From NCBI RefSeq assembly GCF_038725785.1, contig NZ_CP109796.1, positions 5,642,501 to 5,706,500 on the forward strand: a stretch of 64,000 bases of DNA, given 5' to 3'. Position numbers and translations under genes: made by a program. This document shows, piece after piece, positions 1 through 64,000 of this stretch (within the stretch, counting starts at the first letter, position 1; the number at the start of each line of letters is the position of its first letter). The stretch comes from Termitidicoccus mucosus. Lineage in GTDB: Bacteria; Verrucomicrobiota; Verrucomicrobiia; Opitutales; Opitutaceae. The notes beneath the pieces are model-generated. The model was not told the origin of the DNA. It saw only the letters and a list, made by a program, of their open reading frames with translations, and ran no database searches.

Positions 1-1112
1 ACCGCCCGCACCTGCTCGGGCGTGGGCGCGGGCATCTCCTCCAGGCGCCAGAAGCGGCCGAGCATCGCGCGGGTTTCATCGACCATGCGCAACACCTCCC
101 GCGTCGCGTGGACGAGCGCCAGCCCGGGGCTTTCCACGGCGCGCGGGTCAAGATGCGTGGCCGGACGGCCCTCGTCCTCGGCCTGCCGGGAAGCCGGCGG
201 GCCGATCATCCATGCGGCGATCCGCGTGAAGACACCGAGAAACGGCAGCGCGGCGAGCCCCGGCACGAGGTTGAAGGCGGTGTGGAACATCGCGACCTGC
301 CGCAGTTCCGATCCGGGCAGCCAGCCAAACAACGCCGCGCCCCATGATGGCACGAGCAGGAGCGGCGCGGCGGCGAGGACTTTGACGAGCAGGCTCGCAA
401 GGCCGAGCTTGCGTCCCTCGGGCACCGGCCAGCCGACGATGAGCGACGTGAGGCCGAGCCCGAGGTTGGTGCCGATCACCCACGGCACCGCGAGGCCGGC
501 CGAGAGCAAGCCGGCTGAGAGCAGGCCGAGCCCGAGGCCGATCGTCGCGGTCGAGCTTTGCAGCGCGACGGCCAGCGCCAGCGCCGCCGCGGCGACGATG
601 AGCGGATGGCCTTCCAGCAGGGCGAGCGCCTCCCGCGTCTCCGACGCGGACGCCAGCGACTCGCCGCCTTCGCCGATAAGGCGCATGGCAAGAAAAACGA
701 AGCCGAGCGAGAGCAGGCACTGCCCGATGCCGCGCAGCGTTTCCCTGCGCGTAAACTGGAAGCAACCCACGCCCGCGACCAGCAGCAGCGGCGCGTAATC
801 CTGGATGCGGAAGGCGAGCAACTGGATGGTCACCGTGATGCCCGCGCCCGCGCCAAGCAGCACCGCGAGCACGCGCTCCGCTCCCAGCTTCCCGGCGCCG
901 ATGATTTGCAGCGAGAGCAGGGAGATCCCGGTCGAACTTGGCGCGACGGTGCCCGCCGCGGCCCCGGCGGCAAACGCCCGCAACGGCCGCGCCGTGAGCG
1001 ATGCCAGCCACGTGGCGAGCCTTCCGCCAAACAAGCGGTCGAGACCTTTGCGCAAAAAGCGGATGCCAAAAAGCGTAAGCGCGACGCCACCGGCTATTTC
1101 GATCCAAGTCAT
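1..1112 (-). CDS. Na/Pi cotransporter family protein (partial, runs off left edge)
   Basis: Integral membrane protein of the Na+/phosphate symporter (NptA/YjbB-like) family; 370 residues are visible and the C-terminus is missing. The protein starts MTWIEIAGGVALTLFGIRFL at 1112. Two homologous halves carry the family's short polar signatures: PSSTG near residues 59-62 and QSSTATIG near 185-192, followed by GTNLG near 214-218 and FHTAFN near 276-281. The segments between are strongly hydrophobic. After residue 305 the sequence becomes charged and helical, as expected for the start of the cytoplasmic PhoU-like tail. The gene is divergent from the ABC transporter at 1250. The family is known to move phosphate with sodium; the real substrate here is inferred. 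Confidence 0.85.
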   Translation of the reverse strand, partial: MTWIEIAGGVALTLFGIRFLRKGLDRLFGGRLATWLASLTARPLRAFAAGAAAGTVAPSSTGISLLSLQIIGAGKLGAERVLAVLLGAGAGITVTIQLLAFRIQDYAPLLLVAGVGCFQFTRRETLRGIGQCLLSLGFVFLAMRLIGEGGESLASASETREALALLEGHPLIVAAAALALAVALQSSTATIGLGLGLLSAGLLSAGLAVPWVIGTNLGLGLTSLIVGWPVPEGRKLGLASLLVKVLAAAPLLLVPSWGAALFGWLPGSELRQVAMFHTAFNLVPGLAALPFLGVFTRIAAWMIGPPASRQAEDEGRPATHLDPRAVESPGLALVHATREVLRMVDETRAMLGRFWRLEEMPAPTPEQVRA

Positions 1113-1249
1113 CGGTGCGGAAGAATTTCATAATTCGTGGCCGAATGCCGTGTTTGTCAATCAACCATGCTGTTTGTAAATTGGTAAAATCCAGTTGGTA
1201 GCGAAAAAATCCCATCGAAATTCTTGCAACCGCGGGGACGGCGGCGAAA

Positions 1250-2155
1250 GTGAGCGCGTCAGTCATTCGCGATCTTATCCGCCAAACTGCAATCCGCCCA
1301 CTGCCGAGCCGCAAGAAGCACCAAACTCTCAAAATCCACCCGGTGACCGTACAAACGGAATTGGAAAACATCGCGCCCTCGAAACTCTCGGTGGGCGGAG
1401 TCAGCAAGCGCTTTCGCACCAAACGCGCCGAGGTGCACGCGCTTGACCGGGTGTCGCTCGAAGTCGCCGAGGGCGAGTTCGTCTGCTTGGTCGGCCCGAG
1501 CGGTTGCGGCAAGAGCACGCTGCTCAACATCATCGCCGGCCTCGACAGCGCCGACGAAGGCTCGGTATCGGCCGACGGCCAGCCCATCCGCGGACCGGGC
1601 CGCGACCGCATGGTGATGTTTCAGGAGCACGCCTTGTTCCCGTGGCTCGACGTGCTCGGCAACGTGATGTTCGGCCTCAAGCTCAAGCCCGGCCTCAACA
1701 ACAAGGAGCGCGAGGAGGTGGCGAAATATTACCTGCACCTCGTGGACCTCGACAGTTTCCTGCACGCAAACATCCATGAGCTTTCCGGCGGCATGAAGCA
1801 GCGCGTGGCGCTCGCCCGCGCCCTTGCGCCGAACCCGAAGGTGCTGCTCATGGACGAGCCGTTCGCCGCGCTCGACGCGCTCACCCGCGAGCAGCTTTAC
1901 GGCGACATCCAGCGCATCTGGGAACAGCGCAAGAAGACGATCGTGTTTGTCACGCACAACGTCCGCGAGGCCGTCTGCCTCGGCGACCGCGTGGCGCTTT
2001 TTTCGCCGCATCCCGGACGCATCCGCCAGGAGTTCGCCATCGACCTGCCGCGTCCGCGCGACATCAACAGCGTGGGCCTCGCCACGCGCTCCAGCGAAAT
2101 CATGAAGGCGCTCAAGGGCTACATCGGCTCGACCGAAACGGAGGTGGCCGAATGA
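1250..2155 (+). CDS. ABC transporter ATP-binding protein, nitrate/sulfonate/taurine type
   Basis: ATPase of an SsuB/TauB/NrtD-like importer. Walker A GPSGCGKST lies at residues 82-90, the signature LSGGMKQR at 178-185, Walker B VLLMDEP at 198-204 and the H-loop histidine near 236. The Q-loop region reads MVMFQEHALFPWLDV, typical of this subfamily. Homology begins only near residue 46, so the GTG at 1250 may be too early; an in-frame GTG at 1343 would give a more usual N-terminus. The stop overlaps the start of the permease by 4 bp, so the two are translationally coupled. No substrate-binding protein gene is adjacent, so the substrate cannot be assigned. Confidence 0.9.
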   Translation: MSASVIRDLIRQTAIRPLPSRKKHQTLKIHPVTVQTELENIAPSKLSVGGVSKRFRTKRAEVHALDRVSLEVAEGEFVCLVGPSGCGKSTLLNIIAGLDSADEGSVSADGQPIRGPGRDRMVMFQEHALFPWLDVLGNVMFGLKLKPGLNNKEREEVAKYYLHLVDLDSFLHANIHELSGGMKQRVALARALAPNPKVLLMDEPFAALDALTREQLYGDIQRIWEQRKKTIVFVTHNVREAVCLGDRVALFSPHPGRIRQEFAIDLPRPRDINSVGLATRSSEIMKALKGYIGSTETEVAE

Positions 2156-2919
2156 AACGCATCGTCACCGCCACCCTCTTTTTCGCGGCGCTGCTCGTCG
2201 GATGGGAAATCATCAAGCGCGCGGGCATCGATTCGTTGCGGCTCATGCCTTCGACGCTCGATGTCGCCCGTTATCTCGCCGGCGTGCTCGCGGACGGCAC
2301 GCTCGCCTCGGCGTCGTTCGTCACGGTAAAGCGCCTGCTGCTCGGCTACGCCAGCGGCATCGTCATCGGCCTGCCGCTCGGGCTGCTCACGGCGCGCTTC
2401 AAGGTCTGCCAGGACACCATCGGGCTGCTCGCGCTCGGCCTGCAAACGCTGCCCAGCGTGTGCTGGGTGCCGATCGCGCTGCTGTCATTCGGCCAGACGG
2501 AGTCGGCGATGTTTTTCATCGTGGTGATGGGCACGCTCTGGTCGGTCATCATCGCGACCGACACGGGCGTGCGCACCATCCCGCCGATTTACGCGCGCGC
2601 GGCGCGCACGATGGGTTCGCACGGCCTGCATACCTGGATGAAGGTGATGCTGCCGGCGTCGCTGCCGTTCGTGGTGAGCGGCATGAAACAGGGCTGGGCC
2701 TTTGCGTGGCGCTCGCTCATGGCGGCGGAGATTTTTGTGACCATCCTGACCGGCTTCGGCCTCGGGCAGCTCCTGCACTACGGACGCGAACTCAATGCGA
2801 TGGACCAAGTCGTCGGCGTGATGCTGGTGATCGTGGTGATCGGGTTGCTGGCGGACAAAATCATGTTCGCGCCCGCCGAGCGTTTTCTCCACCGCCGCTG
2901 GGGGACGCAGGGGAAGTGA
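2152..2919 (+). CDS. ABC transporter permease, nitrate/sulfonate/taurine type
   Basis: Inner-membrane permease of the SsuC/TauC family, 255 residues, about six hydrophobic segments. It starts with ATG overlapping the upstream ATPase stop (ATGA). The cytoplasmic EAA loop is recognisable around residues 145-175 (ARAARTMGSHGLHTWMKVML followed by PASLP). The length is normal for the family. The stop codon at 2917-2919 touches the first arm of a 31-bp inverted repeat, so the gene is immediately followed by a hairpin rather than by a binding-protein gene. It works with the ATPase at 1250; the periplasmic receptor must be encoded elsewhere or be absent. Confidence 0.9.
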   Translation: MKRIVTATLFFAALLVGWEIIKRAGIDSLRLMPSTLDVARYLAGVLADGTLASASFVTVKRLLLGYASGIVIGLPLGLLTARFKVCQDTIGLLALGLQTLPSVCWVPIALLSFGQTESAMFFIVVMGTLWSVIIATDTGVRTIPPIYARAARTMGSHGLHTWMKVMLPASLPFVVSGMKQGWAFAWRSLMAAEIFVTILTGFGLGQLLHYGRELNAMDQVVGVMLVIVVIGLLADKIMFAPAERFLHRRWGTQGK

Positions 2920-3006
2920 AGTAACAAGTGACAAGTGGCAAGTAACAAGAACCAGCGCAGCCTCGCACCCGGCTTCTTGTTACTTGCCACTTGTCACTTG
3001 TTACTT
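2919..3006. repeat. Heptad palindrome, AAGTRRC type (31-nt perfect arms)
   Basis: Arm 1 (2919-2949) is four 7-nt units aagtaac-aagtgac-aagtggc-aagtaac plus aag. Arm 2 (2976-3006) is its exact reverse complement, with a 26-nt spacer. It lies between the permease stop and the convergent recJ end and could act as a bidirectional hairpin, but lacks a T-run. Related copies are at 12668-12766 (in rnpA) and one arm at 28079-28110. Confidence 0.9.
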
Positions 3007-3017
3007 TCTACCCGGCA

Positions 3018-4733
3018 TCACTCGCTTTCGCGCCAGTCGATCAGCTCGAGCTGGAGGAGCTTGCGGTCGTTGTAATAGTTCCAGGCAATCTCCACGGCCA
3101 TGTCGATCGGCACGCCGACGGGCGGGATGTTGTCGGCCATCTTCCATGCCACGCCAAAAAGACGCCGCCCTGTGCCATCGTCGAAATTGAAACGAAAATG
3201 CTGCCCGCGGAAGATGTCGGGGCGTTGCTGGAGCGTGACGCGGCGGATGCCGAAAACGGGCTCGGAGTTGCCCTGGCCGAAGGGATGCAGCGCGCAGATG
3301 TCGCCCATCAGGCGCTCGCCGATTTCGCGCGGGGTGATCCAGGTGGCGATGTCGAGCGTGGGGCCGTTGAGGCCGCCGCCCGTATGGTTGCGGATGGATT
3401 CGACGAAGCGGGCGCGGAAGTCGTCGATGTGGCATTGGGCGAGCGACACGCCGATGGCCATGGGATGGCCGCCCCAGCTGAGGAGGTGTTCGCAGCAGGT
3501 GCCGAGCACTTCGACAAGGCTCACGCCATCCACGCTGCGACCCGAGCCCTTGGCCTGCTCGCCTTCGTTGCCGAGGACGATGCAGGGGCGGTTGTATTTG
3601 CGGGAGACGCGGCCGGCGACGATGCCGACGACGCCGGGATGCCAGCTTTCGCCATAGAGCACGATGCCGGGATCGGCGGCGTATTTTCCCTCGACGAGGC
3701 GCTCGGCCTCCTCGGTGATCTGGCGCTCGATGTCCTGGCGCTCGCGGTTGAGTTCGTTGAGGCGCTGGGCGGTTTCGTTGCAGAAATCCGCGTCGTCGCT
3801 GAGCATGAGCTCGACGGAGAGGGAGGCGTCGTCGAGGCGTCCGCTGGCGTTGATGCGCGGTCCCAGCCGGAAGGAGACGTCGACGGGCATGATCTCGTTT
3901 TCGGGGCGCACGCCCGCGACTTGCATGAGCGCCTGGAGGCCGGGGCGGCGCGTGGTCTGGAGAATGCGCAGCCCCTGGCGGGCGAGAATGCGGTTTTCGC
4001 CGTGCAGCGGGACGAGGTCGGCGACGGTGCCGAGCGCGACGAGGTCGAGCGAGTCGCGGAGCTTGATCTCGAAGGCGGTCGGGTGGTTCTCGGCGCGGAG
4101 CTGCTTGAGCAGGCCGTGGGCGAGCTTGAAGACGAGGCCGACGGTGCAGAGGTCGCGCCAGGCGCCGTCGTCGCCGTTGTTGTGGACGTGGGGGTTGATG
4201 AGGATGGCCTGCCCGACGACTTCCTCCTTGGAGCGGTGGTGATCGACCACGATGACGTCGATGCCCTGGGCGCGGAGGTAGCCGATCTCGTCGTGGGAAT
4301 TGGTGCCGCAGTCGAGGGCGACGAAGAGCGAGGGTTTCCCCTGCTCAAGGGCGCGGTCGATGGCGCTGCGCGAGAGCCCGTAGCCGTCCTCCATGCGGCG
4401 GGGAACGATGAAGCGCGGGTGCAGGCCGAAGCGGCGGAGAATGCTGACGAGGAGCGCGGTGGAGCTGACGCCATCGACATCGTAGTCGCCGAGCACGACG
4501 ATGTCCTCGCGCCCGGCGATGGCGGCGCGGAGGCGGTCGGCCGCGGCGACTACATTGTGGACGAGGAACGGGTCGCTCAGCTCGCTGAGCGCGGGGTGGA
4601 GAAATTTGGCGGCGCGCGCGGCGTCGGCGAGGCCGGCGCGCAGGAGAAGTTCCGCGAGCACGGGGCTCACGCTGGCGCCACGACTGAGCGCATCGACTTC
4701 CCCGGGGGGAAACGGTTGGTATATCCAGCGCAT
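3018..4733 (-). CDS. recJ: Single-stranded-DNA-specific exonuclease RecJ
   Basis: 5'-3' single-strand DNA exonuclease of the DHH superfamily, acting in recombination and repair. The protein begins MRWIYQPFPPGEVDALSRG at 4733. The DHH domain shows GDYDVDGVSST (about residues 82-92) and VVDHHRS (about 154-160); the C-terminal DHHA1 domain has SWGGHPMAIGVSL and is followed by the OB-like domain with FGQGNSEPVFGI. About 571 residues, normal length. An upstream ATG at 4784 would add residues encoded by a repeat arm (4740-4770), so 4733 is preferred. Downstream of yajC-secDF on the same strand with a 122-bp gap, so it may be co-transcribed. Confidence 0.95.
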   Translation of the reverse strand: MRWIYQPFPPGEVDALSRGASVSPVLAELLLRAGLADAARAAKFLHPALSELSDPFLVHNVVAAADRLRAAIAGREDIVVLGDYDVDGVSSTALLVSILRRFGLHPRFIVPRRMEDGYGLSRSAIDRALEQGKPSLFVALDCGTNSHDEIGYLRAQGIDVIVVDHHRSKEEVVGQAILINPHVHNNGDDGAWRDLCTVGLVFKLAHGLLKQLRAENHPTAFEIKLRDSLDLVALGTVADLVPLHGENRILARQGLRILQTTRRPGLQALMQVAGVRPENEIMPVDVSFRLGPRINASGRLDDASLSVELMLSDDADFCNETAQRLNELNRERQDIERQITEEAERLVEGKYAADPGIVLYGESWHPGVVGIVAGRVSRKYNRPCIVLGNEGEQAKGSGRSVDGVSLVEVLGTCCEHLLSWGGHPMAIGVSLAQCHIDDFRARFVESIRNHTGGGLNGPTLDIATWITPREIGERLMGDICALHPFGQGNSEPVFGIRRVTLQQRPDIFRGQHFRFNFDDGTGRRLFGVAWKMADNIPPVGVPIDMAVEIAWNYYNDRKLLQLELIDWRESE

Positions 4734-4739
4734 GGCTCG

Positions 4740-4851
4740 AATGCGGAATGCGGATTTCGGAACACGGAATGGGGGCGCTTTCACGCCGGCTGCAAACGGG
4801 CGCGGAGGCGCCCGCCGTTAATTCCGCAATCCGCAATCCTAATTCCGCATT
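4740..4851. repeat. Heptad palindrome, AATGCGG type
   Basis: Left arm 4740-4770 reads aatgcgg-aatgcgg-atttcgg-aacacgg-aat (7-nt period, 31 nt). The right arm 4821-4851 is an imperfect reverse complement built of attccgc/aatccgc units. The spacer contains its own GC-rich inverted repeat (ggcgcccgcc region). The element fills the gap between secDF and recJ. A single arm of the same type is at 22881-22918 inside rsmI. Confidence 0.85.
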
Positions 4852-4855
4852 GGTT

Positions 4856-7408
4856 TTACTCGGAGGCCTTGCTGGCGCCCTGCCACTCGTAGGTGGGGCG
4901 CACGTCCTGGTGTTTCTCGACGCGCTTGCGGTCGCCTTTGTGCCACCAATAGAAGACTTGGGAGGCGATGAAGATGGCCGAGAAGGTGGAGGTGAGAACG
5001 CCCATCGTGAAGGTGAACGCGATGTCCTTGAGCACGCCGGTGCCCCAGATCCAGAGCGAGGCGGAGGCCAGGAAGGTCGTGGTCGCCGTCATGATCGTGC
5101 GGGCAAAGACCTTGCTGATGGCGTTGTTGACCACGTCGCGCAGGGAGGTGTTGGGATTGAGGCGGAGTTCCTCGCGGATGCGGTCGAAGACCACCACGGT
5201 CTCGTTGATCGAGTAACCCGCGATGGCGAGGATCGCAGCCACCATCGGCGCCGAGAAATGGTGCCCGGTCAGCACGAAGAGGCCGATGGCCATCAGGATG
5301 TCGTGGAACGAGGAGAACATCGCGCCGATGCCGAAGCCGAACTCGAAGCGGAAGGCGATGTAGAGCAGGATGACGCCCATCGAGGCGAGGACCGCGACGA
5401 GGGCGTTGTAGAGGATTTCGTCGCCGATGGTCTTGCCGATGACGCTGGTGCCGAGGTTGACGAAGCCGGCCTGCGGGAAGGCTTTTTGCAGGGCGGCGAA
5501 GAGCGCGTCGGACTTGCCGGTCTCGGTTTCGATGCGGAGCATTTCCTGGCTGCCGCCGATGGCGCTGATGTAGGCGGGGACGACTTCGCCGAGGTTGCCG
5601 GCGGCGGCGACTTCGCGGATTTTGCCGGTGTCGATTTGCTCCTTGTATTGGAGGGTGATCGCGTCGCCGCCCCTGAAGTCGATGCCGTAGATGTTGTTGC
5701 CTTTGTAGATGACGACGGCGAGGCCGGCGAACACCACGATCCACGAGGCGATGAAGGCGGGCTTGCCGAAGCGCACCCAGTCCACGTGGAGGTTTTTCAG
5801 CATGCGGCGCATGGTGAATTTCTTTACGAGGCCGGAGGTGAACATCCATTCGAGCGTGAGATGGGCGACCACGAGCACGGAGAACAGGGTGGAGATGACG
5901 CCGATGCAGAGCGTGACGCCGAAGCCCTTGATCGGGCCGGTGCCGAGGAAGATCATGATCGCGCAGACGATGAGCTGCACGAAGTGCGCGTCGAGGATGG
6001 TCCAGAGGGCTTTCATGAAGCCGTTCTGGTTGGCCGAGGCGAGGGATTTGCCTTCGGCGAGCTCTTCGCGCATGCGCTCGTAGATGAGGATGTTCGCGTC
6101 CACCGCCATGCCGATGGTGAGCACGATGCCGGCGAGGCCGGGCAGCGTGAGGGTGGCGCCGAGGCGGGCCATGAAGCCGAAGATGATGATGACGTTGATC
6201 GCGAGCGTGCAGACGGCGACAAAGCCGCCCGTGGTGTAAAAGGTGACCATGAACGCGGCGACGAGCGCGGTGCCGATGATCGAGGCGCGCACACCGCTGT
6301 CCACGGCGTCCTGCGCGAGCGAGGGGCCGACCTCGTATTGCTCCATGACGACCATGGGGACGTCGAGCGGGTTGTTGAGGACGTTGGCGAGGTTCTGGGC
6401 CTCGCGGTCGGTGAAGCTGCCGGTGATCTGGGCGGTGGGGCTGTTGATTTCCTCGCGGACGGTCGGGGCGGAGTAGAGTTTGCCGTCGAGCACGATGGCG
6501 AGGCGTCCGTAGGGGAGGTTGTTGGATTGCGCGTTTTCGACGATGGAGCGGGTGACCTGGGCGAAACGGGAGCGGCCCTCGTCGGTGAATTGCAGGATGA
6601 TCTCGGGCTTGCCGTATTGGTCGGGGCGGGCGAAGGCCTGTTTCATGATTTTGCCGTCGGCCTCGGGCACGCGCTTGATGTAGATTTCCTCGACGTGCGT
6701 GCCGGAGCGGGAATCCTCCTCCAGCGTCATGCGTTCAAAACCGACCGGGGTCTGTCCGCCGGTCATCGCGGGCGTGAGCGTGGGATGGACGATGCGGAAC
6801 TGGAGCAGGGCGGGTTTCTGGAGGCTGTCGATGACGTCGGGGTTGTCCTTGGTGTTGACGCCGGGGAGCTGGACTTCGAGGCGGCTGTCGCCGACCGGGC
6901 GGATGATGGGCTCGGTGACGCCGAAGGCGTTGATACGGCTGCCGATGATGTCGATGGCCTTCGTGAGCTTTTCCTTGCGCTCGTCGGAGCGCATGTTTTC
7001 GAGCGCGGAGGGGGCGATCTCGAGGGTGAAGGCGACGCCGCCCTTGAGGTCGAGGCCGAGCTGGAGGCGGGCCTTGGATTCCTTGAGCAGGTGGTCGAGG
7101 AGGATGGCGTTTTTCTTCTCGATGTTTTTCACGTCCCCGAGGTTGAGTTTCGGGAAGTGGCTTTCCGTGAGGTCGATTTTGCGCTCGGCGGCGAGTTGCT
7201 TGAGGGCGATGAACGCGCTGGGCGCCTGATGGGCGTCCCTGCGGGCGACGGCCTCCTTGAGCAGCGCATCGAATTCGGACTGCTTGGCCTGGGCCTCGAC
7301 TTTTACGAAGTCCACAAATTCCCGGTCTTTCAGCGGGAACATTGAGTATGCAAAAAAGACCACCACAGCGATGCTGAGGAGGACTTTCCAGAAGTTGCGT
7401 TTAGGCAT
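4856..7408 (-). CDS. secDF: Protein translocase subunits SecD and SecF fused (SecDF)
   Basis: Proton-driven accessory of the Sec translocon, 850 residues, with SecD and SecF in one chain. The N-terminus has one membrane helix (about residues 8-24), then the periplasmic P1 region with LGLDLKGGVAFTLEI near 118-132. The SecD membrane block contains VLTIGMAVDANILIYERMRE, a hallmark of SecD/RND proteins. The SecF half begins around residue 545 and shows IDFRGGDAI near 575 and a second block with SINETVVVFDRIREELR. Both halves are full length. It follows yajC on the same strand (164-bp gap) and precedes recJ. Start ATG at 7408 gives MPKRNFWKVLLSIAVVVFFA, a good signal-anchor. Confidence 0.96.
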   Translation of the reverse strand: MPKRNFWKVLLSIAVVVFFAYSMFPLKDREFVDFVKVEAQAKQSEFDALLKEAVARRDAHQAPSAFIALKQLAAERKIDLTESHFPKLNLGDVKNIEKKNAILLDHLLKESKARLQLGLDLKGGVAFTLEIAPSALENMRSDERKEKLTKAIDIIGSRINAFGVTEPIIRPVGDSRLEVQLPGVNTKDNPDVIDSLQKPALLQFRIVHPTLTPAMTGGQTPVGFERMTLEEDSRSGTHVEEIYIKRVPEADGKIMKQAFARPDQYGKPEIILQFTDEGRSRFAQVTRSIVENAQSNNLPYGRLAIVLDGKLYSAPTVREEINSPTAQITGSFTDREAQNLANVLNNPLDVPMVVMEQYEVGPSLAQDAVDSGVRASIIGTALVAAFMVTFYTTGGFVAVCTLAINVIIIFGFMARLGATLTLPGLAGIVLTIGMAVDANILIYERMREELAEGKSLASANQNGFMKALWTILDAHFVQLIVCAIMIFLGTGPIKGFGVTLCIGVISTLFSVLVVAHLTLEWMFTSGLVKKFTMRRMLKNLHVDWVRFGKPAFIASWIVVFAGLAVVIYKGNNIYGIDFRGGDAITLQYKEQIDTGKIREVAAAGNLGEVVPAYISAIGGSQEMLRIETETGKSDALFAALQKAFPQAGFVNLGTSVIGKTIGDEILYNALVAVLASMGVILLYIAFRFEFGFGIGAMFSSFHDILMAIGLFVLTGHHFSAPMVAAILAIAGYSINETVVVFDRIREELRLNPNTSLRDVVNNAISKVFARTIMTATTTFLASASLWIWGTGVLKDIAFTFTMGVLTSTFSAIFIASQVFYWWHKGDRKRVEKHQDVRPTYEWQGASKASE

Positions 7409-7572
7409 GTGTTATTTGGGTTTAAAAAGTGTTGCGGAGCGGGGGCGTTGGGACGGCGGCATGGGACGCCGCAAAGTGAATCGGAGCGGATGATTCGTCC
7501 CGGTGGTCGCCGTCCTTTTGCGGTCGCGTGGTCGCTGGGGTTTCCTTTTTCTTCCGCGATGACACGCGGGGC

Positions 7573-7932
7573 TTACTTCTTTTCCTCGCCGCCGCTCTTT
7601 TTGGCAACGACGCTGGTGATGTAGCCCTTGCCCACCTCGATCTTGGTGTTGTCGGAGATGCGGATGACGAAGCGGTCGTCCTTCTTGGCCGTGATGTGGC
7701 CGTAGATGCCGCCGGCGGTGATGACCTCGTCGCCGGCATCGAGCGAGGCGAGCATCTGCTGATGCTGCTTCTGCTTTTTGCGCTGGGGCGCGATCATGAG
7801 AAAATACATCGCCACGAAAATCAGGATGAAGGGGAGAAAGGACATGAGGCTGGCGCCGGAACGGCCACCTTCGGCCGGGGCGGTCTGGGCCAGAAAAAGC
7901 AGTGAACTGTCGAGCAGAGCGGATATTTTCAT
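7573..7932 (-). CDS. yajC: Preprotein translocase subunit YajC
   Basis: Small single-span inner-membrane partner of SecDF, 119 residues. Start ATG at 7932 gives MKISALLDSSLLFLAQTAPA. A membrane helix (LMSFLPFILIFVAMYFLMI, about residues 29-47) is followed at once by the diagnostic PQRKKQKQHQQML and the conserved GDEVITAGGIYGHI. The tail is Lys/Glu-rich. Upstream in-frame start codons reach into the divergent speA region and have no homology. The gene is first in a yajC-secDF-recJ run on the minus strand. The 164 bp before secDF hold only a short GC hairpin. Confidence 0.95.
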   Translation of the reverse strand: MKISALLDSSLLFLAQTAPAEGGRSGASLMSFLPFILIFVAMYFLMIAPQRKKQKQHQQMLASLDAGDEVITAGGIYGHITAKKDDRFVIRISDNTKIEVGKGYITSVVAKKSGGEEKK

Positions 7933-8024
7933 CGTTGCGTGTTGTCGGTTTTGGAAAAAGAAACGAGAACTTAACTCCGTCCGGGAAACAAATAGCAAGC
8001 AAACAGTCCACATTCCTCACCGCC

Positions 8025-9964
<1,940 letters not shown>

Positions 9965-9968
<4 letters not shown>

Positions 9969-10951
9969 CGCGGGTTTCCCGTGCGGGATCCCGTATTACA
10001 CCCATGGATACAACGATGCCGGTGCGCGCGTATTTTGACACAGGGCGGGGCGTCATTGTCGCCCTCGCGTTTTTCCTCGCCCTTCTCCCGGCCTGCACCC
10101 GCCCGCCGGCGGCGCTCGGACAAACCGGCGTGCTGGCCCATCCCGCGATCGACGAATCCAGCGGACTCGCCCCCTCGCGCCGCGCCGACAACCTCCTCTG
10201 GACGCACAACGACAGCGACGGCGAACCCGTGCTCTATGCCATCGCTCCCGACGGCCGTTTTCTGGGCTCGGTGCGCATCGCCGGCCTCCTCAACACCGAC
10301 TGGGAGGACATCGCCTCCTTCGAGCTCGACGGCCGCGCCTGGCTGCTCATCGCCGACACCGGCGACAACAACAGTGTCCGCCACGACTGCGCCCTGCATA
10401 TCATCGCCGAGCCCGATCCCGCCGCGCTCTCGCCCTCGCTCGAACTCTCCGCCTCCGTGGCCTGGCGCATCCCCGTGCGTTATCCCGACGGCCCGCACGA
10501 TTGCGAGTCCGTGGCCGTTGACACCCGGGAAGGCCGGGTCTGGCTCCTCATAAAACGCGAAAACCCCAACCGCCTCGCCTCGCTCCCGCTTCGTCCCGCC
10601 GCCGGCGCGGTCCCCGCCGCCACTTTTCACGGCGCGGTTCCGCACATTCCCCAGCCCGACTCGAAGCAGCGCCTGCTTCCGATCCCGACCGGACGCTACC
10701 GCGGCCAGCCCACGGCGATGGACTTTGCCGCCGACGGCAGCGCCGCCGTCGTGCTCACTTACGGCGACACGCTCCTCTTCCCGCGACACGACGGCGAAAA
10801 CTGGTCCGCCGCGCTCGCCCGCGAACCCGTCGTCCTGCCGCCGCACAACCTTGGCCAGGCCGAGGCCGCCTGTTTTTCCCGCGATTCCCGCGCCATTTTT
10901 GTCACCGAGGAGAAGCCGCACGCCCCGCTTTTGCGTTACGACCTCCGGTAA
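9965..10951 (+). CDS. Putative lipoprotein, beta-propeller-like
   Basis: Unrecognised protein of up to 328 residues. Its start overlaps the speA stop (ATGA), suggesting translational coupling. In-frame ATGs at 10004 and 10016 would give a more normal signal peptide: a hydrophobic stretch VIVALAFFLALLPAC ends in a lipobox-like LLPAC with Cys near residue 44. The mature part has repeated aromatic/Asp-Gly segments (LLWTHNDSDG, WEDIASFELDG, LLIADTGDNN, ESVAVDTREGRVWLL, TAMDFAADG), suggesting blades of a beta-propeller, as in SdiA-regulated or esterase-like phytase-type domains. Function unknown; an outer-membrane or periplasmic location is inferred. Confidence 0.7.
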
Positions 10952-10954
10952 AAA

Positions 10955-11022
10955 TCGTTCTCGTTCCCGAAACGTTGCGCAAAAAAGAGAGAACGGGAAC
11001 GAGTAAAAGAACGAGAACGATT
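10955..11022. repeat. Hexad palindrome, GAACGA type
   Basis: Imperfect inverted repeat: the left side reads atcgttctcgttcccg and the right side gaacgg-gaacga-gtaaaa-gaacga-gaacga-tt, a 6-nt period. It sits just after the lipoprotein stop and could double as a terminator hairpin, although no T-run follows. A related tract is at 47443-47496. Confidence 0.7.
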
Positions 11023-12018
11023 AGAAAACCCCGGGAGGTCTAGACAGATCTTGACCCATGAGGGGATCGAGGAGGAGAGGGGGCAAAAGGAGGATGCGCG
11101 GGTCGAGATGAGGGGCGTTATGGGCGAGGAGTTGGGCCGGGGTTTGGTCGGAGCGGGAGCGGTTTTTGCGGGCGAAGTTGAAGAAGTGCTGGTAGGTGGT
11201 GACGGAGGCGAGGAAGTGCCGGGTGCCGTGGAAGGTTTCGAGGTCGAAGAACTCGGCTTCGATGGTGGCGTGGGAGCTTTCGACGTCGGCGTTGGCGTTG
11301 GGCCTGGCGGGAGGGTTGAAGCGGTGGCGGGCGCCGGAGGCGGAGGAGCCGTGGAAGCCGTCTGGGCGGTAGTGGACGGTGTCGCCGTCGAACTCGGAGC
11401 CGAGGTCGGTGCGCACCTCGACCGAGGGTCGAGGCCGTGGGCCTGAGGTGGTCGAGGAGGCGGGACAGGGCGAGGTGGCGCAGGTTTTGGACAGCTCGGA
11501 GGGTAGGAGACGAAGAGCGCGCCGGTGGCCTCGTCGCGGATGGTGTATTGGAAGCGGGCACGGGCTTGCATCTGGGGCCAGTAATGGGGATGTCGTTGAG
11601 ATATTTGGTGTCCATCTGGAGGTGGGTGAGCGGGGCGTGGGCGGCTTTGATTTTGCGCAAGTCGGCCTTGCGTTTGTGTTTGCGCTGGCGGCGGCGTGTC
11701 AGCTGGTGATCGCGGAGGATGCGGTGGGCGGCGCCCTTGCCCGGGCAGGACGAACATGTCCACGAGGCGGCGGGCGCCGAAACAGGGGCCTTTTTCTTGC
11801 GGCGACGACGGCCTGCTCGATTTTCGGGGCGTGCACGCGGGCTGGTGATGGGGGCGGCGGGGTGATTTTGGAAGGAGTCGTCGCCGTCCTGCCAGCAGCA
11901 CCTGCACGGTGTTGCGCGCGCAGCCGAACTGGCGCATGGCCGCGCGGATGCCGTGGGCCGTGGCGTAGCGCACCAGTTCGTGGCGCAGGGAAAAGAGGTC
12001 TTGGCTTGCGCGGCTCAT
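11021..12018 (-). pseudogene. Degenerate DDE transposase (integrase-core, IS481/IS3-like)
   Basis: Remains of a transposase of about 330 codons, broken into at least three frames. The N-terminal frame starts at ATG 12018 (MSRASQDLFSLRHELVRYAT) and contains a helix-turn-helix (IRAAMRQFGCARNTVQVLL). The first catalytic Asp region (HLQMDTKYLNDI) is in a second frame near 11615-11660. The second Asp (RTDLGSEFDGD) and the Glu (ADVESSHATIEAEF) are in a third frame, 11021-11416. All three catalytic residues are still recognisable, so decay is recent or the frameshifts are sequence errors in GC-rich DNA. It lies within imperfect terminal repeats. Confidence 0.8.
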
Positions 12019-12291
12019 GACCGTGTAGAGTTTGAAGCGGGAGCCGGATGGGTTTTGCACACACCAGCTTCGCCTTGCGGAGCGCCCGGCTCCCGCCTTT
12101 TTAAACCTGAGACAGGCAGGGTGCGGGCCCCAAGCGGCCCGCACCCTGCCTGTCTCAGGTGGGCGGTGAGCCACTTGAGTCCCCGTTGGCCAAGCACCCT
12201 GAGCGTTGCCAGTTTCATCCCCGGTTCTTTCTTCGTTTGCTTCTTCGCTCCCCCGGGGCGTTGCCCCGGGTCAATATGTCTATAGGTCTTT
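11037..12291. mobile_element. Decayed insertion sequence upstream of rpmH
   Basis: About 1.25 kb around the broken transposase. The ends are imperfect inverted repeats: left ggtctagacagatcttgacc (from about 11036) and right, read inward on the minus strand, gacctatagacatattgacc (from about 12288). Outside them is an exact 17-bp direct repeat acgattagaaaaccccg at 11017-11033 and 12295-12311, which may be a long target duplication or a pre-existing repeat. The family is uncertain (IS481-like favoured). The insertion separates the lipoprotein gene from rpmH. Confidence 0.75.
12106..12159. repeat. 24-bp perfect inverted repeat inside the IS element
   Basis: Arms 12106-12129 and 12136-12159 are perfect reverse complements (beginning cctgagacaggcagggtgcg) with a 6-nt loop. 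It lies between the transposase start and the right terminal repeat, in the transposase leader. No T-run follows. It could hinder read-in transcription or be an inserted palindrome; the remaining 12160-12367 shows no gene. Confidence 0.85.
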
Positions 12292-12367
12292 CTGACGATT
12301 AGAAAACCCCGCCTTGACACAGGCGGGCGCGTCCGGTCATCTCTAGCCCCTTTTTCCCTTTCCAAAC

Positions 12368-12505
12368 ATGAAGCCAACATTCCGCCCACATCGCAAAAAA
12401 CGCGTCCGTAAAATCGGATTCCGCGCCCGTTCGGCCACCAAAGGCGGACGCAAAGTCCTCGCCAACCGCCGCCGCGTAGGCCGCAAGCGTCTCACCGTCG
12501 CCTGA
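12368..12505 (+). CDS. rpmH: 50S ribosomal protein L34
   Basis: 45-residue, very basic ribosomal protein of the large subunit. It starts [20 protein letters not shown] and ends [12 protein letters not shown], covering the whole family motif (RxRxxTxxGRxVLxxRRxxGRxxL). Starts at ATG 12368. First gene of the conserved rpmH-rnpA-yidD-yidC run. dnaA, which often precedes rpmH, is not here; the IS element and its 17-bp repeat end only 57 bp upstream, so the rpmH promoter may lie partly in or next to IS-derived DNA. Confidence 0.97.
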
Positions 12506-12546
12506 TACCGGCGCAGCATCCACCGCGCCGCAACATACTTGGCACC

Positions 12547-13014
12547 ATGCGCTTCCGTCCTCAACAGCATGTGAGGCGGCAGCGCGACTTCCGCGAGATT
12601 CGCGAAAAGGGCCGCCGCCATGATTGCGGCGGCTTTGTGTTGTGGTATTGCCGCGCCGCTGGCGCGGAAGTGACAAGTGACAAGTATCAAGTGACAGGAA
12701 CCCCCGCCGCCACCACTGCCGCCGCAGGCACTCCACTTGATACTTGCCACTTGCCACTTGATACTTCCGCGCCGCTGCCGGCGCGGCTCGGCGTCGTCGC
12801 CTCCTCTTCCGCCGTCGGCGGAGCCGTGCGCCGTGCGCGCGCGAAACGCCGTCTCCGCGAGATCTTTCGCCGCAACCAGCACCTCGTGCCACCCGGCTGC
12901 GATATCCTGCTCGTGGCGCGACGCGCAATCAATCAGCTTGAATATCGCGTGATGGAGCAAAGATTCATCGACGCTTGTCGTCGCATATTCAAACCGTCAT
13001 CCGATTCGCAGTGA
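12547..13014 (+). CDS. rnpA: Ribonuclease P protein component with in-frame palindromic insert
   Basis: Protein subunit of RNase P, which matures the 5' ends of tRNAs. Conserved parts are the N-terminal [15 protein letters not shown] and the RNR-type motif region [20 protein letters not shown] (about residues 91-110), followed by CDILLVARR. Between them, after VLWYCRAAG, about 32-41 extra residues are encoded by a palindromic heptad repeat (12651-12789) without breaking the frame, so the chain is 155 residues rather than about 120. Whether the insert is tolerated in the folded protein is unknown. The stop overlaps the GTG start of yidD (GTGA). Confidence 0.92.
12651..12789. repeat. Heptad palindrome within rnpA
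   Basis: Arms 12668-12698 (aagtgac-aagtgac-aagtatc-aagtgac plus agg) and 12732-12766 (inverted, acttgat/acttgcc units) enclose a spacer. Each arm is bordered on the outside by a GC-rich mini-hairpin: ccgcgcc-gct-ggcgcgg at 12651-12667 and ccgcgccg-ctgc-cggcgcgg near 12767-12786. The tract has the same unit type as 2919-3006. It is translated in frame as part of rnpA. Confidence 0.88.
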
Positions 13015-13436
13015 CACCCGCCGCATCCAGTCCAGCCGCCGCCCTCGCCCATGGCGTGACCATGGAGGGACGGCCTCCGTGCCGTCCGTTTGTCCCGGCT
13101 GGACGGCACGGAGGCCGTCCCTCCAGCGTACGCCGCATTTTTCGCATTCCGCAATCGGTGCTGCTCGCCCTGATAAAACTCTACCAGCGCACGCTTTCGC
13201 CCGTGCTCCCGGTTGTGTTTGGCCCCGCGTGCGGCTGCCGTTTTTATCCGACCTGCTCCCATTACGCCGCCGAGGCCGTGCGCACGCACGGCGCGTTGCG
13301 CGGCTCGCTGCTCGCCGTCCTCCGCCTGCTCAAATGCACCCCCCTGCATCCCGGCGGCATCGACCCCGTGCCGCCCGCCCCGCGCTGCCGCCGCGTGGAG
13401 GCCGGGACATCGCCCTCCTTGAATCTCAATTCTTGA
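13011..13436 (+). CDS. yidD: Membrane protein insertion efficiency factor YidD, extended N-terminus
   Basis: Small membrane-associated factor that aids YidC-dependent insertion. The family core is intact: [20 protein letters not shown], then the cysteine motif [17 protein letters not shown] and [19 protein letters not shown] start at 13011 overlaps the rnpA stop. Before the core lie about 45 unusual residues, part of which ([22 protein letters not shown] in two pieces) is encoded by a perfect 25-bp inverted repeat at 13063-13125. A shorter product from a later start is possible, but no good ATG occurs between the repeat and the core. Confidence 0.92.
13063..13125. repeat. 25-bp perfect inverted repeat within yidD
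   Basis: Arms 13063-13087 (tggagggacggcctccgtgc...) and 13101-13125 are exact reverse complements with a 13-nt loop. Each arm is partly self-complementary (ggacggcctccgtgccgtcc), a style shared with other GC-rich hairpin families in this window. It is translated in frame in the yidD N-terminus. Confidence 0.9.
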
Positions 13437-13452
13437 TTTCACTCCTTTCTAA

Positions 13453-15255
13453 ATGGACAAAAAAAACACCATCATCGGCATCCTGCTGCTTATCACCGCG
13501 TTTGCGGTGATGTATTACGGCCAGCAAGTCGCGCCGCCCAAGCCCGCGCCGGAAATCACGCGTCCGGTCGGTGAAAATCAGGCTCCCGGCCCCGCGCAGA
13601 GCACGCTGCCCGAGTCGTCGCCCTCGAACGCCGCCTTTGCCGCGCTCGCCGAAACCAACACCGACGCCAGTTTCGTCACCCTCTCGAACGACTTCATCAC
13701 CGCCCGCTTCACCAACTACGGCGGCGCGCTCCGCGACGTGGCGTTGAGAAAATACAGCCGCTCCGAGAAAAGCGCCGAACCCTACGTGTTCAACCAGGTG
13801 CACACCGCGCCCATGCTCGCGCTCAACGGCCTCGCCGGGCTCGGATACCGGATGCGCTACGAACTCGTCAGCTCGTCGGCCACCGAGGTCGTCTATCGCA
13901 CCGTGTTTGAAAACCGCATCGAGGTCACGCGCGGCTACCGCATCGTCCCCGGCGCGGGCTCCGCGGACGGCAAACAGGATCCCTACCGTATCCATCACGA
14001 AACTACATTCCGCAACCTCACCGACCACACCTCGTCGCTGCCCGTCACGCTCAATCTCGGCACCACCGCGCTCATCAGCGCGACCGACGTCGGCCTCTAC
14101 CTGAATGTCGCCGCCTACGACGGGGACGGCGCGCAGGTCATCGATCGCGGCAATCTCGAGGGCGGCGGCTTCCTCAGCTGGATCGGCCTGCGCAACAACC
14201 CGCCGAAATCCGAGTTTGTCCAGCCGGGCAACACCGTCTGGGGCGCGGTGAAAAACCAGTTTTTCACCAGCATCTACACGCCCGCCAAGCCCGGCACCGG
14301 CATCACTGTGCGCCGCGTCGAGCTGCCGCCGATCGCCGGCAACAGCCGCGCCAACACCGGCCTCACCGCCACCATGACGCTCGAGCCCGTGTCCCTCGCG
14401 CCCGCCGCCGAAAGCGCCATCAGCGGCGACCTCTACGTCGGCCCGAAGGAATACGCCCGCCTCTCCAAGTTCGAGCAGCGCCAGGACAAGGTCATGCAGT
14501 ATGACCGCTATTTCTTCAACCGCATCTTCTTCAGCGGGCTCATCGCCCCGTTCATGTATTCCATCATGAACTGGATGCACGGCTTCGTGGGCAACTGGGG
14601 CCTGGCCATCGTGCTCATGACGCTCCTGTTGAAAGTCGTAACGCTGCCCTTCACGCTCGCCGCCTCCCGCTCCGCCAAGCGCATGCAGAAAATCCAGCCC
14701 GAGATGCAGGCGCTGCGCGAGAAATACAAGGACAACCCGCAGAAGATGCAGAAGGAGACAATGGCGCTCTTCAAAAAACACCGTGTGAACCCGATGGGCG
14801 GCTGCCTCCCCATCTTCATCACCATGCCGCTCTTCATCGCCTTCTTCGTCATGCTGCAAGGCACCGCCGAACTCCGCTTCCAGCCCTTCCTCTGGACGGG
14901 AGATCTCTCCGCGCCCGACACGGTCGCGCGCATCTTCGGCCTGCCGATCAACATCATGCCGCTCCTCATGGGTGCGACCATGATTGTCCAGATGCGCCTC
15001 ACCCCGTCGCCCTCCGTGGACAACGCGCAGGTGAAAATGATGAAGTTCATGCCCGTGATTTTCACGCTCATCTGCTACAACTTCTCGTGCGCCCTCGCGC
15101 TCTATTCGACCATCAACGGCCTCTTCACCATCGGCCAGCAACTCGTCGTCAACCGCATGAAAGACCCCGCCGAGTCCGCTCCGGCCGCCCAAGCCGCCCC
15201 GAAGACCGACCGGAAAGGCCGCCCGATCATCAACGTCACGCCGAAGAAAAAGTAA
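13453..15255 (+). CDS. yidC: Membrane protein insertase YidC
   Basis: Oxa1/Alb3-family insertase of 600 residues. The N-terminal helix (IIGILLLITAFAVMYYG) anchors a large periplasmic beta-rich domain (about residues 30-350). The C-terminal insertase core begins with the helix containing GLIAPFMYSIMNWMHGFVGN, then LAIVLMTLLLKVVTLPFT, the cytoplasmic KRMQKIQPEMQALREKYKDN loop and CLPIFITMPLFIAFFVML. The tail is basic (KTDRKGRPIINVTPKKK), typical for ribosome contact. Last gene of the rpmH-rnpA-yidD-yidC cluster; 16-bp gap from yidD. Confidence 0.97.
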   Translation: MDKKNTIIGILLLITAFAVMYYGQQVAPPKPAPEITRPVGENQAPGPAQSTLPESSPSNAAFAALAETNTDASFVTLSNDFITARFTNYGGALRDVALRKYSRSEKSAEPYVFNQVHTAPMLALNGLAGLGYRMRYELVSSSATEVVYRTVFENRIEVTRGYRIVPGAGSADGKQDPYRIHHETTFRNLTDHTSSLPVTLNLGTTALISATDVGLYLNVAAYDGDGAQVIDRGNLEGGGFLSWIGLRNNPPKSEFVQPGNTVWGAVKNQFFTSIYTPAKPGTGITVRRVELPPIAGNSRANTGLTATMTLEPVSLAPAAESAISGDLYVGPKEYARLSKFEQRQDKVMQYDRYFFNRIFFSGLIAPFMYSIMNWMHGFVGNWGLAIVLMTLLLKVVTLPFTLAASRSAKRMQKIQPEMQALREKYKDNPQKMQKETMALFKKHRVNPMGGCLPIFITMPLFIAFFVMLQGTAELRFQPFLWTGDLSAPDTVARIFGLPINIMPLLMGATMIVQMRLTPSPSVDNAQVKMMKFMPVIFTLICYNFSCALALYSTINGLFTIGQQLVVNRMKDPAESAPAAQAAPKTDRKGRPIINVTPKKK

Positions 15256-15325
15256 GCGGCCCTTCGATGTCCGGTTTCGACGCTCGGTTTTCGGTTGAAG
15301 CCACCGCCGCCCTTTCCTTACTTCT

Positions 15326-15356
15326 TAAATTCTAAATCCTAATTCTTAATTCCCCA
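15326..15356. repeat. Single heptad arm, AATTCTT type
   Basis: The tract reads approximately aaattct-aaatcct-aattctt-aattccc, a 7-nt period over about 31 nt, in the yidC-yebC gap directly before the yebC start. No inverted partner is seen nearby. Confidence 0.55.
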
Positions 15357-15361
15357 CCTCC

Positions 15362-16087
15362 ATGGCAGGACATAGCAAATGGGCCAAATTAAAGCACTTC
15401 AAGGGCCTCGTTGACGCAAAACGGGGCAAAATCTTCTCGCGCATCTCGCGCGACATCACCATCACGGCCAAGGCCGGCGGCGGCGACCCCAACATGAACC
15501 CGCGCCTGCGCACCCTCCTGCTCAAGGCGCGCGAGTCCAACATGCCCGCCGACAACATCGACCGCGCCATCAAAAAAGGCACCGGGGAACTGCCGGGCGT
15601 CGTCTTCGAGGACGCCATCTACGAAGGCTACGGTCCCGGCGGCGTGGCCATGATGGTGAAAGTCACCACCGACAACAAAAACCGCGCCGCCGCCGCCGTG
15701 CGCAGCGTGTTCACCCGCTACGGCGGCAACCTCGCCGGCGCGGGCGCCGTGGCGTTCCAGTTCCTGCACGCCGGGCAGTTCCTGATTGGCAAGGACAACA
15801 CCACCGAGGACAAGCTGATGGAAGTCGCGCTCGACGCCGGGGCCGACGACGTCATCACGACGGAGGAAGGCTTTGAGGTGCGCTGCGACATCCATGCCTT
15901 CGACAAGATTGCGCAAGCCTTGGAGGAAGCGGGCATCAAGACCGATTCCAGCGAAATCGCCTACATCCCGACGAACACGGTGCCGGTTGACGAGACCGTG
16001 GCGGCGTCCATCGAAAAGCTCCACGACGCCCTCGACGAGATCGACGACGTGCAGCAGGTTTTCTCCAACGAGGAAACCCCGGGCTGA
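15362..16087 (+). CDS. YebC/PmpR family DNA-binding / translation factor
   Basis: Full-length 241-residue member of the YebC family, historically annotated as transcriptional regulators and also linked to translation of proline stretches (TACO1-like). It starts MAGHSKWAKLKHFKGLVDAK; the family signature GHSKWxxIKHxK is clear. Further hallmarks are GGDPNMNPRLRTLLLKARESNMPADNIDRAIKKG and YEGYGPGGVAMMV, and the acidic C-terminal VQQVFSNEE. Seven bp upstream is an AT-rich tract with little Shine-Dalgarno character. Downstream lies a MITE-like hairpin element rather than a simple terminator. Confidence 0.95.
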   Translation: MAGHSKWAKLKHFKGLVDAKRGKIFSRISRDITITAKAGGGDPNMNPRLRTLLLKARESNMPADNIDRAIKKGTGELPGVVFEDAIYEGYGPGGVAMMVKVTTDNKNRAAAAVRSVFTRYGGNLAGAGAVAFQFLHAGQFLIGKDNTTEDKLMEVALDAGADDVITTEEGFEVRCDIHAFDKIAQALEEAGIKTDSSEIAYIPTNTVPVDETVAASIEKLHDALDEIDDVQQVFSNEETPG

Positions 16088-16145
16088 TTACCGCGGCCTG
16101 CGAGCGAGAATTTCGCCGCACCGCCGTTTTCGGACCGCGGAACTT

Positions 16146-16287
16146 ATACCATTTCCCCATGAAAAATATCCTTTCGATGGAGGGCCGAGCTCCTGCGAGG
16201 CCGTCGCCGGAAGATGTTGCATCCGACCGCAACGGCCTCGCAGGAGCTCGGCCCTCCATAAGTGTGAATCTCGTTCGGAAATGGTAT
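16146..16287. mobile_element. MITE-like element, TACCATTTCC shell (family C copy 1)
   Basis: Terminal inverted repeats taccatttcc (from 16147) and ggaaatggta (to about 16286), bordered on both sides by TTA, which may be a 3-bp target duplication. The core 16178-16258 is a long hairpin: arms tggagggccgagctcctgcg and its reverse complement. Copies with the same core are at 50161-50308 and 59626-59718; the shell with another core is at 51955-52110. No coding capacity. Confidence 0.85.
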
Positions 16288-16311
16288 TAATCCCAAAATG
16301 CTTCGGACCCC

Positions 16312-17100
16312 TCAGAAGACGCTGCGCACCAGTCCGCCGTCCACGCGCAGGGCAGCGCCGTTGATGCCGGAGGCCAGCGGGCTGCTCACAAAGGCGACGA
16401 AGTTCGCGATCTCCTTCGGCTCAAGCAATCGCTCGATGAGCGAGGTGGGCCGGTTCTCGCGCATGAATCGGCGGCCCGCCTCCTCCAGCGGGAGGCCGGG
16501 GAAAAGCTCCTGCACGAATTTCGCCACGCCTTCGGTCATGGTCGATCCGGGCATGATGGTGTTGACCGTCACCTGCGTGCCCTTGGCCAACTCGGCGAGG
16601 CTGCGGGAAAGGGCGAGCTGCATCGTCTTGGTCGCGCCGTAGTGCGGCATCTCGGGCGAGGGGCTGATGGCGGACTCGCTGGAAATAAAGATGATGCGCC
16701 CGGTTTTCTTTTCGAGCATGCGCTTGAGGTAATGCCGGGCGAGGCGCACGCCGCTGAGAATGTTGACCTCGAACAGGCGGAGCCAGTCGGCGTCGGTCTC
16801 GTCGAAGAATCCCACGGGTTCGTAGATGCCGAGGTTGTTGACGAGGATGTCCACGTCGGGAAAGCACGCGATGGTTTGCTCCGTGCCGGCGGCGGTGCCG
16901 TTGTCGGAGGCGAGTCCTTCGAGCCGCGCATCGGGCTGCCCGGCGCGGATGGAGGCGAGGCCGGCCTCGACGCTGGCGGGGGAACGGCCGTTGACGATGA
17001 CGCGCGCGCCTTCGCGGGCGAGGGCGCGGACGATTTCGAGCCCGATGCCGCCGGAGGAGGCGGTGACAAGGGCGAGTTTGTTTTCGAGTTGGAGGTTCAT
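16312..17100 (-). CDS. SDR family oxidoreductase
   Basis: 262-residue classical short-chain dehydrogenase/reductase. The Rossmann motif reads [16 protein letters not shown] (about residues 12-27), with the NNLGIYEPV turn and a catalytic SSESAIS...HYGATK arrangement (Ser, and Tyr-x3-Lys). The C-terminal [18 protein letters not shown] is typical of the FabG-like branch. NADP(H) versus NAD(H) preference and substrate cannot be told. It is not clearly in an operon: the CdsA gene upstream ends 215 bp away on the same strand. Confidence 0.88.
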
Positions 17101-17314
17101 GGGGCGGCAGGTTGCGGCAAAAGTCGCGAACAGGCAAACACACCGTCAGGAGCCGTGGCCCGATTCCCCGCCATGCGAGAGCGGCGGGAATGCTTCCATT
17201 CCTTTTCTTTTTTTGGCTATTGGAATATCTCCATGCAAAACAGCGAAGAATCCAAATAAGTCTGATTTTGCCGCCATTGCCATATGTTTGGGCGACGGCA
17301 GGCATTAGCCTTCG

Positions 17315-18289
17315 TCAGAACCAGAACCGCACGATATGGAAGAACACCGGCGCGGCGAAGCAGAGGGAGTCAAGGCGATCCATGACGCCTCCGTGTCCTT
17401 CGATGACCGCGCCGTAGTCTTTCACGCCGCGGTCCCTTTTGATTGCCGACATCACAAGTCCACCCGCGAAACCCGCGAGCGCGAGCGCGAGCGAAATGCC
17501 GCCCGCCTGCAAGGGAGTGAACGGCGTCGCCCACCAAAGCGCGGCACCCAGCGCGGACACGGTGAGAATGCCGCCTGCAAAGCCCTCCCATGTTTTGCCC
17601 GGACTTACCGTTGGCGCGATTTTGTGGCGCCCGAGTGTTTTGCCCCAGCAATATTGGAACACGTCGCTTAGTTGCACGACGGCCACGAGGAAAACCAGAA
17701 GCCTGGCGTTTTCGACCGTCCGCATTTCGACGGTTTGTTTCACGGACAAATGCAAGCCCAGCACGGCGGGCGCGTAGCTCATGCAATACACACATGCCAT
17801 AAGCCCCCATTGGATTATTGCCGTTCGCTCAAGAAAATGCCCGCAATCGCCCTCGATCGCGGCACGCACCGGCAAAAACAGGAAGGCATAGACGGGGATG
17901 AACAGGACAAACATGCCATACCATTCGGCCCCCACGAAATAGTAATGCGCCGGCGTGATGATGAAGAACGCCCAAAACAGCGCCCGATGATCGCCCCGGC
18001 GCGTCGGTGCGAGCGTGATAAATTCACGCAGCGCGACCAGCGACAGCAGCCCGAAAAGCACCACGACGGCGATGCGCCCGGCCACAAGCGCGCCCCCGAA
18101 GACGGCGGCCATCACCCACCACGCGCGGATGCGGGCGTTGAGATTGGCAATGGTGGCGCGCCGTGCGTCGTCCGCGGGCAGTGCCCGCGCGCGAAATGCC
18201 AGCGCCGTGCCAATGAGGGAGGCGACTGCGAGCAGGCCTGCGATGCCGAGGGAGAGCCGGCAAAATTGCGGATCAGCGAGAAGGCTCAT
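17315..18289 (-). CDS. cdsA: Phosphatidate cytidylyltransferase
   Basis: Membrane enzyme making CDP-diacylglycerol from phosphatidate and CTP. The C-terminal CDS signature is an almost exact match: SAIKRDRGVKDYGAVIEGHG followed by GVMDRLDS (about residues 281-308). SPGKTWEGFAGG and a series of hydrophobic helices precede it. 324 residues, slightly longer than usual because of an N-terminal hydrophobic extension. Third gene of a minus-strand phospholipid set after a CDP-alcohol phosphatidyltransferase and a PlsC-like acyltransferase, which together would supply and consume its substrate and product. Confidence 0.93.
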   Translation of the reverse strand: MSLLADPQFCRLSLGIAGLLAVASLIGTALAFRARALPADDARRATIANLNARIRAWWVMAAVFGGALVAGRIAVVVLFGLLSLVALREFITLAPTRRGDHRALFWAFFIITPAHYYFVGAEWYGMFVLFIPVYAFLFLPVRAAIEGDCGHFLERTAIIQWGLMACVYCMSYAPAVLGLHLSVKQTVEMRTVENARLLVFLVAVVQLSDVFQYCWGKTLGRHKIAPTVSPGKTWEGFAGGILTVSALGAALWWATPFTPLQAGGISLALALAGFAGGLVMSAIKRDRGVKDYGAVIEGHGGVMDRLDSLCFAAPVFFHIVRFWF

Positions 18290-18312
18290 GGTGATTTGCG
18301 CGGGCGTTTCAT

Positions 18313-18927
18313 TTATTTTCGCAAGGCCAGCAGCGCATCGCGGGCGCGGAGGAGGAACGCCTCCCTGTCCTCATCCTCTCGAAGCGTGAGCGGCGCGCCC
18401 ATCGTCAGGCCGCCAAGCATGGGGACGGGGAGAAATTCACCCTTGGGCAGCGCGCGGTTCACATTGTCAATCCACACAGGGATGAATCCGGTTTTCGGAC
18501 GATGGCGCGCGAGATGATAGATGCCGCTTTTGAATCCGCCGGGTTCCGCGCCTCCGCCGGCGTTGCGCGTCCCTTCGGGGAAAATGATGAGCGAGCTGCC
18601 CGCGTCGAGGGCGTCGAGCATCGGCGCGAGCGGATTGTTTTTCGTGGAAATGTTCTTGCGCTCAACAAGCACCGCATCAAGCACATGCCGGGCGAGCCAC
18701 GGACGCACGAGGCCGGACATCCAATAATCCCGCGCGGCGACGGGCCGCGTCCGGCCGCGCAACCCGTCCGGCAGCGCCGCCCAAAGCGCAACCGCATCAA
18801 GGTGGCTCGTGTGGTTTGCAAAATAGACGCACTGCGCGACGTCCGCCGGATTCACGCCAAGCCAGCGGGCGCGCACACCCGTGAGCAGCCGGACGAAGGT
18901 GATGATGGCGGCGCGCGGGAAGCTCAT
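18313..18927 (-). CDS. 1-acyl-sn-glycerol-3-phosphate acyltransferase (PlsC-like)
   Basis: About 204 residues. Acyltransferase motif I is NHTSHLD (H-x4-D, about residues 38-44) and motif III is FPEGTRN; KSGIYHLA follows. These are the catalytic and glycerophosphate-binding parts of the PlsC family. Start ATG 18927 (MSFPRAAIITFVRLLTG) is preferred over the longer frame, since it places the start 4 bp after the end of the upstream CDP-alcohol phosphatidyltransferase gene. It would make phosphatidate, the substrate of the downstream CdsA (24-bp gap). Confidence 0.9.
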   Translation of the reverse strand: MSFPRAAIITFVRLLTGVRARWLGVNPADVAQCVYFANHTSHLDAVALWAALPDGLRGRTRPVAARDYWMSGLVRPWLARHVLDAVLVERKNISTKNNPLAPMLDALDAGSSLIIFPEGTRNAGGGAEPGGFKSGIYHLARHRPKTGFIPVWIDNVNRALPKGEFLPVPMLGGLTMGAPLTLREDEDREAFLLRARDALLALRK

Positions 18928-18931
18928 GCGC

Positions 18932-19618
18932 CTATTTGTTTTCGAGCACGCGAACCACCCGGCGCGCACGGCGGGCGATTGTGACCAGCATGCCCGCGAT
19001 CATGACACCGAGTGCGGCCACGGCGACCCACCCCTGCCACGACCAAAAGGCGGCGACTGCGGAAAGGAGCGACGCGATTGTGGCAGCGGCCATGCGATGC
19101 TGCTTCGCCATCGGCCCCATGAAATGGTGTCCCGCGCCCGCCGCCGCGCCGAGCGCGCGCACATATGCGGTGATGACGGCCAGCACCGCCGCGACATAGC
19201 CAAGCTCCATTCCAAATCGGAACACATCCGCGGCATAACCGAGGCCGATGAGAACGAGCGCATCCGCGAAACGGTCCGGCAGTTCATTAAAAATCTCGCC
19301 GGATTTCGTCTGGAAACCGCCCTCGACGGCAACCATGCCGTCGAACAGGTTGCAGAGCAGGCGCATTTGCACGCAAAGCGCCCCGCAGACAAAAAGCATC
19401 GCGACGACGGATGCCGACGAAGCCGCGCGCGGCCATGCGGTGGCCGCGAAACACGCGCCCGCGATGCCGGCAAACACCACACTGAAAATCGAGATGGTGT
19501 TCGGCTTTACCGGCACGCCCGCGAGCATGGCCGCGATTCCGGCCGCCCAACGGCTGCCGCGCGCCTTGATCGGGCGCCTGCCCGCCGGTGTCGCGCTTGA
19601 TTTCTCATTGATGTTCAT
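18932..19618 (-). CDS. CDP-alcohol phosphatidyltransferase family protein
   Basis: Integral membrane enzyme that joins a CDP-activated lipid to an alcohol. The family motif D-G-x2-A-x8-G-x-x-x-N-x-x-x-D-x-x-x-D is present as FDGMVAVEGG followed by SGEIFNELPDRFAD (about residues 87-113). Five or six further hydrophobic segments follow. Start ATG 19618 ([20 protein letters not shown]). The head group is unknown; clustering with PlsC and CdsA supports glycerophospholipid synthesis. 4 bp before plsC. Confidence 0.88.
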   Translation of the reverse strand: MNINEKSSATPAGRRPIKARGSRWAAGIAAMLAGVPVKPNTISIFSVVFAGIAGACFAATAWPRAASSASVVAMLFVCGALCVQMRLLCNLFDGMVAVEGGFQTKSGEIFNELPDRFADALVLIGLGYAADVFRFGMELGYVAAVLAVITAYVRALGAAAGAGHHFMGPMAKQHRMAAATIASLLSAVAAFWSWQGWVAVAALGVMIAGMLVTIARRARRVVRVLENK

Positions 19619-19774
19619 GTCCTCAAGCAGTGTGCGTATTCGACCACAAACCAGGCAACAAATATCCATATGCCTGCCGTGCCGGAACATGCCGCCGGAA
19701 ACACGATGCTGATGTCGGTGGCGATACCCAAAGCGCATGCATGACGGAGCGGGCGGCGGCGGAGCCGCGGCGCA

Positions 19775-20158
19775 TCAGATCGGAAACGGCGCGAGGCGCA
19801 GAGGGCGGACCGCCAGCCCGAGCAACTCGCGTTCGCTGTCGTCGCCGGCGATGCGATTGACGTGCACCGCGAAGCAGCTTTTGCACTGGTGCACGATCAG
19901 CCACTCGCCGTCCGGCCGCGCGCTGACGGCGATCGGCTCCATGCCGCCGCCGCAGCCGGCCTGACGGTCGCCCGGAGTGTTGTCGAGATGCACGCTCCAG
20001 AGGCACCACGGGCAATGGTTGCGGTGGCGCGTGCCGGGCGCATTGAGCGAAAATTCGCCGCCGCAATGACGGCATTTCAGCCACGGCGCCGGCCGTGACG
20101 AACACCGGGGACGGGCGGGCGAAGAGGAGGATTGGGAAAAATCGGAAGAGTGGGACAT
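19775..20158 (-). CDS. RNHCP domain protein (putative zinc-binding)
   Basis: 127-residue protein with the RNHCP family core: HRNHCPWCLWSVHLDNTPGD, then CGGGMEPIAV and LIVHQCKSCFAVHVNRIAGD. Paired cysteines (CRHCGG, NHCPWC, HQCKSC) look like metal ligands. The N-terminal 30 residues are Ser/Arg/Pro-rich and probably disordered. Start ATG 20158 (MSHSSDFSQSSSS) is preferred; upstream codons have no homology. The family has no established biochemical role known to me. It precedes the phospholipid genes on the same strand by 156 bp, but a functional link is not implied. Confidence 0.85.
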   Translation of the reverse strand: MSHSSDFSQSSSSPARPRCSSRPAPWLKCRHCGGEFSLNAPGTRHRNHCPWCLWSVHLDNTPGDRQAGCGGGMEPIAVSARPDGEWLIVHQCKSCFAVHVNRIAGDDSERELLGLAVRPLRLAPFPI

Positions 20159-20421
20159 CGGGATGCGGAAACGCCCCGGGCAATGGGAGAGACCGAACGC
20201 CGCGCAAACGCGCGCGCTTCGGGACCGCATGGCACACACATCAACCGCACACCGCAGGCCGGCGAGAACAGGCTGCCGGGGCACAAAAAGACCCCGCCGT
20301 GAAATCCGGCGGGTCCGGCTGATGTGTTTTTATACCGAATCAGGTTGTGGCATCCGTCGGGCATCGTGCCGGAGGCAGTCCGGCCAGTCAAGACGGCACA
20401 TCGGGCTCGGGCAATTTATGG

Positions 20422-20547
20422 AGTGTAATTCAAAGGTCGTGCCACCGCCGGAATCTTTCCTCTTTATTTTTTATCTTTCGTCAGGAACGGGCAGGGAGAA
20501 AGAGAAAGATAAAGAATAAAGAGGAAAGATGGATTTGAATCGCACCC
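20422..20547. mobile_element. MITE-like element, GTGCAACTCAAAG shell (copy 1)
   Basis: Outer inverted repeats gtgtaattcaaag (left) and the reverse complement of gggtgcgattcaaa (right). The 11-bp sequence gcaatttatgg occurs directly at both borders (20411-20421 and 20548-20558), a target-duplication signature. The core is a purine/pyrimidine hairpin (ctttcct-ctttatt units, and gaaagataaag on the other side). Copies: 30979-31118 and 43227-43354. The rest of the 20159-20642 gap holds no gene. Confidence 0.88.
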
Positions 20548-20642
20548 GCAATTTATGGGGTAATCGGAGCGCTCTTGGTATTGGGCCGATGTCCTGATGA
20601 ATTTGGGCTTTATGAATCAGCGCGCCGCCGCCGCGTCGAGCG

Positions 20643-21995
20643 TCACTCGCGCTTGGTGACTTCGCGCGGGATGGACTCGATGGGATCGGCGGTCTCGGAG
20701 AGTTTTTTCACGCCTTTCGCGCCGAGTTCCTCGAAGCGCCGCGCGCCGGGGAGGACGGTGGACTCGAAGGAGCCGACGGACTGGTTGTAGGCTTTCACGG
20801 CGGCTTCGAGGTTGCGTCCGATTTTTTCCAGGTGCTCGGCAAAGGTCGTGATGCGGTCGTAGAGGTCCCGGCCCAGACGGCTGACTTCCTCGGCATTTTG
20901 CGAGACGGTTTCCTGGCGCCAGCCGTAGGCGGCGGCCTTGAGCAGCGCGATGAGCGAGGTCGGCGTGGCCAGCAGGACTTTTTTCGCGATGGCGCGTTCG
21001 AGGAGCGTGCCGTCGGCCTGGAGCGCGGCGGTGAGGAAGTGGTCGCCGGGCACGAAGAGGACGACGAACTCGGGGGCGGGCTGGAATTGCTCCCAGTAAT
21101 TTTTCGCCCCGAGGGTGTCGATATGGCGGCCGATTTTCTGCGCGTGCTCGGCGAGTTTTGCAGCGCGCGCGGCGTCATCGGCGGCTTCTGCGGCCTCGCG
21201 GTAGGATTGCACGGGCGATTTCGCATCGACGACGATGCGCTGGCCGCCGGGCAGGCGCACGACGAGGTCGGCGCGGAGGCCGCCGACGTCAGAGGTTTCC
21301 TGCTCGGTGAAGTCGCAGTAGGGCAGCATGTCGGCGAGCTCGACCACGCGGCGAAGCTGGAGTTCGCCCCAACTGCCGGCATAGCTGGTGGCGCGGAAGG
21401 CGCTGGAGAGCTTGGCGGCCTCGGTTTGGAGGCGGAGCTGCGCGGTGTTGAGCGATTCGAGTTGCTGGCCAAGCTGGCCGTAGGCGCGCGCGCGGGTTTG
21501 CTCGAGTTCGTTAATTTTGCCGTCCACTTTTTCGAGCGATTCCTTGAGCGGCTTTACCAGCGAGTCGATGGCCTGCTGGCGGGCGGCGAGGTCGCCCTCG
21601 GCTTTTTGCTGGAACTGGGCGAGGGTGGTCTTGGCGAGGTCGAGGAAGGCGGCGTTGTTGGTCTTGAGGGCGTCGGCGGAGAGCGCCTTGAACTCGGCGG
21701 TGAGGCGGGCGTGGGCGTCGGTGAGCGCGGCGAGTTTCTCGGCGGCGGTGGCGCGTTCGGTCGCGAGGGTGGTGCGCTCGGCGGCGAGGTCGGCGGCAAG
21801 GCGCTCGCGGGCGGTTTCGGACGCGGCGAGCTGCGCGCGGGCGTCGTCGAGTTCGGCGGCGAGGCGGGCGTTGTCATCGTCGCGGGCGACGAGGCGTTCG
21901 GCGAGCACGGCGCGTTTCGAGGCGGCGAAAAGCCAGGCGAGGACCGCGCCGATGGCGGCGGCGAGGAGCGGGAGAATGACGGCGGAAAGCGGCAT
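20643..21995 (-). CDS. rmuC: DNA recombination protein RmuC
   Basis: 450 residues. An N-terminal membrane helix (LLAAAIGAVLAWLF) is followed by a long Ala/Glu/Arg-rich coiled coil (about residues 30-180). The C-terminal nuclease-like domain carries LRADLVVRLPGGQRIVVDAK with the Asp...Asp-x-Lys pattern of PD-(D/E)xK folds, then AHAQKIGRHIDTL-type and FVPGDHFLTAAL blocks that are typical of RmuC. The family limits DNA inversions at short inverted repeats, notable in a region so rich in palindromes. Monocistronic; convergent with nothing nearby. Confidence 0.93.
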   Translation of the reverse strand: MPLSAVILPLLAAAIGAVLAWLFAASKRAVLAERLVARDDDNARLAAELDDARAQLAASETARERLAADLAAERTTLATERATAAEKLAALTDAHARLTAEFKALSADALKTNNAAFLDLAKTTLAQFQQKAEGDLAARQQAIDSLVKPLKESLEKVDGKINELEQTRARAYGQLGQQLESLNTAQLRLQTEAAKLSSAFRATSYAGSWGELQLRRVVELADMLPYCDFTEQETSDVGGLRADLVVRLPGGQRIVVDAKSPVQSYREAAEAADDAARAAKLAEHAQKIGRHIDTLGAKNYWEQFQPAPEFVVLFVPGDHFLTAALQADGTLLERAIAKKVLLATPTSLIALLKAAAYGWRQETVSQNAEEVSRLGRDLYDRITTFAEHLEKIGRNLEAAVKAYNQSVGSFESTVLPGARRFEELGAKGVKKLSETADPIESIPREVTKRE

Positions 21996-22170
21996 GGCGG
22001 AAAGGTGGCGGGGAGGGAGAGTGAATCGCGAAGGAGGCGAAGGGCGCGACGTGCGGGAAAGATTTGATTTTCAGAATCCGAAACAGAAGGAAACGAAGAG
22101 AACGAAGATATACACAAGGAGGTTTGTGGTGAGTTAACAATAGCAGCCGGCGGACTTATGCATGGAAAAG

Positions 22171-22974
22171 TTAGAGGGTGAACCCTTCCGGGGCGATGAG
22201 GACGGTGAACTCGCCCTTGAGGCTGGTTCGGGCCAGGCGGTCGCGAATCTCGGCGGCGGGACCGATGAGGAAGGTCTCGTGGAGCTTGGTGACTTCCTTG
22301 GCCACGCAGAGGACGCGGACGGGGCCGAGTTTTTCGGCGATTTCGGCGACAAACTTGTCCACGCGATGGCAGCTTTCGTAGAGGGCGAGGGTATATTCGA
22401 AGTCGCGATACTTTTCCAAAAACGCGGCGCGGGCGGAGGATTTGGGCGGCAGGAATCCGGCGAAAAGAAAGCCATTGGTCGGAAGGCCGGAGGCGCTGAG
22501 CACGGCGGCGAGCGCGCAGGCGCCGGGCACGGGGACGACGGGCAGGCCGAGGCGGCGGCAGGCGCGCACGAGGCGGAAGCCGGGGTCGCTGATGGCGGGC
22601 GTGCCGGCGTCGCTCACGACGGCAACGGACTTGCCCGCGGCGATTTGCGCGGCGAGGTGTTCGGCGGCGGCGGTTTCGTTGTGATCGTGATAGGCGGTGA
22701 GTTCGCGGCGCGGGAGGCCGAGGCGGGCGATGAGCGCGCCGGTGGTGCGGGTGTCCTCGCACGCGATGAGATCGACGGCGGAAAGGATGGCGCGCGCGCG
22801 GTCGGTGAGATCGGCGAGGTTGCCGATGGGCGTGGCGACGACATAGAGGTGGCCGGGACGCGGGGTGAGGGAGGCGTTGGGGGAATGCGGATTGCGGGTT
22901 GCGGAATGCGGATTGTCCGCGTTGCCGGTGTCGGCGGGCGGGGTGGGGAGCGGGAGGTCGTCGGATGCGGGCAT
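22171..22974 (-). CDS. rsmI: 16S rRNA (cytidine-2'-O)-methyltransferase RsmI
   Basis: SAM-dependent tetrapyrrole-methylase-fold enzyme acting on C1402 of 16S rRNA. Homology begins at GHLYVVATPIGNLADLTDRA (about residue 41) with AILSAVDLIACEDTRTTGAL, then VSDAGTPAISDPGFRLV and FLPPKSSARAAFLEKY. The first 40 residues are not family-like and include ADNPHSATRNPHSPN, encoded by a heptad tract (22881-22918). A start after the repeat is possible only at non-ATG codons, so the repeat-derived N-terminus is probably translated. Ends 33 bp before the conserved stretch of the neighbouring rmuC leader. Confidence 0.92.
   Translation of the reverse strand: MPASDDLPLPTPPADTGNADNPHSATRNPHSPNASLTPRPGHLYVVATPIGNLADLTDRARAILSAVDLIACEDTRTTGALIARLGLPRRELTAYHDHNETAAAEHLAAQIAAGKSVAVVSDAGTPAISDPGFRLVRACRRLGLPVVPVPGACALAAVLSASGLPTNGFLFAGFLPPKSSARAAFLEKYRDFEYTLALYESCHRVDKFVAEIAEKLGPVRVLCVAKEVTKLHETFLIGPAAEIRDRLARTSLKGEFTVLIAPEGFTL
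22881..22918. repeat. Heptad arm in the rsmI N-terminal coding region
   Basis: Reads ggaatgc-ggattgc-gggttgc-ggaatgc-ggattgt, a 7-nt period, on the plus strand. Same unit type as the arms at 4740-4851. No inverted partner nearby. It is in frame within the extended N-terminus of rsmI. Confidence 0.75.
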
Positions 22975-22975
22975 G

Positions 22976-23005
22976 AAAAAATCCGGCCAGATGACCGGAT
23001 TTTTT
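22976..23005 (-). terminator. Rho-independent terminator after small lipoprotein gene
   Basis: An 11-bp stem (aaaaaatccgg / ccggatttttt, 22976-22986 and 22995-23005) with an 8-nt loop, and T-runs on both strands. On the minus strand it follows the lipoprotein gene and ends 2 bp before the rsmI start codon, so it separates the two transcripts. Confidence 0.85.
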
Positions 23006-23044
23006 GCGAAACAAAAGATGGCGCGCGGCGCCCCCGGGCGGGGG

Positions 23045-23203
23045 TTAGCGCTGGTCGCCGGGATTGCCCATGCCGGGAATGCCGCCTTCCCAGCTGGCGG
23101 GACGGCTCCACGGGATCGAGGTATCCTTGGAGGTCTTGGTGGTGCAGCCGGAGAATGCCGCGGCGAGTGCGAGGAGCAGGAGGGCGGGCAGGAGCTTTTT
23201 CAT
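23045..23203 (-). CDS. Small lipoprotein (52 aa)
   Basis: Short protein MKKLLPALLLLALAAAFSGC followed by TTKTSKDTSIPWSRPASWEG and GIPGMGNPGDQR. The first 20 residues form a standard lipoprotein signal peptide with a lipobox ending in SGC. The mature part is only 33 residues with an unusual Trp/Pro-rich sequence. A strong terminator lies just downstream. The longer in-frame extension upstream is repeat-derived and is not used. Function unknown; the short SIPWSRPASWEGG-type tail resembles conserved small lipoproteins, but I cannot name a family with confidence. Confidence 0.75.
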   Translation of the reverse strand: MKKLLPALLLLALAAAFSGCTTKTSKDTSIPWSRPASWEGGIPGMGNPGDQR

Positions 23204-23301
23204 GGTGTGTGATTGGACTGCGTAGAGATATTTTTGTGCGGGTGCAAGGATGGGAATTTGGGGGACAACTTCCCGGCTTGCGATTGGGGCGGGCGGCGGG
23301 G

Positions 23302-23414
23302 ATTTTTTGATTTTCGATTTTGGATTCTCGATTTTCGATTGATGGAGCTGCCGCTCCGCCGGGAACATGGCGCGGCAGCGCCCAATCGAAAATCGAGAAT
23401 CCAAAATCGAAAAT
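23302..23414. repeat. Heptad palindrome, ATCGAAA type (31-nt perfect arms)
   Basis: Arm 1 at 23310-23340 (attttcg-attttgg-attctcg-attttcg plus att) and arm 2 at 23384-23414 are exact reverse complements, 31 nt each, around a 43-nt spacer that itself holds a GC-rich inverted repeat (ggagctgccgctccgcc region). Ends 6 bp before the cysteine desulfurase start codon. Confidence 0.9.
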
Positions 23415-23420
23415 TCCCCG

Positions 23421-24504
23421 ATGCCTTATTTTGACCACAACGCCACCGCGCCGCTTTCGGCCGCCGCCCGCGATGCCTGGCTGCGGGCGCAGGAGGAGGC
23501 GTGGTTTAATCCGGCGAGCCCGCATCGCGGGGCGGCGCGGGTGCGGGTGCGGCTGGACGCGGCGCGCGCGCGGCTGGCGGAGTTGCTGGGGGCGGAGCCG
23601 GAGCGGATCGTGTTCAATTCCGGCGCGACGGAGGGGGCGGCGTCGGCGCTGGCTGGTGCGCAGACGGGCGGGCGGGCGGCGGTGACCGGTCGAGCAGGGG
23701 TTTTTCGCCGGGCGCGTGGCCTGGCTGGAGGTGGACGCGGACGGCGTCGTGCGGACGGATGCGCTGGAAAAACTGCTCGCGGGCGGCGGCATCGGCGGCG
23801 TGGCGGTGATGGCGGCAAACAACGAGACCGGCGTCATCCAGCCGTGGCGCGAAATCGCGGCGGCGTGCCGCGCGGCGCGGGTGGCGTATTTGTGCGACGC
23901 GACGCAATGGCTCGGCAAGCTGCCCGCGTCGGGGCTGGGCGACGCGGCGATGTGGGCGACCGGCTCGGCGCACAAATTCGGCGGGCCGAAGGGCGTCGGT
24001 TTCGTGAAGCTCGCGGCGCAGGCGGAGGGGTTTTGCGCGCTGCCGGGCGGCGGGCAGCAGAGCGGGCATCGGGGCGGCACGGAGGATTTCCCGGGCGCGG
24101 CGGCGATGGTCGCGGCGCTGGCCGAGGTGGAGCAGTCGCGGATGTTCCTGGAGACGGAGCGGCTGCGCTGGCGGGCGGAGTTCGAGCGGGCGGCGTTGGC
24201 CGCGGTGCCGGGCGCGCGCGTGGTGGCGGCGGGCGCGCAGCGGTTGTGGAACACGGTTTCGCTGGCGATGCCGCGCGGGGAGAACCACCGCTGGGTGGCG
24301 CGGCTGGACAGGCGCGGGTTTCAGGTTTCGACCGGCTCCGCATGCGCGACCGGCACGGACGGGCCGTCGCATGTGCTGGCGGCGATGCGCGTGCCGCCGG
24401 ACGAGGCGCGGCGCGTGGTGCGCGTGAGCGCGGGCTGGGAGACGTCGCGCGAAGACTGGCTGGCGCTGGCGGAGGCGATGGGCGCGGCCGCGCGGGAGAT
24501 CTGA
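23421..24504 (+). pseudogene. Cysteine desulfurase (NifS/IscS-like), frameshifted with small deletion
   Basis: PLP enzyme that takes sulfur from cysteine. It starts MPYFDHNATAPLSAAARDAW, with the NSGATEGAA cofactor motif. At about 23686 the frame shifts (from the frame of 23421 to that of 23716). The expected segment after VTAVEHP is missing: what follows reads VEQGFFAGRVAWLEVDADG, so the His that stacks on PLP and about eight codons are lost. The remainder is well conserved: NNETGVIQP, DATQWLGKLP, TGSAHKFGGPKGVGF with the PLP lysine, and the catalytic-cysteine loop STGSACATGTDGPSHVL. Either a real pseudogene or an assembly error in GC-rich DNA. Confidence 0.82.
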
Positions 24505-24518
24505 TGTTATCTATTTAT

Positions 24519-24735
24519 ATTGAACAGAAGAAAACGAAGGGAACAAAGAAAACTCTTTTATTTTTTAGACAGAATGAACGGAATTTTTGAGAATTAACAA
24601 AATTAAATAATAAATTCCGTTCATTTTATTAAATTCTGTTCATTCTGTCTAAAATACAAACTTCACGAATTATTTTTTATCAAACGCAAAAAACAAAACC
24701 CGTCTTCTTTGTTCCCTTTGTTTCCTTCTGTTAAA
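24519..24735. repeat. Nested AT-rich inverted repeats
   Basis: Outer arms: gaacagaagaaaacgaaggg near 24521 and its approximate complement ccctttgtttccttctgtt ending near 24733. Inner arms: agacagaatgaacgg near 24568 and gttcattctgtct near 24643. The whole 24505-24756 gap is this element; it forms the leader of recF. Arms are made of short A-rich units like the other tracts, with a less regular period. Confidence 0.75.
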
Positions 24736-24756
24736 TAAAAAGCCGCCCAATAAAAA

Positions 24757-25862
24757 ATGCGCCTCGCAAAAATAACCGTCCAGGATTTCCGCAATATCGG
24801 CCTGGCGGAGCTTTCGTTCGCGGGGCGGCGGCAGTTTCTGGTCGGGGAAAACGGCCAGGGAAAATCGAATCTGCTGGAGGCGGCGGGGCTGGTCACGGCG
24901 CTGCGGTCGTTTCGCACCAGCGACGACCGGGCGTTGATTGCGCACGGGAAGACGGAGGCGGCGGTGGCGTGTGAGTTCGAGCACGAAAAATTCGGCGCGG
25001 CGCGGGTGGTGATCCGTTTGCGCGCAGGCGGGAAGGAGGTGCAGTGGGATGGGGAGCGCGTGCCGCGGCTGGGGGAGTTTCTGGGGCGGTTTCCGGCCGT
25101 GGTATTTTCGTCGCAGGACCAGCAGTTCGTGCGCGGCGCGCCGGGCGGGCGGCGGCGGTGGCTGGACTTGGTGCTGTCGGCGACGGATGCGGACTACCTG
25201 CGGGAGTTGCAGGATTATCACCGGGCGCTGGCGGGGCGGAATGCGCTGCTGAAGCGCGGCGCGGCGGGCGCGGGCGAACTGGAGTCGTTTGAGCAGCCGC
25301 TGGCGCGCGCGGCGGCGGAGGTGTCGCGGCGGCGCGCGGCGGGTGTGTCATGCCTGAGCGGATACGTGGCGGAGGCGTATGCGCGGATGGCGGGCGGCGG
25401 CGAGGCGGCGGGCGGCACGCGCCGGGCGTGGCGGGCGGCGCGGAGCTGGACGCGGCGGGCTGGGCCGCGGTGTTTGCGCGGGGGCGGGCGCGCGACGCGG
25501 TGATGCGCGCGACGCTGGGCGGGCCGCATCGCGACGATTGCGCGCTGACGGTGGCGGGGCGGGCGGCGCGGGAGTTTGCGTCGGAGGGGCAGCAGCGCAG
25601 CCTGGCCATCGCGCTGCGGCTGGCGGAGGCGGCGTTTTTGCGGGCGCGCACCGGCGTGACGCCGGTGTTGCTGGCCGACGATGTGCTGGGCGAACTGGAC
25701 GCGGGGCGGCGGAGGCGTTTCTGGGGCGCGCTGGACGAGGAGCATCAGGTCATCGCCACGGGCACACGCGCGCCGGACGAGACGGGGGCGGGCGCGATGG
25801 CGTGGGAATTTTTCGGAGTGCGGGGCGGATGTTTCACCGGCGGCGGGAGCGACCCGACGTGA
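24757..25862 (+). pseudogene. recF: DNA replication/repair protein RecF, one frameshift
   Basis: SMC-like ATPase that loads RecA at gaps. The N-terminal frame has the RecF start MRLAKITVQDFRNIGLAELS, Walker A GENGQGKSNLLEA (about residues 30-42) and DQQFVRGAPGGRRRWLD. Near 25400-25425, after YARMAGGGEAAG, homology moves to the frame of 25350: APGVAGGAELDAAGWAAVF, HRDDCAL, the signature ASEGQQRSLAIALRLAEA and Walker B VLLADDVLGELD. The total length of about 368 codons is normal for RecF, so a single one-base-type shift in a GGC/GCG-rich stretch explains it. A sequencing error is quite possible. Confidence 0.85.
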
Positions 25863-25872
25863 GTGGCGGATT

Positions 25873-25972
25873 TTTTATATTCTTTCTCTTTATTCTTTCC
25901 TCTTTCTCTTTCATCCGCCGGCGGCGCCGCCTGGAAGAGAAAGAATAAAGAGAAAGAGGAAAGAATAAAGAA
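25873..25972. repeat. Heptad palindrome, CTTTATT type (no outer shell)
   Basis: Left arm about 25877-25915 reads tattctt-tctcttt-attcttt-cctcttt-ctctttc; the right arm about 25933-25971 is the purine complement (gaaagaataaagagaaagag). Between them is a GC-rich hairpin (gccggcggcgccgcc). Fills the gap between recF and the convergent OppF-like gene. Unlike 20422-20547, no GTGCAACTCAAAG shell is present. Confidence 0.8.
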
Positions 25973-25990
25973 GGGGGAGGGCGACGCTGG

Positions 25991-26971
<981 letters not shown>

Positions 26972-26977
26972 GAGGAG

Positions 26978-27010
26978 AAATTAATAATTAATAATTAAGA
27001 ATTAAAAATT
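26978..27010. repeat. Single heptad arm, AATTAAT type
   Basis: Reads aattaat-aattaat-aattaag-aattaaa-aatt, 7-nt period, between the OppD-like and OppF-like genes. It resembles the tracts at 15326 and 4740, but is AT-only. No inverted partner. Confidence 0.6.
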
Positions 27011-27029
27011 TGAGTGTTGTCGGCGATGG

Positions 27030-28001
27030 TCAGATTTCGCCGAGGTGGGCGCGGGTGCAGGCATGGGCGTGGGTGGCATTGATGGGGAGGAGGTCGGGAA
27101 TGGCGGCCAGGCAGGCGGGGGCGGCGTGCTCGCAGCGTTCGGCGAAGGCGCAGCCGGTGGCGGGCTTTGAAATATCGGGGGGCAGTCCCTTGATGGTGAA
27201 CAGCTCGGCGCCCTTGGGCTGGAGCGCGGGGATGGAGCGCTGGAGGCCGCGGGTGTAGGGATGGCGCGGGTCGTGGAAGAGGTCGCGGGTGCCGGCGCTC
27301 TCGACGATGCGGCCGGCATACATGACGAGGACGCGGTCGCAGAGGCCGGAGACGACGCCGAGGTCGTGCGTGACGAAAATAACCGCCATGCCGAGCTCGC
27401 GCTGCATTTTTTTTATGAGGTCGAGGATCTGGGCCTGCACGGTCACGTCGAGCGCGGTGGTGGGCTCGTCGGCGATAAGAAGCTCGGGGCGGGTGATGAG
27501 CGCCATGGCAATCATCACCCGCTGGCGCATGCCGCCGGAAAACTCGTGCGGGTAAAAATGGATGCGCCGGGCGGCGTCGTTGATGCCGACGGCCTCAAGC
27601 ATGGCGAGACCGCGGGCGAGGGCGTCGCGGCGGGAGATGTCTTCGTGGATGAGCAGGGGTTCGACGAGTTGCTCGCTCACGCGGAGGTAGGGATTGAGCG
27701 AGGTCATCGGGTCCTGGAAAATCATCGCGATGCGTTTGCCGCGGATGGAGCGGAGCCGGCGAGGCGGGCAGCGAAGCAGGTCGACGCCGTCGAAGCGGGC
27801 CGTGCCGCTTTCGATGCGGCCGGGCGGCTGCGGGACGATGCCCATGAGCGAGTGGCAGGTGACGGATTTGCCGGAGCCGGATTCGCCGACGAGCCCGAGC
27901 GTCTCGCCGCGCGCGAGTTCGAAGCTGACTCCGTCCACCGCGCGATAGACGCCGCTGCGGGTGTGGAACCAGGTGCGGAGGTTTTGGACGGAGAGAAGCA
28001 A
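27030..28001 (-). CDS. Oligopeptide/dipeptide ABC transporter ATP-binding protein (OppD-like)
   Basis: 323-residue ATPase. Walker [17 protein letters not shown] (about residues 38-53), [16 protein letters not shown], signature [16 protein letters not shown], Walker [21 protein letters not shown]. The C-terminus has [12 protein letters not shown] and [15 protein letters not shown]. This is the OppD/DppD partner of the OppF-like protein downstream; the pair would form the ATPase heterodimer of a peptide or similar importer. Start ATG 28001 ([20 protein letters not shown]) is normal. Upstream lies one heptad arm shared with the divergent GT9 gene. Confidence 0.92.
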
Positions 28002-28078
28002 GGTGGAGAAAAGGGCTGAAGGACTAGGGATGCGGTGCGGTCAGGCGTCGCGCGAGGCGCGAGGCGTCGCGGTTTTTT

Positions 28079-28110
28079 TGTTACTTGTTACTTGCCACTT
28101 GTCACTTTCC
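28079..28110. repeat. Single heptad arm, ACTTGTT type
   Basis: Reads gttactt-gttactt-gccactt-gtcactt; same units as one arm of 2919-3006. In the intergenic region between the divergent OppD-like and GT9 genes. Preceded by a short GC-rich repeat (gaggcgtcgcg twice, near 28040-28072). Confidence 0.75.
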
Positions 28111-28142
28111 GAAAGGCATCGCATGTGAGAGATCAAATTGGC

Positions 28143-29216
28143 ATGACCAAATCAGACAAACCATCCGAGGCGTCAATGGCAGAGCGGGAAGAATGCCAGC
28201 GGGACCCGCGACCGCGGACGGTCGTGTTGCAGCAGTATGCGGGCATCGGCGATTTCATCTGGCATATTCCTTATTTTCGCGAGGCGGCCCGTCGCAGCCG
28301 GGACGGGCGGGTGTCGGTGATTTCCCAGCCCTCCACGCTCGCCCGCGAGCTGCTGGCGCACGAGCCTTGGGTCGAGGAGGTGATTTATTACGATCACCGC
28401 CGGCGCAAGCATGACCGCGCCACCTCGCGCAAGCACGCGGGCCTCCTCGGAATGTGGAAAATGGCGCGGGAGCTGCGGGAACGGCGGTTTGACCGCGCGC
28501 TGTTTTTCACGCACCGGCCCAATCGCGCGGTGGTGGCCTGGCTGGCGGGCATCCCGCGGCGCTCGGCTTATGGGTTTGGGTGGTTGCAGCGTTTGTTTTT
28601 AACGGAAGGCCCGTTCATCAAACCGTATCAAGGGCCGTCGCTGGAGGTGTATCGGAATGCAACCGCTTTTGCGATTGCGCACGGGCTGAGCACCGGGCCG
28701 ATTGTGCCGAAGCTGGCGGTGCCTCCGGCGGTGGTGGAAAAAATGCGGCACGAACTCGCCGGGCTGCCGCAGCCGTTTTATGCGTTTGCGATCGGGACGT
28801 CCGAGCCGCGCAAGCAGTGGGGGAAACAAAACTTCATCGCGCTCGCCACGGAATTGATCAAACAGGGGAAAGGCGTTTTGCTCACGGGCGGGCCGGGCGA
28901 GGACGGCCTGGCTTGCGAGATCGAGGCCGGCGTGCCCGCGGAGTTGCGCGGGGCGATCGCGCATTTGACGAGGGCGCACATTTTGGAAAGCGCCGCGGCG
29001 TTGAGCCTGGCCCGGGCCTGTGTCGGCAACGACACCGCGGCCGTCAACCTGTCCGTCGCGTGCAACCGGCCCGCCTACGTCGTGCTCGGGGCGCGCAAGC
29101 TCATCGATCACGATCCGCTGGTCCATATGCTGACCGCGCCCAGGTTGTCGGACATCACGGTGGCGGACGTGCTGGCGCTGATCCGGCGCACGGAGGAGGC
29201 GGATGGCGCGGCGTAG
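28143..29216 (+). CDS. Glycosyltransferase family 9 (heptosyltransferase-like)
   Basis: 357-residue GT-B enzyme of the LPS heptosyltransferase family. The N-terminal domain has VVLQQYAGIGDFIWHIPYFR (GxGDxI-x-PxL type). The C-terminal donor-binding part shows FAIGTSEPRKQWGKQNFIAL, VLLTGGPGED and ARACVGNDTAAVNLSVACNR, in the place of the usual DTGxxHLA motif. Start ATG 28143 (MTKSDKPSEASMAEREECQR) is preferred; the longer frame runs through a heptad repeat. It opens a cluster of envelope glycan genes; acceptor and donor are unknown. Confidence 0.87.
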   Translation: MTKSDKPSEASMAEREECQRDPRPRTVVLQQYAGIGDFIWHIPYFREAARRSRDGRVSVISQPSTLARELLAHEPWVEEVIYYDHRRRKHDRATSRKHAGLLGMWKMARELRERRFDRALFFTHRPNRAVVAWLAGIPRRSAYGFGWLQRLFLTEGPFIKPYQGPSLEVYRNATAFAIAHGLSTGPIVPKLAVPPAVVEKMRHELAGLPQPFYAFAIGTSEPRKQWGKQNFIALATELIKQGKGVLLTGGPGEDGLACEIEAGVPAELRGAIAHLTRAHILESAAALSLARACVGNDTAAVNLSVACNRPAYVVLGARKLIDHDPLVHMLTAPRLSDITVADVLALIRRTEEADGAA

Positions 29217-29269
29217 CGCCGGCGGCCTGCCTTCATTGTTTTATCGCGCGAAGCACTTGTTTATTTGAG

Positions 29270-29337
29270 AAGTCAGCGGCGCTTCGCGCCTTCGGTCTCG
29301 ACGGCAGGCAGGGATGCCCGCGCTACGTGCTGTCGTG
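29270..29337. repeat. Partial family D element (half copy)
   Basis: Contains tcagcggcgcttcgcgcctt and gacggcaggcagggatgccc..., the right half of the elements at 42162-42315 and 62617-62764. It overlaps the 3' end of the LpxL-like gene (29323) and supplies its last codons (KHDST region). Confidence 0.75.
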
Positions 29338-30858
29338 TTTTCCCGAATACGTCCAGCCCCCATCATCTCGTTCCGGCTTCAGCTCCGGTTCGCGGGGCAG
29401 GCCGAGCGATTCCCACCATTGTTCCCACAGCCGGACTTGCGAGGGCGCGGGGTGATCGCCGGAGACATCGCCGGGCGGGGGCGACCAGGTGTGCGTGAGA
29501 TGCGGGCGTCGGCGGCCCGGCGCGCACAGGCCGAAACGCTGGGGCGCGTTGATGAGGCGTGCCTCGCGGTCGGCCCCGGCGGAGTTTTCAAGCAGGATGT
29601 GTGTATCCGGAAATTCATTACGGAGGCTGCGGACGAGGCGGCGCCGGGCCGGGCCGGGCGCCGGCAGAAAAATGACTTTGTCGGCGGCGGCACCAGCGCC
29701 GAGATTGTAACCCATTAGGTTACAAGTTGCCCCGGCGGTTGTGCCCGGGGTGGCGCCGGCGGTTGCGGGCGGGCCGGCGAGCGCGGCCTCGGCGAGCAGC
29801 GTGATCTCCGCGTCGGGGCGCGAGCGTCGCAGGCGGCGGAGCAGCGGGAGGGCGGCGGCGCAGGCGTCGCGGTCGCCGGGCATGGTGATCCAGAAACGGG
29901 CGCGGCGCGGCATGGTGGCGCGGGTGAGGCCGCGGGCGGCGAGGTCGGCGTCGAGCAGGTCGCGTTTGGCCTCAAGGCGGAGACGTTGCCAGGGCGCATC
30001 CTGCGTGCGCCAGCGCCCGTGGCTCCAGAGCCAGGAGGCGCGGAATTCCTCATCGCCGGACAGCAGCGTTTCCAGCCAGCGATTGAGCGCGAGCGTGACC
30101 CCGGCGGAGGTGCCGTCGGAGTCGATTTCCACCGCCTCGAAACGCATGGTCCAGAAACCGAGGCGTCGCGGGTAGAAGACCACCACCTTCGCGCCGAACT
30201 TTTCCGCGAGCATCCCGGCGAGTTCGCTGGTGGAGCAGACTCGTCCGAGCAGGAGGGTGAGCGCGCCGTTGCCGCCGGCATTCTGGTCGAAGAGGAGGCT
30301 CACGATGCCGCCGCGGCGCATGATGCGAAACGCGTCCTGGAGACCGTTTTTGCGCGAGAGCAGGAGCACGCCGTGGCGTTCGCGGGTTTGCTTCACCCAG
30401 GCGTTGAGCACGGGGTTCTTGAGCGGGCGGAATATGACGCCGGTGCCGGCGATTCCGGGGCAAAGCAGGCCGAGCCAGGTGAGGCATTCCCAGTAGGCGA
30501 AATGCAGCGTGCCGATGAGGAGCGGGCGGCTTTCTCCTGCCGCGGCGCGCGCGCGCATGATGGCTTCGAGTTCGGGTGAAAGCCGGGCCATGCGGCGGAT
30601 CCGGGTTTCGGAAAAGAACGGCGACGCAAGCGAAAGCATGCCGGTCTCGATGAGCCGCACGCAACTCAGGCGGGCGACATGCGCGTGCCATGCGCGCGGA
30701 CGATCGGGAAAGGCGTGATGCAGGTTGGAAAAAAGCAGGCTGCGGCGCTTGGGGATGAGCAGGATCACGCGTCCGAGCAGCCCCGCCAGCAGGCGCAGGA
30801 GAACGTGCGGTGTGCGGGCCACCAGCCAGCCGGTTGCATGGATGAGCAGTTTGATCAC
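29323..30858 (-). CDS. LpxL/HtrB-like lipid A acyltransferase fused to a GT9-like N-terminal domain
   Basis: About 511 residues from the GTG at 30858 (first residues MIKLLIHATGWLVARTPHVL); the frame stays open to 30984. The first 300 residues are a lysophospholipid/lipid A acyltransferase: membrane helix, RRSLLFSNLHHAFPDRP, catalytic HFAYWE (H-x4-E), GVIFRPLKNPVLN, RHGVLLLSRKNGLQDAFRIM and DQNAGGNGA. The rest (about 330-470) resembles the first half of a heptosyltransferase: FWITMPGDRDACAAALPLLR, DAEITLLAEAALAG, DKVIFLPAPG, ILLENSAGADREARLINAPQ, RPHLTHTW. The donor-binding half is missing. It sits between two GT9 genes, fitting a lipid A/core context. Confidence 0.82.
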   Translation of the reverse strand: MIKLLIHATGWLVARTPHVLLRLLAGLLGRVILLIPKRRSLLFSNLHHAFPDRPRAWHAHVARLSCVRLIETGMLSLASPFFSETRIRRMARLSPELEAIMRARAAAGESRPLLIGTLHFAYWECLTWLGLLCPGIAGTGVIFRPLKNPVLNAWVKQTRERHGVLLLSRKNGLQDAFRIMRRGGIVSLLFDQNAGGNGALTLLLGRVCSTSELAGMLAEKFGAKVVVFYPRRLGFWTMRFEAVEIDSDGTSAGVTLALNRWLETLLSGDEEFRASWLWSHGRWRTQDAPWQRLRLEAKRDLLDADLAARGLTRATMPRRARFWITMPGDRDACAAALPLLRRLRRSRPDAEITLLAEAALAGPPATAGATPGTTAGATCNLMGYNLGAGAAADKVIFLPAPGPARRRLVRSLRNEFPDTHILLENSAGADREARLINAPQRFGLCAPGRRRPHLTHTWSPPPGDVSGDHPAPSQVRLWEQWWESLGLPREPELKPERDDGGWTYSGKHDST

Positions 30859-30978
30859 ACGGGAATGGAAAGAGAGAGCGGACAAAATGAGGGACAAATT
30901 CGCGAATGTTTTTTCGGCATAAATCGGTGCGAGTCGATTTATATCGCGGCCATGGACGGCGCCGCGGCGGGTGCGGGG

Positions 30979-31118
30979 GTGCAACTCAAAGTGATGTCAC
31001 CGCCGGAATCTTTCCTCTTTATTCTTTATCTTTCCTCTTTCTCCCTGCCGTGCCTGACGAAAGATAAAGATAAAGAGGAAAGAAGAAAGAGGGAGTGACA
31101 CAACTTTGAGTTACACCC
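30979..31118. mobile_element. MITE-like element, GTGCAACTCAAAG shell (copy 2)
   Basis: Left end gtgcaactcaaagtgatgtc, right end reverse complement gggtgtaactcaaagttgtg. Flanked by the direct repeat ggtgcgggg at 30970-30978 and 31119-31127 (possible 9-bp target duplication). Core: pyrimidine heptads ctttcct-ctttatt-ctttatc facing gaaagataaagataaagagg. Occupies most of the gap between the divergent LpxL-like and GT9 genes. Confidence 0.9.
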
Positions 31119-31167
31119 GGTGCGGGGCTCGCGAAAAGATTCTTGCCGGGGACGGAGCCCCGCGGGC

Positions 31168-32289
31168 ATGAATCAGGCCATGCCGCCGCATCCCGAGCAT
31201 GACCGCGCCGCCGCGCCCCGCACGATTTGCCTCGTACGTTTGTCGGCGCTGGGCGACGTGGTGATGGTGTCTCCGCTGATAAAAATGATCCGGCGAGAAT
31301 GGCCCGCGGCAAAAATCACGTGGGTGATTGGCAAGGCCGCGCATCCCGCCGTCGCGTCGTTGGGGCGTTTGGGCGTCGAGTTCGTCGTGATCGACAAGCC
31401 GCGCGGGGTGCGGGATTATCTGGCGTTGCGCCGGCGGCTGGCCGGTCGTCATTTTGACGCGCTGCTTTGCTTGCAGGCGAGCTGGCGGGCGAATCTGATC
31501 TATCCCTGCATCCGCGCCCGGAGAAAAATCGGCTACGGGCGCGACCGGGCAAAGGATTGCCACGCGTGGTTCGTGCGCGAGACGCTGCCGCCACCGCCGG
31601 GGCCGGCGCACATCCTGGACGGTTTCTTGCAATTCGGCGAGGCGCTCGGCGGCGCGCGCGCGGCGGAGGATTGCGAGGGCGCGTGGGGGTTGGAGCCGCC
31701 GCCGGAGGCGCGCGCGTGGGCGGACGGCGCGCTGCCCGCCGGCCCTTGGCTCGCGGTCGCGCCTTGCGCGAGCAAGGCCGAGCGCGACTGGCCCGCGAGC
31801 GGCTGGGCGACGGTGGCGACGCACGCGTGGCGGGCGCACCGGCTGCCCGCCGTGCTGCTGGGCGGACCGGCGGCGCGCGACGCGGCGACAGCGGCGGAGA
31901 TTCGCGCGCTGTTGCCGCCGGATTGCCCGGTGGCCGACCTGACGGGGCGCACGGACGTGCCGCGGCTGCTCGCGGCGCTGGAGCGGTGCGGGCTGCTGCT
32001 GGCGCCGGACACGGGCGCGGCGCACATCGCGCGGGCGTTTGACCGGCCCGTGGTCGGATTGTATGCCGTCGCGCCGTCAAGCCGCACCGGACCCTACCGG
32101 CGGACGGAATATTGCGTGGACAAGTTCGCCGAGGCTGTCGCGCTCGTCCACGGTCCCGGCAGCGCAAAGGCGCGCCGGGGCGCGCGCGTCCACGATCCGC
32201 GCGCGATGAGGCTGATTCGCGCGGAGGAGGTCTGCGCCGCGCTGGACAGGGCGGCGGCGGTGCCGCCGCCGTTTAAGTTGAAAGTTTAA
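31168..32289 (+). CDS. Glycosyltransferase family 9 (LPS heptosyltransferase-like)
   Basis: 373 residues, GT-B fold. TICLVRLSALGDVVMVSPLI is the classical N-terminal heptosyltransferase motif, followed by AKITWVIGK and FVVIDKPRG. The C-terminal domain has WLAVAPCASKAERDWPASGW, AVLLGGPAARD and the diagnostic LLAPDTGAAHIARAFDRPVV. Start ATG 31168 (MNQAMPPHPEHDRAAAPRTI). The last codons (PPPFKLKV) run into a heptad repeat arm that begins near 32270. First of a plus-strand run with the next two genes. Confidence 0.92.
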   Translation: MNQAMPPHPEHDRAAAPRTICLVRLSALGDVVMVSPLIKMIRREWPAAKITWVIGKAAHPAVASLGRLGVEFVVIDKPRGVRDYLALRRRLAGRHFDALLCLQASWRANLIYPCIRARRKIGYGRDRAKDCHAWFVRETLPPPPGPAHILDGFLQFGEALGGARAAEDCEGAWGLEPPPEARAWADGALPAGPWLAVAPCASKAERDWPASGWATVATHAWRAHRLPAVLLGGPAARDAATAAEIRALLPPDCPVADLTGRTDVPRLLAALERCGLLLAPDTGAAHIARAFDRPVVGLYAVAPSSRTGPYRRTEYCVDKFAEAVALVHGPGSAKARRGARVHDPRAMRLIRAEEVCAALDRAAAVPPPFKLKV

Positions 32290-32341
32290 GACCAAACCAC
32301 TGCCTGCCACTTCAACTTAAAATTTCCGCTTAAACTTAAAC
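32270..32341. repeat. Heptad palindrome, AAGTTTA type
   Basis: Left arm about 32270-32291 (tttaagttgaaagtttaag) overlaps the end of the GT9 gene and provides its stop codon. The right arm about 32311-32341 is built of cttaaac/cttaaaa units and is an imperfect complement. Could also act as a termination hairpin. Confidence 0.7.
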
Positions 32342-32414
32342 TGGCCGCGCAGCGGCCTAGCCTTGCCTTTTGGCCGGGGTGAAACTTGCCTCGGGATTCC
32401 GCTTGGATTTTTCC

Positions 32415-33260
32415 ATGACCACACTCCCCGAAAACAAACCTTCCCCGTCCGCGCCCACAATCAAGCAGGTCATCTGCATAAAATGGGGAACCGCCTACGG
32501 CGCGCGGCATGTGAACACGTTATACGCGATGGTGGCGCGCAACATCACCGGGCCGTTTCGTGTGATTTGCTTCACGGACAATGACGGCGGGATTCGCGGC
32601 GAGGTCGTGTGCCATCCGCTGCCGGCGCTGGGCTGCGAGATTCCTCCCGACGTGCCCGGCAAGTGGCCCAAGGTGGCGCTGTGGAACCGCGAGCTTTTCG
32701 GCGTCGAGGGCGTGGTCCTGTTTGTCGATCTGGATTCGGTCATCGTCGGGAACCTCGACGGCTACTTCACCCACGGTTCGCCGGACGAGGTCATCACTGC
32801 GCGCAACTGGATCAAGCCGTGGAAAAAACTCGGCCAGACCTCGGTCTTCCGCTTCAAGGTCGGCGGCCACCCTTACATGCTCGACAACCTCCACGCGGAC
32901 CCGGCGGGCGTGTCGCGGAAATACCGTTACGAGCAGCACTACGTGACCGCCGGCATCCGGGGCGGCATCAGGTTCTGGCCGGCGCCGTGGACGCGGCACT
33001 TCCGGCTGCATTGCCTGGGCTCGTGGCTGACGCGCCTGTTGCGCGCGCCTGTGCTGCCGCCGGGGGCGAAAGTCGTCACTTTCGCAGGCGGCACCAAGGT
33101 CGAGCAGGCCATCACCGGACGTTGCGCCGGACGCGATGGCACGGGCACGCTCGGGGAGCATTTGCGCTGGGTGTTCGGGCAGGGGGGCTCCGGCTGGGTG
33201 CGGCGGTTGAAGGATTACATGAAGCCGGCGGAGTGGGTCGCCCTGCACTGGCGGGAATGA
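32415..33260 (+). CDS. Putative glycosyltransferase (DxD, nucleotide-sugar transferase fold)
   Basis: 281 residues. IKQVICIKWGTAYGARHVNT and LYAMVARNITGPFRVICFTD form the N-terminal part; GVEGVVLFVDLDSVIVGNLD carries a DLDSV acidic motif similar to the DxD of GT-A enzymes. KWPKVALWNRELF precedes it. This pattern occurs in a family of bacterial proteins usually annotated as hypothetical or glycosyltransferase. Start ATG 32415 (MTTLPENKPSPSAPTIKQVI). Position among GT9 and GT25 genes supports a role in surface glycan assembly; the sugar is unknown. Confidence 0.7.
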   Translation: MTTLPENKPSPSAPTIKQVICIKWGTAYGARHVNTLYAMVARNITGPFRVICFTDNDGGIRGEVVCHPLPALGCEIPPDVPGKWPKVALWNRELFGVEGVVLFVDLDSVIVGNLDGYFTHGSPDEVITARNWIKPWKKLGQTSVFRFKVGGHPYMLDNLHADPAGVSRKYRYEQHYVTAGIRGGIRFWPAPWTRHFRLHCLGSWLTRLLRAPVLPPGAKVVTFAGGTKVEQAITGRCAGRDGTGTLGEHLRWVFGQGGSGWVRRLKDYMKPAEWVALHWRE

Positions 33261-33331
33261 GGACGCGCTTGAAAATTAGGCGTGAATCCGCCGCGCCTTC
33301 CGCCTAGGTTTTGCGGTTTCCCATTTTCATC

Positions 33332-34603
33332 ATGCTCGATCCCAAACTGCTTCGCGAGTCGCCGGACATTGTCCGCGCCGCCATTGCCAAGAAACATCTC
33401 GATGTTGATCTCGACGCCGTGCTCGCGCTCGACGCCGGCTGGCGCGCGCTTTTGCAGGAAGTCGAACAGCTCCGTTCCGCGCAAAAGGCGACCAACAACG
33501 ACATGGCGAGGCTGCCCAAGGGCTCGCCCGAGTTTCAGGCCAAGGTTGGCGAAATGAAGGCGGTCTCCGCCAAGGTGAAGGAGCGCGAAGCCGCGCTGAA
33601 GACCGCCGAGGAGAAATGCCGCGTCGCCATGCTCGCGCTGCCGAACATTCCGCACGCCAGCGTGCCCGAGGGGCGCACCCCCGAGGAAAACGTCGTTTTT
33701 TCCACGCACGGAGACCCCGCGGGCGCGTCGCCGCACGCCCGGCCGCACTACGAGATCCCGAATTTCAAAAACCTCTTCGATTTCGACCGCGGCGCGAAGG
33801 TCACCGGCGCGGGATTTCCGTTCTACGTCGGCGACGGCGCGCGGCTCGTCCGGGCGCTGCTGCATTTCTTTTTGGACGAGGCGGGCAAGGCCGGCTACAC
33901 GGAGGTCAACCCGCCCATATTCGTCAACGCCGCCAGCGCCACCGCCGTCGGCCAGCTTCCCGACAAGGAAGGCATGATGTATGAGACGGTGTCCGACAGC
34001 TTTTACGCCATTCCGACCGCCGAGACGCCGCTGACCAACTTCTTCCGCGACGAGATCCTCGAGGAGACCGCGTTGCCGGTTTACCGCTGCGCGGCCACCC
34101 CGTGTTTCCGCCGCGAGGCGGGCAGCTACGGCAAGGACGTGCGCGGCCTGAACCGCCTGCACCAGTTCGACAAAGTCGAGTTGCTCAAATGGGTGCACCC
34201 GTCGAAAAGCTACGAGGAGCACGACAAGCTCCGCGACGACGCCGGGCGCCTCCTGCAAAAGCTCGGGCTGCCCTACCGCGTCCTGTTGATGTGCGGCGGT
34301 GATCTCGGTTTTGCCCAGGCGAAGAAATACGACATCGAAGTCTGGGCCGCCGGGCAAAAGCGCTGGCTGGAGGTGTCGAGCTGCTCGAATTTCGAGGCGT
34401 TTCAGGCGCGCCGGGCGCAAATTCGTTTCCGCTCGAAGGAAACCGGCAAACCCGAACTCGTCCACACGCTCAACGGCTCCGGCCTTGCCGTGCCGCGCGT
34501 GCTTGCCGCGATTCTGGAAAACAACCTCCAGGCCGACGGCACGGTGAAGATCCCCGCGGCGCTGGCACCGTATTTCGGAAAAGACACACTGAGTTTTGCA
34601 TAA
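33332..34603 (+). CDS. serS: Seryl-tRNA synthetase
   Basis: Class II aminoacyl-tRNA synthetase, 423 residues, normal length. The N-terminal coiled-coil arm (about residues 30-105) is followed by motif 1 in the FYVGDGARLVRALLHFFLDE region, TxE serine-binding loop PTAETPLTNFFRDEIL, motif 2 CFRREAGSYGKDVRGLNRLH and motif 3 NGSGLAVPRVLAAILENN. Start ATG 33332 (MLDPKLLRESPDIVRAAIAK) matches the family. It lies inside the glycan cluster and its stop is 12 bp before the GT25 gene, so read-through expression is likely. Confidence 0.97.
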   Translation: MLDPKLLRESPDIVRAAIAKKHLDVDLDAVLALDAGWRALLQEVEQLRSAQKATNNDMARLPKGSPEFQAKVGEMKAVSAKVKEREAALKTAEEKCRVAMLALPNIPHASVPEGRTPEENVVFSTHGDPAGASPHARPHYEIPNFKNLFDFDRGAKVTGAGFPFYVGDGARLVRALLHFFLDEAGKAGYTEVNPPIFVNAASATAVGQLPDKEGMMYETVSDSFYAIPTAETPLTNFFRDEILEETALPVYRCAATPCFRREAGSYGKDVRGLNRLHQFDKVELLKWVHPSKSYEEHDKLRDDAGRLLQKLGLPYRVLLMCGGDLGFAQAKKYDIEVWAAGQKRWLEVSSCSNFEAFQARRAQIRFRSKETGKPELVHTLNGSGLAVPRVLAAILENNLQADGTVKIPAALAPYFGKDTLSFA

Positions 34604-34615
34604 CCAGAAGATGCC

Positions 34616-35356
34616 ATGCGGGTTTTCGTGATCAACCTCCCTCTCCGCAACGACAAGAGAGAGAACATGCTCAGGCAGGGTGAGAAGCATGGCATCCCGC
34701 TGGAGATGATCGAGGCCGTGAACGGGAAGGCTTTTTCGGAAGACCAACTCAGGGAACTCGCCTGGGATTACCCCGCATGCTGCCTGACTCCGGGGGTGAT
34801 AGGCTGCGCGCTCAGTCATCTCAAAATATACAAGAAGATGGTGGACGAGGGAATCGGCCTCGCCCTGGTTTTGGAGGACGATGCGATTCTGCAGGAGGCT
34901 CTTCCGCGTGTCCTGGGCGAATTGGAGGCGATTGACAAGAACGACGAGGCAAAAATCTATCTCCTCTCGTCTCATTACTATAAATCCGGCCCGGCCCGGA
35001 ATATTGCCGGAGGGTATTCCATCCGCAAATTCGTCGATGGCTCCCAAGGGCACGGCTATGTGTTGAATCTAAAGGCGGCCGATGCGTTATACGCAAACCT
35101 GCGCCCGGTCAAATGGGAGGCGGACAAATGGTATTATTTCGGGGAGATGGGGCTGGTGTCTGTATACTGTGTGGTCCCTCATGTCGTCGGGGTGGACGGC
35201 GGGTCGGAAAAATCGGACCTTTACGCGGAGCGTGCCCTGCTAAATAAAAAACGACGGACCTATTTGCGGAAATTGAAAGGCGTCGTTCGAATGCGCAGAC
35301 GACTGGAAAAACTCGCCTGGAAAATATTCAGGCGGCCGGTCCTAAGAAAAAGCTAG
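34616..35356 (+). CDS. Glycosyltransferase family 25 (LPS biosynthesis)
   Basis: 246 residues. Starts MRVFVINLPLRNDKRENMLR, the GT25 N-terminal motif, and has TPGVIGCALSHLKIYKKMVD followed by the LALVLEDDAIL acidic motif that binds nucleotide sugar. GHGYVLNLKAADAL lies further on. Such enzymes (LgtB/Lex1-like) add galactose or similar sugars to LPS or glycoproteins. The DNA is noticeably richer in A/T than serS, a change that continues to about 38350. Confidence 0.88.
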   Translation: MRVFVINLPLRNDKRENMLRQGEKHGIPLEMIEAVNGKAFSEDQLRELAWDYPACCLTPGVIGCALSHLKIYKKMVDEGIGLALVLEDDAILQEALPRVLGELEAIDKNDEAKIYLLSSHYYKSGPARNIAGGYSIRKFVDGSQGHGYVLNLKAADALYANLRPVKWEADKWYYFGEMGLVSVYCVVPHVVGVDGGSEKSDLYAERALLNKKRRTYLRKLKGVVRMRRRLEKLAWKIFRRPVLRKS

Positions 35357-35395
35357 AGTTCATCGCCATCTCCGGCGCTCTCATTATAAATAAGC

Positions 35396-36610
35396 ATGGA
35401 TCCTCAAAATATGCCCTTTCATGCCACGGTGGCCTTGGTTGACTGGACGATGCCAGGGCATCACGACACTTACATGCGTTTGTTTATCCGCACATTGCTT
35501 GATAGCGGACATCAAGTTATTGCTCTCTGGCCGGCCCCCGAACAGCTTTTGGATTCGGAGAAATTACAGCACGAAACCACAAGCGGCGAAAAGAAGACGC
35601 CTCGTTTTGCAACAGCGTATTTTAGCCGTTCAAAATATCCCCTTTGGCCTTCCTCGTTGCGCTATTGGGCGGAAGCAAAAACCGCGGCTAGATATATTCG
35701 GGAGGCCCTTGCCTCTTGTGAAAAACAACTGGGCGCCAAGTGCGATTTTATCTTTTTCAATACATTCTATGAAAAACAGTATTGGCTGGTAAAGGCTCTG
35801 GCAAACGCTTGTGGGCGCCCATGGTCGTTTCTATATTTGCATACCAGTTCATTGCCGCCGCATTCCTGCGAGAACCCGAATATAATGCAATTGCTGCAAC
35901 ATCCAATGTTGCGTGCCGTCGGAGTTCTGGATGAGCGGAGCATCGCACCGGGAGAATATATGACCGGGCGGAAATTCGTGCATTTTCCTGATTTTACGAA
36001 TGAAAAATATGAAGAAAACCATCCTTTTGAGCGGGATCTCCGGGCCTTCAAGGGAAACGCTCCGCTTATTCTGGCCATAGGCCACTTGCAGAAGGCAAAG
36101 GGAATTATGACACTTGCCGAACTGGCGCTAAATTCGTCCTCAAGTCATTTGAAGTTTGCCTTCGTGGGCGAGGGCCGCTTGAAGCGCGGGACGCTCCGCA
36201 GTGTGGTCAAACTATTAAGGAATAAGCCAAATGTATTGTTCAAGCTTGGGCGGATTCCTGATGGAGTTGCCTACAATGCATGCATCCACGCATCCGACAT
36301 CCTGTTTGCCGCTTACCATGACTTTGCGCACAGCAGCAACACCCTCACAAAGGCGGCTGTCTTTGAAAGACCCGTAATTGTCAGCGACGGGCATCTCATG
36401 GCCGAGCGGACGCGCAAATACAGGTTGGGCGAGATCGTAAAGCAAAAAGATCCTGAGAGCGCACTTGAAGGTATCATCAGGATAACAAATGATTATCAGG
36501 GTTGGGTAAGCCGCAATAAGCCGGAGTGGAATACCTACCGGCAATTGCACTCCACGGCGCAAATGAAATGCGCCTTCGCCTCATTGTTGAGCGCCTATGG
36601 ATTGGGCTGA
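35396..36610 (+). CDS. Glycosyltransferase family 4-like protein
   Basis: 404 residues, GT-B type. The N-terminal half has ATVALVDWTMPGHHDTYMRL; the C-terminal donor-binding half begins ILAIGHLQKAKGIMTLAELA, with FAFVGEGRLKRGTL and a FERPVIVSDGHLMAERTRKY region in place of the usual E-x7-E. Base composition is much lower in G+C than the surrounding housekeeping genes, pointing to transfer or to a variable glycan locus. 39 bp after the GT25 gene. Confidence 0.75.
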   Translation: MDPQNMPFHATVALVDWTMPGHHDTYMRLFIRTLLDSGHQVIALWPAPEQLLDSEKLQHETTSGEKKTPRFATAYFSRSKYPLWPSSLRYWAEAKTAARYIREALASCEKQLGAKCDFIFFNTFYEKQYWLVKALANACGRPWSFLYLHTSSLPPHSCENPNIMQLLQHPMLRAVGVLDERSIAPGEYMTGRKFVHFPDFTNEKYEENHPFERDLRAFKGNAPLILAIGHLQKAKGIMTLAELALNSSSSHLKFAFVGEGRLKRGTLRSVVKLLRNKPNVLFKLGRIPDGVAYNACIHASDILFAAYHDFAHSSNTLTKAAVFERPVIVSDGHLMAERTRKYRLGEIVKQKDPESALEGIIRITNDYQGWVSRNKPEWNTYRQLHSTAQMKCAFASLLSAYGLG

Positions 36611-36932
36611 CGGATTCCTTCGTTGTAGCGGCCTTATGAAATTCCCGAAAGAAATAAGATTTGACCACGAAGGGAACGATACGGTCGCGGTGCCTTTCTT
36701 GAAGTATATTTTTGGTATTTCATAACCTGATATTTGGTTTTATTTAAGAATTTATTGGATTGTATGTCATTTGTCACCAGGCTGCTGTCAAACGGATTAA
36801 TAAAATTGCGATTCAGTTTTACAATATCGCGAAACCATATGATGTGCATGCCAAAAAACGTAAAATGACATTCCCGTCTTGATGTTGATTCAAATTTATG
36901 GCAAATTAAGGAGTCTCAATTGCATAAAATAT
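36611..36932. other. AT-rich intergenic region without clear gene
   Basis: 322 bp between convergent glycosyltransferase genes. It is AT-rich and contains only a weak 71-codon minus-strand ORF (36634-36849, starting MHIIWFRDIVKLNRNFINPF) without recognisable homology. No palindromic element of the local families was seen here. Confidence 0.5.
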
Positions 36933-37982
36933 TCAACGGGATAAGTCAACAAGCATGGTGGATAAATTAATACGATTGGAAAAACGTATCCTTAAGGATC
37001 TGATTCTATTGATAAGGTTTTGCTTGCGTTGAGAATAAACCAGTGCCTCCCGAGTGAGAAATCCCTCATGGTGGAGTTGTTCAAGGTATTCGTGCAATGG
37101 ATGGGCGTTCCTGTGGGAAGAAGCTAAAAACATTCTATAATTATATGAAAGCAAATCAACTATTTTTCTGTCAAATAGACCACGATAGCGACTGGTATTG
37201 GCAGATTCGATCAATTTCCTGTAGAATAATTTTCCCCACCTGAGAAATTGGTCGGCAGTGACCCCTGTATTATCGCACAGCGAGTCCTGCCCCTCATGTA
37301 TGCGATAGAATAATGATGAAGGATCCTCCACTACAATGGCATTTCCCATTGAAGACAGCCCAATCATATACGGCCAGTCCATGTTTTTCCCGTAGTCATA
37401 AGAGAGGGCGTCCAGATCCACCGTCTTGAATAGATCATTCCTTACAACCATGCCGCTGACACACGATTGACTTTTGGGCCAAAGCAGGCCTGCCGCGAAC
37501 GAAGACGGATCGTTTTGGAAAAAGAAGTACCTCTGCCTCAGGTTCTTTGACGGTTTATAAAACTCGGGATACACACTCAACTCGTCAGGCCGGCTCCAGA
37601 ATCTGGTAAACCGGCTTGCTATCAGCGCCACATCCGAGAAATAATTCAGACACTGCAGGACTCTTTCCAAAAACTGAGGATGAAGAATGTCGTCATCATG
37701 GAGGAGCATTACGTATCTGGCGTGCGCGAGTGCTTGCCCCCTTTTGGCGTTGGCAATGCCGCCGCCATTCTCGCGGGCCCGGGAATAAATCACCTTATGA
37801 TGACCAAAGGATTCCACGATTGCCTGCGTGTTATCAGTGCTTGCATTGTCCAGCACAGTGATGGGTATCCCTTTGATAGTTTGATTTACTATGCTGGTAA
37901 GCGCGGCTTTCAGGTAGGCAGCACGATTATACGTGGTCACTAATATTTCGATATCCTGAGGGCAAAATTGTGAGTGTTGCAT
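36933..37982 (-). CDS. Glycosyltransferase family 2
   Basis: 349 residues with a GT-A domain: DIEILVTTYNRAAYLKAALT and SIVNQTIKGIPITVLDNAST at the N-terminus, then YVMLLHDDDILHPQFLERVL carrying the DDD metal-binding motif. The C-terminal 130 residues are less conserved and lack membrane helices, so it is soluble or peripheral. G+C content is low, as for the two genes before it. It is transcribed toward the GT4-like gene. Acceptor unknown. Confidence 0.88.
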   Translation of the reverse strand: MQHSQFCPQDIEILVTTYNRAAYLKAALTSIVNQTIKGIPITVLDNASTDNTQAIVESFGHHKVIYSRARENGGGIANAKRGQALAHARYVMLLHDDDILHPQFLERVLQCLNYFSDVALIASRFTRFWSRPDELSVYPEFYKPSKNLRQRYFFFQNDPSSFAAGLLWPKSQSCVSGMVVRNDLFKTVDLDALSYDYGKNMDWPYMIGLSSMGNAIVVEDPSSLFYRIHEGQDSLCDNTGVTADQFLRWGKLFYRKLIESANTSRYRGLFDRKIVDLLSYNYRMFLASSHRNAHPLHEYLEQLHHEGFLTREALVYSQRKQNLINRIRSLRIRFSNRINLSTMLVDLSR

Positions 37983-38350
37983 GGTGCAAGGTTTTTCGTC
38001 TACAAATCCGATGGCGTTGATTTATTGGTTGGTCCAGAATGGATCAAGTTCATTTATATCTGATAAAATTCGAATCAGGGCCGCAATGTTTCGGGGAAAA
38101 CTTCGCAAGGGTGCCCATGATGCGCTGAGTTATGCTAATGCGTGGAGGAGGTAGCATTCGTTTGAAGCATTCTTATTGATAATCACCAGTATCGGGGAAA
38201 TTTACGACTGCAGTCAATGTCATGGATCCGGCATGAGGATTGTTGGCAATGCTATCATTCATATGTGTCAAAGAAGGTCCAGAGGCACGATGCGTGCTTG
38301 TTCCTCGTGAGTCGACAGAGTGCGGGTGTTTGTGTTATCCTGACAGGAAA
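37983..38350. other. Intergenic region upstream of tilS
   Basis: 368 bp separating the divergent GT2 and tilS genes. It is AT-rich up to about 38300 and shows no repeat of the known local families and no convincing gene. An open frame from 38240 is continuous with tilS but has no family homology. It probably holds both promoters and marks the right end of the low-G+C patch. Confidence 0.5.
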
Positions 38351-40024
38351 ATGATGCTCTCAATCGATGTCTCCATTTTTGCAGCGCCACTGGTTGCCCG
38401 AGATGCGCTGCACCCGGCCGTGCTTTCGGCGGCCAATCATTGTATTCATAGGTCAGATACTTCATGGTGGTGCGTGGCGTTTTCCGGCGGGGCGGATTCG
38501 CTGGCGCTGCTGCTGGCGGTGGCCGGGCTTTGGCCGGAACGGCGGGAGCGGCTGGTGGCGTTGCATTTCAATCATCGTCTGCGAGGCGAGGCGAGCGACG
38601 GGGACGAGCGGTTCTGCCGGGAGATGTGCGCGGGGCTCGGCATCGCGATTCGCGCGGGGCACTGGGAGGAGGCGCCGGTGGCGGGCGTGGTGAGCGAGGC
38701 ACAGGCGCGGGAGGCCCGGCATGCGTTTTTCAAGCGAGAGATGGACGCGCTGGGTGCGCGGGTGCTGTGGCTGGGGCACCAGAAGGATGATGCCGCGGAG
38801 ACACAGCTCATGCGGCTGGCGCGCGGGAGCAGTTCCGCCGGGCTGGCCGCGCCGAGGCCCGTGCAGCGGCTGGCGGACGGGCGTGTGTTTTTGCGTCCGT
38901 TGCTGACGTTGACCAAGGCGGAAATCATGGCGGCGCTGCGCTCGCGCGGTGTCGCGTGGCGCGAGGACGCGACGAACGCGGGCGGAGACTTCTTTCGCAA
39001 TCGAATCCGGCGCGATGTGTTGCCGGCGTGGGTCGCGGCGGCGCCGAATGACGCGCTCGAGGGGGCGGCGCTTTCGCGGGAGTTGCTGGAGGAGGATGAC
39101 GCGGCGCTGGAGGCGTGGCTGGAGGAGTTGACGGGCTGCGGAATGGGGAGCGCGGAGCGCGGAATAGGCGGCGCATCCGCCGCGGAAAACGGTGGCGATG
39201 GCAAAGACGGGAGCGCGGACTTGGCAGGCATGTCGCTTCGCTCGGAACCAGTCCGCGATTTCGCGGGCGGGTTTCGAGGCCAAAGGCCGACAGTCTGCCA
39301 TGCCCGCGCTCCTTTGGCCGGCACGGTGACGCTGGATTTGCGACCGCTGGCGGGGAAACCGCGCGCGCTTTGGCGGCGGGCGTTGCGACGATGGGAGCCG
39401 GCGAGCGGCCTGGCGAGGGCGGGGTTCGAGGCGTTGCTGGAGTCGTGCATGCGGGGCGGGGATTTTCAACGCGTGAGCGTCGGCGAGGGGTTCGTCAGCA
39501 TGCGCGGCGGCGTGCTTTCGTTCTCGGCGGTGCCGGCGGGCGGCGCGGCTGTTATGCCGGGCGGGGCCGAAGCGCGAGGACGCTGGGAGACAGCCGCGCC
39601 GGCGAGCCTGCCCGCGCAAGCCGGATGCGTTTTGTTTCTGCCCGACGGGGCGACGATCGCCGCGCAGGAGGTCGTAATTTCGCAAGGGTTGCGCGGGCGG
39701 ATTCTGGCCGGGAAATTCGAGCCGTCGCACGAGGTTTACGTTTCTTTGGAAGAGTCGATGCCGCCGTTTGTGGTGCGGCCCTGGCTGCCTGGCGACCGCT
39801 ATCGCCCGCTGGGCGCGCCGGGTTCGGCGAAGTTGCACGACCTGTTCATCAATCGGAAGATACCGGCTGGCAGCAGGTTGTCGCTTCCCGTGGTGTGCGA
39901 TGCGCGCGGGCGCATCGTATGGGTGCCGGGTTTGCCGCCCGCCGAAGAGGTGAAAATTTCTAATAGTTCAAGCGTTGGGCTGCGTTTGACTTATGGGTCA
40001 GGAACCTCCACGGTGCGGCATTAG
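38351..40024 (+). CDS. tilS: tRNA(Ile)-lysidine synthase
   Basis: PP-loop ATPase that modifies C34 of tRNA-Ile(CAU) to lysidine. P-loop FSGGADSLALL (SGGxDS) is near the N-terminus, with LVALHFNHRLRGEASDGDER, HQKDDAAETQLMRLARG and NRIRRDVLP. The C-terminal domain reads VVRPWLPGDRYRPLGAPGSA KLHDLFINRKIP in two parts. Start ATG 38351 or 38354. Between about residues 257 and 315 lies an unusual Gly/Ser-rich stretch (GCGMGSAERGIGGASAAENG and following) encoded by what looks like an inserted GC-rich palindrome (39210-39313). 13 bp before ftsH. Confidence 0.93.
   Translation: MMLSIDVSIFAAPLVARDALHPAVLSAANHCIHRSDTSWWCVAFSGGADSLALLLAVAGLWPERRERLVALHFNHRLRGEASDGDERFCREMCAGLGIAIRAGHWEEAPVAGVVSEAQAREARHAFFKREMDALGARVLWLGHQKDDAAETQLMRLARGSSSAGLAAPRPVQRLADGRVFLRPLLTLTKAEIMAALRSRGVAWREDATNAGGDFFRNRIRRDVLPAWVAAAPNDALEGAALSRELLEEDDAALEAWLEELTGCGMGSAERGIGGASAAENGGDGKDGSADLAGMSLRSEPVRDFAGGFRGQRPTVCHARAPLAGTVTLDLRPLAGKPRALWRRALRRWEPASGLARAGFEALLESCMRGGDFQRVSVGEGFVSMRGGVLSFSAVPAGGAAVMPGGAEARGRWETAAPASLPAQAGCVLFLPDGATIAAQEVVISQGLRGRILAGKFEPSHEVYVSLEESMPPFVVRPWLPGDRYRPLGAPGSAKLHDLFINRKIPAGSRLSLPVVCDARGRIVWVPGLPPAEEVKISNSSSVGLRLTYGSGTSTVRH
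39209..39313. repeat. Imperfect GC-rich inverted repeat within tilS
   Basis: The left side gggagcgcggacttggcagg (39209-39228) is complementary, with a few mismatches, to ctgccatgcccgcgctcc near 39295-39312. Similar blocks (gggagcgcgggcattc...) occur in the core of the element at 51955-52110. It keeps the tilS frame open and encodes a non-conserved linker. Confidence 0.55.
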
Positions 40025-40037
40025 TCCAAACACGTTA

Positions 40038-42071
40038 ATGCCCGAAATCAAAAACGACAAAAAACGACGTCCGCTGAAAAACCTGCCACCTGAACGCTTC
40101 CAGCCGCCGAAATTCTGGTTCGTCTGGCTGTCCATCGTCATGGTGGTGGTCGTCATGTTGTTTTTTCAGCGCACGGCCACGCAGAATGTCGCGCGTTTGA
40201 AAATCCAGGCGGTCGTCGATTACGCGGACGGCGTCGGGCCGGTCAAGGTCAAGGAAGGCGTCATCCGCCCCGATCCCTCGGGCGGACGCGACTGGGTGGC
40301 CATCACGGGCGAATTGACCGGCGAGATTCCGGCCGGGCCGGAAAAGGACGCGGGGACGACGAAGCTGTTTCGCGCGGAAGGGCGCCTGACCGACGCGAAC
40401 CTGGAGCGTTTGCAGAAATCGGAAAAATTCAGCGAGCGCCAGCCATCCACATGGATGAACGGGCTTTCGCAGATCATCCCGTTCATCCTGCTTATCGCGC
40501 TCGTGTATTTCCTTTTCATCCGCCAGCTTCGCAACGCCGGGCGCGGCGCGATGAGCTTTGGCAAGAGCCGCGCCAAGCTCCTCACACGTGACCGCGACAA
40601 GATCACGTTTGCCGACGTGGCCGGGTGCGACGAGGCGAAGGAGGAGGTCAGCGAGGTGGTCGAGTTCCTCAAGGATCCGAAAAAATTCACCCGCATGGGC
40701 GGCAAGATTCCGAAGGGCATCCTCATGGTCGGTCCCCCCGGCACGGGCAAGACGCTGCTGGCCAAGGCGGTCGCGGGCGAGGCCGAGGTGCCGTTCTTCT
40801 CCATCAGCGGCTCGGACTTCGTGGAAATGTTTGTCGGCGTCGGCGCGAGCCGCGTGCGCGACATGTTTGAACAGGGCCGGAAAAACGCGCCCTGCCTCAT
40901 CTTCATCGACGAGATCGACGCGGTCGGCCGCCAGCGCGGCGCCGGACTCGGCGGCGGCAACGACGAGCGCGAGCAGACGCTCAACTCGCTGCTCGTCGAG
41001 ATGGACGGCTTCGACACGACCGAGGGCGTCATCATCATCGCCGCGACCAACCGCCCCGATGTGCTCGACAGCGCGTTGCTGCGCCCGGGCCGCTTCGACC
41101 GGCAAATCCACGTCGATCTGCCCGACATCGTGGGCCGCGAGCAGATCCTCCGCGTCCATGCCCGCAAGATTTCGCTCTCGGACGACGTTGACCTCGGCGT
41201 CATCGCGCGCGGCACGCCCGGGCTTTCCGGCGCCGACCTCGCCAACCTGCTCAACGAAGGCGCGCTGCTCGCCGCCCGCCGCAACAAGAAGCGCGTGGAG
41301 ATGATCGACATCGACGACGCGCGCGACAAGGTGCTCTTCGGCCGCGAACGCCGCCGCGTGATGGACGACGCCGAGAAAAAGCTCGTCGCCTGGCACGAGG
41401 CGGGGCACGCGATCATCCAGGCCGTGCTCGACGACGGGACCGTGCCGGTGCACAAGGTCACCATCATCCCGCGCGGCCAGAGCCTCGGCAGCACGACTTA
41501 CATCCCGACCAAGGATATTCTCACCCGCCCGAAGAAAAAGCTCCTCGACCAGGTTTGCATGGCGATGGGCGGACGCATCGCGGAAAAGCTCGTCACCGGC
41601 GACCTGAGCAACGGCGCCTACGGCGACATCAAGCACGCGACGAAAATCGCCCGCGCGATGGTCTGCGATTACGGCATGAGCGACCTCGGCCCGATCGCGC
41701 TCGGGCAGGACCAGGACACGGTGTTTCTCGGCCGCGACATCACCCGTTCGCAGCATGTCAGCGAAGCCACCGCGCAACGCATCGACGATGCCGTCTCGGA
41801 GATCATCACCGGGCAATACGCGCGCGGTGAAAAAATCATCACCGAAAAACGCGAGGCGCTCGACAAGGTCGCGCAGGCGCTCATCGAGCACGAGACGATC
41901 GAGGGCAAGCACGTGATGGAAATTCTCAAGCACGGCGAAATCAAATCGCCTGTCATCAACGCGCCCGCCCCCGCGCGGGTCGCGGGCAAGCCGGCTGAAA
42001 ACAAACCGGCCGACAGGCCCGCGACCGACGGCTTTGGCGGCAGCACCGCGCCCGCGCCGAATCCGGCGTGA
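40038..42071 (+). CDS. ftsH: ATP-dependent zinc metalloprotease FtsH
   Basis: Membrane AAA+ protease, 677 residues. Two N-terminal membrane helices (about 25-42 and 150-170) flank a periplasmic domain. The AAA domain has Walker [14 protein letters not shown], pore motif [17 protein letters not shown], Walker [15 protein letters not shown] and the second region [20 protein letters not shown]. The protease domain has the zinc motif HEAGH and the SLGSTTYIP region. The C-terminal 35 residues are Ala/Pro-rich. Start ATG 40038 ([20 protein letters not shown]). The tilS-ftsH pair is common; a good terminator follows. Confidence 0.97.
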
Positions 42072-42108
42072 GCGGATGCGCAAAGCGGGTTGTGCCCTTG
42101 TACACGGA

Positions 42109-42137
42109 GGCGCGCCGATGACGGCGCGCCTTTCTGT
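42109..42137 (+). terminator. Rho-independent terminator after ftsH
   Basis: Perfect 8-bp stem ggcgcgcc (42109-42116 and 42123-42130) with loop gatgac, followed by tttctgtt. It lies 38 bp after the ftsH stop codon. Confidence 0.8.
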
Positions 42138-42161
42138 TGCCCGGGGGCATCGGGATGCAAT

Positions 42162-42315
42162 CGCGCGGCAGCGCGCGTAGCGCAGGCATCTCTGCCTGCC
42201 GTCCTCAAGTGGTCGCGCGCAGCGCGGCATTTGTTTCTTGAAAAAGGTCAGCGGCGCTTCGCGCCTTTTGTTTCGACGGCAGGCAGGATGCTTGCGCTAC
42301 GGCGACGCTGTCGCA
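42162..42315. repeat. Family D palindromic element (copy 1)
   Basis: About 154 bp with inverted ends: gcgcggcagcgcgcgtagcg on the left and a matching cgctac...gtcgc on the right. Each half is itself a hairpin (caggcatctctgcctg; gcggcgcttcgcgcc). Closely related copies are inside the GH106-like gene (62617-62764) and, as a half, at 29270-29337. Fills the gap between the ftsH terminator and the DeoR gene. Confidence 0.85.
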
Positions 42316-42363
42316 CCGGGTTTTCAAAACAGGTAGATGCGCGAGGGGCGACGCGGTCCTGTG

Positions 42364-43152
42364 TTATTTTCCGTCCGCTTTTATATATTGGGTTTTCCGC
42401 AGGATGATGCCGGCGGCGGCGAGCTGGTCGGGGGTGGCGTCGGTGACGAGGTGGCCGGTGGCTTCCCACGCGGCGACATGGTGGGGCGTGGCGCGGCCGA
42501 GCTTGGTGGCGTCGATGCAAAAAAAGACCTCTTTCGCCCGCGCGACGACGGCGCGCTGGAGGTGGACGAGTTCGGGGTGCGAGTTGAAAATGCCCTCGCG
42601 GTTCATCGCCTCGCCGCCGAGGAAGACCGCGTCAAAATGCCAGCGGGCAAGAGTGCGGTCGGTGTCGTCGTCGCCGAGCAGGCTGGCCTGGCGGTGGAGG
42701 AACACGCCGCCGAGCAGGTGCAGCGTGATGCCGGGCGCGCCGCCGATGACGGAGGCGATGGCGAGGCTGTTGGTCACGACGGTGAGCTGTTGGCGCGGGC
42801 GGCGGGCGAGGAGGCGGGCGAAGGCGAGGATGGTCGTGCCGGCATCGAGAAAGAAGGTGCCGGCGGCGGGCGCGTGCCGGATGGCGGTGCGGGCGATGAG
42901 GGCCTTGGCGGAGCGGGCGCGCTTGGCGCGTTCGCCGAGCGAGGCGAAGGAGACGTTGTAGTCGGCGAGGGCGCCGCCGTAGGTGCGCGTGATATGTCCG
43001 CCCGCCTCGATGGCGGCGAGGTCGCGGCGCGCGGTGGCCTCGGAGATGCCGAGTTGGCGGCAGATGTCGGCAATGGGGAGAAAACCGTCGTGGCGGATGA
43101 GCGCGCGGAGGCGTTCGCGCCGGGCCTCGACAATGTGCAATGGGACTCGCAT
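42364..43152 (-). CDS. DeoR-family transcriptional regulator
   Basis: 262 residues. The N-terminal DeoR helix-turn-helix is clear: FLPIADICRQLGISEATARR followed by DLAAIEAGGHITRTYGGA. The C-terminal sugar-phosphate sensor domain (DeoRC) has FLDAGTTILAFARLL, VVTNSLAIA, LLGGVFLHRQASLLG and FLGGEAMNREGI. Start ATG 43152 (MRVPLHIVEARRERLRALIR). Such regulators usually repress sugar catabolic operons; no obvious target gene is adjacent, since fumC lies 390 bp upstream past two repeat elements. Confidence 0.92.
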   Translation of the reverse strand: MRVPLHIVEARRERLRALIRHDGFLPIADICRQLGISEATARRDLAAIEAGGHITRTYGGALADYNVSFASLGERAKRARSAKALIARTAIRHAPAAGTFFLDAGTTILAFARLLARRPRQQLTVVTNSLAIASVIGGAPGITLHLLGGVFLHRQASLLGDDDTDRTLARWHFDAVFLGGEAMNREGIFNSHPELVHLQRAVVARAKEVFFCIDATKLGRATPHHVAAWEATGHLVTDATPDQLAAAGIILRKTQYIKADGK

Positions 43153-43226
43153 GCGATGGGTTGGCGCGAGACTTGCGAGTTTATGAACGAGGTCAATCGT
43201 ATGGTTTTCCGGCTGGGAACGGCGGG

Positions 43227-43354
43227 GAGCAACCCAAAATGATGTCACCGCCGGAATTTTTCCTCTTTATTCTTTATCTTTCTCCTTCGTCAGGAATGGG
43301 CAGGGATAAAGAGGAAAGAAGAAAGATGGAGTGACACAACTTTGAGTTGCACCC
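43227..43354. mobile_element. MITE-like element, GTGCAACTCAAAG shell (copy 3)
   Basis: Left end gagcaacccaaaatgatgtc, right end reverse complement gggtgcaactcaaagttgtg. Flanked by an exact 11-bp direct repeat ggaacggcggg (43216-43226 and 43355-43365), a strong target-duplication signature. Core is the pyrimidine/purine heptad hairpin (ctctttattctttatc and ggataaagaggaaag). Confidence 0.92.
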
Positions 43355-43376
43355 GGAACGGCGGGCGGCCTTTTAT

Positions 43377-43526
43377 GTTTTCCCGCTATTTTCGATGTCT
43401 GAAAACAACCAATAAAATGGCCACAAAGAGGCACAAGAAGCATAAAAACAATCACTCAATCTTGTGCCTTTTGTGCTTCTTTGTGGCCATTGAAAACAAA
43501 CCAGCCATTCGAAATAGCGAGGAACC
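43377..43526. mobile_element. MITE-like element, CGCTATTT shell (family E copy 1)
   Basis: Left end gttttcccgctattttcgat, right end reverse complement ggttcctcgctatttcgaat, flanked by ccttttat at 43369-43376 and 43527-43534 (8-bp direct repeat). The core is an inverted repeat of gccacaaagaggcacaagaa units. Copies with the same shell but other cores: 55934-56125 and 59723-59926. It lies 12 bp from the copy 3 element above. Confidence 0.9.
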
Positions 43527-43542
43527 CCTTTTATAAATATCG

Positions 43543-44943
43543 TCAATCGCCGCCGGGGTCTTCGCCGGGCCTGGTCATGGCGGCGGGGTTGAGGGCCTTG
43601 TCGAGCGCGGCGGCGTCGAGCAGTTGTTTTTCCAATACGACTTCGCGGAGGGTTTTGTTTTGGGCATAGGCCTCCTTGGCCACGGCGGCGGCGGCATCGT
43701 ATCCAATATATGGATTCAACGCGGTCACGAGCATGAGGGAGCGGTCCACGAGTTCGCGGCAGCGTTCGGGATCGGCCTCGATGCCTTCGACGCAGCGGTC
43801 GGCGAAGGTGCGGGCGGCGTTGGCGAGACAATGGACGGCTTCGTGCAGGGCGTGCGCGATGAGCGGGATGGTGACGTTGAGCTCGAAATGGCCGTCGCGC
43901 CCGCAGAGGGCGACCATCTGGCAGAGGCCTTGGGCGTAGATGCAGGTTTGCACGAGCATTTCGCTCATCACGGGGTTGACCTTGCCGGGCATGATGGAGG
44001 AGCCGGGCTGGGTGGCGGGGAGCTTGATTTCCTGGAAGCCGCTGCGGGGGCCGGAGCCGAGGAGGCGGATGTCGTTGGCGATCTTGGTGAGCGAGGCGGC
44101 GATGGCGGTGAGCTGGCCGGCGGCTTCGACGGCGTCGTCGCGTCCGCCCTGGGCCTCGAAGTGGTTGTGGGCTTCGTGGAAGAGGAGGCCGGTTTTCTCG
44201 GTGAGCACGCGGGCGACGCGCGGCGGAAAATCGGGGTGGCTGTTGATGCCGGTGCCGACGGCGGTGCCGCCGATGGCGAGTTCGCGCAGGGCGGTGATGG
44301 CTTTTTCGACGCGGATGACGGATTTTTTGACTTGGGCGGCGTAGCCGGAAAATTCCTGCCCGAGCGTGACCGGGGTGGCATCCATGAGGTGCGTGCGGCC
44401 GATTTTCACGATGCCGGCGAAGGCGGCGGCCTTCGCGTCGAGCGCGGCGTGGAGGCGGGCGAGCGCGGGGTGGAGTTGCTCGTGGAGGGCGACGGCGACG
44501 GAGACGTGGAGCGCGGTGGGGATGACGTCGTTGGAGGACTGGCCGAGGTTGACGTCATCGTTGGGGTGGAGCGGTTTTTTCGAGCCGATGGGCTGGCCGG
44601 CGATCTGGCTGGCGCGGTTGGCGATGACCTCGTTCATGTTCATGTTGGTCGAGGTGCCGGAGCCGGTTTGGAACACGTCGAGGGGAAATTGCGCGTGGTG
44701 CCGGCCGGCGATGACTTCCTGCGCGACCTGCTGGATGAGCCGGCTTTTTTCGGCGGGGAGGCGGCCGAGTTCCTCGTTGGCGACGGCGCAGGCGGCTTTC
44801 ACGAGGGCAAGGCCGCGGATGAAGCCTTTTGGCATGGCGTGGCCGCTGATGGGAAAATTCAGCACGGCGCGTTGGGTGGAGGCTCCGTAGAGGGCCTCGT
44901 CGGGGACGGACATTTCGCCCATGGAATCACGTTCGATACGCAT
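43543..44943 (-). CDS. fumC: Class II fumarate hydratase
   Basis: Iron-independent fumarase of the citric acid cycle, 466 residues, normal length. Starts MRIERDSMGEMSVPDEALYG. Family signatures: GSGTSTNMNMNEVIANRA, the substrate-site HPNDDVNLGQSSNDVIPTAL, GRTHLMDATPVTLGQEFSGY, AVGTGINSHPDF and the loop GSSIMPGKVNPVMSEML. The ending MTRPGEDPGGD is longer and more acidic than usual. Apparently monocistronic, with repeat elements on both sides. Confidence 0.97.
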   Translation of the reverse strand: MRIERDSMGEMSVPDEALYGASTQRAVLNFPISGHAMPKGFIRGLALVKAACAVANEELGRLPAEKSRLIQQVAQEVIAGRHHAQFPLDVFQTGSGTSTNMNMNEVIANRASQIAGQPIGSKKPLHPNDDVNLGQSSNDVIPTALHVSVAVALHEQLHPALARLHAALDAKAAAFAGIVKIGRTHLMDATPVTLGQEFSGYAAQVKKSVIRVEKAITALRELAIGGTAVGTGINSHPDFPPRVARVLTEKTGLLFHEAHNHFEAQGGRDDAVEAAGQLTAIAASLTKIANDIRLLGSGPRSGFQEIKLPATQPGSSIMPGKVNPVMSEMLVQTCIYAQGLCQMVALCGRDGHFELNVTIPLIAHALHEAVHCLANAARTFADRCVEGIEADPERCRELVDRSLMLVTALNPYIGYDAAAAVAKEAYAQNKTLREVVLEKQLLDAAALDKALNPAAMTRPGEDPGGD

Positions 44944-45020
44944 AGCGGACGTAATCTAGCAGTGTTTTTGGGAAAAGGGAAAGATTGTAATTGAGATATT
45001 GTCGCAGAATAGGGCGGCGA

Positions 45021-45110
45021 ATTGCGTGGCATGGGCGTCCCCGCCCATGTTTTTTGGGATGGCGGCGCGGAGCGCCGTCGCACGGGCGGGGCGCCCGTGC
45101 CACGCAACCC
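45021..45110. repeat. Family F palindromic element (GGCATGGGCG type), copy 1
   Basis: Left arm attgcgtggcatgggcgtcc, right arm ends gtgccacgcaa; each arm is a mini-hairpin (gggcgtccccgccc; cgggcggggcgcccg), with a ggcgcggagcgcc hairpin in the middle. Copies at 47563-47650 and, as two half units, 56161-56236. Confidence 0.8.
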
Positions 45111-45153
45111 GCCGGGGCGGTGCAAAAGTGCCATTTCAGTTCGCGAACTGGCA

Positions 45154-45255
45154 TTTTTCTTTCTCTTTCCTCTTTATCTTTCTTCTTTCTCCTTCGGAAG
45201 AATCGGCGGCGCGGGAGAGAAAGAAGAAAGATAAAGAGGAAAGAGAAAGAAGGAG
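45154..45255. repeat. Heptad palindrome, CTTTCTC type (no outer shell)
   Basis: Left arm about 45159-45192 (ctttctc-tttcctc-tttatct-ttcttct-ttctcc) faces gagaaagaagaaagataaag (about 45217-45250). Between is a GC-rich spacer. It ends about 25 bp from the stop of the lptD-like gene. With the family F copy it fills the 44944-45278 gap. Confidence 0.82.
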
Positions 45256-45278
45256 GGGCAATCGGAGAGGAGGGGTGT

Positions 45279-47378
45279 TTAGAAGCGGGCGATGGTGACG
45301 TTGATGTTGAAGCCGAAATCGCTTTCGCGGGTGTTGCCGTCGTACATCGTCACGCCGTAGCGAATGGTCCAGAGGCCGTTGGCGATATTTTGGATGAGGC
45401 CGATGGTGCGCTCGTTGAAACGGCTTTCGCGGGCGTCGTAGTGCAGGCGCAGGTAGCCAAGCCAGACTTCGTTGAAACGGTAGCGGAATTCACCGACGTA
45501 TTCCTCGATCTGGCTGTGCAGGTATTCGTTGGAGAGCGTGAAGGACCAGAGTTCGCCGTCGTGGACGGTGAGGCCGGCGTTAAATTCGCGGAGGGTGAAG
45601 TCGCGGCTGTCGAGGCTGGTGAAAAAATCGAAGCGCAGCCAGGTCGCGGGCATGAGCGCGAACTCGGCGTGGAGGTCGGAGAGGTCGTGTTCGCCGGCGT
45701 CCTCGGTGTTGCCGAAGCGAAGGTCGGCGGCGAGGTTGAGCATGGCGAGGTCACGCGAGCCGTATTCGGGATGGCGGGTTTGCAGGGTTTGGTCGAGGCC
45801 GATGCGCAGGGTGTTGGTGGGGCGGAGTTCGTCGATGTAACGCTGGTCGCCGAGGCCGAGCGGCTGGAGGTAAGTCGTGAAAGTGCGGTCGTCGATGGCG
45901 GGGATGAAGGGCCGGCCTTTGTCGGCGCGCGGGATGTAGCGGTAGGAAAGGCGCGGAGTGACGAGGTGGCGAAGGCCGTCGATGCGCCATTGTTCGTTTT
46001 TGTAATTAAAGACGCCGCTGGCGCGCAGGCTGGCGTCGAAGCCGATTTCACCGAGGGCGCGGGTGTAATGGCTGGCGCCGTCGCCGGGGTTGGCATCGGC
46101 GTAGTGGGTGAGGCGTCCGCCGATGACGGGCGTGAACGCGCCCCAGTCGCCGAAGGCCACGGGACGTTCCAGCGCGTAGTAGCCGTCGAAGCGGTTGCTG
46201 TCGATGGTCGGCTCGCCGGAGGGGGAGTCGTCGGTGAGCGAGGCGGCGCTGAGCTGGAGGCGCTGGTAGATGCCGAGGCCGCTGGCGACGGGCAGCAGGT
46301 CGAAACGGAGTTCGGGGAGGCGCTGCTGGACGGAGTGATAGGAGTTTAGCTGCGCGCGGGCGAGGAGGGAGATGACGTAGTTTCGGCCGGTGTAGTTGGC
46401 TTCGAGAAAATTGTCCGGGTGCTGGAGTCGGTAGAATTCGCCGGAGCGGAAATCGCGCGTGACCTCGGAGTCGCTCCAGTAGTGAATCTCGCCGAAAACG
46501 GAAAAGTTTTCCGTGATGTCCTGGTGATGCGTCCATGCGACGAAGCCGCGGTCGGGCTGGATGGGGCGCCCGAGCACGTCGGTGAGGCGGTCGCCGTAGT
46601 CGTGGATGTAGCCGGTGTCGAGCGAGCCGGCGGCGCGCCCGCCGAGGAGCGTGGTGTCGTAGGTGGCGGTCGGCCCGATGAGGAGTCCGCGCTTGGTGTG
46701 GAAAGTGGCGGCGCCCCCGGCCTCGACGCCTTCGAGCACGGGCACCTCGATGCCGAGGCCGAGGAAGAAGCCGAGGTTGCCGCGCTGGCCGAGCCGGGCG
46801 TCGATCCGGGAAAGCGAGGAGCCGCCCAGCGGCTGGCTGAGGCGCGGCAGCGGAAGAAGCGTGACGGGGCCGATGCCGAGGCTTGTATCATGGGTGCGGA
46901 TACGCCGGTCGGGGCCGTAAACGAGCGTGCCGGCGTTGAGCGCGGGGGCGAAGGGGCCGGGTTCGGTGTAGGTGATGCGGGCGTTGGCGAGGGTGACCTC
47001 GGAGGGAGTGCCGCTGGCGCGCTCGCCGGAAACGTAGAACGGAAACTCGCCGAGCCGGATGTCGGAGGCGGAGAAAGTTTGGTCGGGGAAGCGGTAGGCG
47101 ATTTCGCCGGCGACGACGCGTTGTCCGGCGCGGGTGAGCTCGACGTGTCCGCGGGCGGTGGCGGTCTGGGTGCGCGGGTGGTAGCGGATTTCGTCGGCGG
47201 TGAGGAGCGCGCCTTGGTAATCGAGGCGCGCATCGCCGGTGCCGACGTATTCGCCGGTGGCGGGATCGGTGTCGAAACTGCCGGCGTTGAACTCGGGCCC
47301 GCCCTCCGGGACCGCGGGCAGGCGTTGCGCGGCGATGGAGACGGCAAGGATGGCGATGCGGGTGATGCGGCGGGTCAC
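45279..47378 (-). CDS. LPS-assembly protein LptD-like (OstA domain plus barrel)
   Basis: About 699 residues. An N-terminal signal region (RIAILAVSIAAQRLPA) is followed by an OstA/LptA-like beta-jellyroll domain, with LDYQGALLTADEIRYHPRTQ, TATARGHVELTRAGQRVVAG and SDIRLGEFPFYVSGERAS. The rest is rich in alternating aromatic beta strands ending in NVTIARF, as expected of a C-terminal outer-membrane barrel; GSSLSRIDARLGQRGNLGFF begins it. The start is uncertain: GTG 47378 or TTG 47381, since no ATG is available and the frame stays open to 47474. It would insert LPS into the outer leaflet, consistent with the glycosyltransferases in the window. Confidence 0.82.
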   Translation of the reverse strand: MTRRITRIAILAVSIAAQRLPAVPEGGPEFNAGSFDTDPATGEYVGTGDARLDYQGALLTADEIRYHPRTQTATARGHVELTRAGQRVVAGEIAYRFPDQTFSASDIRLGEFPFYVSGERASGTPSEVTLANARITYTEPGPFAPALNAGTLVYGPDRRIRTHDTSLGIGPVTLLPLPRLSQPLGGSSLSRIDARLGQRGNLGFFLGLGIEVPVLEGVEAGGAATFHTKRGLLIGPTATYDTTLLGGRAAGSLDTGYIHDYGDRLTDVLGRPIQPDRGFVAWTHHQDITENFSVFGEIHYWSDSEVTRDFRSGEFYRLQHPDNFLEANYTGRNYVISLLARAQLNSYHSVQQRLPELRFDLLPVASGLGIYQRLQLSAASLTDDSPSGEPTIDSNRFDGYYALERPVAFGDWGAFTPVIGGRLTHYADANPGDGASHYTRALGEIGFDASLRASGVFNYKNEQWRIDGLRHLVTPRLSYRYIPRADKGRPFIPAIDDRTFTTYLQPLGLGDQRYIDELRPTNTLRIGLDQTLQTRHPEYGSRDLAMLNLAADLRFGNTEDAGEHDLSDLHAEFALMPATWLRFDFFTSLDSRDFTLREFNAGLTVHDGELWSFTLSNEYLHSQIEEYVGEFRYRFNEVWLGYLRLHYDARESRFNERTIGLIQNIANGLWTIRYGVTMYDGNTRESDFGFNINVTIARF

Positions 47379-47442
47379 AAGGGCCAAGCAAAGGCGCGCG
47401 CGGCGCGGCGGGCAAGTCTGGTGATATGCGTGTTTCTGCAAT

Positions 47443-47496
47443 CGTTCGCGTTCTCTTACGCGTTCTCGAAGCATCCCGGAGAAAGAAGAGAGAACG
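47443..47496. repeat. Hexad tract, CGTTCTC type
   Basis: Reads cgttcg-cgttct-cttacg-cgttct-cg and is followed by a partial complement gagagaacgag near 47488. Related to 10955-11022. In the 47379-47700 gap with the family F copy; no gene seen there. Confidence 0.6.
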
Positions 47497-47562
47497 AGTC
47501 ATGCCAGTTGCGAACAAGATTGGCGCGTTGGCGACGCAGCCGGAAGGCGGCGGGTTGCGCGG

Positions 47563-47650
47563 ATTGCGTGGCATGGGCGTCCCCGCCCATGCTTTTCGGT
47601 GGGAAGGCGGCGCGGAGCGCCGTCGCACGGGCGAGTCGGCCGTGCCACTC
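47563..47650. repeat. Family F palindromic element, copy 2
   Basis: attgcgtggcatgggcgtcc on the left and gtcggccgtgccactcgac on the right, with the same ggcgcggagcgcc central hairpin as the copy at 45021-45110. About 50 bp before the AraC gene start, so it may lie within or next to its promoter. Confidence 0.8.
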
Positions 47651-47700
47651 GACCCGGGTTGCAAAGCAAGGCTCGCCATCAGGCAGCGGCGGGCTAGGGG

Positions 47701-48618
47701 ATGAGCATGCCTCCCACGCCGAAAAAAAACGACGCGCCCAAAGCCGAGGGGTTTCGCGGGCAGCGGCTTGTGGTGTTGCCGGCCGGCGTGCGGGAGCGTT
47801 TGCGGGCGCATCCGCTGCTGCGCGGGTTGCTGGTCACGGACGCCGGGGTTTTCCCGCACGCGGCGGCGCATTTGATCGAGAGGCCGGGCGGGGCGCCGAC
47901 CACGTTGCTGTTGCTGTGCACGGCGGGGCGCGGCTGGGTGCGCCTGGCGGACGGCGGCACGCTGCCCGTCCGCGCGGGCTCGCTGGCGTGGCTGCCCTCG
48001 GGGCAGGCGCATGCCTACGGCGCGGACGCCGGGGAACCGTGGAGCGTCGAGTGGGTGCACGTGACGGGCGACGAGGTGGGGGCGTGGGCGGAGCTGTTGC
48101 AACTGCCGGCCGGCGGAGGCGTGGTCTCGCTGGACGCGGAGACGGCCACGCGCATCGGGCTGGGCGGGGCGTGGGAGCATCTTGAGCGCGGCTATTCGCT
48201 GGCGAACCTGGTGGCGGCGGGGACGGTGTTACGGAGCGCGCTTTCCGCGTTTGGGCGGGGCCTGGCGATGCCGGGGAAACCGGGCGGGCGGTCCGCGATG
48301 GAGCGCGTGGCGGCATCCGCCGAATGGATGAAGGAGCACCTTGTGAAACCGATGCGGCTGCGGGAGCTTGCGACGCTCGCGGGGCTGTCGGTGCCGCATT
48401 ACAGCGCCCTGTTCCGGCTGCACACGGGCTTTGCGCCCATCGACTGGCTCATCCGCCTGCGCATCCAGCGCGCGTGCCAGTTGCTCGACACCACCGACGC
48501 GCCCGTGCGCGCGGTCGGGGAGCAGGCGGGCTTTGGCGACGCGTATTATTTCGCCCGCAGTTTCCGGCGGGTGATGGGCGTGTCGCCGAGGGCATACCGG
48601 AAAGTGAAGAAAGGGTAA
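47701..48618 (+). CDS. AraC-family transcriptional regulator
   Basis: 305 residues (start ATG 47701 or 47707). The N-terminal half is an AraC-type cupin sensor: TLLLLCTAGRGWVRLADGGT, LAWLPSGQAHAYGADAGEPW and VEWVHVTGDEV. The C-terminal double helix-turn-helix contains MRLRELATLAGLSVPHYSAL FRLHTGFAPIDWLIRLRIQR and VGEQAGFGDAYYFARSFRRV, followed by MGVSPRAYR. It is directly upstream of the L-rhamnose isomerase gene in the same direction (200-bp gap), so a rhamnose-responsive role is a reasonable inference. Confidence 0.92.
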   Translation: MSMPPTPKKNDAPKAEGFRGQRLVVLPAGVRERLRAHPLLRGLLVTDAGVFPHAAAHLIERPGGAPTTLLLLCTAGRGWVRLADGGTLPVRAGSLAWLPSGQAHAYGADAGEPWSVEWVHVTGDEVGAWAELLQLPAGGGVVSLDAETATRIGLGGAWEHLERGYSLANLVAAGTVLRSALSAFGRGLAMPGKPGGRSAMERVAASAEWMKEHLVKPMRLRELATLAGLSVPHYSALFRLHTGFAPIDWLIRLRIQRACQLLDTTDAPVRAVGEQAGFGDAYYFARSFRRVMGVSPRAYRKVKKG

Positions 48619-48818
48619 GGGGATGTGCGCTTCGGGCGGCTCAAGTCTGCGCCACGGCGCCGCGGGCGGAGGCGCCGGCATTCTGACTGTCGGAAAAACG
48701 CATCGGGCGGCGCGGTTTTTTCGTTTTGCTTTTTGAGCGACTTCGCTCATTAATTTTTTCTTTCCGCCATTCCGCCAAAACGGAGATTTCACCCGCAAAA
48801 CTACCCGACCAAAAATCC

Positions 48819-50066
48819 ATGGACGCATTCAACCTCGCAAAACAACGTTACGCCGACCTCGGCGTGGACGTCGAAAAATCCCTCCAAACCCTCGCCGCCA
48901 CGCCCGTGTCGCTTCAATGCTGGCAGGGCGACGACGTGGGCGGCTTCGAAAACGCCGGCGGCGCGCTCACCGGTGGCATCGCCGCCACCGGCAACTACCC
49001 CGGCAAAGCCCGCGGCCCCGCCGAGCTTCGCGCCGACCTCGACCTCGCGCTCTCGCTCATCCCCGGCAGTCACCGCGTCAACGTGCATGCCAGCTACGCC
49101 GAGCTCGGCGGCCAAAAAGTGGACCGCGACGCCTACACCATCGAGCACTTCGCGGGCTGGGTTGACTGGGCGAAACAGCGCGGCCTCGGCCTCGATTTCA
49201 ACCCGACCTGCTTCTCGCACCCGCTGTCCGCCGACGGCTTCACGCTCTCGCACCACGACGAGGCTGTCCGCAAATTCTGGATACGCCACGGCATCGCCTG
49301 CCGCAAGATCGCCGGGGAGATGGGCCGCCGCCTCGGCAAGACCGTCATCACGAATTTCTGGATGCCGGACGGCTTCAAGGACACGCCGGTCAACCGCCGC
49401 GCCTACCGCGAGCGCATGGAGCAGTCGCTCGACGAAATCTTCGCAGTCGCCATCGACCAGCAGTGCAACCGCGACGCACTCGAAAGCAAACTCTTCGGCG
49501 TGGGCTTCGAGTCCTGCACCATCGGCTCGCACGAGTTCTACATGGGCTACACCATGAAGAACAAAAAAGTCCTCTGCCTCGACGCCGGCCACTTCCACCC
49601 GACCGAGACGCTTGCGGACAAAATCTCCTCCGTGCTCCAGTTCCTGCCCGAGATCCTGCTCCACGTGAGTCGCGGCGTGCGCTGGGACAGCGACCACGTC
49701 GTCGCGCTCGACGACCAGACGCGCGCGCTCATGGAGGAAATCGTGCGCGGCGACTATCTCTCCCGCGTACACATCGGCATGGATTTCTTCGACGCGAGCA
49801 TCAACCGCATCATGGCCTGGGTCATCGGCGCGCGCAACACGCAGAAGGCCCTCCTGCTCGCGCTGATCGAGCCGCGCGACCGGCTTCGCAAGCTGGAGGC
49901 CGAGGGCGATTACAGCACCCGCCTCGCGTTGCTGGAGGAGGCGAAATCGCTTCCCTTCGGCGCGATCTGGGACGAGTTCTGCCGGCGCAACAACACGCCC
50001 GTCGGCGTCGCGTGGATTCCCACGGTCAAGGACTACGAGAAAAAAGTGCTCTCGGCGCGCAAATAA
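48819..50066 (+). CDS. rhaA: L-rhamnose isomerase
   Basis: Converts L-rhamnose to L-rhamnulose; 415 residues. Starts MDAFNLAKQRYADLGVDVEK; typical RhaA blocks are SLQCWQGDDVGGFE, RVNVHASYAELGG, GLDFNPTCFSHPLS, TNFWMPDGFKDTPVNRRAYR and CLDAGHFHPTETLADKISSV with the metal-binding acidic and His residues, then RGVRWDSDHVV. Start ATG 48819 is preferred over the longer open frame. No rhamnulokinase or rhamnulose-1-phosphate aldolase is adjacent. The GH106-like gene at the right edge belongs to a rhamnosidase family. A clear terminator follows. Confidence 0.95.
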   Translation: MDAFNLAKQRYADLGVDVEKSLQTLAATPVSLQCWQGDDVGGFENAGGALTGGIAATGNYPGKARGPAELRADLDLALSLIPGSHRVNVHASYAELGGQKVDRDAYTIEHFAGWVDWAKQRGLGLDFNPTCFSHPLSADGFTLSHHDEAVRKFWIRHGIACRKIAGEMGRRLGKTVITNFWMPDGFKDTPVNRRAYRERMEQSLDEIFAVAIDQQCNRDALESKLFGVGFESCTIGSHEFYMGYTMKNKKVLCLDAGHFHPTETLADKISSVLQFLPEILLHVSRGVRWDSDHVVALDDQTRALMEEIVRGDYLSRVHIGMDFFDASINRIMAWVIGARNTQKALLLALIEPRDRLRKLEAEGDYSTRLALLEEAKSLPFGAIWDEFCRRNNTPVGVAWIPTVKDYEKKVLSARK

Positions 50067-50093
50067 GCCCGCCCGCATCAGGTGTTTTTTGGA

Positions 50094-50126
50094 GCCGTCT
50101 TCCCATGCGGGGAAGACGGCTTTTTT
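50094..50126 (+). terminator. Rho-independent terminator after rhaA
   Basis: An 11-bp stem gccgtcttccc / gggaagacggc (50094-50104 and 50110-50120), loop about 5 nt, then tttttt. 28 bp after the rhaA stop codon. Confidence 0.92.
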
Positions 50127-50160
50127 ATCGGCCTGAAGGATTTCCGGTGATGATCGCTTA

Positions 50161-50308
50161 TGCCAATGCCCAATGATAATTGGGCTGATGGAGGGCCGAG
50201 CTCCTGCGAGGCCGTCGCCGGAGAACATCGCATATGACCGCGACGGCCTCGCAGGAGCTCGGCCCTCCACCCAAAACGCCGGAGCCCAAAAGGGATTCGG
50301 AAATGATA
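50161..50308. mobile_element. MITE-like element, TACCATTTCC shell (family C copy 2)
   Basis: Core hairpin 50189-50269 with arms tggagggccgagctcctgcg and complement, as at 16178-16258. Ends are tgccaatgccc on the left and ggaaatgata on the right. TTA stands on both sides (50158-50160 and 50309-50311), a possible 3-bp target duplication. Lies between the rhaA terminator and the convergent phospholipase D-like gene. Confidence 0.82.
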
Positions 50309-50345
50309 TTATGCCATTTATTGCGCTTCCGATAATGAAGCGGCA

Positions 50346-52130
50346 TCAAAGCAGCCCCTCGATGGGGAAAATGCGCAGGACCTTGGCGCTGATGCGGCGC
50401 CAGAGGCTGGCGCGGGGCTCGACGTAGGTTTTGATCTCCCGGCCGTCGCTCTCGCCCGTCCAGCAAAGCGGGCGCTGCCCCTTGTCGTTCGGGGGAAGAA
50501 GATGCGGGCGGAAACTGCTGTCGGGCTCGCTGGCCTCCTTGAAAAACTGCGCGACGGCGGTGGCGAGGGAAGGGCTGTCAACGAGCACGCCGATTTCGGT
50601 GTTGAGGAGCGCGGCGCGGGGATCGATGTTCATCGAACCGATGAAGGTCATGCGGCGGTCGATCACGATGGCTTTCGCGTGCAGGCTGATGCCGCGCGAG
50701 CGTTTGCCGCGGAACAGGGTCTTGTTTTTGGCGGCGGGGATGGGACGCAGTTCGTAGAGTTCGACGCCGGCCTCGAGCAGGCGGCGGCGGTAGCGGGCGT
50801 AGCCGGTGTGGACGATGAGGTTGTCGGTCGAGGCGAGCGAGTTGGTGAGGACCTTCACCTGGGCGCCGCGCTGCTCGATGCCGGCCAGGAGGGCGACGCC
50901 TTGTTTCTGCGGGACAAAGTAGGGCGAGATGATGATGAGCTCGTCCGTGGTTCCGGGGAGCATCTCGTCGAGGATTTCGCCGAGGCGCGGGCCTTTTTTG
51001 GGGCTGTCGGGATTGGCCTTGAGCGGGTCGTCGGCGATGAGTCGCGCGGAGCCCCAGTGCCAGCGGGGTTGCACGGCGGTGGGGTTGGCGCGGAGCGGGC
51101 GGGGGGTGAGCGGTCCGTCGCCGAGCAGGGTGTCGATGTCGGCGGCGGAACTGAGGGCGAACGAGCCGGCCTCGATCGCGGCGCGGCGTCGGGCGATGGC
51201 GTCGGGCCTGGGCGGGCGGGAATGAAAGGCGGTGATCGGGTAGGCGTAGTCGCTGTTCCAGAAGGTGTCGAAGGTCTCGGACATGGGCGCGACGACGGGG
51301 CCGATGGTGATGACGTCGAGGTCGCGGTAGTTCATGTCCTGGCGCGCGTCGAAGTATTCGTCGCCGATGTTGCGGCCGCCGATGATGGCGATCTGGTTGT
51401 CGACGATGAAGGACTTGTTGTGCATGCGCCGGTTGAGGCGGCGCCCGTCGATGAAGAATTGCGTGGCGAGGGAAACGGTGTTGCTGCTGCGGTTTTTGAA
51501 AGGGTTGAAAATGCGGACTTCGAGATTGGGATGGGCGTCGAGGGCGAGGAGGTCCCCGTCGCGCCCGATGGTTCCGGTGCCGTCGATGAGCACGCGCACG
51601 CGCACGCCGCGGTCGGCGGCGGCGAGGAGGCGCGAGGCCACGAGGTTGCCGGTGGCGTCGTCGTGGAAGCTGAAATACTGGACGTCGATCGAGCGGGCGG
51701 CGGCATCGGCCAGGGTGATGCGGGCGGCGAGCGCGTCGGCACTGAGCGCGAGCAGGCGGAAACCGGATTCGCCGTCGGGATGGGCGGCGGCCTTTTCCTG
51801 GATGCGAAGCGCGCCGGGAGTGCCGGCGGGCGCAGGGAGAGCCCGGGAGACCGGCTTGTAATAGTGGTCGCGGACACTGGAGCAGCCGGCGGCGAGGAGG
51901 GCGAGCGCGGCCAGGATGCAAGGCAGGACGGCATGCGGCGGATGCCCGGAGTCATGCCGTTTCCAAATGAAGGTCAGTTTCGTGGCAACGCCTCCATTCG
52001 GTCGTTTTCCGGGAGCGCGGGCATTCTTGTCCGCGATAACCGAGCGGGCAGGAATGCCCGCGTCCCCGGTTTCGTTCCGCCTGAAGCATAAATCCCGTTT
52101 GGAAACGGCATCAGGTGCGTGGATGGACAC
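50346..52130 (-). CDS. Phospholipase D-family lipoprotein (cardiolipin synthase-like), MITE in 5' end
   Basis: Two HKD motifs: HNKSFIVDNQIAIIGGRNIG and HAKAIVIDRRMTFIGSMNID, each H-x-K-x4-D, as in ClsC/YmdC-like transphosphatidylases; a substrate of phospholipids or phosphatidyl groups is inferred. A lipoprotein signal PCILAALALLAAGCSS lies unusually deep (about residues 70-85). The only in-frame start is GTG at 52130. The intervening residues are encoded by a 156-bp MITE (51955-52110). Taking the element and one TCA away leaves GTG, then MSIHAPDSGHPPHAVLPCIL in frame, an ordinary signal peptide. The export of the present protein is therefore doubtful. Confidence 0.87.
   Translation of the reverse strand: MSIHAPDAVSKRDLCFRRNETGDAGIPARSVIADKNARAPGKRPNGGVATKLTFIWKRHDSGHPPHAVLPCILAALALLAAGCSSVRDHYYKPVSRALPAPAGTPGALRIQEKAAAHPDGESGFRLLALSADALAARITLADAAARSIDVQYFSFHDDATGNLVASRLLAAADRGVRVRVLIDGTGTIGRDGDLLALDAHPNLEVRIFNPFKNRSSNTVSLATQFFIDGRRLNRRMHNKSFIVDNQIAIIGGRNIGDEYFDARQDMNYRDLDVITIGPVVAPMSETFDTFWNSDYAYPITAFHSRPPRPDAIARRRAAIEAGSFALSSAADIDTLLGDGPLTPRPLRANPTAVQPRWHWGSARLIADDPLKANPDSPKKGPRLGEILDEMLPGTTDELIIISPYFVPQKQGVALLAGIEQRGAQVKVLTNSLASTDNLIVHTGYARYRRRLLEAGVELYELRPIPAAKNKTLFRGKRSRGISLHAKAIVIDRRMTFIGSMNIDPRAALLNTEIGVLVDSPSLATAVAQFFKEASEPDSSFRPHLLPPNDKGQRPLCWTGESDGREIKTYVEPRASLWRRISAKVLRIFPIEGLL
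51955..52110. mobile_element. MITE-like element, TGCCGTTTCC shell (family C), within a CDS
   Basis: Left end tgccgtttccaaatg, right end cgtttggaaacggca, bordered by TCA on both sides (51952-51954 and 52111-52113), a 3-bp target duplication. Length 156 bp; with one TCA the insertion is 159 bp, a multiple of three. The core is a hairpin of the type gggagcgcgggcattcttgt facing gggcaggaatgcccgcgtcc, different from the cores at 16146 and 50161. Confidence 0.9.
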
Positions 52131-52146
52131 GGGCGGGGAAGCGCAA

Positions 52147-53691
52147 TCAGCGCAGTTTGATCAACTCGGCGGCGGGCGGCAGGTCCTTGATGATCTGCGA
52201 AGGCTCGGGTCCCACGCCGAGGTAGCGGAAATTGGGGAGCCTGTCGGCAGAGGGGAACGGCTCGCCATGCCAGGCCACGTCGAAAATGCCGCGCAGCATC
52301 GCGGCGGTGTAGCGTTGCGCGTTGCGCGGGAGGTCGGCGAAGCGGCGGATTTGCGAGATGTCGCCCTTCCAGCCGGGATGTTTCTCGTAAACAGGCCGCA
52401 GGGCGCGGCGGACGGCGTCGTTGCGGGGGACGTGGTGGTAGCGCCGGCCCGACGCGTCCTCGTAGGCGGTGCAGATGAGGAGGTCGTCGCGCCATTCGCC
52501 GGTGTGGGAGAGCGCGTCGATTTTGTTGATCATGAGATCCTGGTAGCCGCCGTAGCGCAGGGCGTCGCCTTTTTCCACGGCGTCGAACCAGCCGACCATG
52601 CGCTGGCGGCCGGTGCTGGTGCCGAATTCGAGTTTTTTCAGGAGGATGCTGAGCGGGTGCGCATCGTCCATCCGGGTGATGAAGGTGTGGGTGCCGACCT
52701 TGGTGTCGTAGGCCTTGGCGACGCCGAAGGTGTGGATGCGCTGGACCGGGACGCCCGCGCTCTCGAAAAACTCCGGCGTGAAGGTGTGCGAGGCGGTGAC
52801 GTTGGGGGTGAAGCCGTGGCGTTTGTCGAGCCAGTAGGACTGGCCGAACTCGCCGATGACGGTGCGGCCGGCGCGCAGCTCGCGGAGGACGAGCTCGCGC
52901 ACCTCGCCGATTTGCGGGGCCAGTCCGTATCCGGCTTTCCAATACGCATCGGCGAGCGTGTCGAGGTCGAGGGTGAAGGGGGCGGGGCTCTTGAAGCGGG
53001 TGAAGTCGAATTCGCTTTTGTCAAAAACCCCGAGGTCGATGGCCTCGGCGTTGGCGCGGAGTTCGGCGGCGGTGAGTTTTTCGAAAAACGAGTCCCAGGT
53101 GGCGGCGCTCACCTGGCAGACGTGCTGGATGACGCGGCAGGCGCGGTCGGCGCGCTGGGCGAGTTTTTTGCGGAATTCGGCGGGCGGGGCGAGGAAGTCG
53201 GCGTAGTGGATCTGCCACTGGCCGGTCTCGTCGGAAAAGGCGGGCGTGATGCCGCGGCCGGTCGAGCCGCGCGGCTCCTCGCGGAGGATGTTGACGCGGT
53301 AGTCCTCCCACGCGAGGTCGAGCAGGCGGTGGGTGAGGTCGGAGACGAGGGCGCGTTCGTCGATGAGGAGGCGGACGCGGACGGCGTGGCCTTTTTTCTC
53401 CAGCGGGAGCGCCTCCCACCAGATCTTGCGCGGGTCGGCGACGACGCCGCTGCCGATGGCGAGGTGAGCGACACCGGCGTCGGCGACGCCAGCGGGCAGG
53501 AGGTTCAGCTTGATGCCGGCGGCGGTGTGGCCGGAGTTGGCGCCGCCGTTGACCTTGAGGACGACGGAGACGGGCGCGCCGGTGTCGCGCAGCTCGGCGG
53601 CGATTTCCGGGATGAGGCGGCCTTTGCCTTCGTCACCGAAGGAGATGCCGACGTCAGCGATCAGTTGGCTGGAGAAAGGGAGGAGTGACAT
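52147..53691 (-). CDS. purA: Adenylosuccinate synthetase, divergent long form
   Basis: Makes adenylosuccinate from IMP, aspartate and GTP. 514 residues, against about 430 for the common form. The GTP/IMP loop reads [20 protein letters not shown], compared with the usual [21 protein letters not shown] replaces the usual GGANAGHT, and STGRGI is present. Start ATG 53691 ([20 protein letters not shown]). The C-terminal third is unlike textbook PurA except for scattered motifs ([24 protein letters not shown]). It could also be a specialised paralogue; the basic GDEGKGR signature makes the family assignment safe. Confidence 0.85.
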
Positions 53692-53890
53692 GGTTTCTGG
53701 AAAACGCGCAACCGGAGCCACAAACCCCTGTTGCAGGGAAGCAGAAAGCGGAGGGCGGGGAAGGGGGCAATCTTAAAAGCGGCGGCATGCCGGGCCGCAA
53801 AGCGAGCGCGCGGCGGCCGGCGGGCAGGCGGGGCTGGCTGCATTTCGTCTCGTCACGCCCGCGGAAGTTGTCGTTATTGCCCGGTGAACA

Positions 53891-54262
53891 ATGTCGCTGC
53901 TGATACTCGCCAACGTCGAAAACCTCGCCGGACGTCCCGTTGAATTCTGGGTCAAGGCGCTGTTTATCATCGTCGGCCTGTTCGTGCTGTTCTGGATTCT
54001 CGAAAAACTTTTCAAAACCAGCCGCCTCATCCTCAGCATCGCGTTGCTGGTTGTCATCGTGATGATTGGCTACAATTGGATTCAGCATCGCAACGAGCCC
54101 GCGTTCATGACCCCCGTGATCGACATCCTCGCCCCCGTTTTCGGCGGCCCCGACCGGCCCGCCGAGCCGCCCGCCGGCGCTCCCGCGCGCCCCGCCCCGC
54201 CGTCCCCCGTCGCGCCGCCCAACCCCGCGCCTCCTCCCGCTCCGCCGCCGAGCCCGCGATGA
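53891..54262 (+). CDS. Small membrane protein with Pro/Ala-rich tail
   Basis: 123 residues, no family recognised. It has two hydrophobic segments: ALFIIVGLFVLFWILEKLF (about residues 23-41) and LILSIALLVVIVMIGYNW (about 46-63). The C-terminal 40 residues are almost only Pro and Ala with a few charges, a flexible tail. It starts at ATG 53891, divergent from purA (199 bp) and 98 bp before gnd in the same direction. High G+C and codon pattern resemble the neighbours. Role unknown. Confidence 0.6.
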   Translation: MSLLILANVENLAGRPVEFWVKALFIIVGLFVLFWILEKLFKTSRLILSIALLVVIVMIGYNWIQHRNEPAFMTPVIDILAPVFGGPDRPAEPPAGAPARPAPPSPVAPPNPAPPPAPPPSPR

Positions 54263-54360
54263 CCGTTTTCGCGTGACACAATCATCTTCCATATTTCTGG
54301 CGCACGTGTCTTTTTCTGTCGCTTTTTGCTGCAAACCAAATACCTTCCCGACTTTTTCCT

Positions 54361-55866
<1,506 letters not shown>

Positions 55867-55901
55867 GCGACATCGGTTTATAAAAGACGAACACGCAAAC
55901 G

Positions 55902-55932
55902 GCGGCGCCCGGAAAGGGGCGCCGCTTTTTTT
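55902..55932 (+). terminator. Rho-independent terminator after gnd
   Basis: Perfect 9-bp stem gcggcgccc / gggcgccgc (55902-55910 and 55917-55925), 6-nt loop, then a run of seven T. 36 bp after the gnd stop. A family E element starts immediately after the T-run. Confidence 0.92.
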
Positions 55933-55933
55933 C

Positions 55934-56125
55934 GTTCGTCGCTATTTCCGATGTCTGAAAAAGCATGTTTTTCACGCAACGGCGCAACGAAAGGAGGCAT
56001 GGGAAATTTTCCATGAGAATCATTATTTGTTTCATTTTATTGAGATAAATATTTTGTAATTTTGCCATTCGTTGCGTCATCGCGTCGTTGCGTGAAAAAC
56101 AGCCATTCAAAATAGCGAGGAACCT
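55934..56125. mobile_element. MITE-like element, CGCTATTT shell (family E copy 2)
   Basis: Left end gttcgtcgctatttccgatg, right end reverse complement ggttcctcgctattttgaat. The core inverted repeat is tttttcacgcaacggcgcaa facing ttgcgtcatcgcgtcgttgc, unrelated to the cores of the copies at 43377 and 59723. The middle is AT-rich. No clear target duplication here. Confidence 0.85.
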
Positions 56126-56160
56126 CGGAAAGTGACGAAACCACCGGAAGTGTCGGATCG

Positions 56161-56236
56161 GGTGGCACGGGCGTCTCGCCCGTGGACGATGCGTATCATC
56201 GTCGGGTTGGGTGGCATGGGCGTCTCGCCCATGTTT
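56161..56236. repeat. Family F half units (two GGCACGGGCG hairpins)
   Basis: Two consecutive units ggtggcacgggcgtctcgcc (56161) and ggtggcatgggcgtctcgcc (56211), each a small hairpin, joined by a gacgatgcgtatcatcgtc hairpin. Related to 45021-45110. Lies in the 911-bp gap between gnd and the TonB receptor, which holds repeats only. Confidence 0.75.
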
Positions 56237-56406
56237 AGCACCGTCGCATGGGCCTGACCTTGCGAAGACGCGGCTCGCCGGAGCGGGGTATTTCCAGAGC
56301 GACGGCATGGCGGACTGTCGTTAGCCGCGTAACATCAATAGACTTGTTCGAAAATCCTGATTTCGCCGTGATTTAAAATTCAAGGCGCCTTGAAAAATGA
56401 CCGAAG

Positions 56407-56504
56407 GCGGTAGGGAGGCCTCTCCGAGGCCTCCGCGACCACGTCCCAATTTCCCCATGAAATTTCAAACCGCCCGCTCCGCCCGGCGGAGGCCTCCCTA
56501 CCTG
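56407..56504. repeat. Family H palindromic element (GGGAGGCCTC type), copy 1
   Basis: Left arm ggtagggaggcctctccgag (56409 on), right arm cggaggcctccctacc ending near 56502. Between them is tttccccatgaaatttcaaa, similar to the segment next to the core in family C elements. A half copy is at 59573-59612. Confidence 0.78.
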
Positions 56505-56777
56505 CTCCACATAGCATCAGTCACGGCAAAACAGGGTTTCCGAACAAGTCTGATGATTTCATTTCCTCCATGTATCCGCTGCCGTGCCTCTCCCCGGGCC
56601 ATCTTAGCATCCCGGAAATAAAGCCGGTTTTCTAAGAAGATGTTTGGGCCGTCATCTGCTTAAATAAACCCCATTCAATTGCTGGCTCCCCAGTGCTTGA
56701 TTCCCCAGGCAGGCGTCAGTTGCGCACCCCTGTCGCAATTGAGGTCTGCCCCTCCCCCCAACAAACCAACACGTATC

Positions 56778-59462
56778 ATGCAAACGAAAAAATTGTGCGC
56801 CCCGCACGTCATGCTTGCCGCACTCATGGCTTCATGTCTGCCTCCTGCCTTTGGGCAGGCTGTGCCCGCCCCCACCGCCACGTCTGATGACGAGGTGATT
56901 GTCCTGTCGGAATTCACGGTCGTAAGTTCAAGTCTCAGGGAAAGTATGATCACCGCCCAGGAGCGAAAACGGGAACGGTTCGAAATTTCCGACTCCATTG
57001 TCGCGGATGACATCAACAAACTCCCCGACTTTAGCGTCACCGACGCACTCTCGCGCATTTCCGGCATACAAATCGATCGTGAGCGTGGCGAGGGCAACGG
57101 CAACGTCGCCATTCGCGGCATATCCCAAACCGAGAGCCTGCTGAACGGCCGCGAGATTTTCAGCGCCGAAGGAGGAAGCCGCCAGTTCAATATGTCGGAA
57201 CTGCCGGCGGAAATGCTCGCCGGCATCGATGTCTATAAAAGTAGCGCCGCGAACATAATCGAAGGCGGCCTTGGCGGCACCATTGATGTCCGCCTGCGCC
57301 GTCCCTTTGACTTCAAGGGGCTGGAGGCGGTGGCCAGCGTCCGGGGCATTTATGGTGATCTGGTCGATGAAATGAAATTCCAGTATTCCGCCTTGGCCAG
57401 CAACCGCTTCAAGGTCGGGCGCGGTGAGCTGGGCATCCTTGTCAACTTCACTTATCAGGAGCGTTCATGGCGCGAGGATTTCATGAATCCCGGTACGCCC
57501 AAGACATACAACGTGTCTGGTTATGGTGACGTGCAAGTTCCCAATGGATCTTATGAAGGCGTCACCGCCGGAAGCCGCGAGCGCAGCGGTGTCAATGCTG
57601 TTGTCCAATACGTTCCTTTCAAGGGGCTGGAAATCTACGCCGAGGGCACCTTTTCCGAGTTGAAGACGGTGCAGGATACTTATGGCGTGTTTTTCACCCC
57701 GGCAAATGATTCCGGCATTGATCCAACCTCCCTTGTCCTGCATCCGGGCACCAAGGATGCGACAGTGGTCAGGTTTACGGATAAAGTTTCGGTGGGCACC
57801 TATGACACCGTCCGCGACACGATGGAGAAGCACCGTTTGTTTGCCATCGGTGCCAAGTGGAACAAGGACGCGCTTTCTCTCAAGGCGGATTTGAGCTACA
57901 CCGACGCCTACAGCGTTCTGCATCAGGAGGGGCTCAATACAGGAAATAATTTTGCCAGTGGCATAGACCTCCTCATCGACAATCGCGGAAAAGTCGCCTC
58001 CACCAGCACCGACGCAGACTTGGCGGACGCCAGTGACTATAGAATCACCAGCCTGTCTTATGTGGACCGGCCCTATAATGGCGATATGACGGCGTTGGCG
58101 GTGGATGCGGAATACAAGCTCTCGAAGGGATTTTTCACCTCGGTGCTGGCCGGCACGCGTTATGCGATGCGCAATGCCAATAATGGAAACGGCATGATTA
58201 ACACCGGCGGAGTGAATATCGCCACTGACGGCAGCTACACGCCCGTCAATGCCCACCTCTTCACCCAGCCCTATCCGGATTATTTTACCAGCGGCAACAA
58301 TGGTTCCGCCGCGTCACGGGGTGTCTGGCATGGAAACCAGAGCCTGATCCGGGGCAATATAGTCAAATTTCGCCAGGACTTTGGCATCACGGCTCCGCTG
58401 CCCACTGGGCCGAGCAATGGCATCATGGGGCGTTGGAATATTGATGAAGATACTCTGACGGGCTATGCGATGGGCAAATTCCAAGTCCGGGGAGTTTTTG
58501 ACGGGGCGGTGGGGTTGCGCTTTGCCCGCACGGAAGAGAATATAGACAGCGCCAGACAGGATAAGCTTCCTGACAATACCATAGTCCGCACGCCCCTCTC
58601 CGTGTCGAATAGTTATAATGACCTTCTGCCGAGCCTTAACACGCGTTTCTTCTTGCAGGACGATTTCTTCCTTCGCGTCTCCCTCTCCAAGACGTTGACC
58701 CGGCCCACCCTCCCGAGTCTGGCGCCGTCGCTCTCGCTCACGCAGATGGTTGAGGAAAGCCAGAACACGGGCAGTTCGGGCAATCCCGACCTCAAGCCGG
58801 TCCGCGCTTGGAATTATGATCTTTCACTGGAAAAGTATTTCTCCAAGTCGGCCTCCGCTTATCTGGCTTTGTTTTACAAGGATGTGGAGGGATATATCTC
58901 GGACACGAAAACCCCGGAAACTTACGACGGGCATACCTACATGATCTCCCGCCCGGCGAACATGGGCGATGGCAAGGTCAAGGGCTTCGAGCTCGGCGGC
59001 CAGATATTCCTTGATTTTCTGCCCGGCTGGTTGAGCGGTTTTGGCGCCCAGGCCAACTATACCTATGTGGACAGTGAGGTGGACAACGCCCAGTTCCCCA
59101 ACAAGGTGCCCTTGAACAATCTGTCGAAACACAGCTTTAACCTCATCCTCATGTATGAATACCAGAAGTTCTCCGCGAGGGTGGCTTACAACTGGCGCGA
59201 CAAGTTCTATGTCGGATCATTTACCTATCTGGACCTTAATACAACACCACCCACCGCCACCCTGTATCCCCAGTATATGGCGGATTACGGCTGGCTGGAT
59301 GCCTCCGTGTCGTATTCGTTTAACAAGCGCGTGCGCCTGTCCATTGACGGCACGAACCTGCTGAATACGATCCGCACCAAATATACGGGGCTCGAACACT
59401 TGAAAAACAACGCTTGGGTGAATGACGTGCAGTTTGTCGCCTCGCTCACCATCCGCCTGTAG
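56778..59462 (+). CDS. TonB-dependent receptor
   Basis: Outer-membrane active-transport channel, 894 residues. Start ATG 56778 gives signal peptide MQTKKLCAPHVMLAALMASC LPPAFGQA. An N-terminal TonB-box-like EVIVLSEFTVVSS is followed by the plug domain: DDINKLPDFSVTDALSRISG, IQIDRERGEGNGNVAIRGIS and GGLGGTIDVRLRRPFDF. The barrel ends in a typical C-terminal strand (VQFVASLTIRL). It resembles the receptors that Opitutaceae and Caulobacterales use for oligosaccharides. It is followed by GH2 and GH106-like glycosidase genes, so import of a plant or microbial glycan fragment is inferred. Confidence 0.93.
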   Translation: MQTKKLCAPHVMLAALMASCLPPAFGQAVPAPTATSDDEVIVLSEFTVVSSSLRESMITAQERKRERFEISDSIVADDINKLPDFSVTDALSRISGIQIDRERGEGNGNVAIRGISQTESLLNGREIFSAEGGSRQFNMSELPAEMLAGIDVYKSSAANIIEGGLGGTIDVRLRRPFDFKGLEAVASVRGIYGDLVDEMKFQYSALASNRFKVGRGELGILVNFTYQERSWREDFMNPGTPKTYNVSGYGDVQVPNGSYEGVTAGSRERSGVNAVVQYVPFKGLEIYAEGTFSELKTVQDTYGVFFTPANDSGIDPTSLVLHPGTKDATVVRFTDKVSVGTYDTVRDTMEKHRLFAIGAKWNKDALSLKADLSYTDAYSVLHQEGLNTGNNFASGIDLLIDNRGKVASTSTDADLADASDYRITSLSYVDRPYNGDMTALAVDAEYKLSKGFFTSVLAGTRYAMRNANNGNGMINTGGVNIATDGSYTPVNAHLFTQPYPDYFTSGNNGSAASRGVWHGNQSLIRGNIVKFRQDFGITAPLPTGPSNGIMGRWNIDEDTLTGYAMGKFQVRGVFDGAVGLRFARTEENIDSARQDKLPDNTIVRTPLSVSNSYNDLLPSLNTRFFLQDDFFLRVSLSKTLTRPTLPSLAPSLSLTQMVEESQNTGSSGNPDLKPVRAWNYDLSLEKYFSKSASAYLALFYKDVEGYISDTKTPETYDGHTYMISRPANMGDGKVKGFELGGQIFLDFLPGWLSGFGAQANYTYVDSEVDNAQFPNKVPLNNLSKHSFNLILMYEYQKFSARVAYNWRDKFYVGSFTYLDLNTTPPTATLYPQYMADYGWLDASVSYSFNKRVRLSIDGTNLLNTIRTKYTGLEHLKNNAWVNDVQFVASLTIRL

Positions 59463-59491
59463 TCAGAACGCAAACAGACAGTCCGATTGGA

Positions 59492-59530
59492 GCAACCTTG
59501 GCCGCGACCGGCAGCCAAGGTTGCGATTTT
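59492..59530 (+). terminator. Rho-independent terminator after TonB-dependent receptor gene
   Basis: Perfect 11-bp stem gcaaccttggc / gccaaggttgc (59492-59502 and 59514-59524), 11-nt loop, then gatttt. 29 bp after the stop codon. Confidence 0.85.
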
Positions 59531-59572
59531 CATAAGGGCGATTTGAAAAATCAAACACAGCATGACTCAAGG

Positions 59573-59718
59573 CAGGGAGGCCTCTCTGAGGCCTCCGCAA
59601 CCACGCTTGAAAATACCCATGATATCATTTTCCCATGAAAATATTTTTTCGATGGAGGGCCGAGCTCCTGCGAGGCCGTTGCCGGAGAACGTGACGTCCG
59701 ACCGTGGCGGCTCCATAA
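59573..59718. repeat. Joined half elements of families H and C
   Basis: 59573-59612 is the left half of a family H element (gcagggaggcctctctgagg). It runs into tatcattttcccatgaaaat (from about 59623) and then the left arm of a family C core (tggagggccgagctcctgcg at 59653). The right arm is decayed (accgtggcggctccataaat). This looks like a truncated or rearranged composite. Confidence 0.75.
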
Positions 59719-59722
59719 ATCT

Positions 59723-59926
59723 GGTTCCTCGCTTTTCGATGCCTGAAAAATTGTATTTATCACACAAAGGCACAAAGGACGGAAAAATCATGAAAGAATT
59801 TTTATGAATTTCACTAAATTAATAATTTCCTCGGAATACCCTTTTGATGTCCTGTCAGACCTGTCGCTTCGCTCGGGACTTTGCGCCTTTGTGCCTTTGT
59901 GTGATAAATATCCATTCAAAATAGCG
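59723..59926. mobile_element. MITE-like element, CGCTATTT shell (family E copy 3)
   Basis: Left end ggttcctcgcttttcgatgc, right end ccattcaaaatagcg (the last GAGGAACC is missing). Core arms ttatcacacaaaggcacaaa and its complement near 59886-59908. A short gtcctgtcagacctgtcgct region lies in the loop. With the previous entry it fills the gap of 600 bp between the receptor and GH2 genes; 59940-60062 shows a further GC-rich fragment and no gene. Confidence 0.82.
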
Positions 59927-60062
59927 CCTAAATTTATATTTAGGCCGGGCGAGACGTCCCCGCCGAGCTGCGGCTCAGCCGGAGGCTTCGCCCTACCTAT
60001 AATGCCTTTTTGTCCATAATTGGCATAACCGATAGACCTCATTCAACAACCGACAACCTCCT

Positions 60063-62471
60063 ATGCGATTTTTCCGAACGGCAGTGCTTGGGCTTTTTGC
60101 GTGCTGCATCAATCACGCCTTGGCGGCGCAGCGCGAGGTGGTGGATTGGAATTCCGGCTGGCTTTTCTCCATCGGCGCCGGAGCGGACGGCAATGCGCCC
60201 GGCGCGGAGGCGGACTCGTGGCGCGCCGTCGTCCTGCCGCATGACTGGAGCATCGAAAATCCCGTCAGCAAGGATGCCCCCTCCCTTGGGGACGGCGGTT
60301 TTTTCCAAACCGGGATCGGCTGGTATCGGCGCGATTTTGACGCGCCCGCAAGCTGGCGGGACAGGCAGGTAGTGATCGAATTTGAAGGTATTTATATGAA
60401 TGCCGGGGTGTGGCTGAACGGCGCCAGCATCGCGGGGCGGCCGTATGGCTACAGTTCGTTTTTCGTGGATCTCACGCCTCATCTGCGCATTGGCGGGAAA
60501 AACACGTTGCTCGTGCGCGCGGACAACAGTGCGCAGCCCAATTGCCGCTGGTACAGCGGCTCGGGCATCTACCGCCCGGTGAGGCTGCATGTGACGGCCC
60601 CGGTGCGCGTCGCCCCGTGGGGCGTGTTTGTCGCGACCACCCGGCTCGATGCCGAATCGGTCTCGGTCCGCGTGGAGACCACGGTGGCCAATGGCGGCAA
60701 ATCGGCCGCCGGCCTGTCCTTGGAAACGATCATCACGGATCCAGCCGGGCGCGAGGTCGCCAGGGTGGGCGCGGAGGGACGTGCCGCGCCCGGCGCGGAT
60801 TTCACGGCCGCGGCGACAGCCACCCTGGCAAATCCACAGCCGTGGTCGCCGGAGACGCCGGTGCTTTACCGCGCGGTCACGCGCGTGCGTTCGGGCGGGA
60901 GCGTGGTGGACGAGGTGGTCACGCCCTTCGGCGTGCGCACGGTGCGGGTGTCGGCGGAGCGGGGTTTTGAGCTTAACGGACGCCCGCTGAAACTCGCCGG
61001 CGGAAACGTCCACCACGATCACGGCCCGCTCGGCGCGGCGGCGTTTGCGCGCGCGGAGGAGCGCAAGGTGGAATTGCTCAAGGCCGCCGGCTTCAACGCC
61101 GCGCGGACCTCGCACAATCCGCCTTCGCCGGCGTTTCTCGACGCATGCGACCGCCTGGGCCTGCTGGTCATGGACGAGGCGTTCGACGGCTGGAAATCCG
61201 GAAAGAACCCGCACGACTACGGCGTGTGGTTTGACGAGTGGTGGCGGCGCGATCTCGACGCGATGGTCTTGCGCGACCGCAATCATCCCAGCGTCGTGCT
61301 GTGGAGTGTCGGCAACGAGATGTTTGAGCGCGGCAACGCCGACGGCCTCCGCATCGCGCACGCGCTCACGCGTCGTATCCGTAAAATTGATACGACGCGT
61401 CCGGTCACCGCCGGCGTCAATGGCATGGGCAAAGGCGGCGAGTGGTCCCGACTCGATCCGCTTTTTGCCGCGTTTGATGTCGCGGGTTACAACTACGAAC
61501 TCGGCCGCCACGCCGCCGACCACGAGCGACTGCCCCGGCGTGTCATCGTCGCGGCGGAGTCCTATTTGTCCGAAACCTTCGCAAACTGGGCCGCCGCGCA
61601 CAACCATGCATATGTGATTGGCGACTTTGTCTGGAGCGCGATTGATTATCTGGGCGAGGCCGGCATCGGGCGCGTGTTTCCGCCCGGCGAACCCATCGTC
61701 AAGCACTGGGAGGGCGGCCAGTGGCCGTGGCACGGCGCAGCCTGCGGAGACATTGATCTCACGGGCTTGCGCAAGCCGGGCTCCCATTATCGCAACATCG
61801 TCTGGGACCGGGGCGAAAAACTCCACGTCGCCGTGGCCGCACCCGCGCCCGGCGGCGAATGGGGCGTGTCGCCGTGGGCGCCGGAGCCCGTGCAGGCGCA
61901 CTGGACCTGGTCCGGACACGAAGGGGAGCCGCTCGCGGTCGAGGTGTATTCACGATATGATACCGTCCGGCTCTATCTCAACGGCGAATTGCTGGGAGAA
62001 AAACCGACCACGCGCGCGGAGGAGTTCAAGGCGGTCTTTTCGGTGCCCTACGCACCAGGAAAATTGGAGGCGGCCGGAGTGCGGGCCGGGCGCGAGACGG
62101 AGCGTTTCGCGCTGGTCACGGCCAGCGCGCCGGCGCGTCTGCGGTTGACGCCGGACCGCGGGCGGATCTCGGCCGACGGGCAGGATCTTTCCTTTGTGGT
62201 GGTCGAGGTGCTCGACGCCAACGGCGTGGTGGTGCCTTCCGCGGATCATTCCGTCCGCTACACGCTCGACGGCCCCGCCGCCCTTGCCGGCATCGGCAGC
62301 GCGGACCTCACCGATCGCGATTCCTATCGCGCGAATCCACGTCGTGTTTTCCAAGGCCGGGCCTTGGTGATCGTCCGGGCCGGCGATAAAGCCGGAACAG
62401 TCAAACTCACCGCCTCCGCGCCGGGCCTGCCTCCGGCGGAGTTCACCCTTTATATGGAATCATCCCGCTAA
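60063..62471 (+). CDS. Glycoside hydrolase family 2 (beta-galactosidase-like)
   Basis: 802 residues with signal peptide MRFFRTAVLGLFACCINHAL AAQ, so periplasmic or exported. The N-terminal jelly-roll has WLFSIGAGAD, LPHDWSIENPV, GIYMNAGVWLNGASIAGRPY and the immunoglobulin-like linker follows. The TIM barrel contains NGRPLKLAGGNVHHDHGPLG, the acid/base motif NHPSVVLWSVGNEMF (Glu near 419) and a nucleophile candidate in VIVAAESYLSET (near 498). C-terminal domains resemble DUF4982 and the invasin-like region (VVEVLDANGVVVPSADHSVR). Substrate may be beta-galactoside or beta-glucuronide. 5 bp before the next glycosidase gene. Confidence 0.92.
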   Translation: MRFFRTAVLGLFACCINHALAAQREVVDWNSGWLFSIGAGADGNAPGAEADSWRAVVLPHDWSIENPVSKDAPSLGDGGFFQTGIGWYRRDFDAPASWRDRQVVIEFEGIYMNAGVWLNGASIAGRPYGYSSFFVDLTPHLRIGGKNTLLVRADNSAQPNCRWYSGSGIYRPVRLHVTAPVRVAPWGVFVATTRLDAESVSVRVETTVANGGKSAAGLSLETIITDPAGREVARVGAEGRAAPGADFTAAATATLANPQPWSPETPVLYRAVTRVRSGGSVVDEVVTPFGVRTVRVSAERGFELNGRPLKLAGGNVHHDHGPLGAAAFARAEERKVELLKAAGFNAARTSHNPPSPAFLDACDRLGLLVMDEAFDGWKSGKNPHDYGVWFDEWWRRDLDAMVLRDRNHPSVVLWSVGNEMFERGNADGLRIAHALTRRIRKIDTTRPVTAGVNGMGKGGEWSRLDPLFAAFDVAGYNYELGRHAADHERLPRRVIVAAESYLSETFANWAAAHNHAYVIGDFVWSAIDYLGEAGIGRVFPPGEPIVKHWEGGQWPWHGAACGDIDLTGLRKPGSHYRNIVWDRGEKLHVAVAAPAPGGEWGVSPWAPEPVQAHWTWSGHEGEPLAVEVYSRYDTVRLYLNGELLGEKPTTRAEEFKAVFSVPYAPGKLEAAGVRAGRETERFALVTASAPARLRLTPDRGRISADGQDLSFVVVEVLDANGVVVPSADHSVRYTLDGPAALAGIGSADLTDRDSYRANPRRVFQGRALVIVRAGDKAGTVKLTASAPGLPPAEFTLYMESSR

Positions 62472-62476
62472 CCGCC

Positions 62477-64000
62477 ATGCCGACACCAACCAGCCATGCG
62501 TTTCTCGTCCGCGCTCTTGCGTTTTTTTTCATCGCGTTCGGATGCGGAGTGGCTTCCTCCATGCTGCGCGCGGGCGTTTCGGGTGGGACGTATCCGTTTG
62601 GCGGCGGGCTTGCGGAGGCGCGGCAGCGCGTAGCGCAGGCATCCTGCCTGCCGTCTTCTGCGGGCGCGCGCAGCGCGGCATTTTTTTCGGAAAAGAGTCA
62701 GCGGCGCTTCGCGCCTTTGGCCTCGACGGCAGGCAGGATGCCTGCGCTACGCGCGTTGCCGCGCGAAACTGAGATCGCGGGCAAAGGACATGGTGAAACA
62801 TTGGAGGCCGTTTTTCGCGAGCCACCCGAGGCGGCGCGACCGTGGGTGTTTTGGTATTGGATGAAGGCAAGTTCGTCCCGCGCGGGCATCACCGCCGACC
62901 TCGAGGCGATGAAGGCGGCCGGCATCGGCGGCGCGCATCTGGTGCCGATCCAGGGCGCGGCCAGGCCGCCCTTGTTCGATCCGCCGGCCGAGCAATTCAC
63001 CGAGGCGTGGTGGGACCATGTGCTATGGGCCTTCAAGGAGGCGGACCGGCTCGGGTTGAAGATCGGCATGCACGGAAGCGACGGCTACGCGACGGCGGGC
63101 GGCCCTTGGATCACGCCCGAACTTTCCATGCAAAAGGTCGTCTGGACCGCGACGCAGATCGAGGGCGGGCGCCGTGTCGAGCAGGCGTTGCCTCAACCCG
63201 AGACGAGCCAGGACTACTACCGCGACATCATCACGGTCGCGTATCCCGCGCCGCCGGGCGCCGGCATCAGCTCGCGCACGATCAAACCCCGCGTGACGAC
63301 CAGCCGCGCCGGAGTGGACGCGGGGACGCTGGCGGAGGGTGACGGTACGGTTTTCACGAGCGAGGAGGCGTGCTGGATTCAGTATGAATTTGAGCGGCCC
63401 TTTGCCTGCCGGGCGCTCACGGTGCGCATTCCGCGGACCAAGGGCATACAAACCGCCACCTATCACGCCAACCACCTCGCGGTCGAGGTCAGCGACGATG
63501 GACGCCGGTTTCGCAAGCTCGTGCAACTGGAGCCGCCGCGCCACGGCTGGCAGGATGGCGACGCCGATGTCACGCACGCCATCCCGGAGGTGACCGCGAA
63601 ATTTTTCCGTTTCGTCTTCGACCCGGAAAAGGCCACGCCGGGCGAGGAGGATCTCGACTCGGCCAAATGGAAACCCATGCTCAAGCTCACCGGCATCGAT
63701 TTGCTGGCCGAGTCGCGCCTGCATCATTACGAAAGCAAAACCGGCGAGGTATGGCGCGTGTCGCCGCCCACGCCGGCGAACCTCGTGCCCGCCGATGCTT
63801 GCGTGCCGCTGGAGAAGTGCGTTGACCTCACCGGTCGCGTCGGCGCCGACGGACGGCTGGCGTGGGATGCTCCGGTCGGAAACTGGACGGTATTGCGCAT
63901 CGGGCACACCTCCACGGGCGCGCGCAACGACCCCGCCGGCGCGCTCATCGGGCTCGAATGCGACAAGTTCAACCCCACCGCGGCGCGGCTCATGTTTGAC
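62477..64000 (+). CDS. GH106-like glycoside hydrolase (alpha-L-rhamnosidase family), partial at right edge
   Basis: 508 residues visible; the C-terminus is beyond the window. Start ATG 62477, 5 bp after the GH2 stop. The N-terminal hydrophobic region (ALAFFFIAFGCGVASSML) is a signal peptide. Family-like sequence begins near residue 110: ARPWVFWYWMKASSSRAGIT, ADLEAMKAAGIGGAHLVPIQ, WWDHVLWAFKEADRLGLKIG MHGSDGYATAGGPWITPELS. A galactose-binding-like region follows (SEEACWIQYEFERPFACRAL). Between the signal peptide and the mature part, residues about 48-96 are encoded by a family D element (62617-62764) in frame. No stop codon occurs to the end of the window. Confidence 0.82.
   Translation, partial: MPTPTSHAFLVRALAFFFIAFGCGVASSMLRAGVSGGTYPFGGGLAEARQRVAQASCLPSSAGARSAAFFSEKSQRRFAPLASTAGRMPALRALPRETEIAGKGHGETLEAVFREPPEAARPWVFWYWMKASSSRAGITADLEAMKAAGIGGAHLVPIQGAARPPLFDPPAEQFTEAWWDHVLWAFKEADRLGLKIGMHGSDGYATAGGPWITPELSMQKVVWTATQIEGGRRVEQALPQPETSQDYYRDIITVAYPAPPGAGISSRTIKPRVTTSRAGVDAGTLAEGDGTVFTSEEACWIQYEFERPFACRALTVRIPRTKGIQTATYHANHLAVEVSDDGRRFRKLVQLEPPRHGWQDGDADVTHAIPEVTAKFFRFVFDPEKATPGEEDLDSAKWKPMLKLTGIDLLAESRLHHYESKTGEVWRVSPPTPANLVPADACVPLEKCVDLTGRVGADGRLAWDAPVGNWTVLRIGHTSTGARNDPAGALIGLECDKFNPTAARLMFD
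62617..62764. repeat. Family D palindromic element (copy 2), within a CDS
   Basis: About 147 bp (49 codons). Left end gcgcggcagcgcgtagcgca, right end reverse complement gcgcggcaacgcgcgtagcg. Inner hairpins caggcatcctgcctg and gcggcgcttcgcgcc match the copies at 42162-42315 and 29270-29337. It is read in frame as ARQRVAQASCLPSSAGARSA and following within the GH106-like protein. Confidence 0.9.

Follow-up and report, generated by a model that had tools for sequence, protein, structure and literature searches.

The rnpA locus and its palindrome

The window, meaning the whole stretch of 64,000 nucleotides analysed here, belongs to a 7.9-Mb, two-contig genome of the family Opitutaceae (Verrucomicrobiota) and carries rnpA, the gene for the RNase P protein, at 12547-13014 on the forward strand. 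The gene lies in the order rpmH, rnpA, yidD, yidC and encodes 155 residues, with a palindrome in frame. Its product matches PF00825 at 68 bits across residues 3-146, straight through the stop-free insert, and the conserved blocks share one frame, as the preliminary description of this DNA had stated. The genome has no other PF00825 match and also holds a class A RNase P RNA (191 bits); read by eye, the gene for that RNA has long class A loops and no visible heptad insert. The rnpA core differs from that of the same-genus genome G077 at 17 of 327 nucleotides, 11 of them third positions, with a dN of 0.025 and a dS of 0.15 (rough values from few changes), and is under purifying selection. Because the PF00825 match is single, the RNase P RNA is present and the core is conserved against G077, rnpA looks functional. 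A hexamer coding score misses the gene (on the strand of rnpA its flanks score -0.12 and 0.09, on the opposite strand 0.26 and -0.18), and the call rests on Pfam, operon and conservation. A search of G046, a second same-genus genome that is 72% complete, gave no rnpA match. Upstream of rpmH, at 12106-12159, lies a long GC-rich palindrome with no Rfam match above the gathering score.

Within rnpA, AAGTNNC heptads make up an imperfect palindrome with a GC mini-hairpin on either side, the whole spanning 12651-12786; both hairpins had been described before and were recovered here, and the reading frame is open from end to end. On the forward strand, the left mini-hairpin (12651-12667; a perfect 7-bp stem with a 3-nt loop) is followed by the left arm (12668-12695), with the heptads AAGTGAC, AAGTGAC, AAGTATC and AAGTGAC. 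After a GC-rich spacer comes the right arm (12734-12766), in which CACTT precedes GATACTT, GCCACTT, GCCACTT and GATACTT, and then the right mini-hairpin (12767-12786; a 7-bp stem with a 6-nt loop). Arms were located by inverted-repeat search and direct reading, the right hairpin by direct reading. The search paired 32-nt arms at 12661-12692 and 12742-12773 with 84% complementarity, and an inner register of 26 nt at 12668-12693 and 12734-12759 with 92%. The claim of a palindromic heptad repeat open in frame within rnpA stands. The heptad core measures 99 nt, or 136 nt with the GC hairpins.

The strong hairpin that had been expected in the mRNA is also predicted by folding: 12640-12800 folds at -77.3 kcal/mol (z of -5.1), a stability equalled by none of 200 shuffles. 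An Rfam search of window positions 11000-15000 returned no family at its gathering score; the sub-threshold matches were microRNA-type and sRNA hairpin look-alikes, all below gathering scores, and were discarded. Comparison of the element with plasmids and phages by blastn gave no match at an E value of 1e-5. In the 64-kb window, the heptad arm pattern gave 13 overlapping matches with at most three mismatches (0.00 expected over 100 shuffles); these searches located another two-armed heptad palindrome at 2919-3006 and a one-armed array on the reverse strand at 28083-28107.

Copies of the repeat across the genome

A genome-wide search with the three-heptad pattern AAGTNNCAAGTNNCAAGT gave 119 overlapping matches, 60 on the forward and 59 on the reverse strand, and the reversed control gave none. 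Fifty-eight regions fetched from the genome contain 65 heptad clusters, two-unit clusters included, which a strict pattern divides into 20 two-armed and 45 one-armed elements; over the 20 two-armed copies the median core length is 105. By eye, the elements share only their arms and the short peptide these encode, and their loops vary in sequence and length.

Besides rnpA, 15 loci have a long ORF through the element together with a Pfam match on the same strand. Named by interpretation of those matches, the proteins are KsgA, a pseudouridine synthase, IspG, RF3, RarA, TrpC, a GxGYxYP hydrolase, an SASA/GDSL esterase, GH115, MnmE, an ABC exporter, RecD2, an AMP-binding enzyme, an SH3 protein and FeoB. 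The Pfam match clearly crosses or flanks the element on both sides in 10 of the 15, comes in two stretches in IspG and FeoB, and lies on one side of the element only in the pseudouridine synthase, the AMP-binding enzyme and the SH3 protein. Four loci (L080, L104, L110 and L126) stood outside the Pfam search. Among uncounted loci, L101 and L116, which have the opposite arm orientation and coding-like scores, gave no Pfam match, nor did the opposite-strand ORFs of L083 and L088; the opposite-strand ORF of L097 has a MazG match at residues 370-443, with the element at 192-200, and was set aside.

In all 11 one-armed coding cases the AAGT strand is the coding strand, and EVTSDKYQV is a recurrent theme of the sense peptides. 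Sense arms are hydrophilic (mean GRAVY of -1.3, n=16); the opposite orientation would read as mostly hydrophobic, Cys-rich peptides (mean GRAVY of +1.2 over 36 open frames).

Reading phase and stop codons

Since seven is not divisible by three, successive heptads of an array shift in codon phase until all three phases have been used. In the one phase that reads AAG as a codon, the units AAGTGAC, AAGTAAC and AAGTAGC place TGA, TAA and TAG in frame. The left-arm heptad of rnpA at 12682 occupies the phase in which AAGTGAC would read TGA. Across the 16 coding elements, the variable pair of the 17 units in this risk phase is AT in 11, GG in three, TG in two and CA in one, and none of the 17 is stop-forming. 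Stop-forming heptads make up 29 of 41 units in the other two phases of the same elements (Fisher p of 5e-7 against 0/17) and 127 of 216 in the remaining elements (p of 7e-7 against 0/17). The figure of 0/17 overstates selection, since the coding set was picked for open frames. When the other elements are read in random frames, 28 of 90 two-armed and 23 of 57 one-armed cases turn out open, often enough that rnpA alone proves little.

Another twelve elements are flanked, on one strand, by sequence that scores as coding-like, and in every one the upstream frame meets a stop in at least one reading; in one of them, L127, one opposite-strand reading is open. Pfam searches of seven of the twelve showed no domain broken by an element, gave no match for L082, L093 and L102, and placed different genes on either side of four: a BirA-like gene and CoaX, a permease and an ABC ATPase, a TsaD-family gene and alanine racemase, and rplX and rplE. 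At all four of these intergenic elements, which lie between co-directional genes (L119, 2488-2572; L100, 2534-2551; L134, 2365-2489; L079, 2467-2581), the upstream ORF ends at a heptad reading AAG TGA or AAG TAA. A heptad-encoded stop thus occurs even inside a ribosomal protein operon, between rplX and rplE.

The RnpA loop in the family

The palindrome lies in a variable loop between strands 2 and 3 of RnpA, residues 36-79 (12652-12783, forward strand), as delimited by family comparison and an AF2 model. The model is weak (three-sequence alignment, mean pLDDT of 54) and gives residues 37-78, between strands at 30-34 and 82-86, a pLDDT below 50. Its order of helix, two strands, the low-confidence segment with one three-residue strand, strand, helix, strand and helix agrees with the RnpA order described in PMC4919922. 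In a Foldseek search with this model the first 16 matches were RnpA structures, the best at an E value of 1.6e-3 and none below 0.001.

A match to rnpA was found in 140 family genomes, 50 of which stood outside the loop survey. The loop was measured as what follows the conserved F in the FVLWY block; 91 loci were tried, of which 12 were unparsed and dropped, leaving 79 genes, 78 of them distinct (L009 and L037 are one gene). Loop lengths run from 12 to 100 residues with a median of 18. The loop here has 49 residues, that of an Ereboglobus MAG 26, and those of some other genera 46-57, the latter mostly Ala/Pro-rich and in one genus bearing a different heptad family. The preliminary description had counted 32-41 extra residues; the figure shifts with the comparison chosen, 49 residues standing against the family median of 18 or the Ereboglobus 26. 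On this comparison the loop is evidently a hypervariable site outside the conserved core. Since long loops lacking clear heptads occur in other genera, it could have reached its long length before the repeat arrived.

Seven-nucleotide periodicity exceeds all 500 shuffles in only two of the 79 parsed loops, that of this rnpA and that of the rnpA of G053. Loops L012 and L155 have nominal p values of 0.02 and 0.012, about what chance would give in 79 tests. The G053 loop holds an unrelated heptad palindrome of CAGARNN units (lag-7 identity of 0.55; 0/500 shuffles), and this one AAGTNNC, and hence two unrelated heptads have occupied the same loop. CAGARNN units are dispersed in the genomes of G053 and of G005, from the same genus, with eight and 51 matches and none for the reversed control; the rnpA loop of G005 lacks them.

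Comparison with close relatives, which had been proposed as a check, found a decayed and expanded loop in G077, 291 nt against 138 nt here, with three perfect ACTTGCC units on the right, decayed AAGTGAC on the left and the frame open throughout. This loop has also gained GCC-type repeats. No clean empty site was found in G077 for rnpA, KsgA, TrpC or yidD; its four sites hold other low-complexity or decayed repeats. The TrpC loop of G077 that matches the AAGT-bearing one is itself repeat-bearing. In the KsgA of G077 (L204, 1200-1520), the loop that in this genome carries AAGT heptads is longer by about 76 residues, which consist of decayed repeats with CCAGTGT heptads.

Origin of the segment

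The segment in rnpA is very probably a copy of the dispersed AAGTNNC repeat that is translated and tolerated in a variable surface loop. Its position, its open frame, the copies throughout the genome, the lack of stop-forming units in the coding set, the variability of the loop and the decayed copy in a relative are read directly from the sequence. RnpA would be made with the loop included, with a near-neutral effect on RNase P, and the copies would owe their spread to mobility or to template copying. The repeat consists of AAGT(NN)C units, usually a few per arm and often in two inverted arms, dispersed through the genome. The rnpA copy sits in the hypervariable surface loop between beta strands 2 and 3 and would be read as extra residues, which RnpA would tolerate since this loop is not part of the conserved core. 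Within genes, copies would persist only with a safe unit (such as AAGTATC or AAGTGGC) in the risk phase; stop-bearing copies would last in intergenic positions, where the upstream gene can take its stop from a heptad. A search for an enzyme that mobilises the AAGTNNC repeat found none. A perfect stem of at least 6 bp abuts the first heptad in 10 of the 16 coding elements. In the other elements 14 of 64 outer edges have such a stem, and at random positions within the loci of the coding elements the rate is 4.3%. The sequences of these GC stems differ between copies, and for that reason the stems may be either the target of insertion or its product.

The alternative with most in its favour, itself unlikely, is that heptads arose in place by slippage and template switching in an already variable Ala/Pro-rich loop, with no dispersed element arriving. 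Loop length does vary widely in the family without heptads, GCC-type repeats were gained in the G077 loop, and slippage has been proposed for heptameric repeats, which are over-represented in bacteria (PMC4692102). The AAGTNNC alphabet, often with inverted arms, nevertheless recurs at dozens of loci in the genome, and independent slippage would not pick the same unit each time.

It is very improbable that the segment is excised from the mRNA, an outcome raised in the preliminary description, or that cleavage of the hairpin yields RnpA in pieces. The long, stable hairpin (z of -5.1) would suit such processing, and stem-loop transcripts of repeats in Neisseria have been proposed as substrates of RNase III (PMC2229807). 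No Rfam family reached its gathering score at 11000-15000 in the window, however, and the frame is kept open in this gene, in that of G077 and in the genes of the 15 further proteins, which argues against removal, as excision needs no open frame.

There is likewise scant probability that the element is a REP bearing a GTAG or CGTC tag and mobilised by a RAYT transposase, even though Opitutus terrae, another member of the family, has many intragenic GTAG REPs (PMC3733652) and the present genome has seven matches to the Y1 transposase domain. GTAG and CGTC each occur at one of 85 outer ends, 12641-12800 contains neither GTAG nor CTAC, and AAGT heptads occur at none of the seven Y1_Tnp loci within about 1.5 kb on each side (RAYT and non-RAYT domains being undistinguished).

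What we take to be the RNR motif of RnpA reads RAR in this rnpA. This departure from a motif named in PMC4919922 would fit a decaying pseudogene whose job another protein does, a reading that is hardly credible given that RAR occurs in many relatives and that the PF00825 profile is intact over residues 3-146, the RNase P RNA is present and the core is under purifying selection. The preliminary description had named a dead rnpA with a second intact copy elsewhere as the outcome that would tell against it; the genome has a single, intact match.

Relation to known repeats

Close parallels to the dispersed AAGTNNC repeat are the Rickettsia palindromic elements (RPEs), described as palindromes of 105-146 bp that form in-frame fusions with 19 reading frames of Rickettsia (PMC2229807). 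An RPE-bearing guanylate kinase, the one enzyme tested, was still active with changed substrate affinity, and RPEs occur also in the RNase P RNA gene of Rickettsia (PMC2229807). Both kinds of element are palindromes of about 100-150 bp lying in frame within conserved genes (PMC2229807, PMC10969869). In size and stem-loop form the rnpA element (99 nt, or 136 nt with hairpins) and the median core of 105 fall with the RPEs, as does the in-frame position in rnpA and 15 Pfam-matched proteins. RPE families are described as having a conserved peptide (PMC2229807, PMC10969869), whereas AAGTNNC copies have no full-length consensus and share only the 7-nt units of their arms, and the hosts belong to different phyla, Rickettsia in one case and Opitutaceae in the other. 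The likeness to RPEs drawn in the preliminary description therefore holds for the way of working, short palindromes in frame in conserved genes, and fails for membership.

O. terrae, also of the Opitutaceae, is the species in which intragenic GTAG REPs were reported as most frequent (PMC3733652). Like the coding AAGTNNC copies, these REPs sit wholly within ORFs of conserved proteins such as UvrA, and REP ends often supply the stop codon of flanking ORFs, as AAGTNNC heptads do (PMC3733652). REPs are short, GTAG-tagged hairpins (PMC3733652), whereas the AAGTNNC elements are untagged heptad arrays with no adjoining Y1 transposase gene seen. The main text of PMC3733652 does not mention RNase P or rnpA.

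As tandem 7-nt units, several per array, the AAGTNNC elements also qualify as heptameric simple sequence repeats. Those of Xanthomonas and Nostoc, with four units preferred and a mainly non-coding location, have 7-nt units with variable positions, and are dispersed and in some cases inverted, like AAGTNNC (PMC4692102). They are G-rich and under-represented in coding regions (PMC4692102), whereas a good part of the AAGTNNC copies is coding. YPAL/RU-2 of Yersinia forms coding fusions, and its targets span or adjoin dyad symmetry, as with AAGTNNC, but it is a 168-bp unit for which heptads are not mentioned where PMC2229807 treats it. MITEs are recognised by terminal inverted repeats and a target site duplication; the rnpA element has inverted arms, and no empty site for it was found. 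A literature search, to which subscription papers contributed little, returned no report of translated heptad palindromes.

Other heptad alphabets and implications

The AAGT pattern has at least one match in 46 of 150 family genomes, with most in this genome. The reversed pattern, frequent in some relatives (23 matches in G005, 24 in G053, 53 in G122 and 35 in G139), is therefore a clean null for this genome and not for the family; in G005 and G122 its matches are tandem TGAACNN heptads. Two other alphabets form 22 clusters in G005, G053 and G122, of which eight, in G005 and G053, have coding-like ORFs running through them; five of these ORFs have a Pfam match and three have none, and the coding score missed the G053 rnpA (L220). 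In the UvrA and an OppC-type permease of G005, heptads lie between Pfam-matched parts.

A broader reading, which we offer tentatively and regard as doubtful, is that the Opitutaceae alphabets AAGTNNC, CAGARNN, TGAACNN and CCGCAWT form a class of translation-tolerant modular elements. By swapping safe and stop-forming units in one phase, such elements could settle in the surface loops of essential enzymes (RNase P, KsgA, RF3 and TrpC) and make these loops longer and more diverse. On this reading two unrelated alphabets took the RnpA loop independently, and the elements would be an ongoing source of new loops. If this is true, heptad alphabets feed new protein loops continually and are more than passengers.

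Translated palindromes in Rickettsia and intragenic REPs in several genomes, O. terrae foremost, are already on record. What this 7.9-Mb genome adds is a different repeat, built from a 7-nt alphabet, that would likewise be translated and that extends even to RNase P protein, which is essential. Its 7-nt unit yields a simple, testable rule of survival inside genes, namely no stop-forming unit in one phase, and the copies provide many natural loop insertions in well-studied enzymes that are open to assay. The interest lies mainly in the scale, in the phase rule that follows from the 7-nt unit, and in an essential protein having been hit twice.

The CCGCAWT alphabet is present in the window, where it has seven matches with at most one mismatch against 0.44 expected; a pattern search places the heptads at 4740-4837, 13142-13155 and 22884-22911, and by eye CCGCAWT also trails AAGT heptads within several genes. 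At the 5′ end of yidD, 13062-13125 contains a perfect 24-bp palindrome (arms 13064-13087 and 13101-13124), in frame if the ATG at 13062 is the translation start. G077 has a decayed form of this palindrome in the same place, beside an expanded run of CCGCATT-type heptads.
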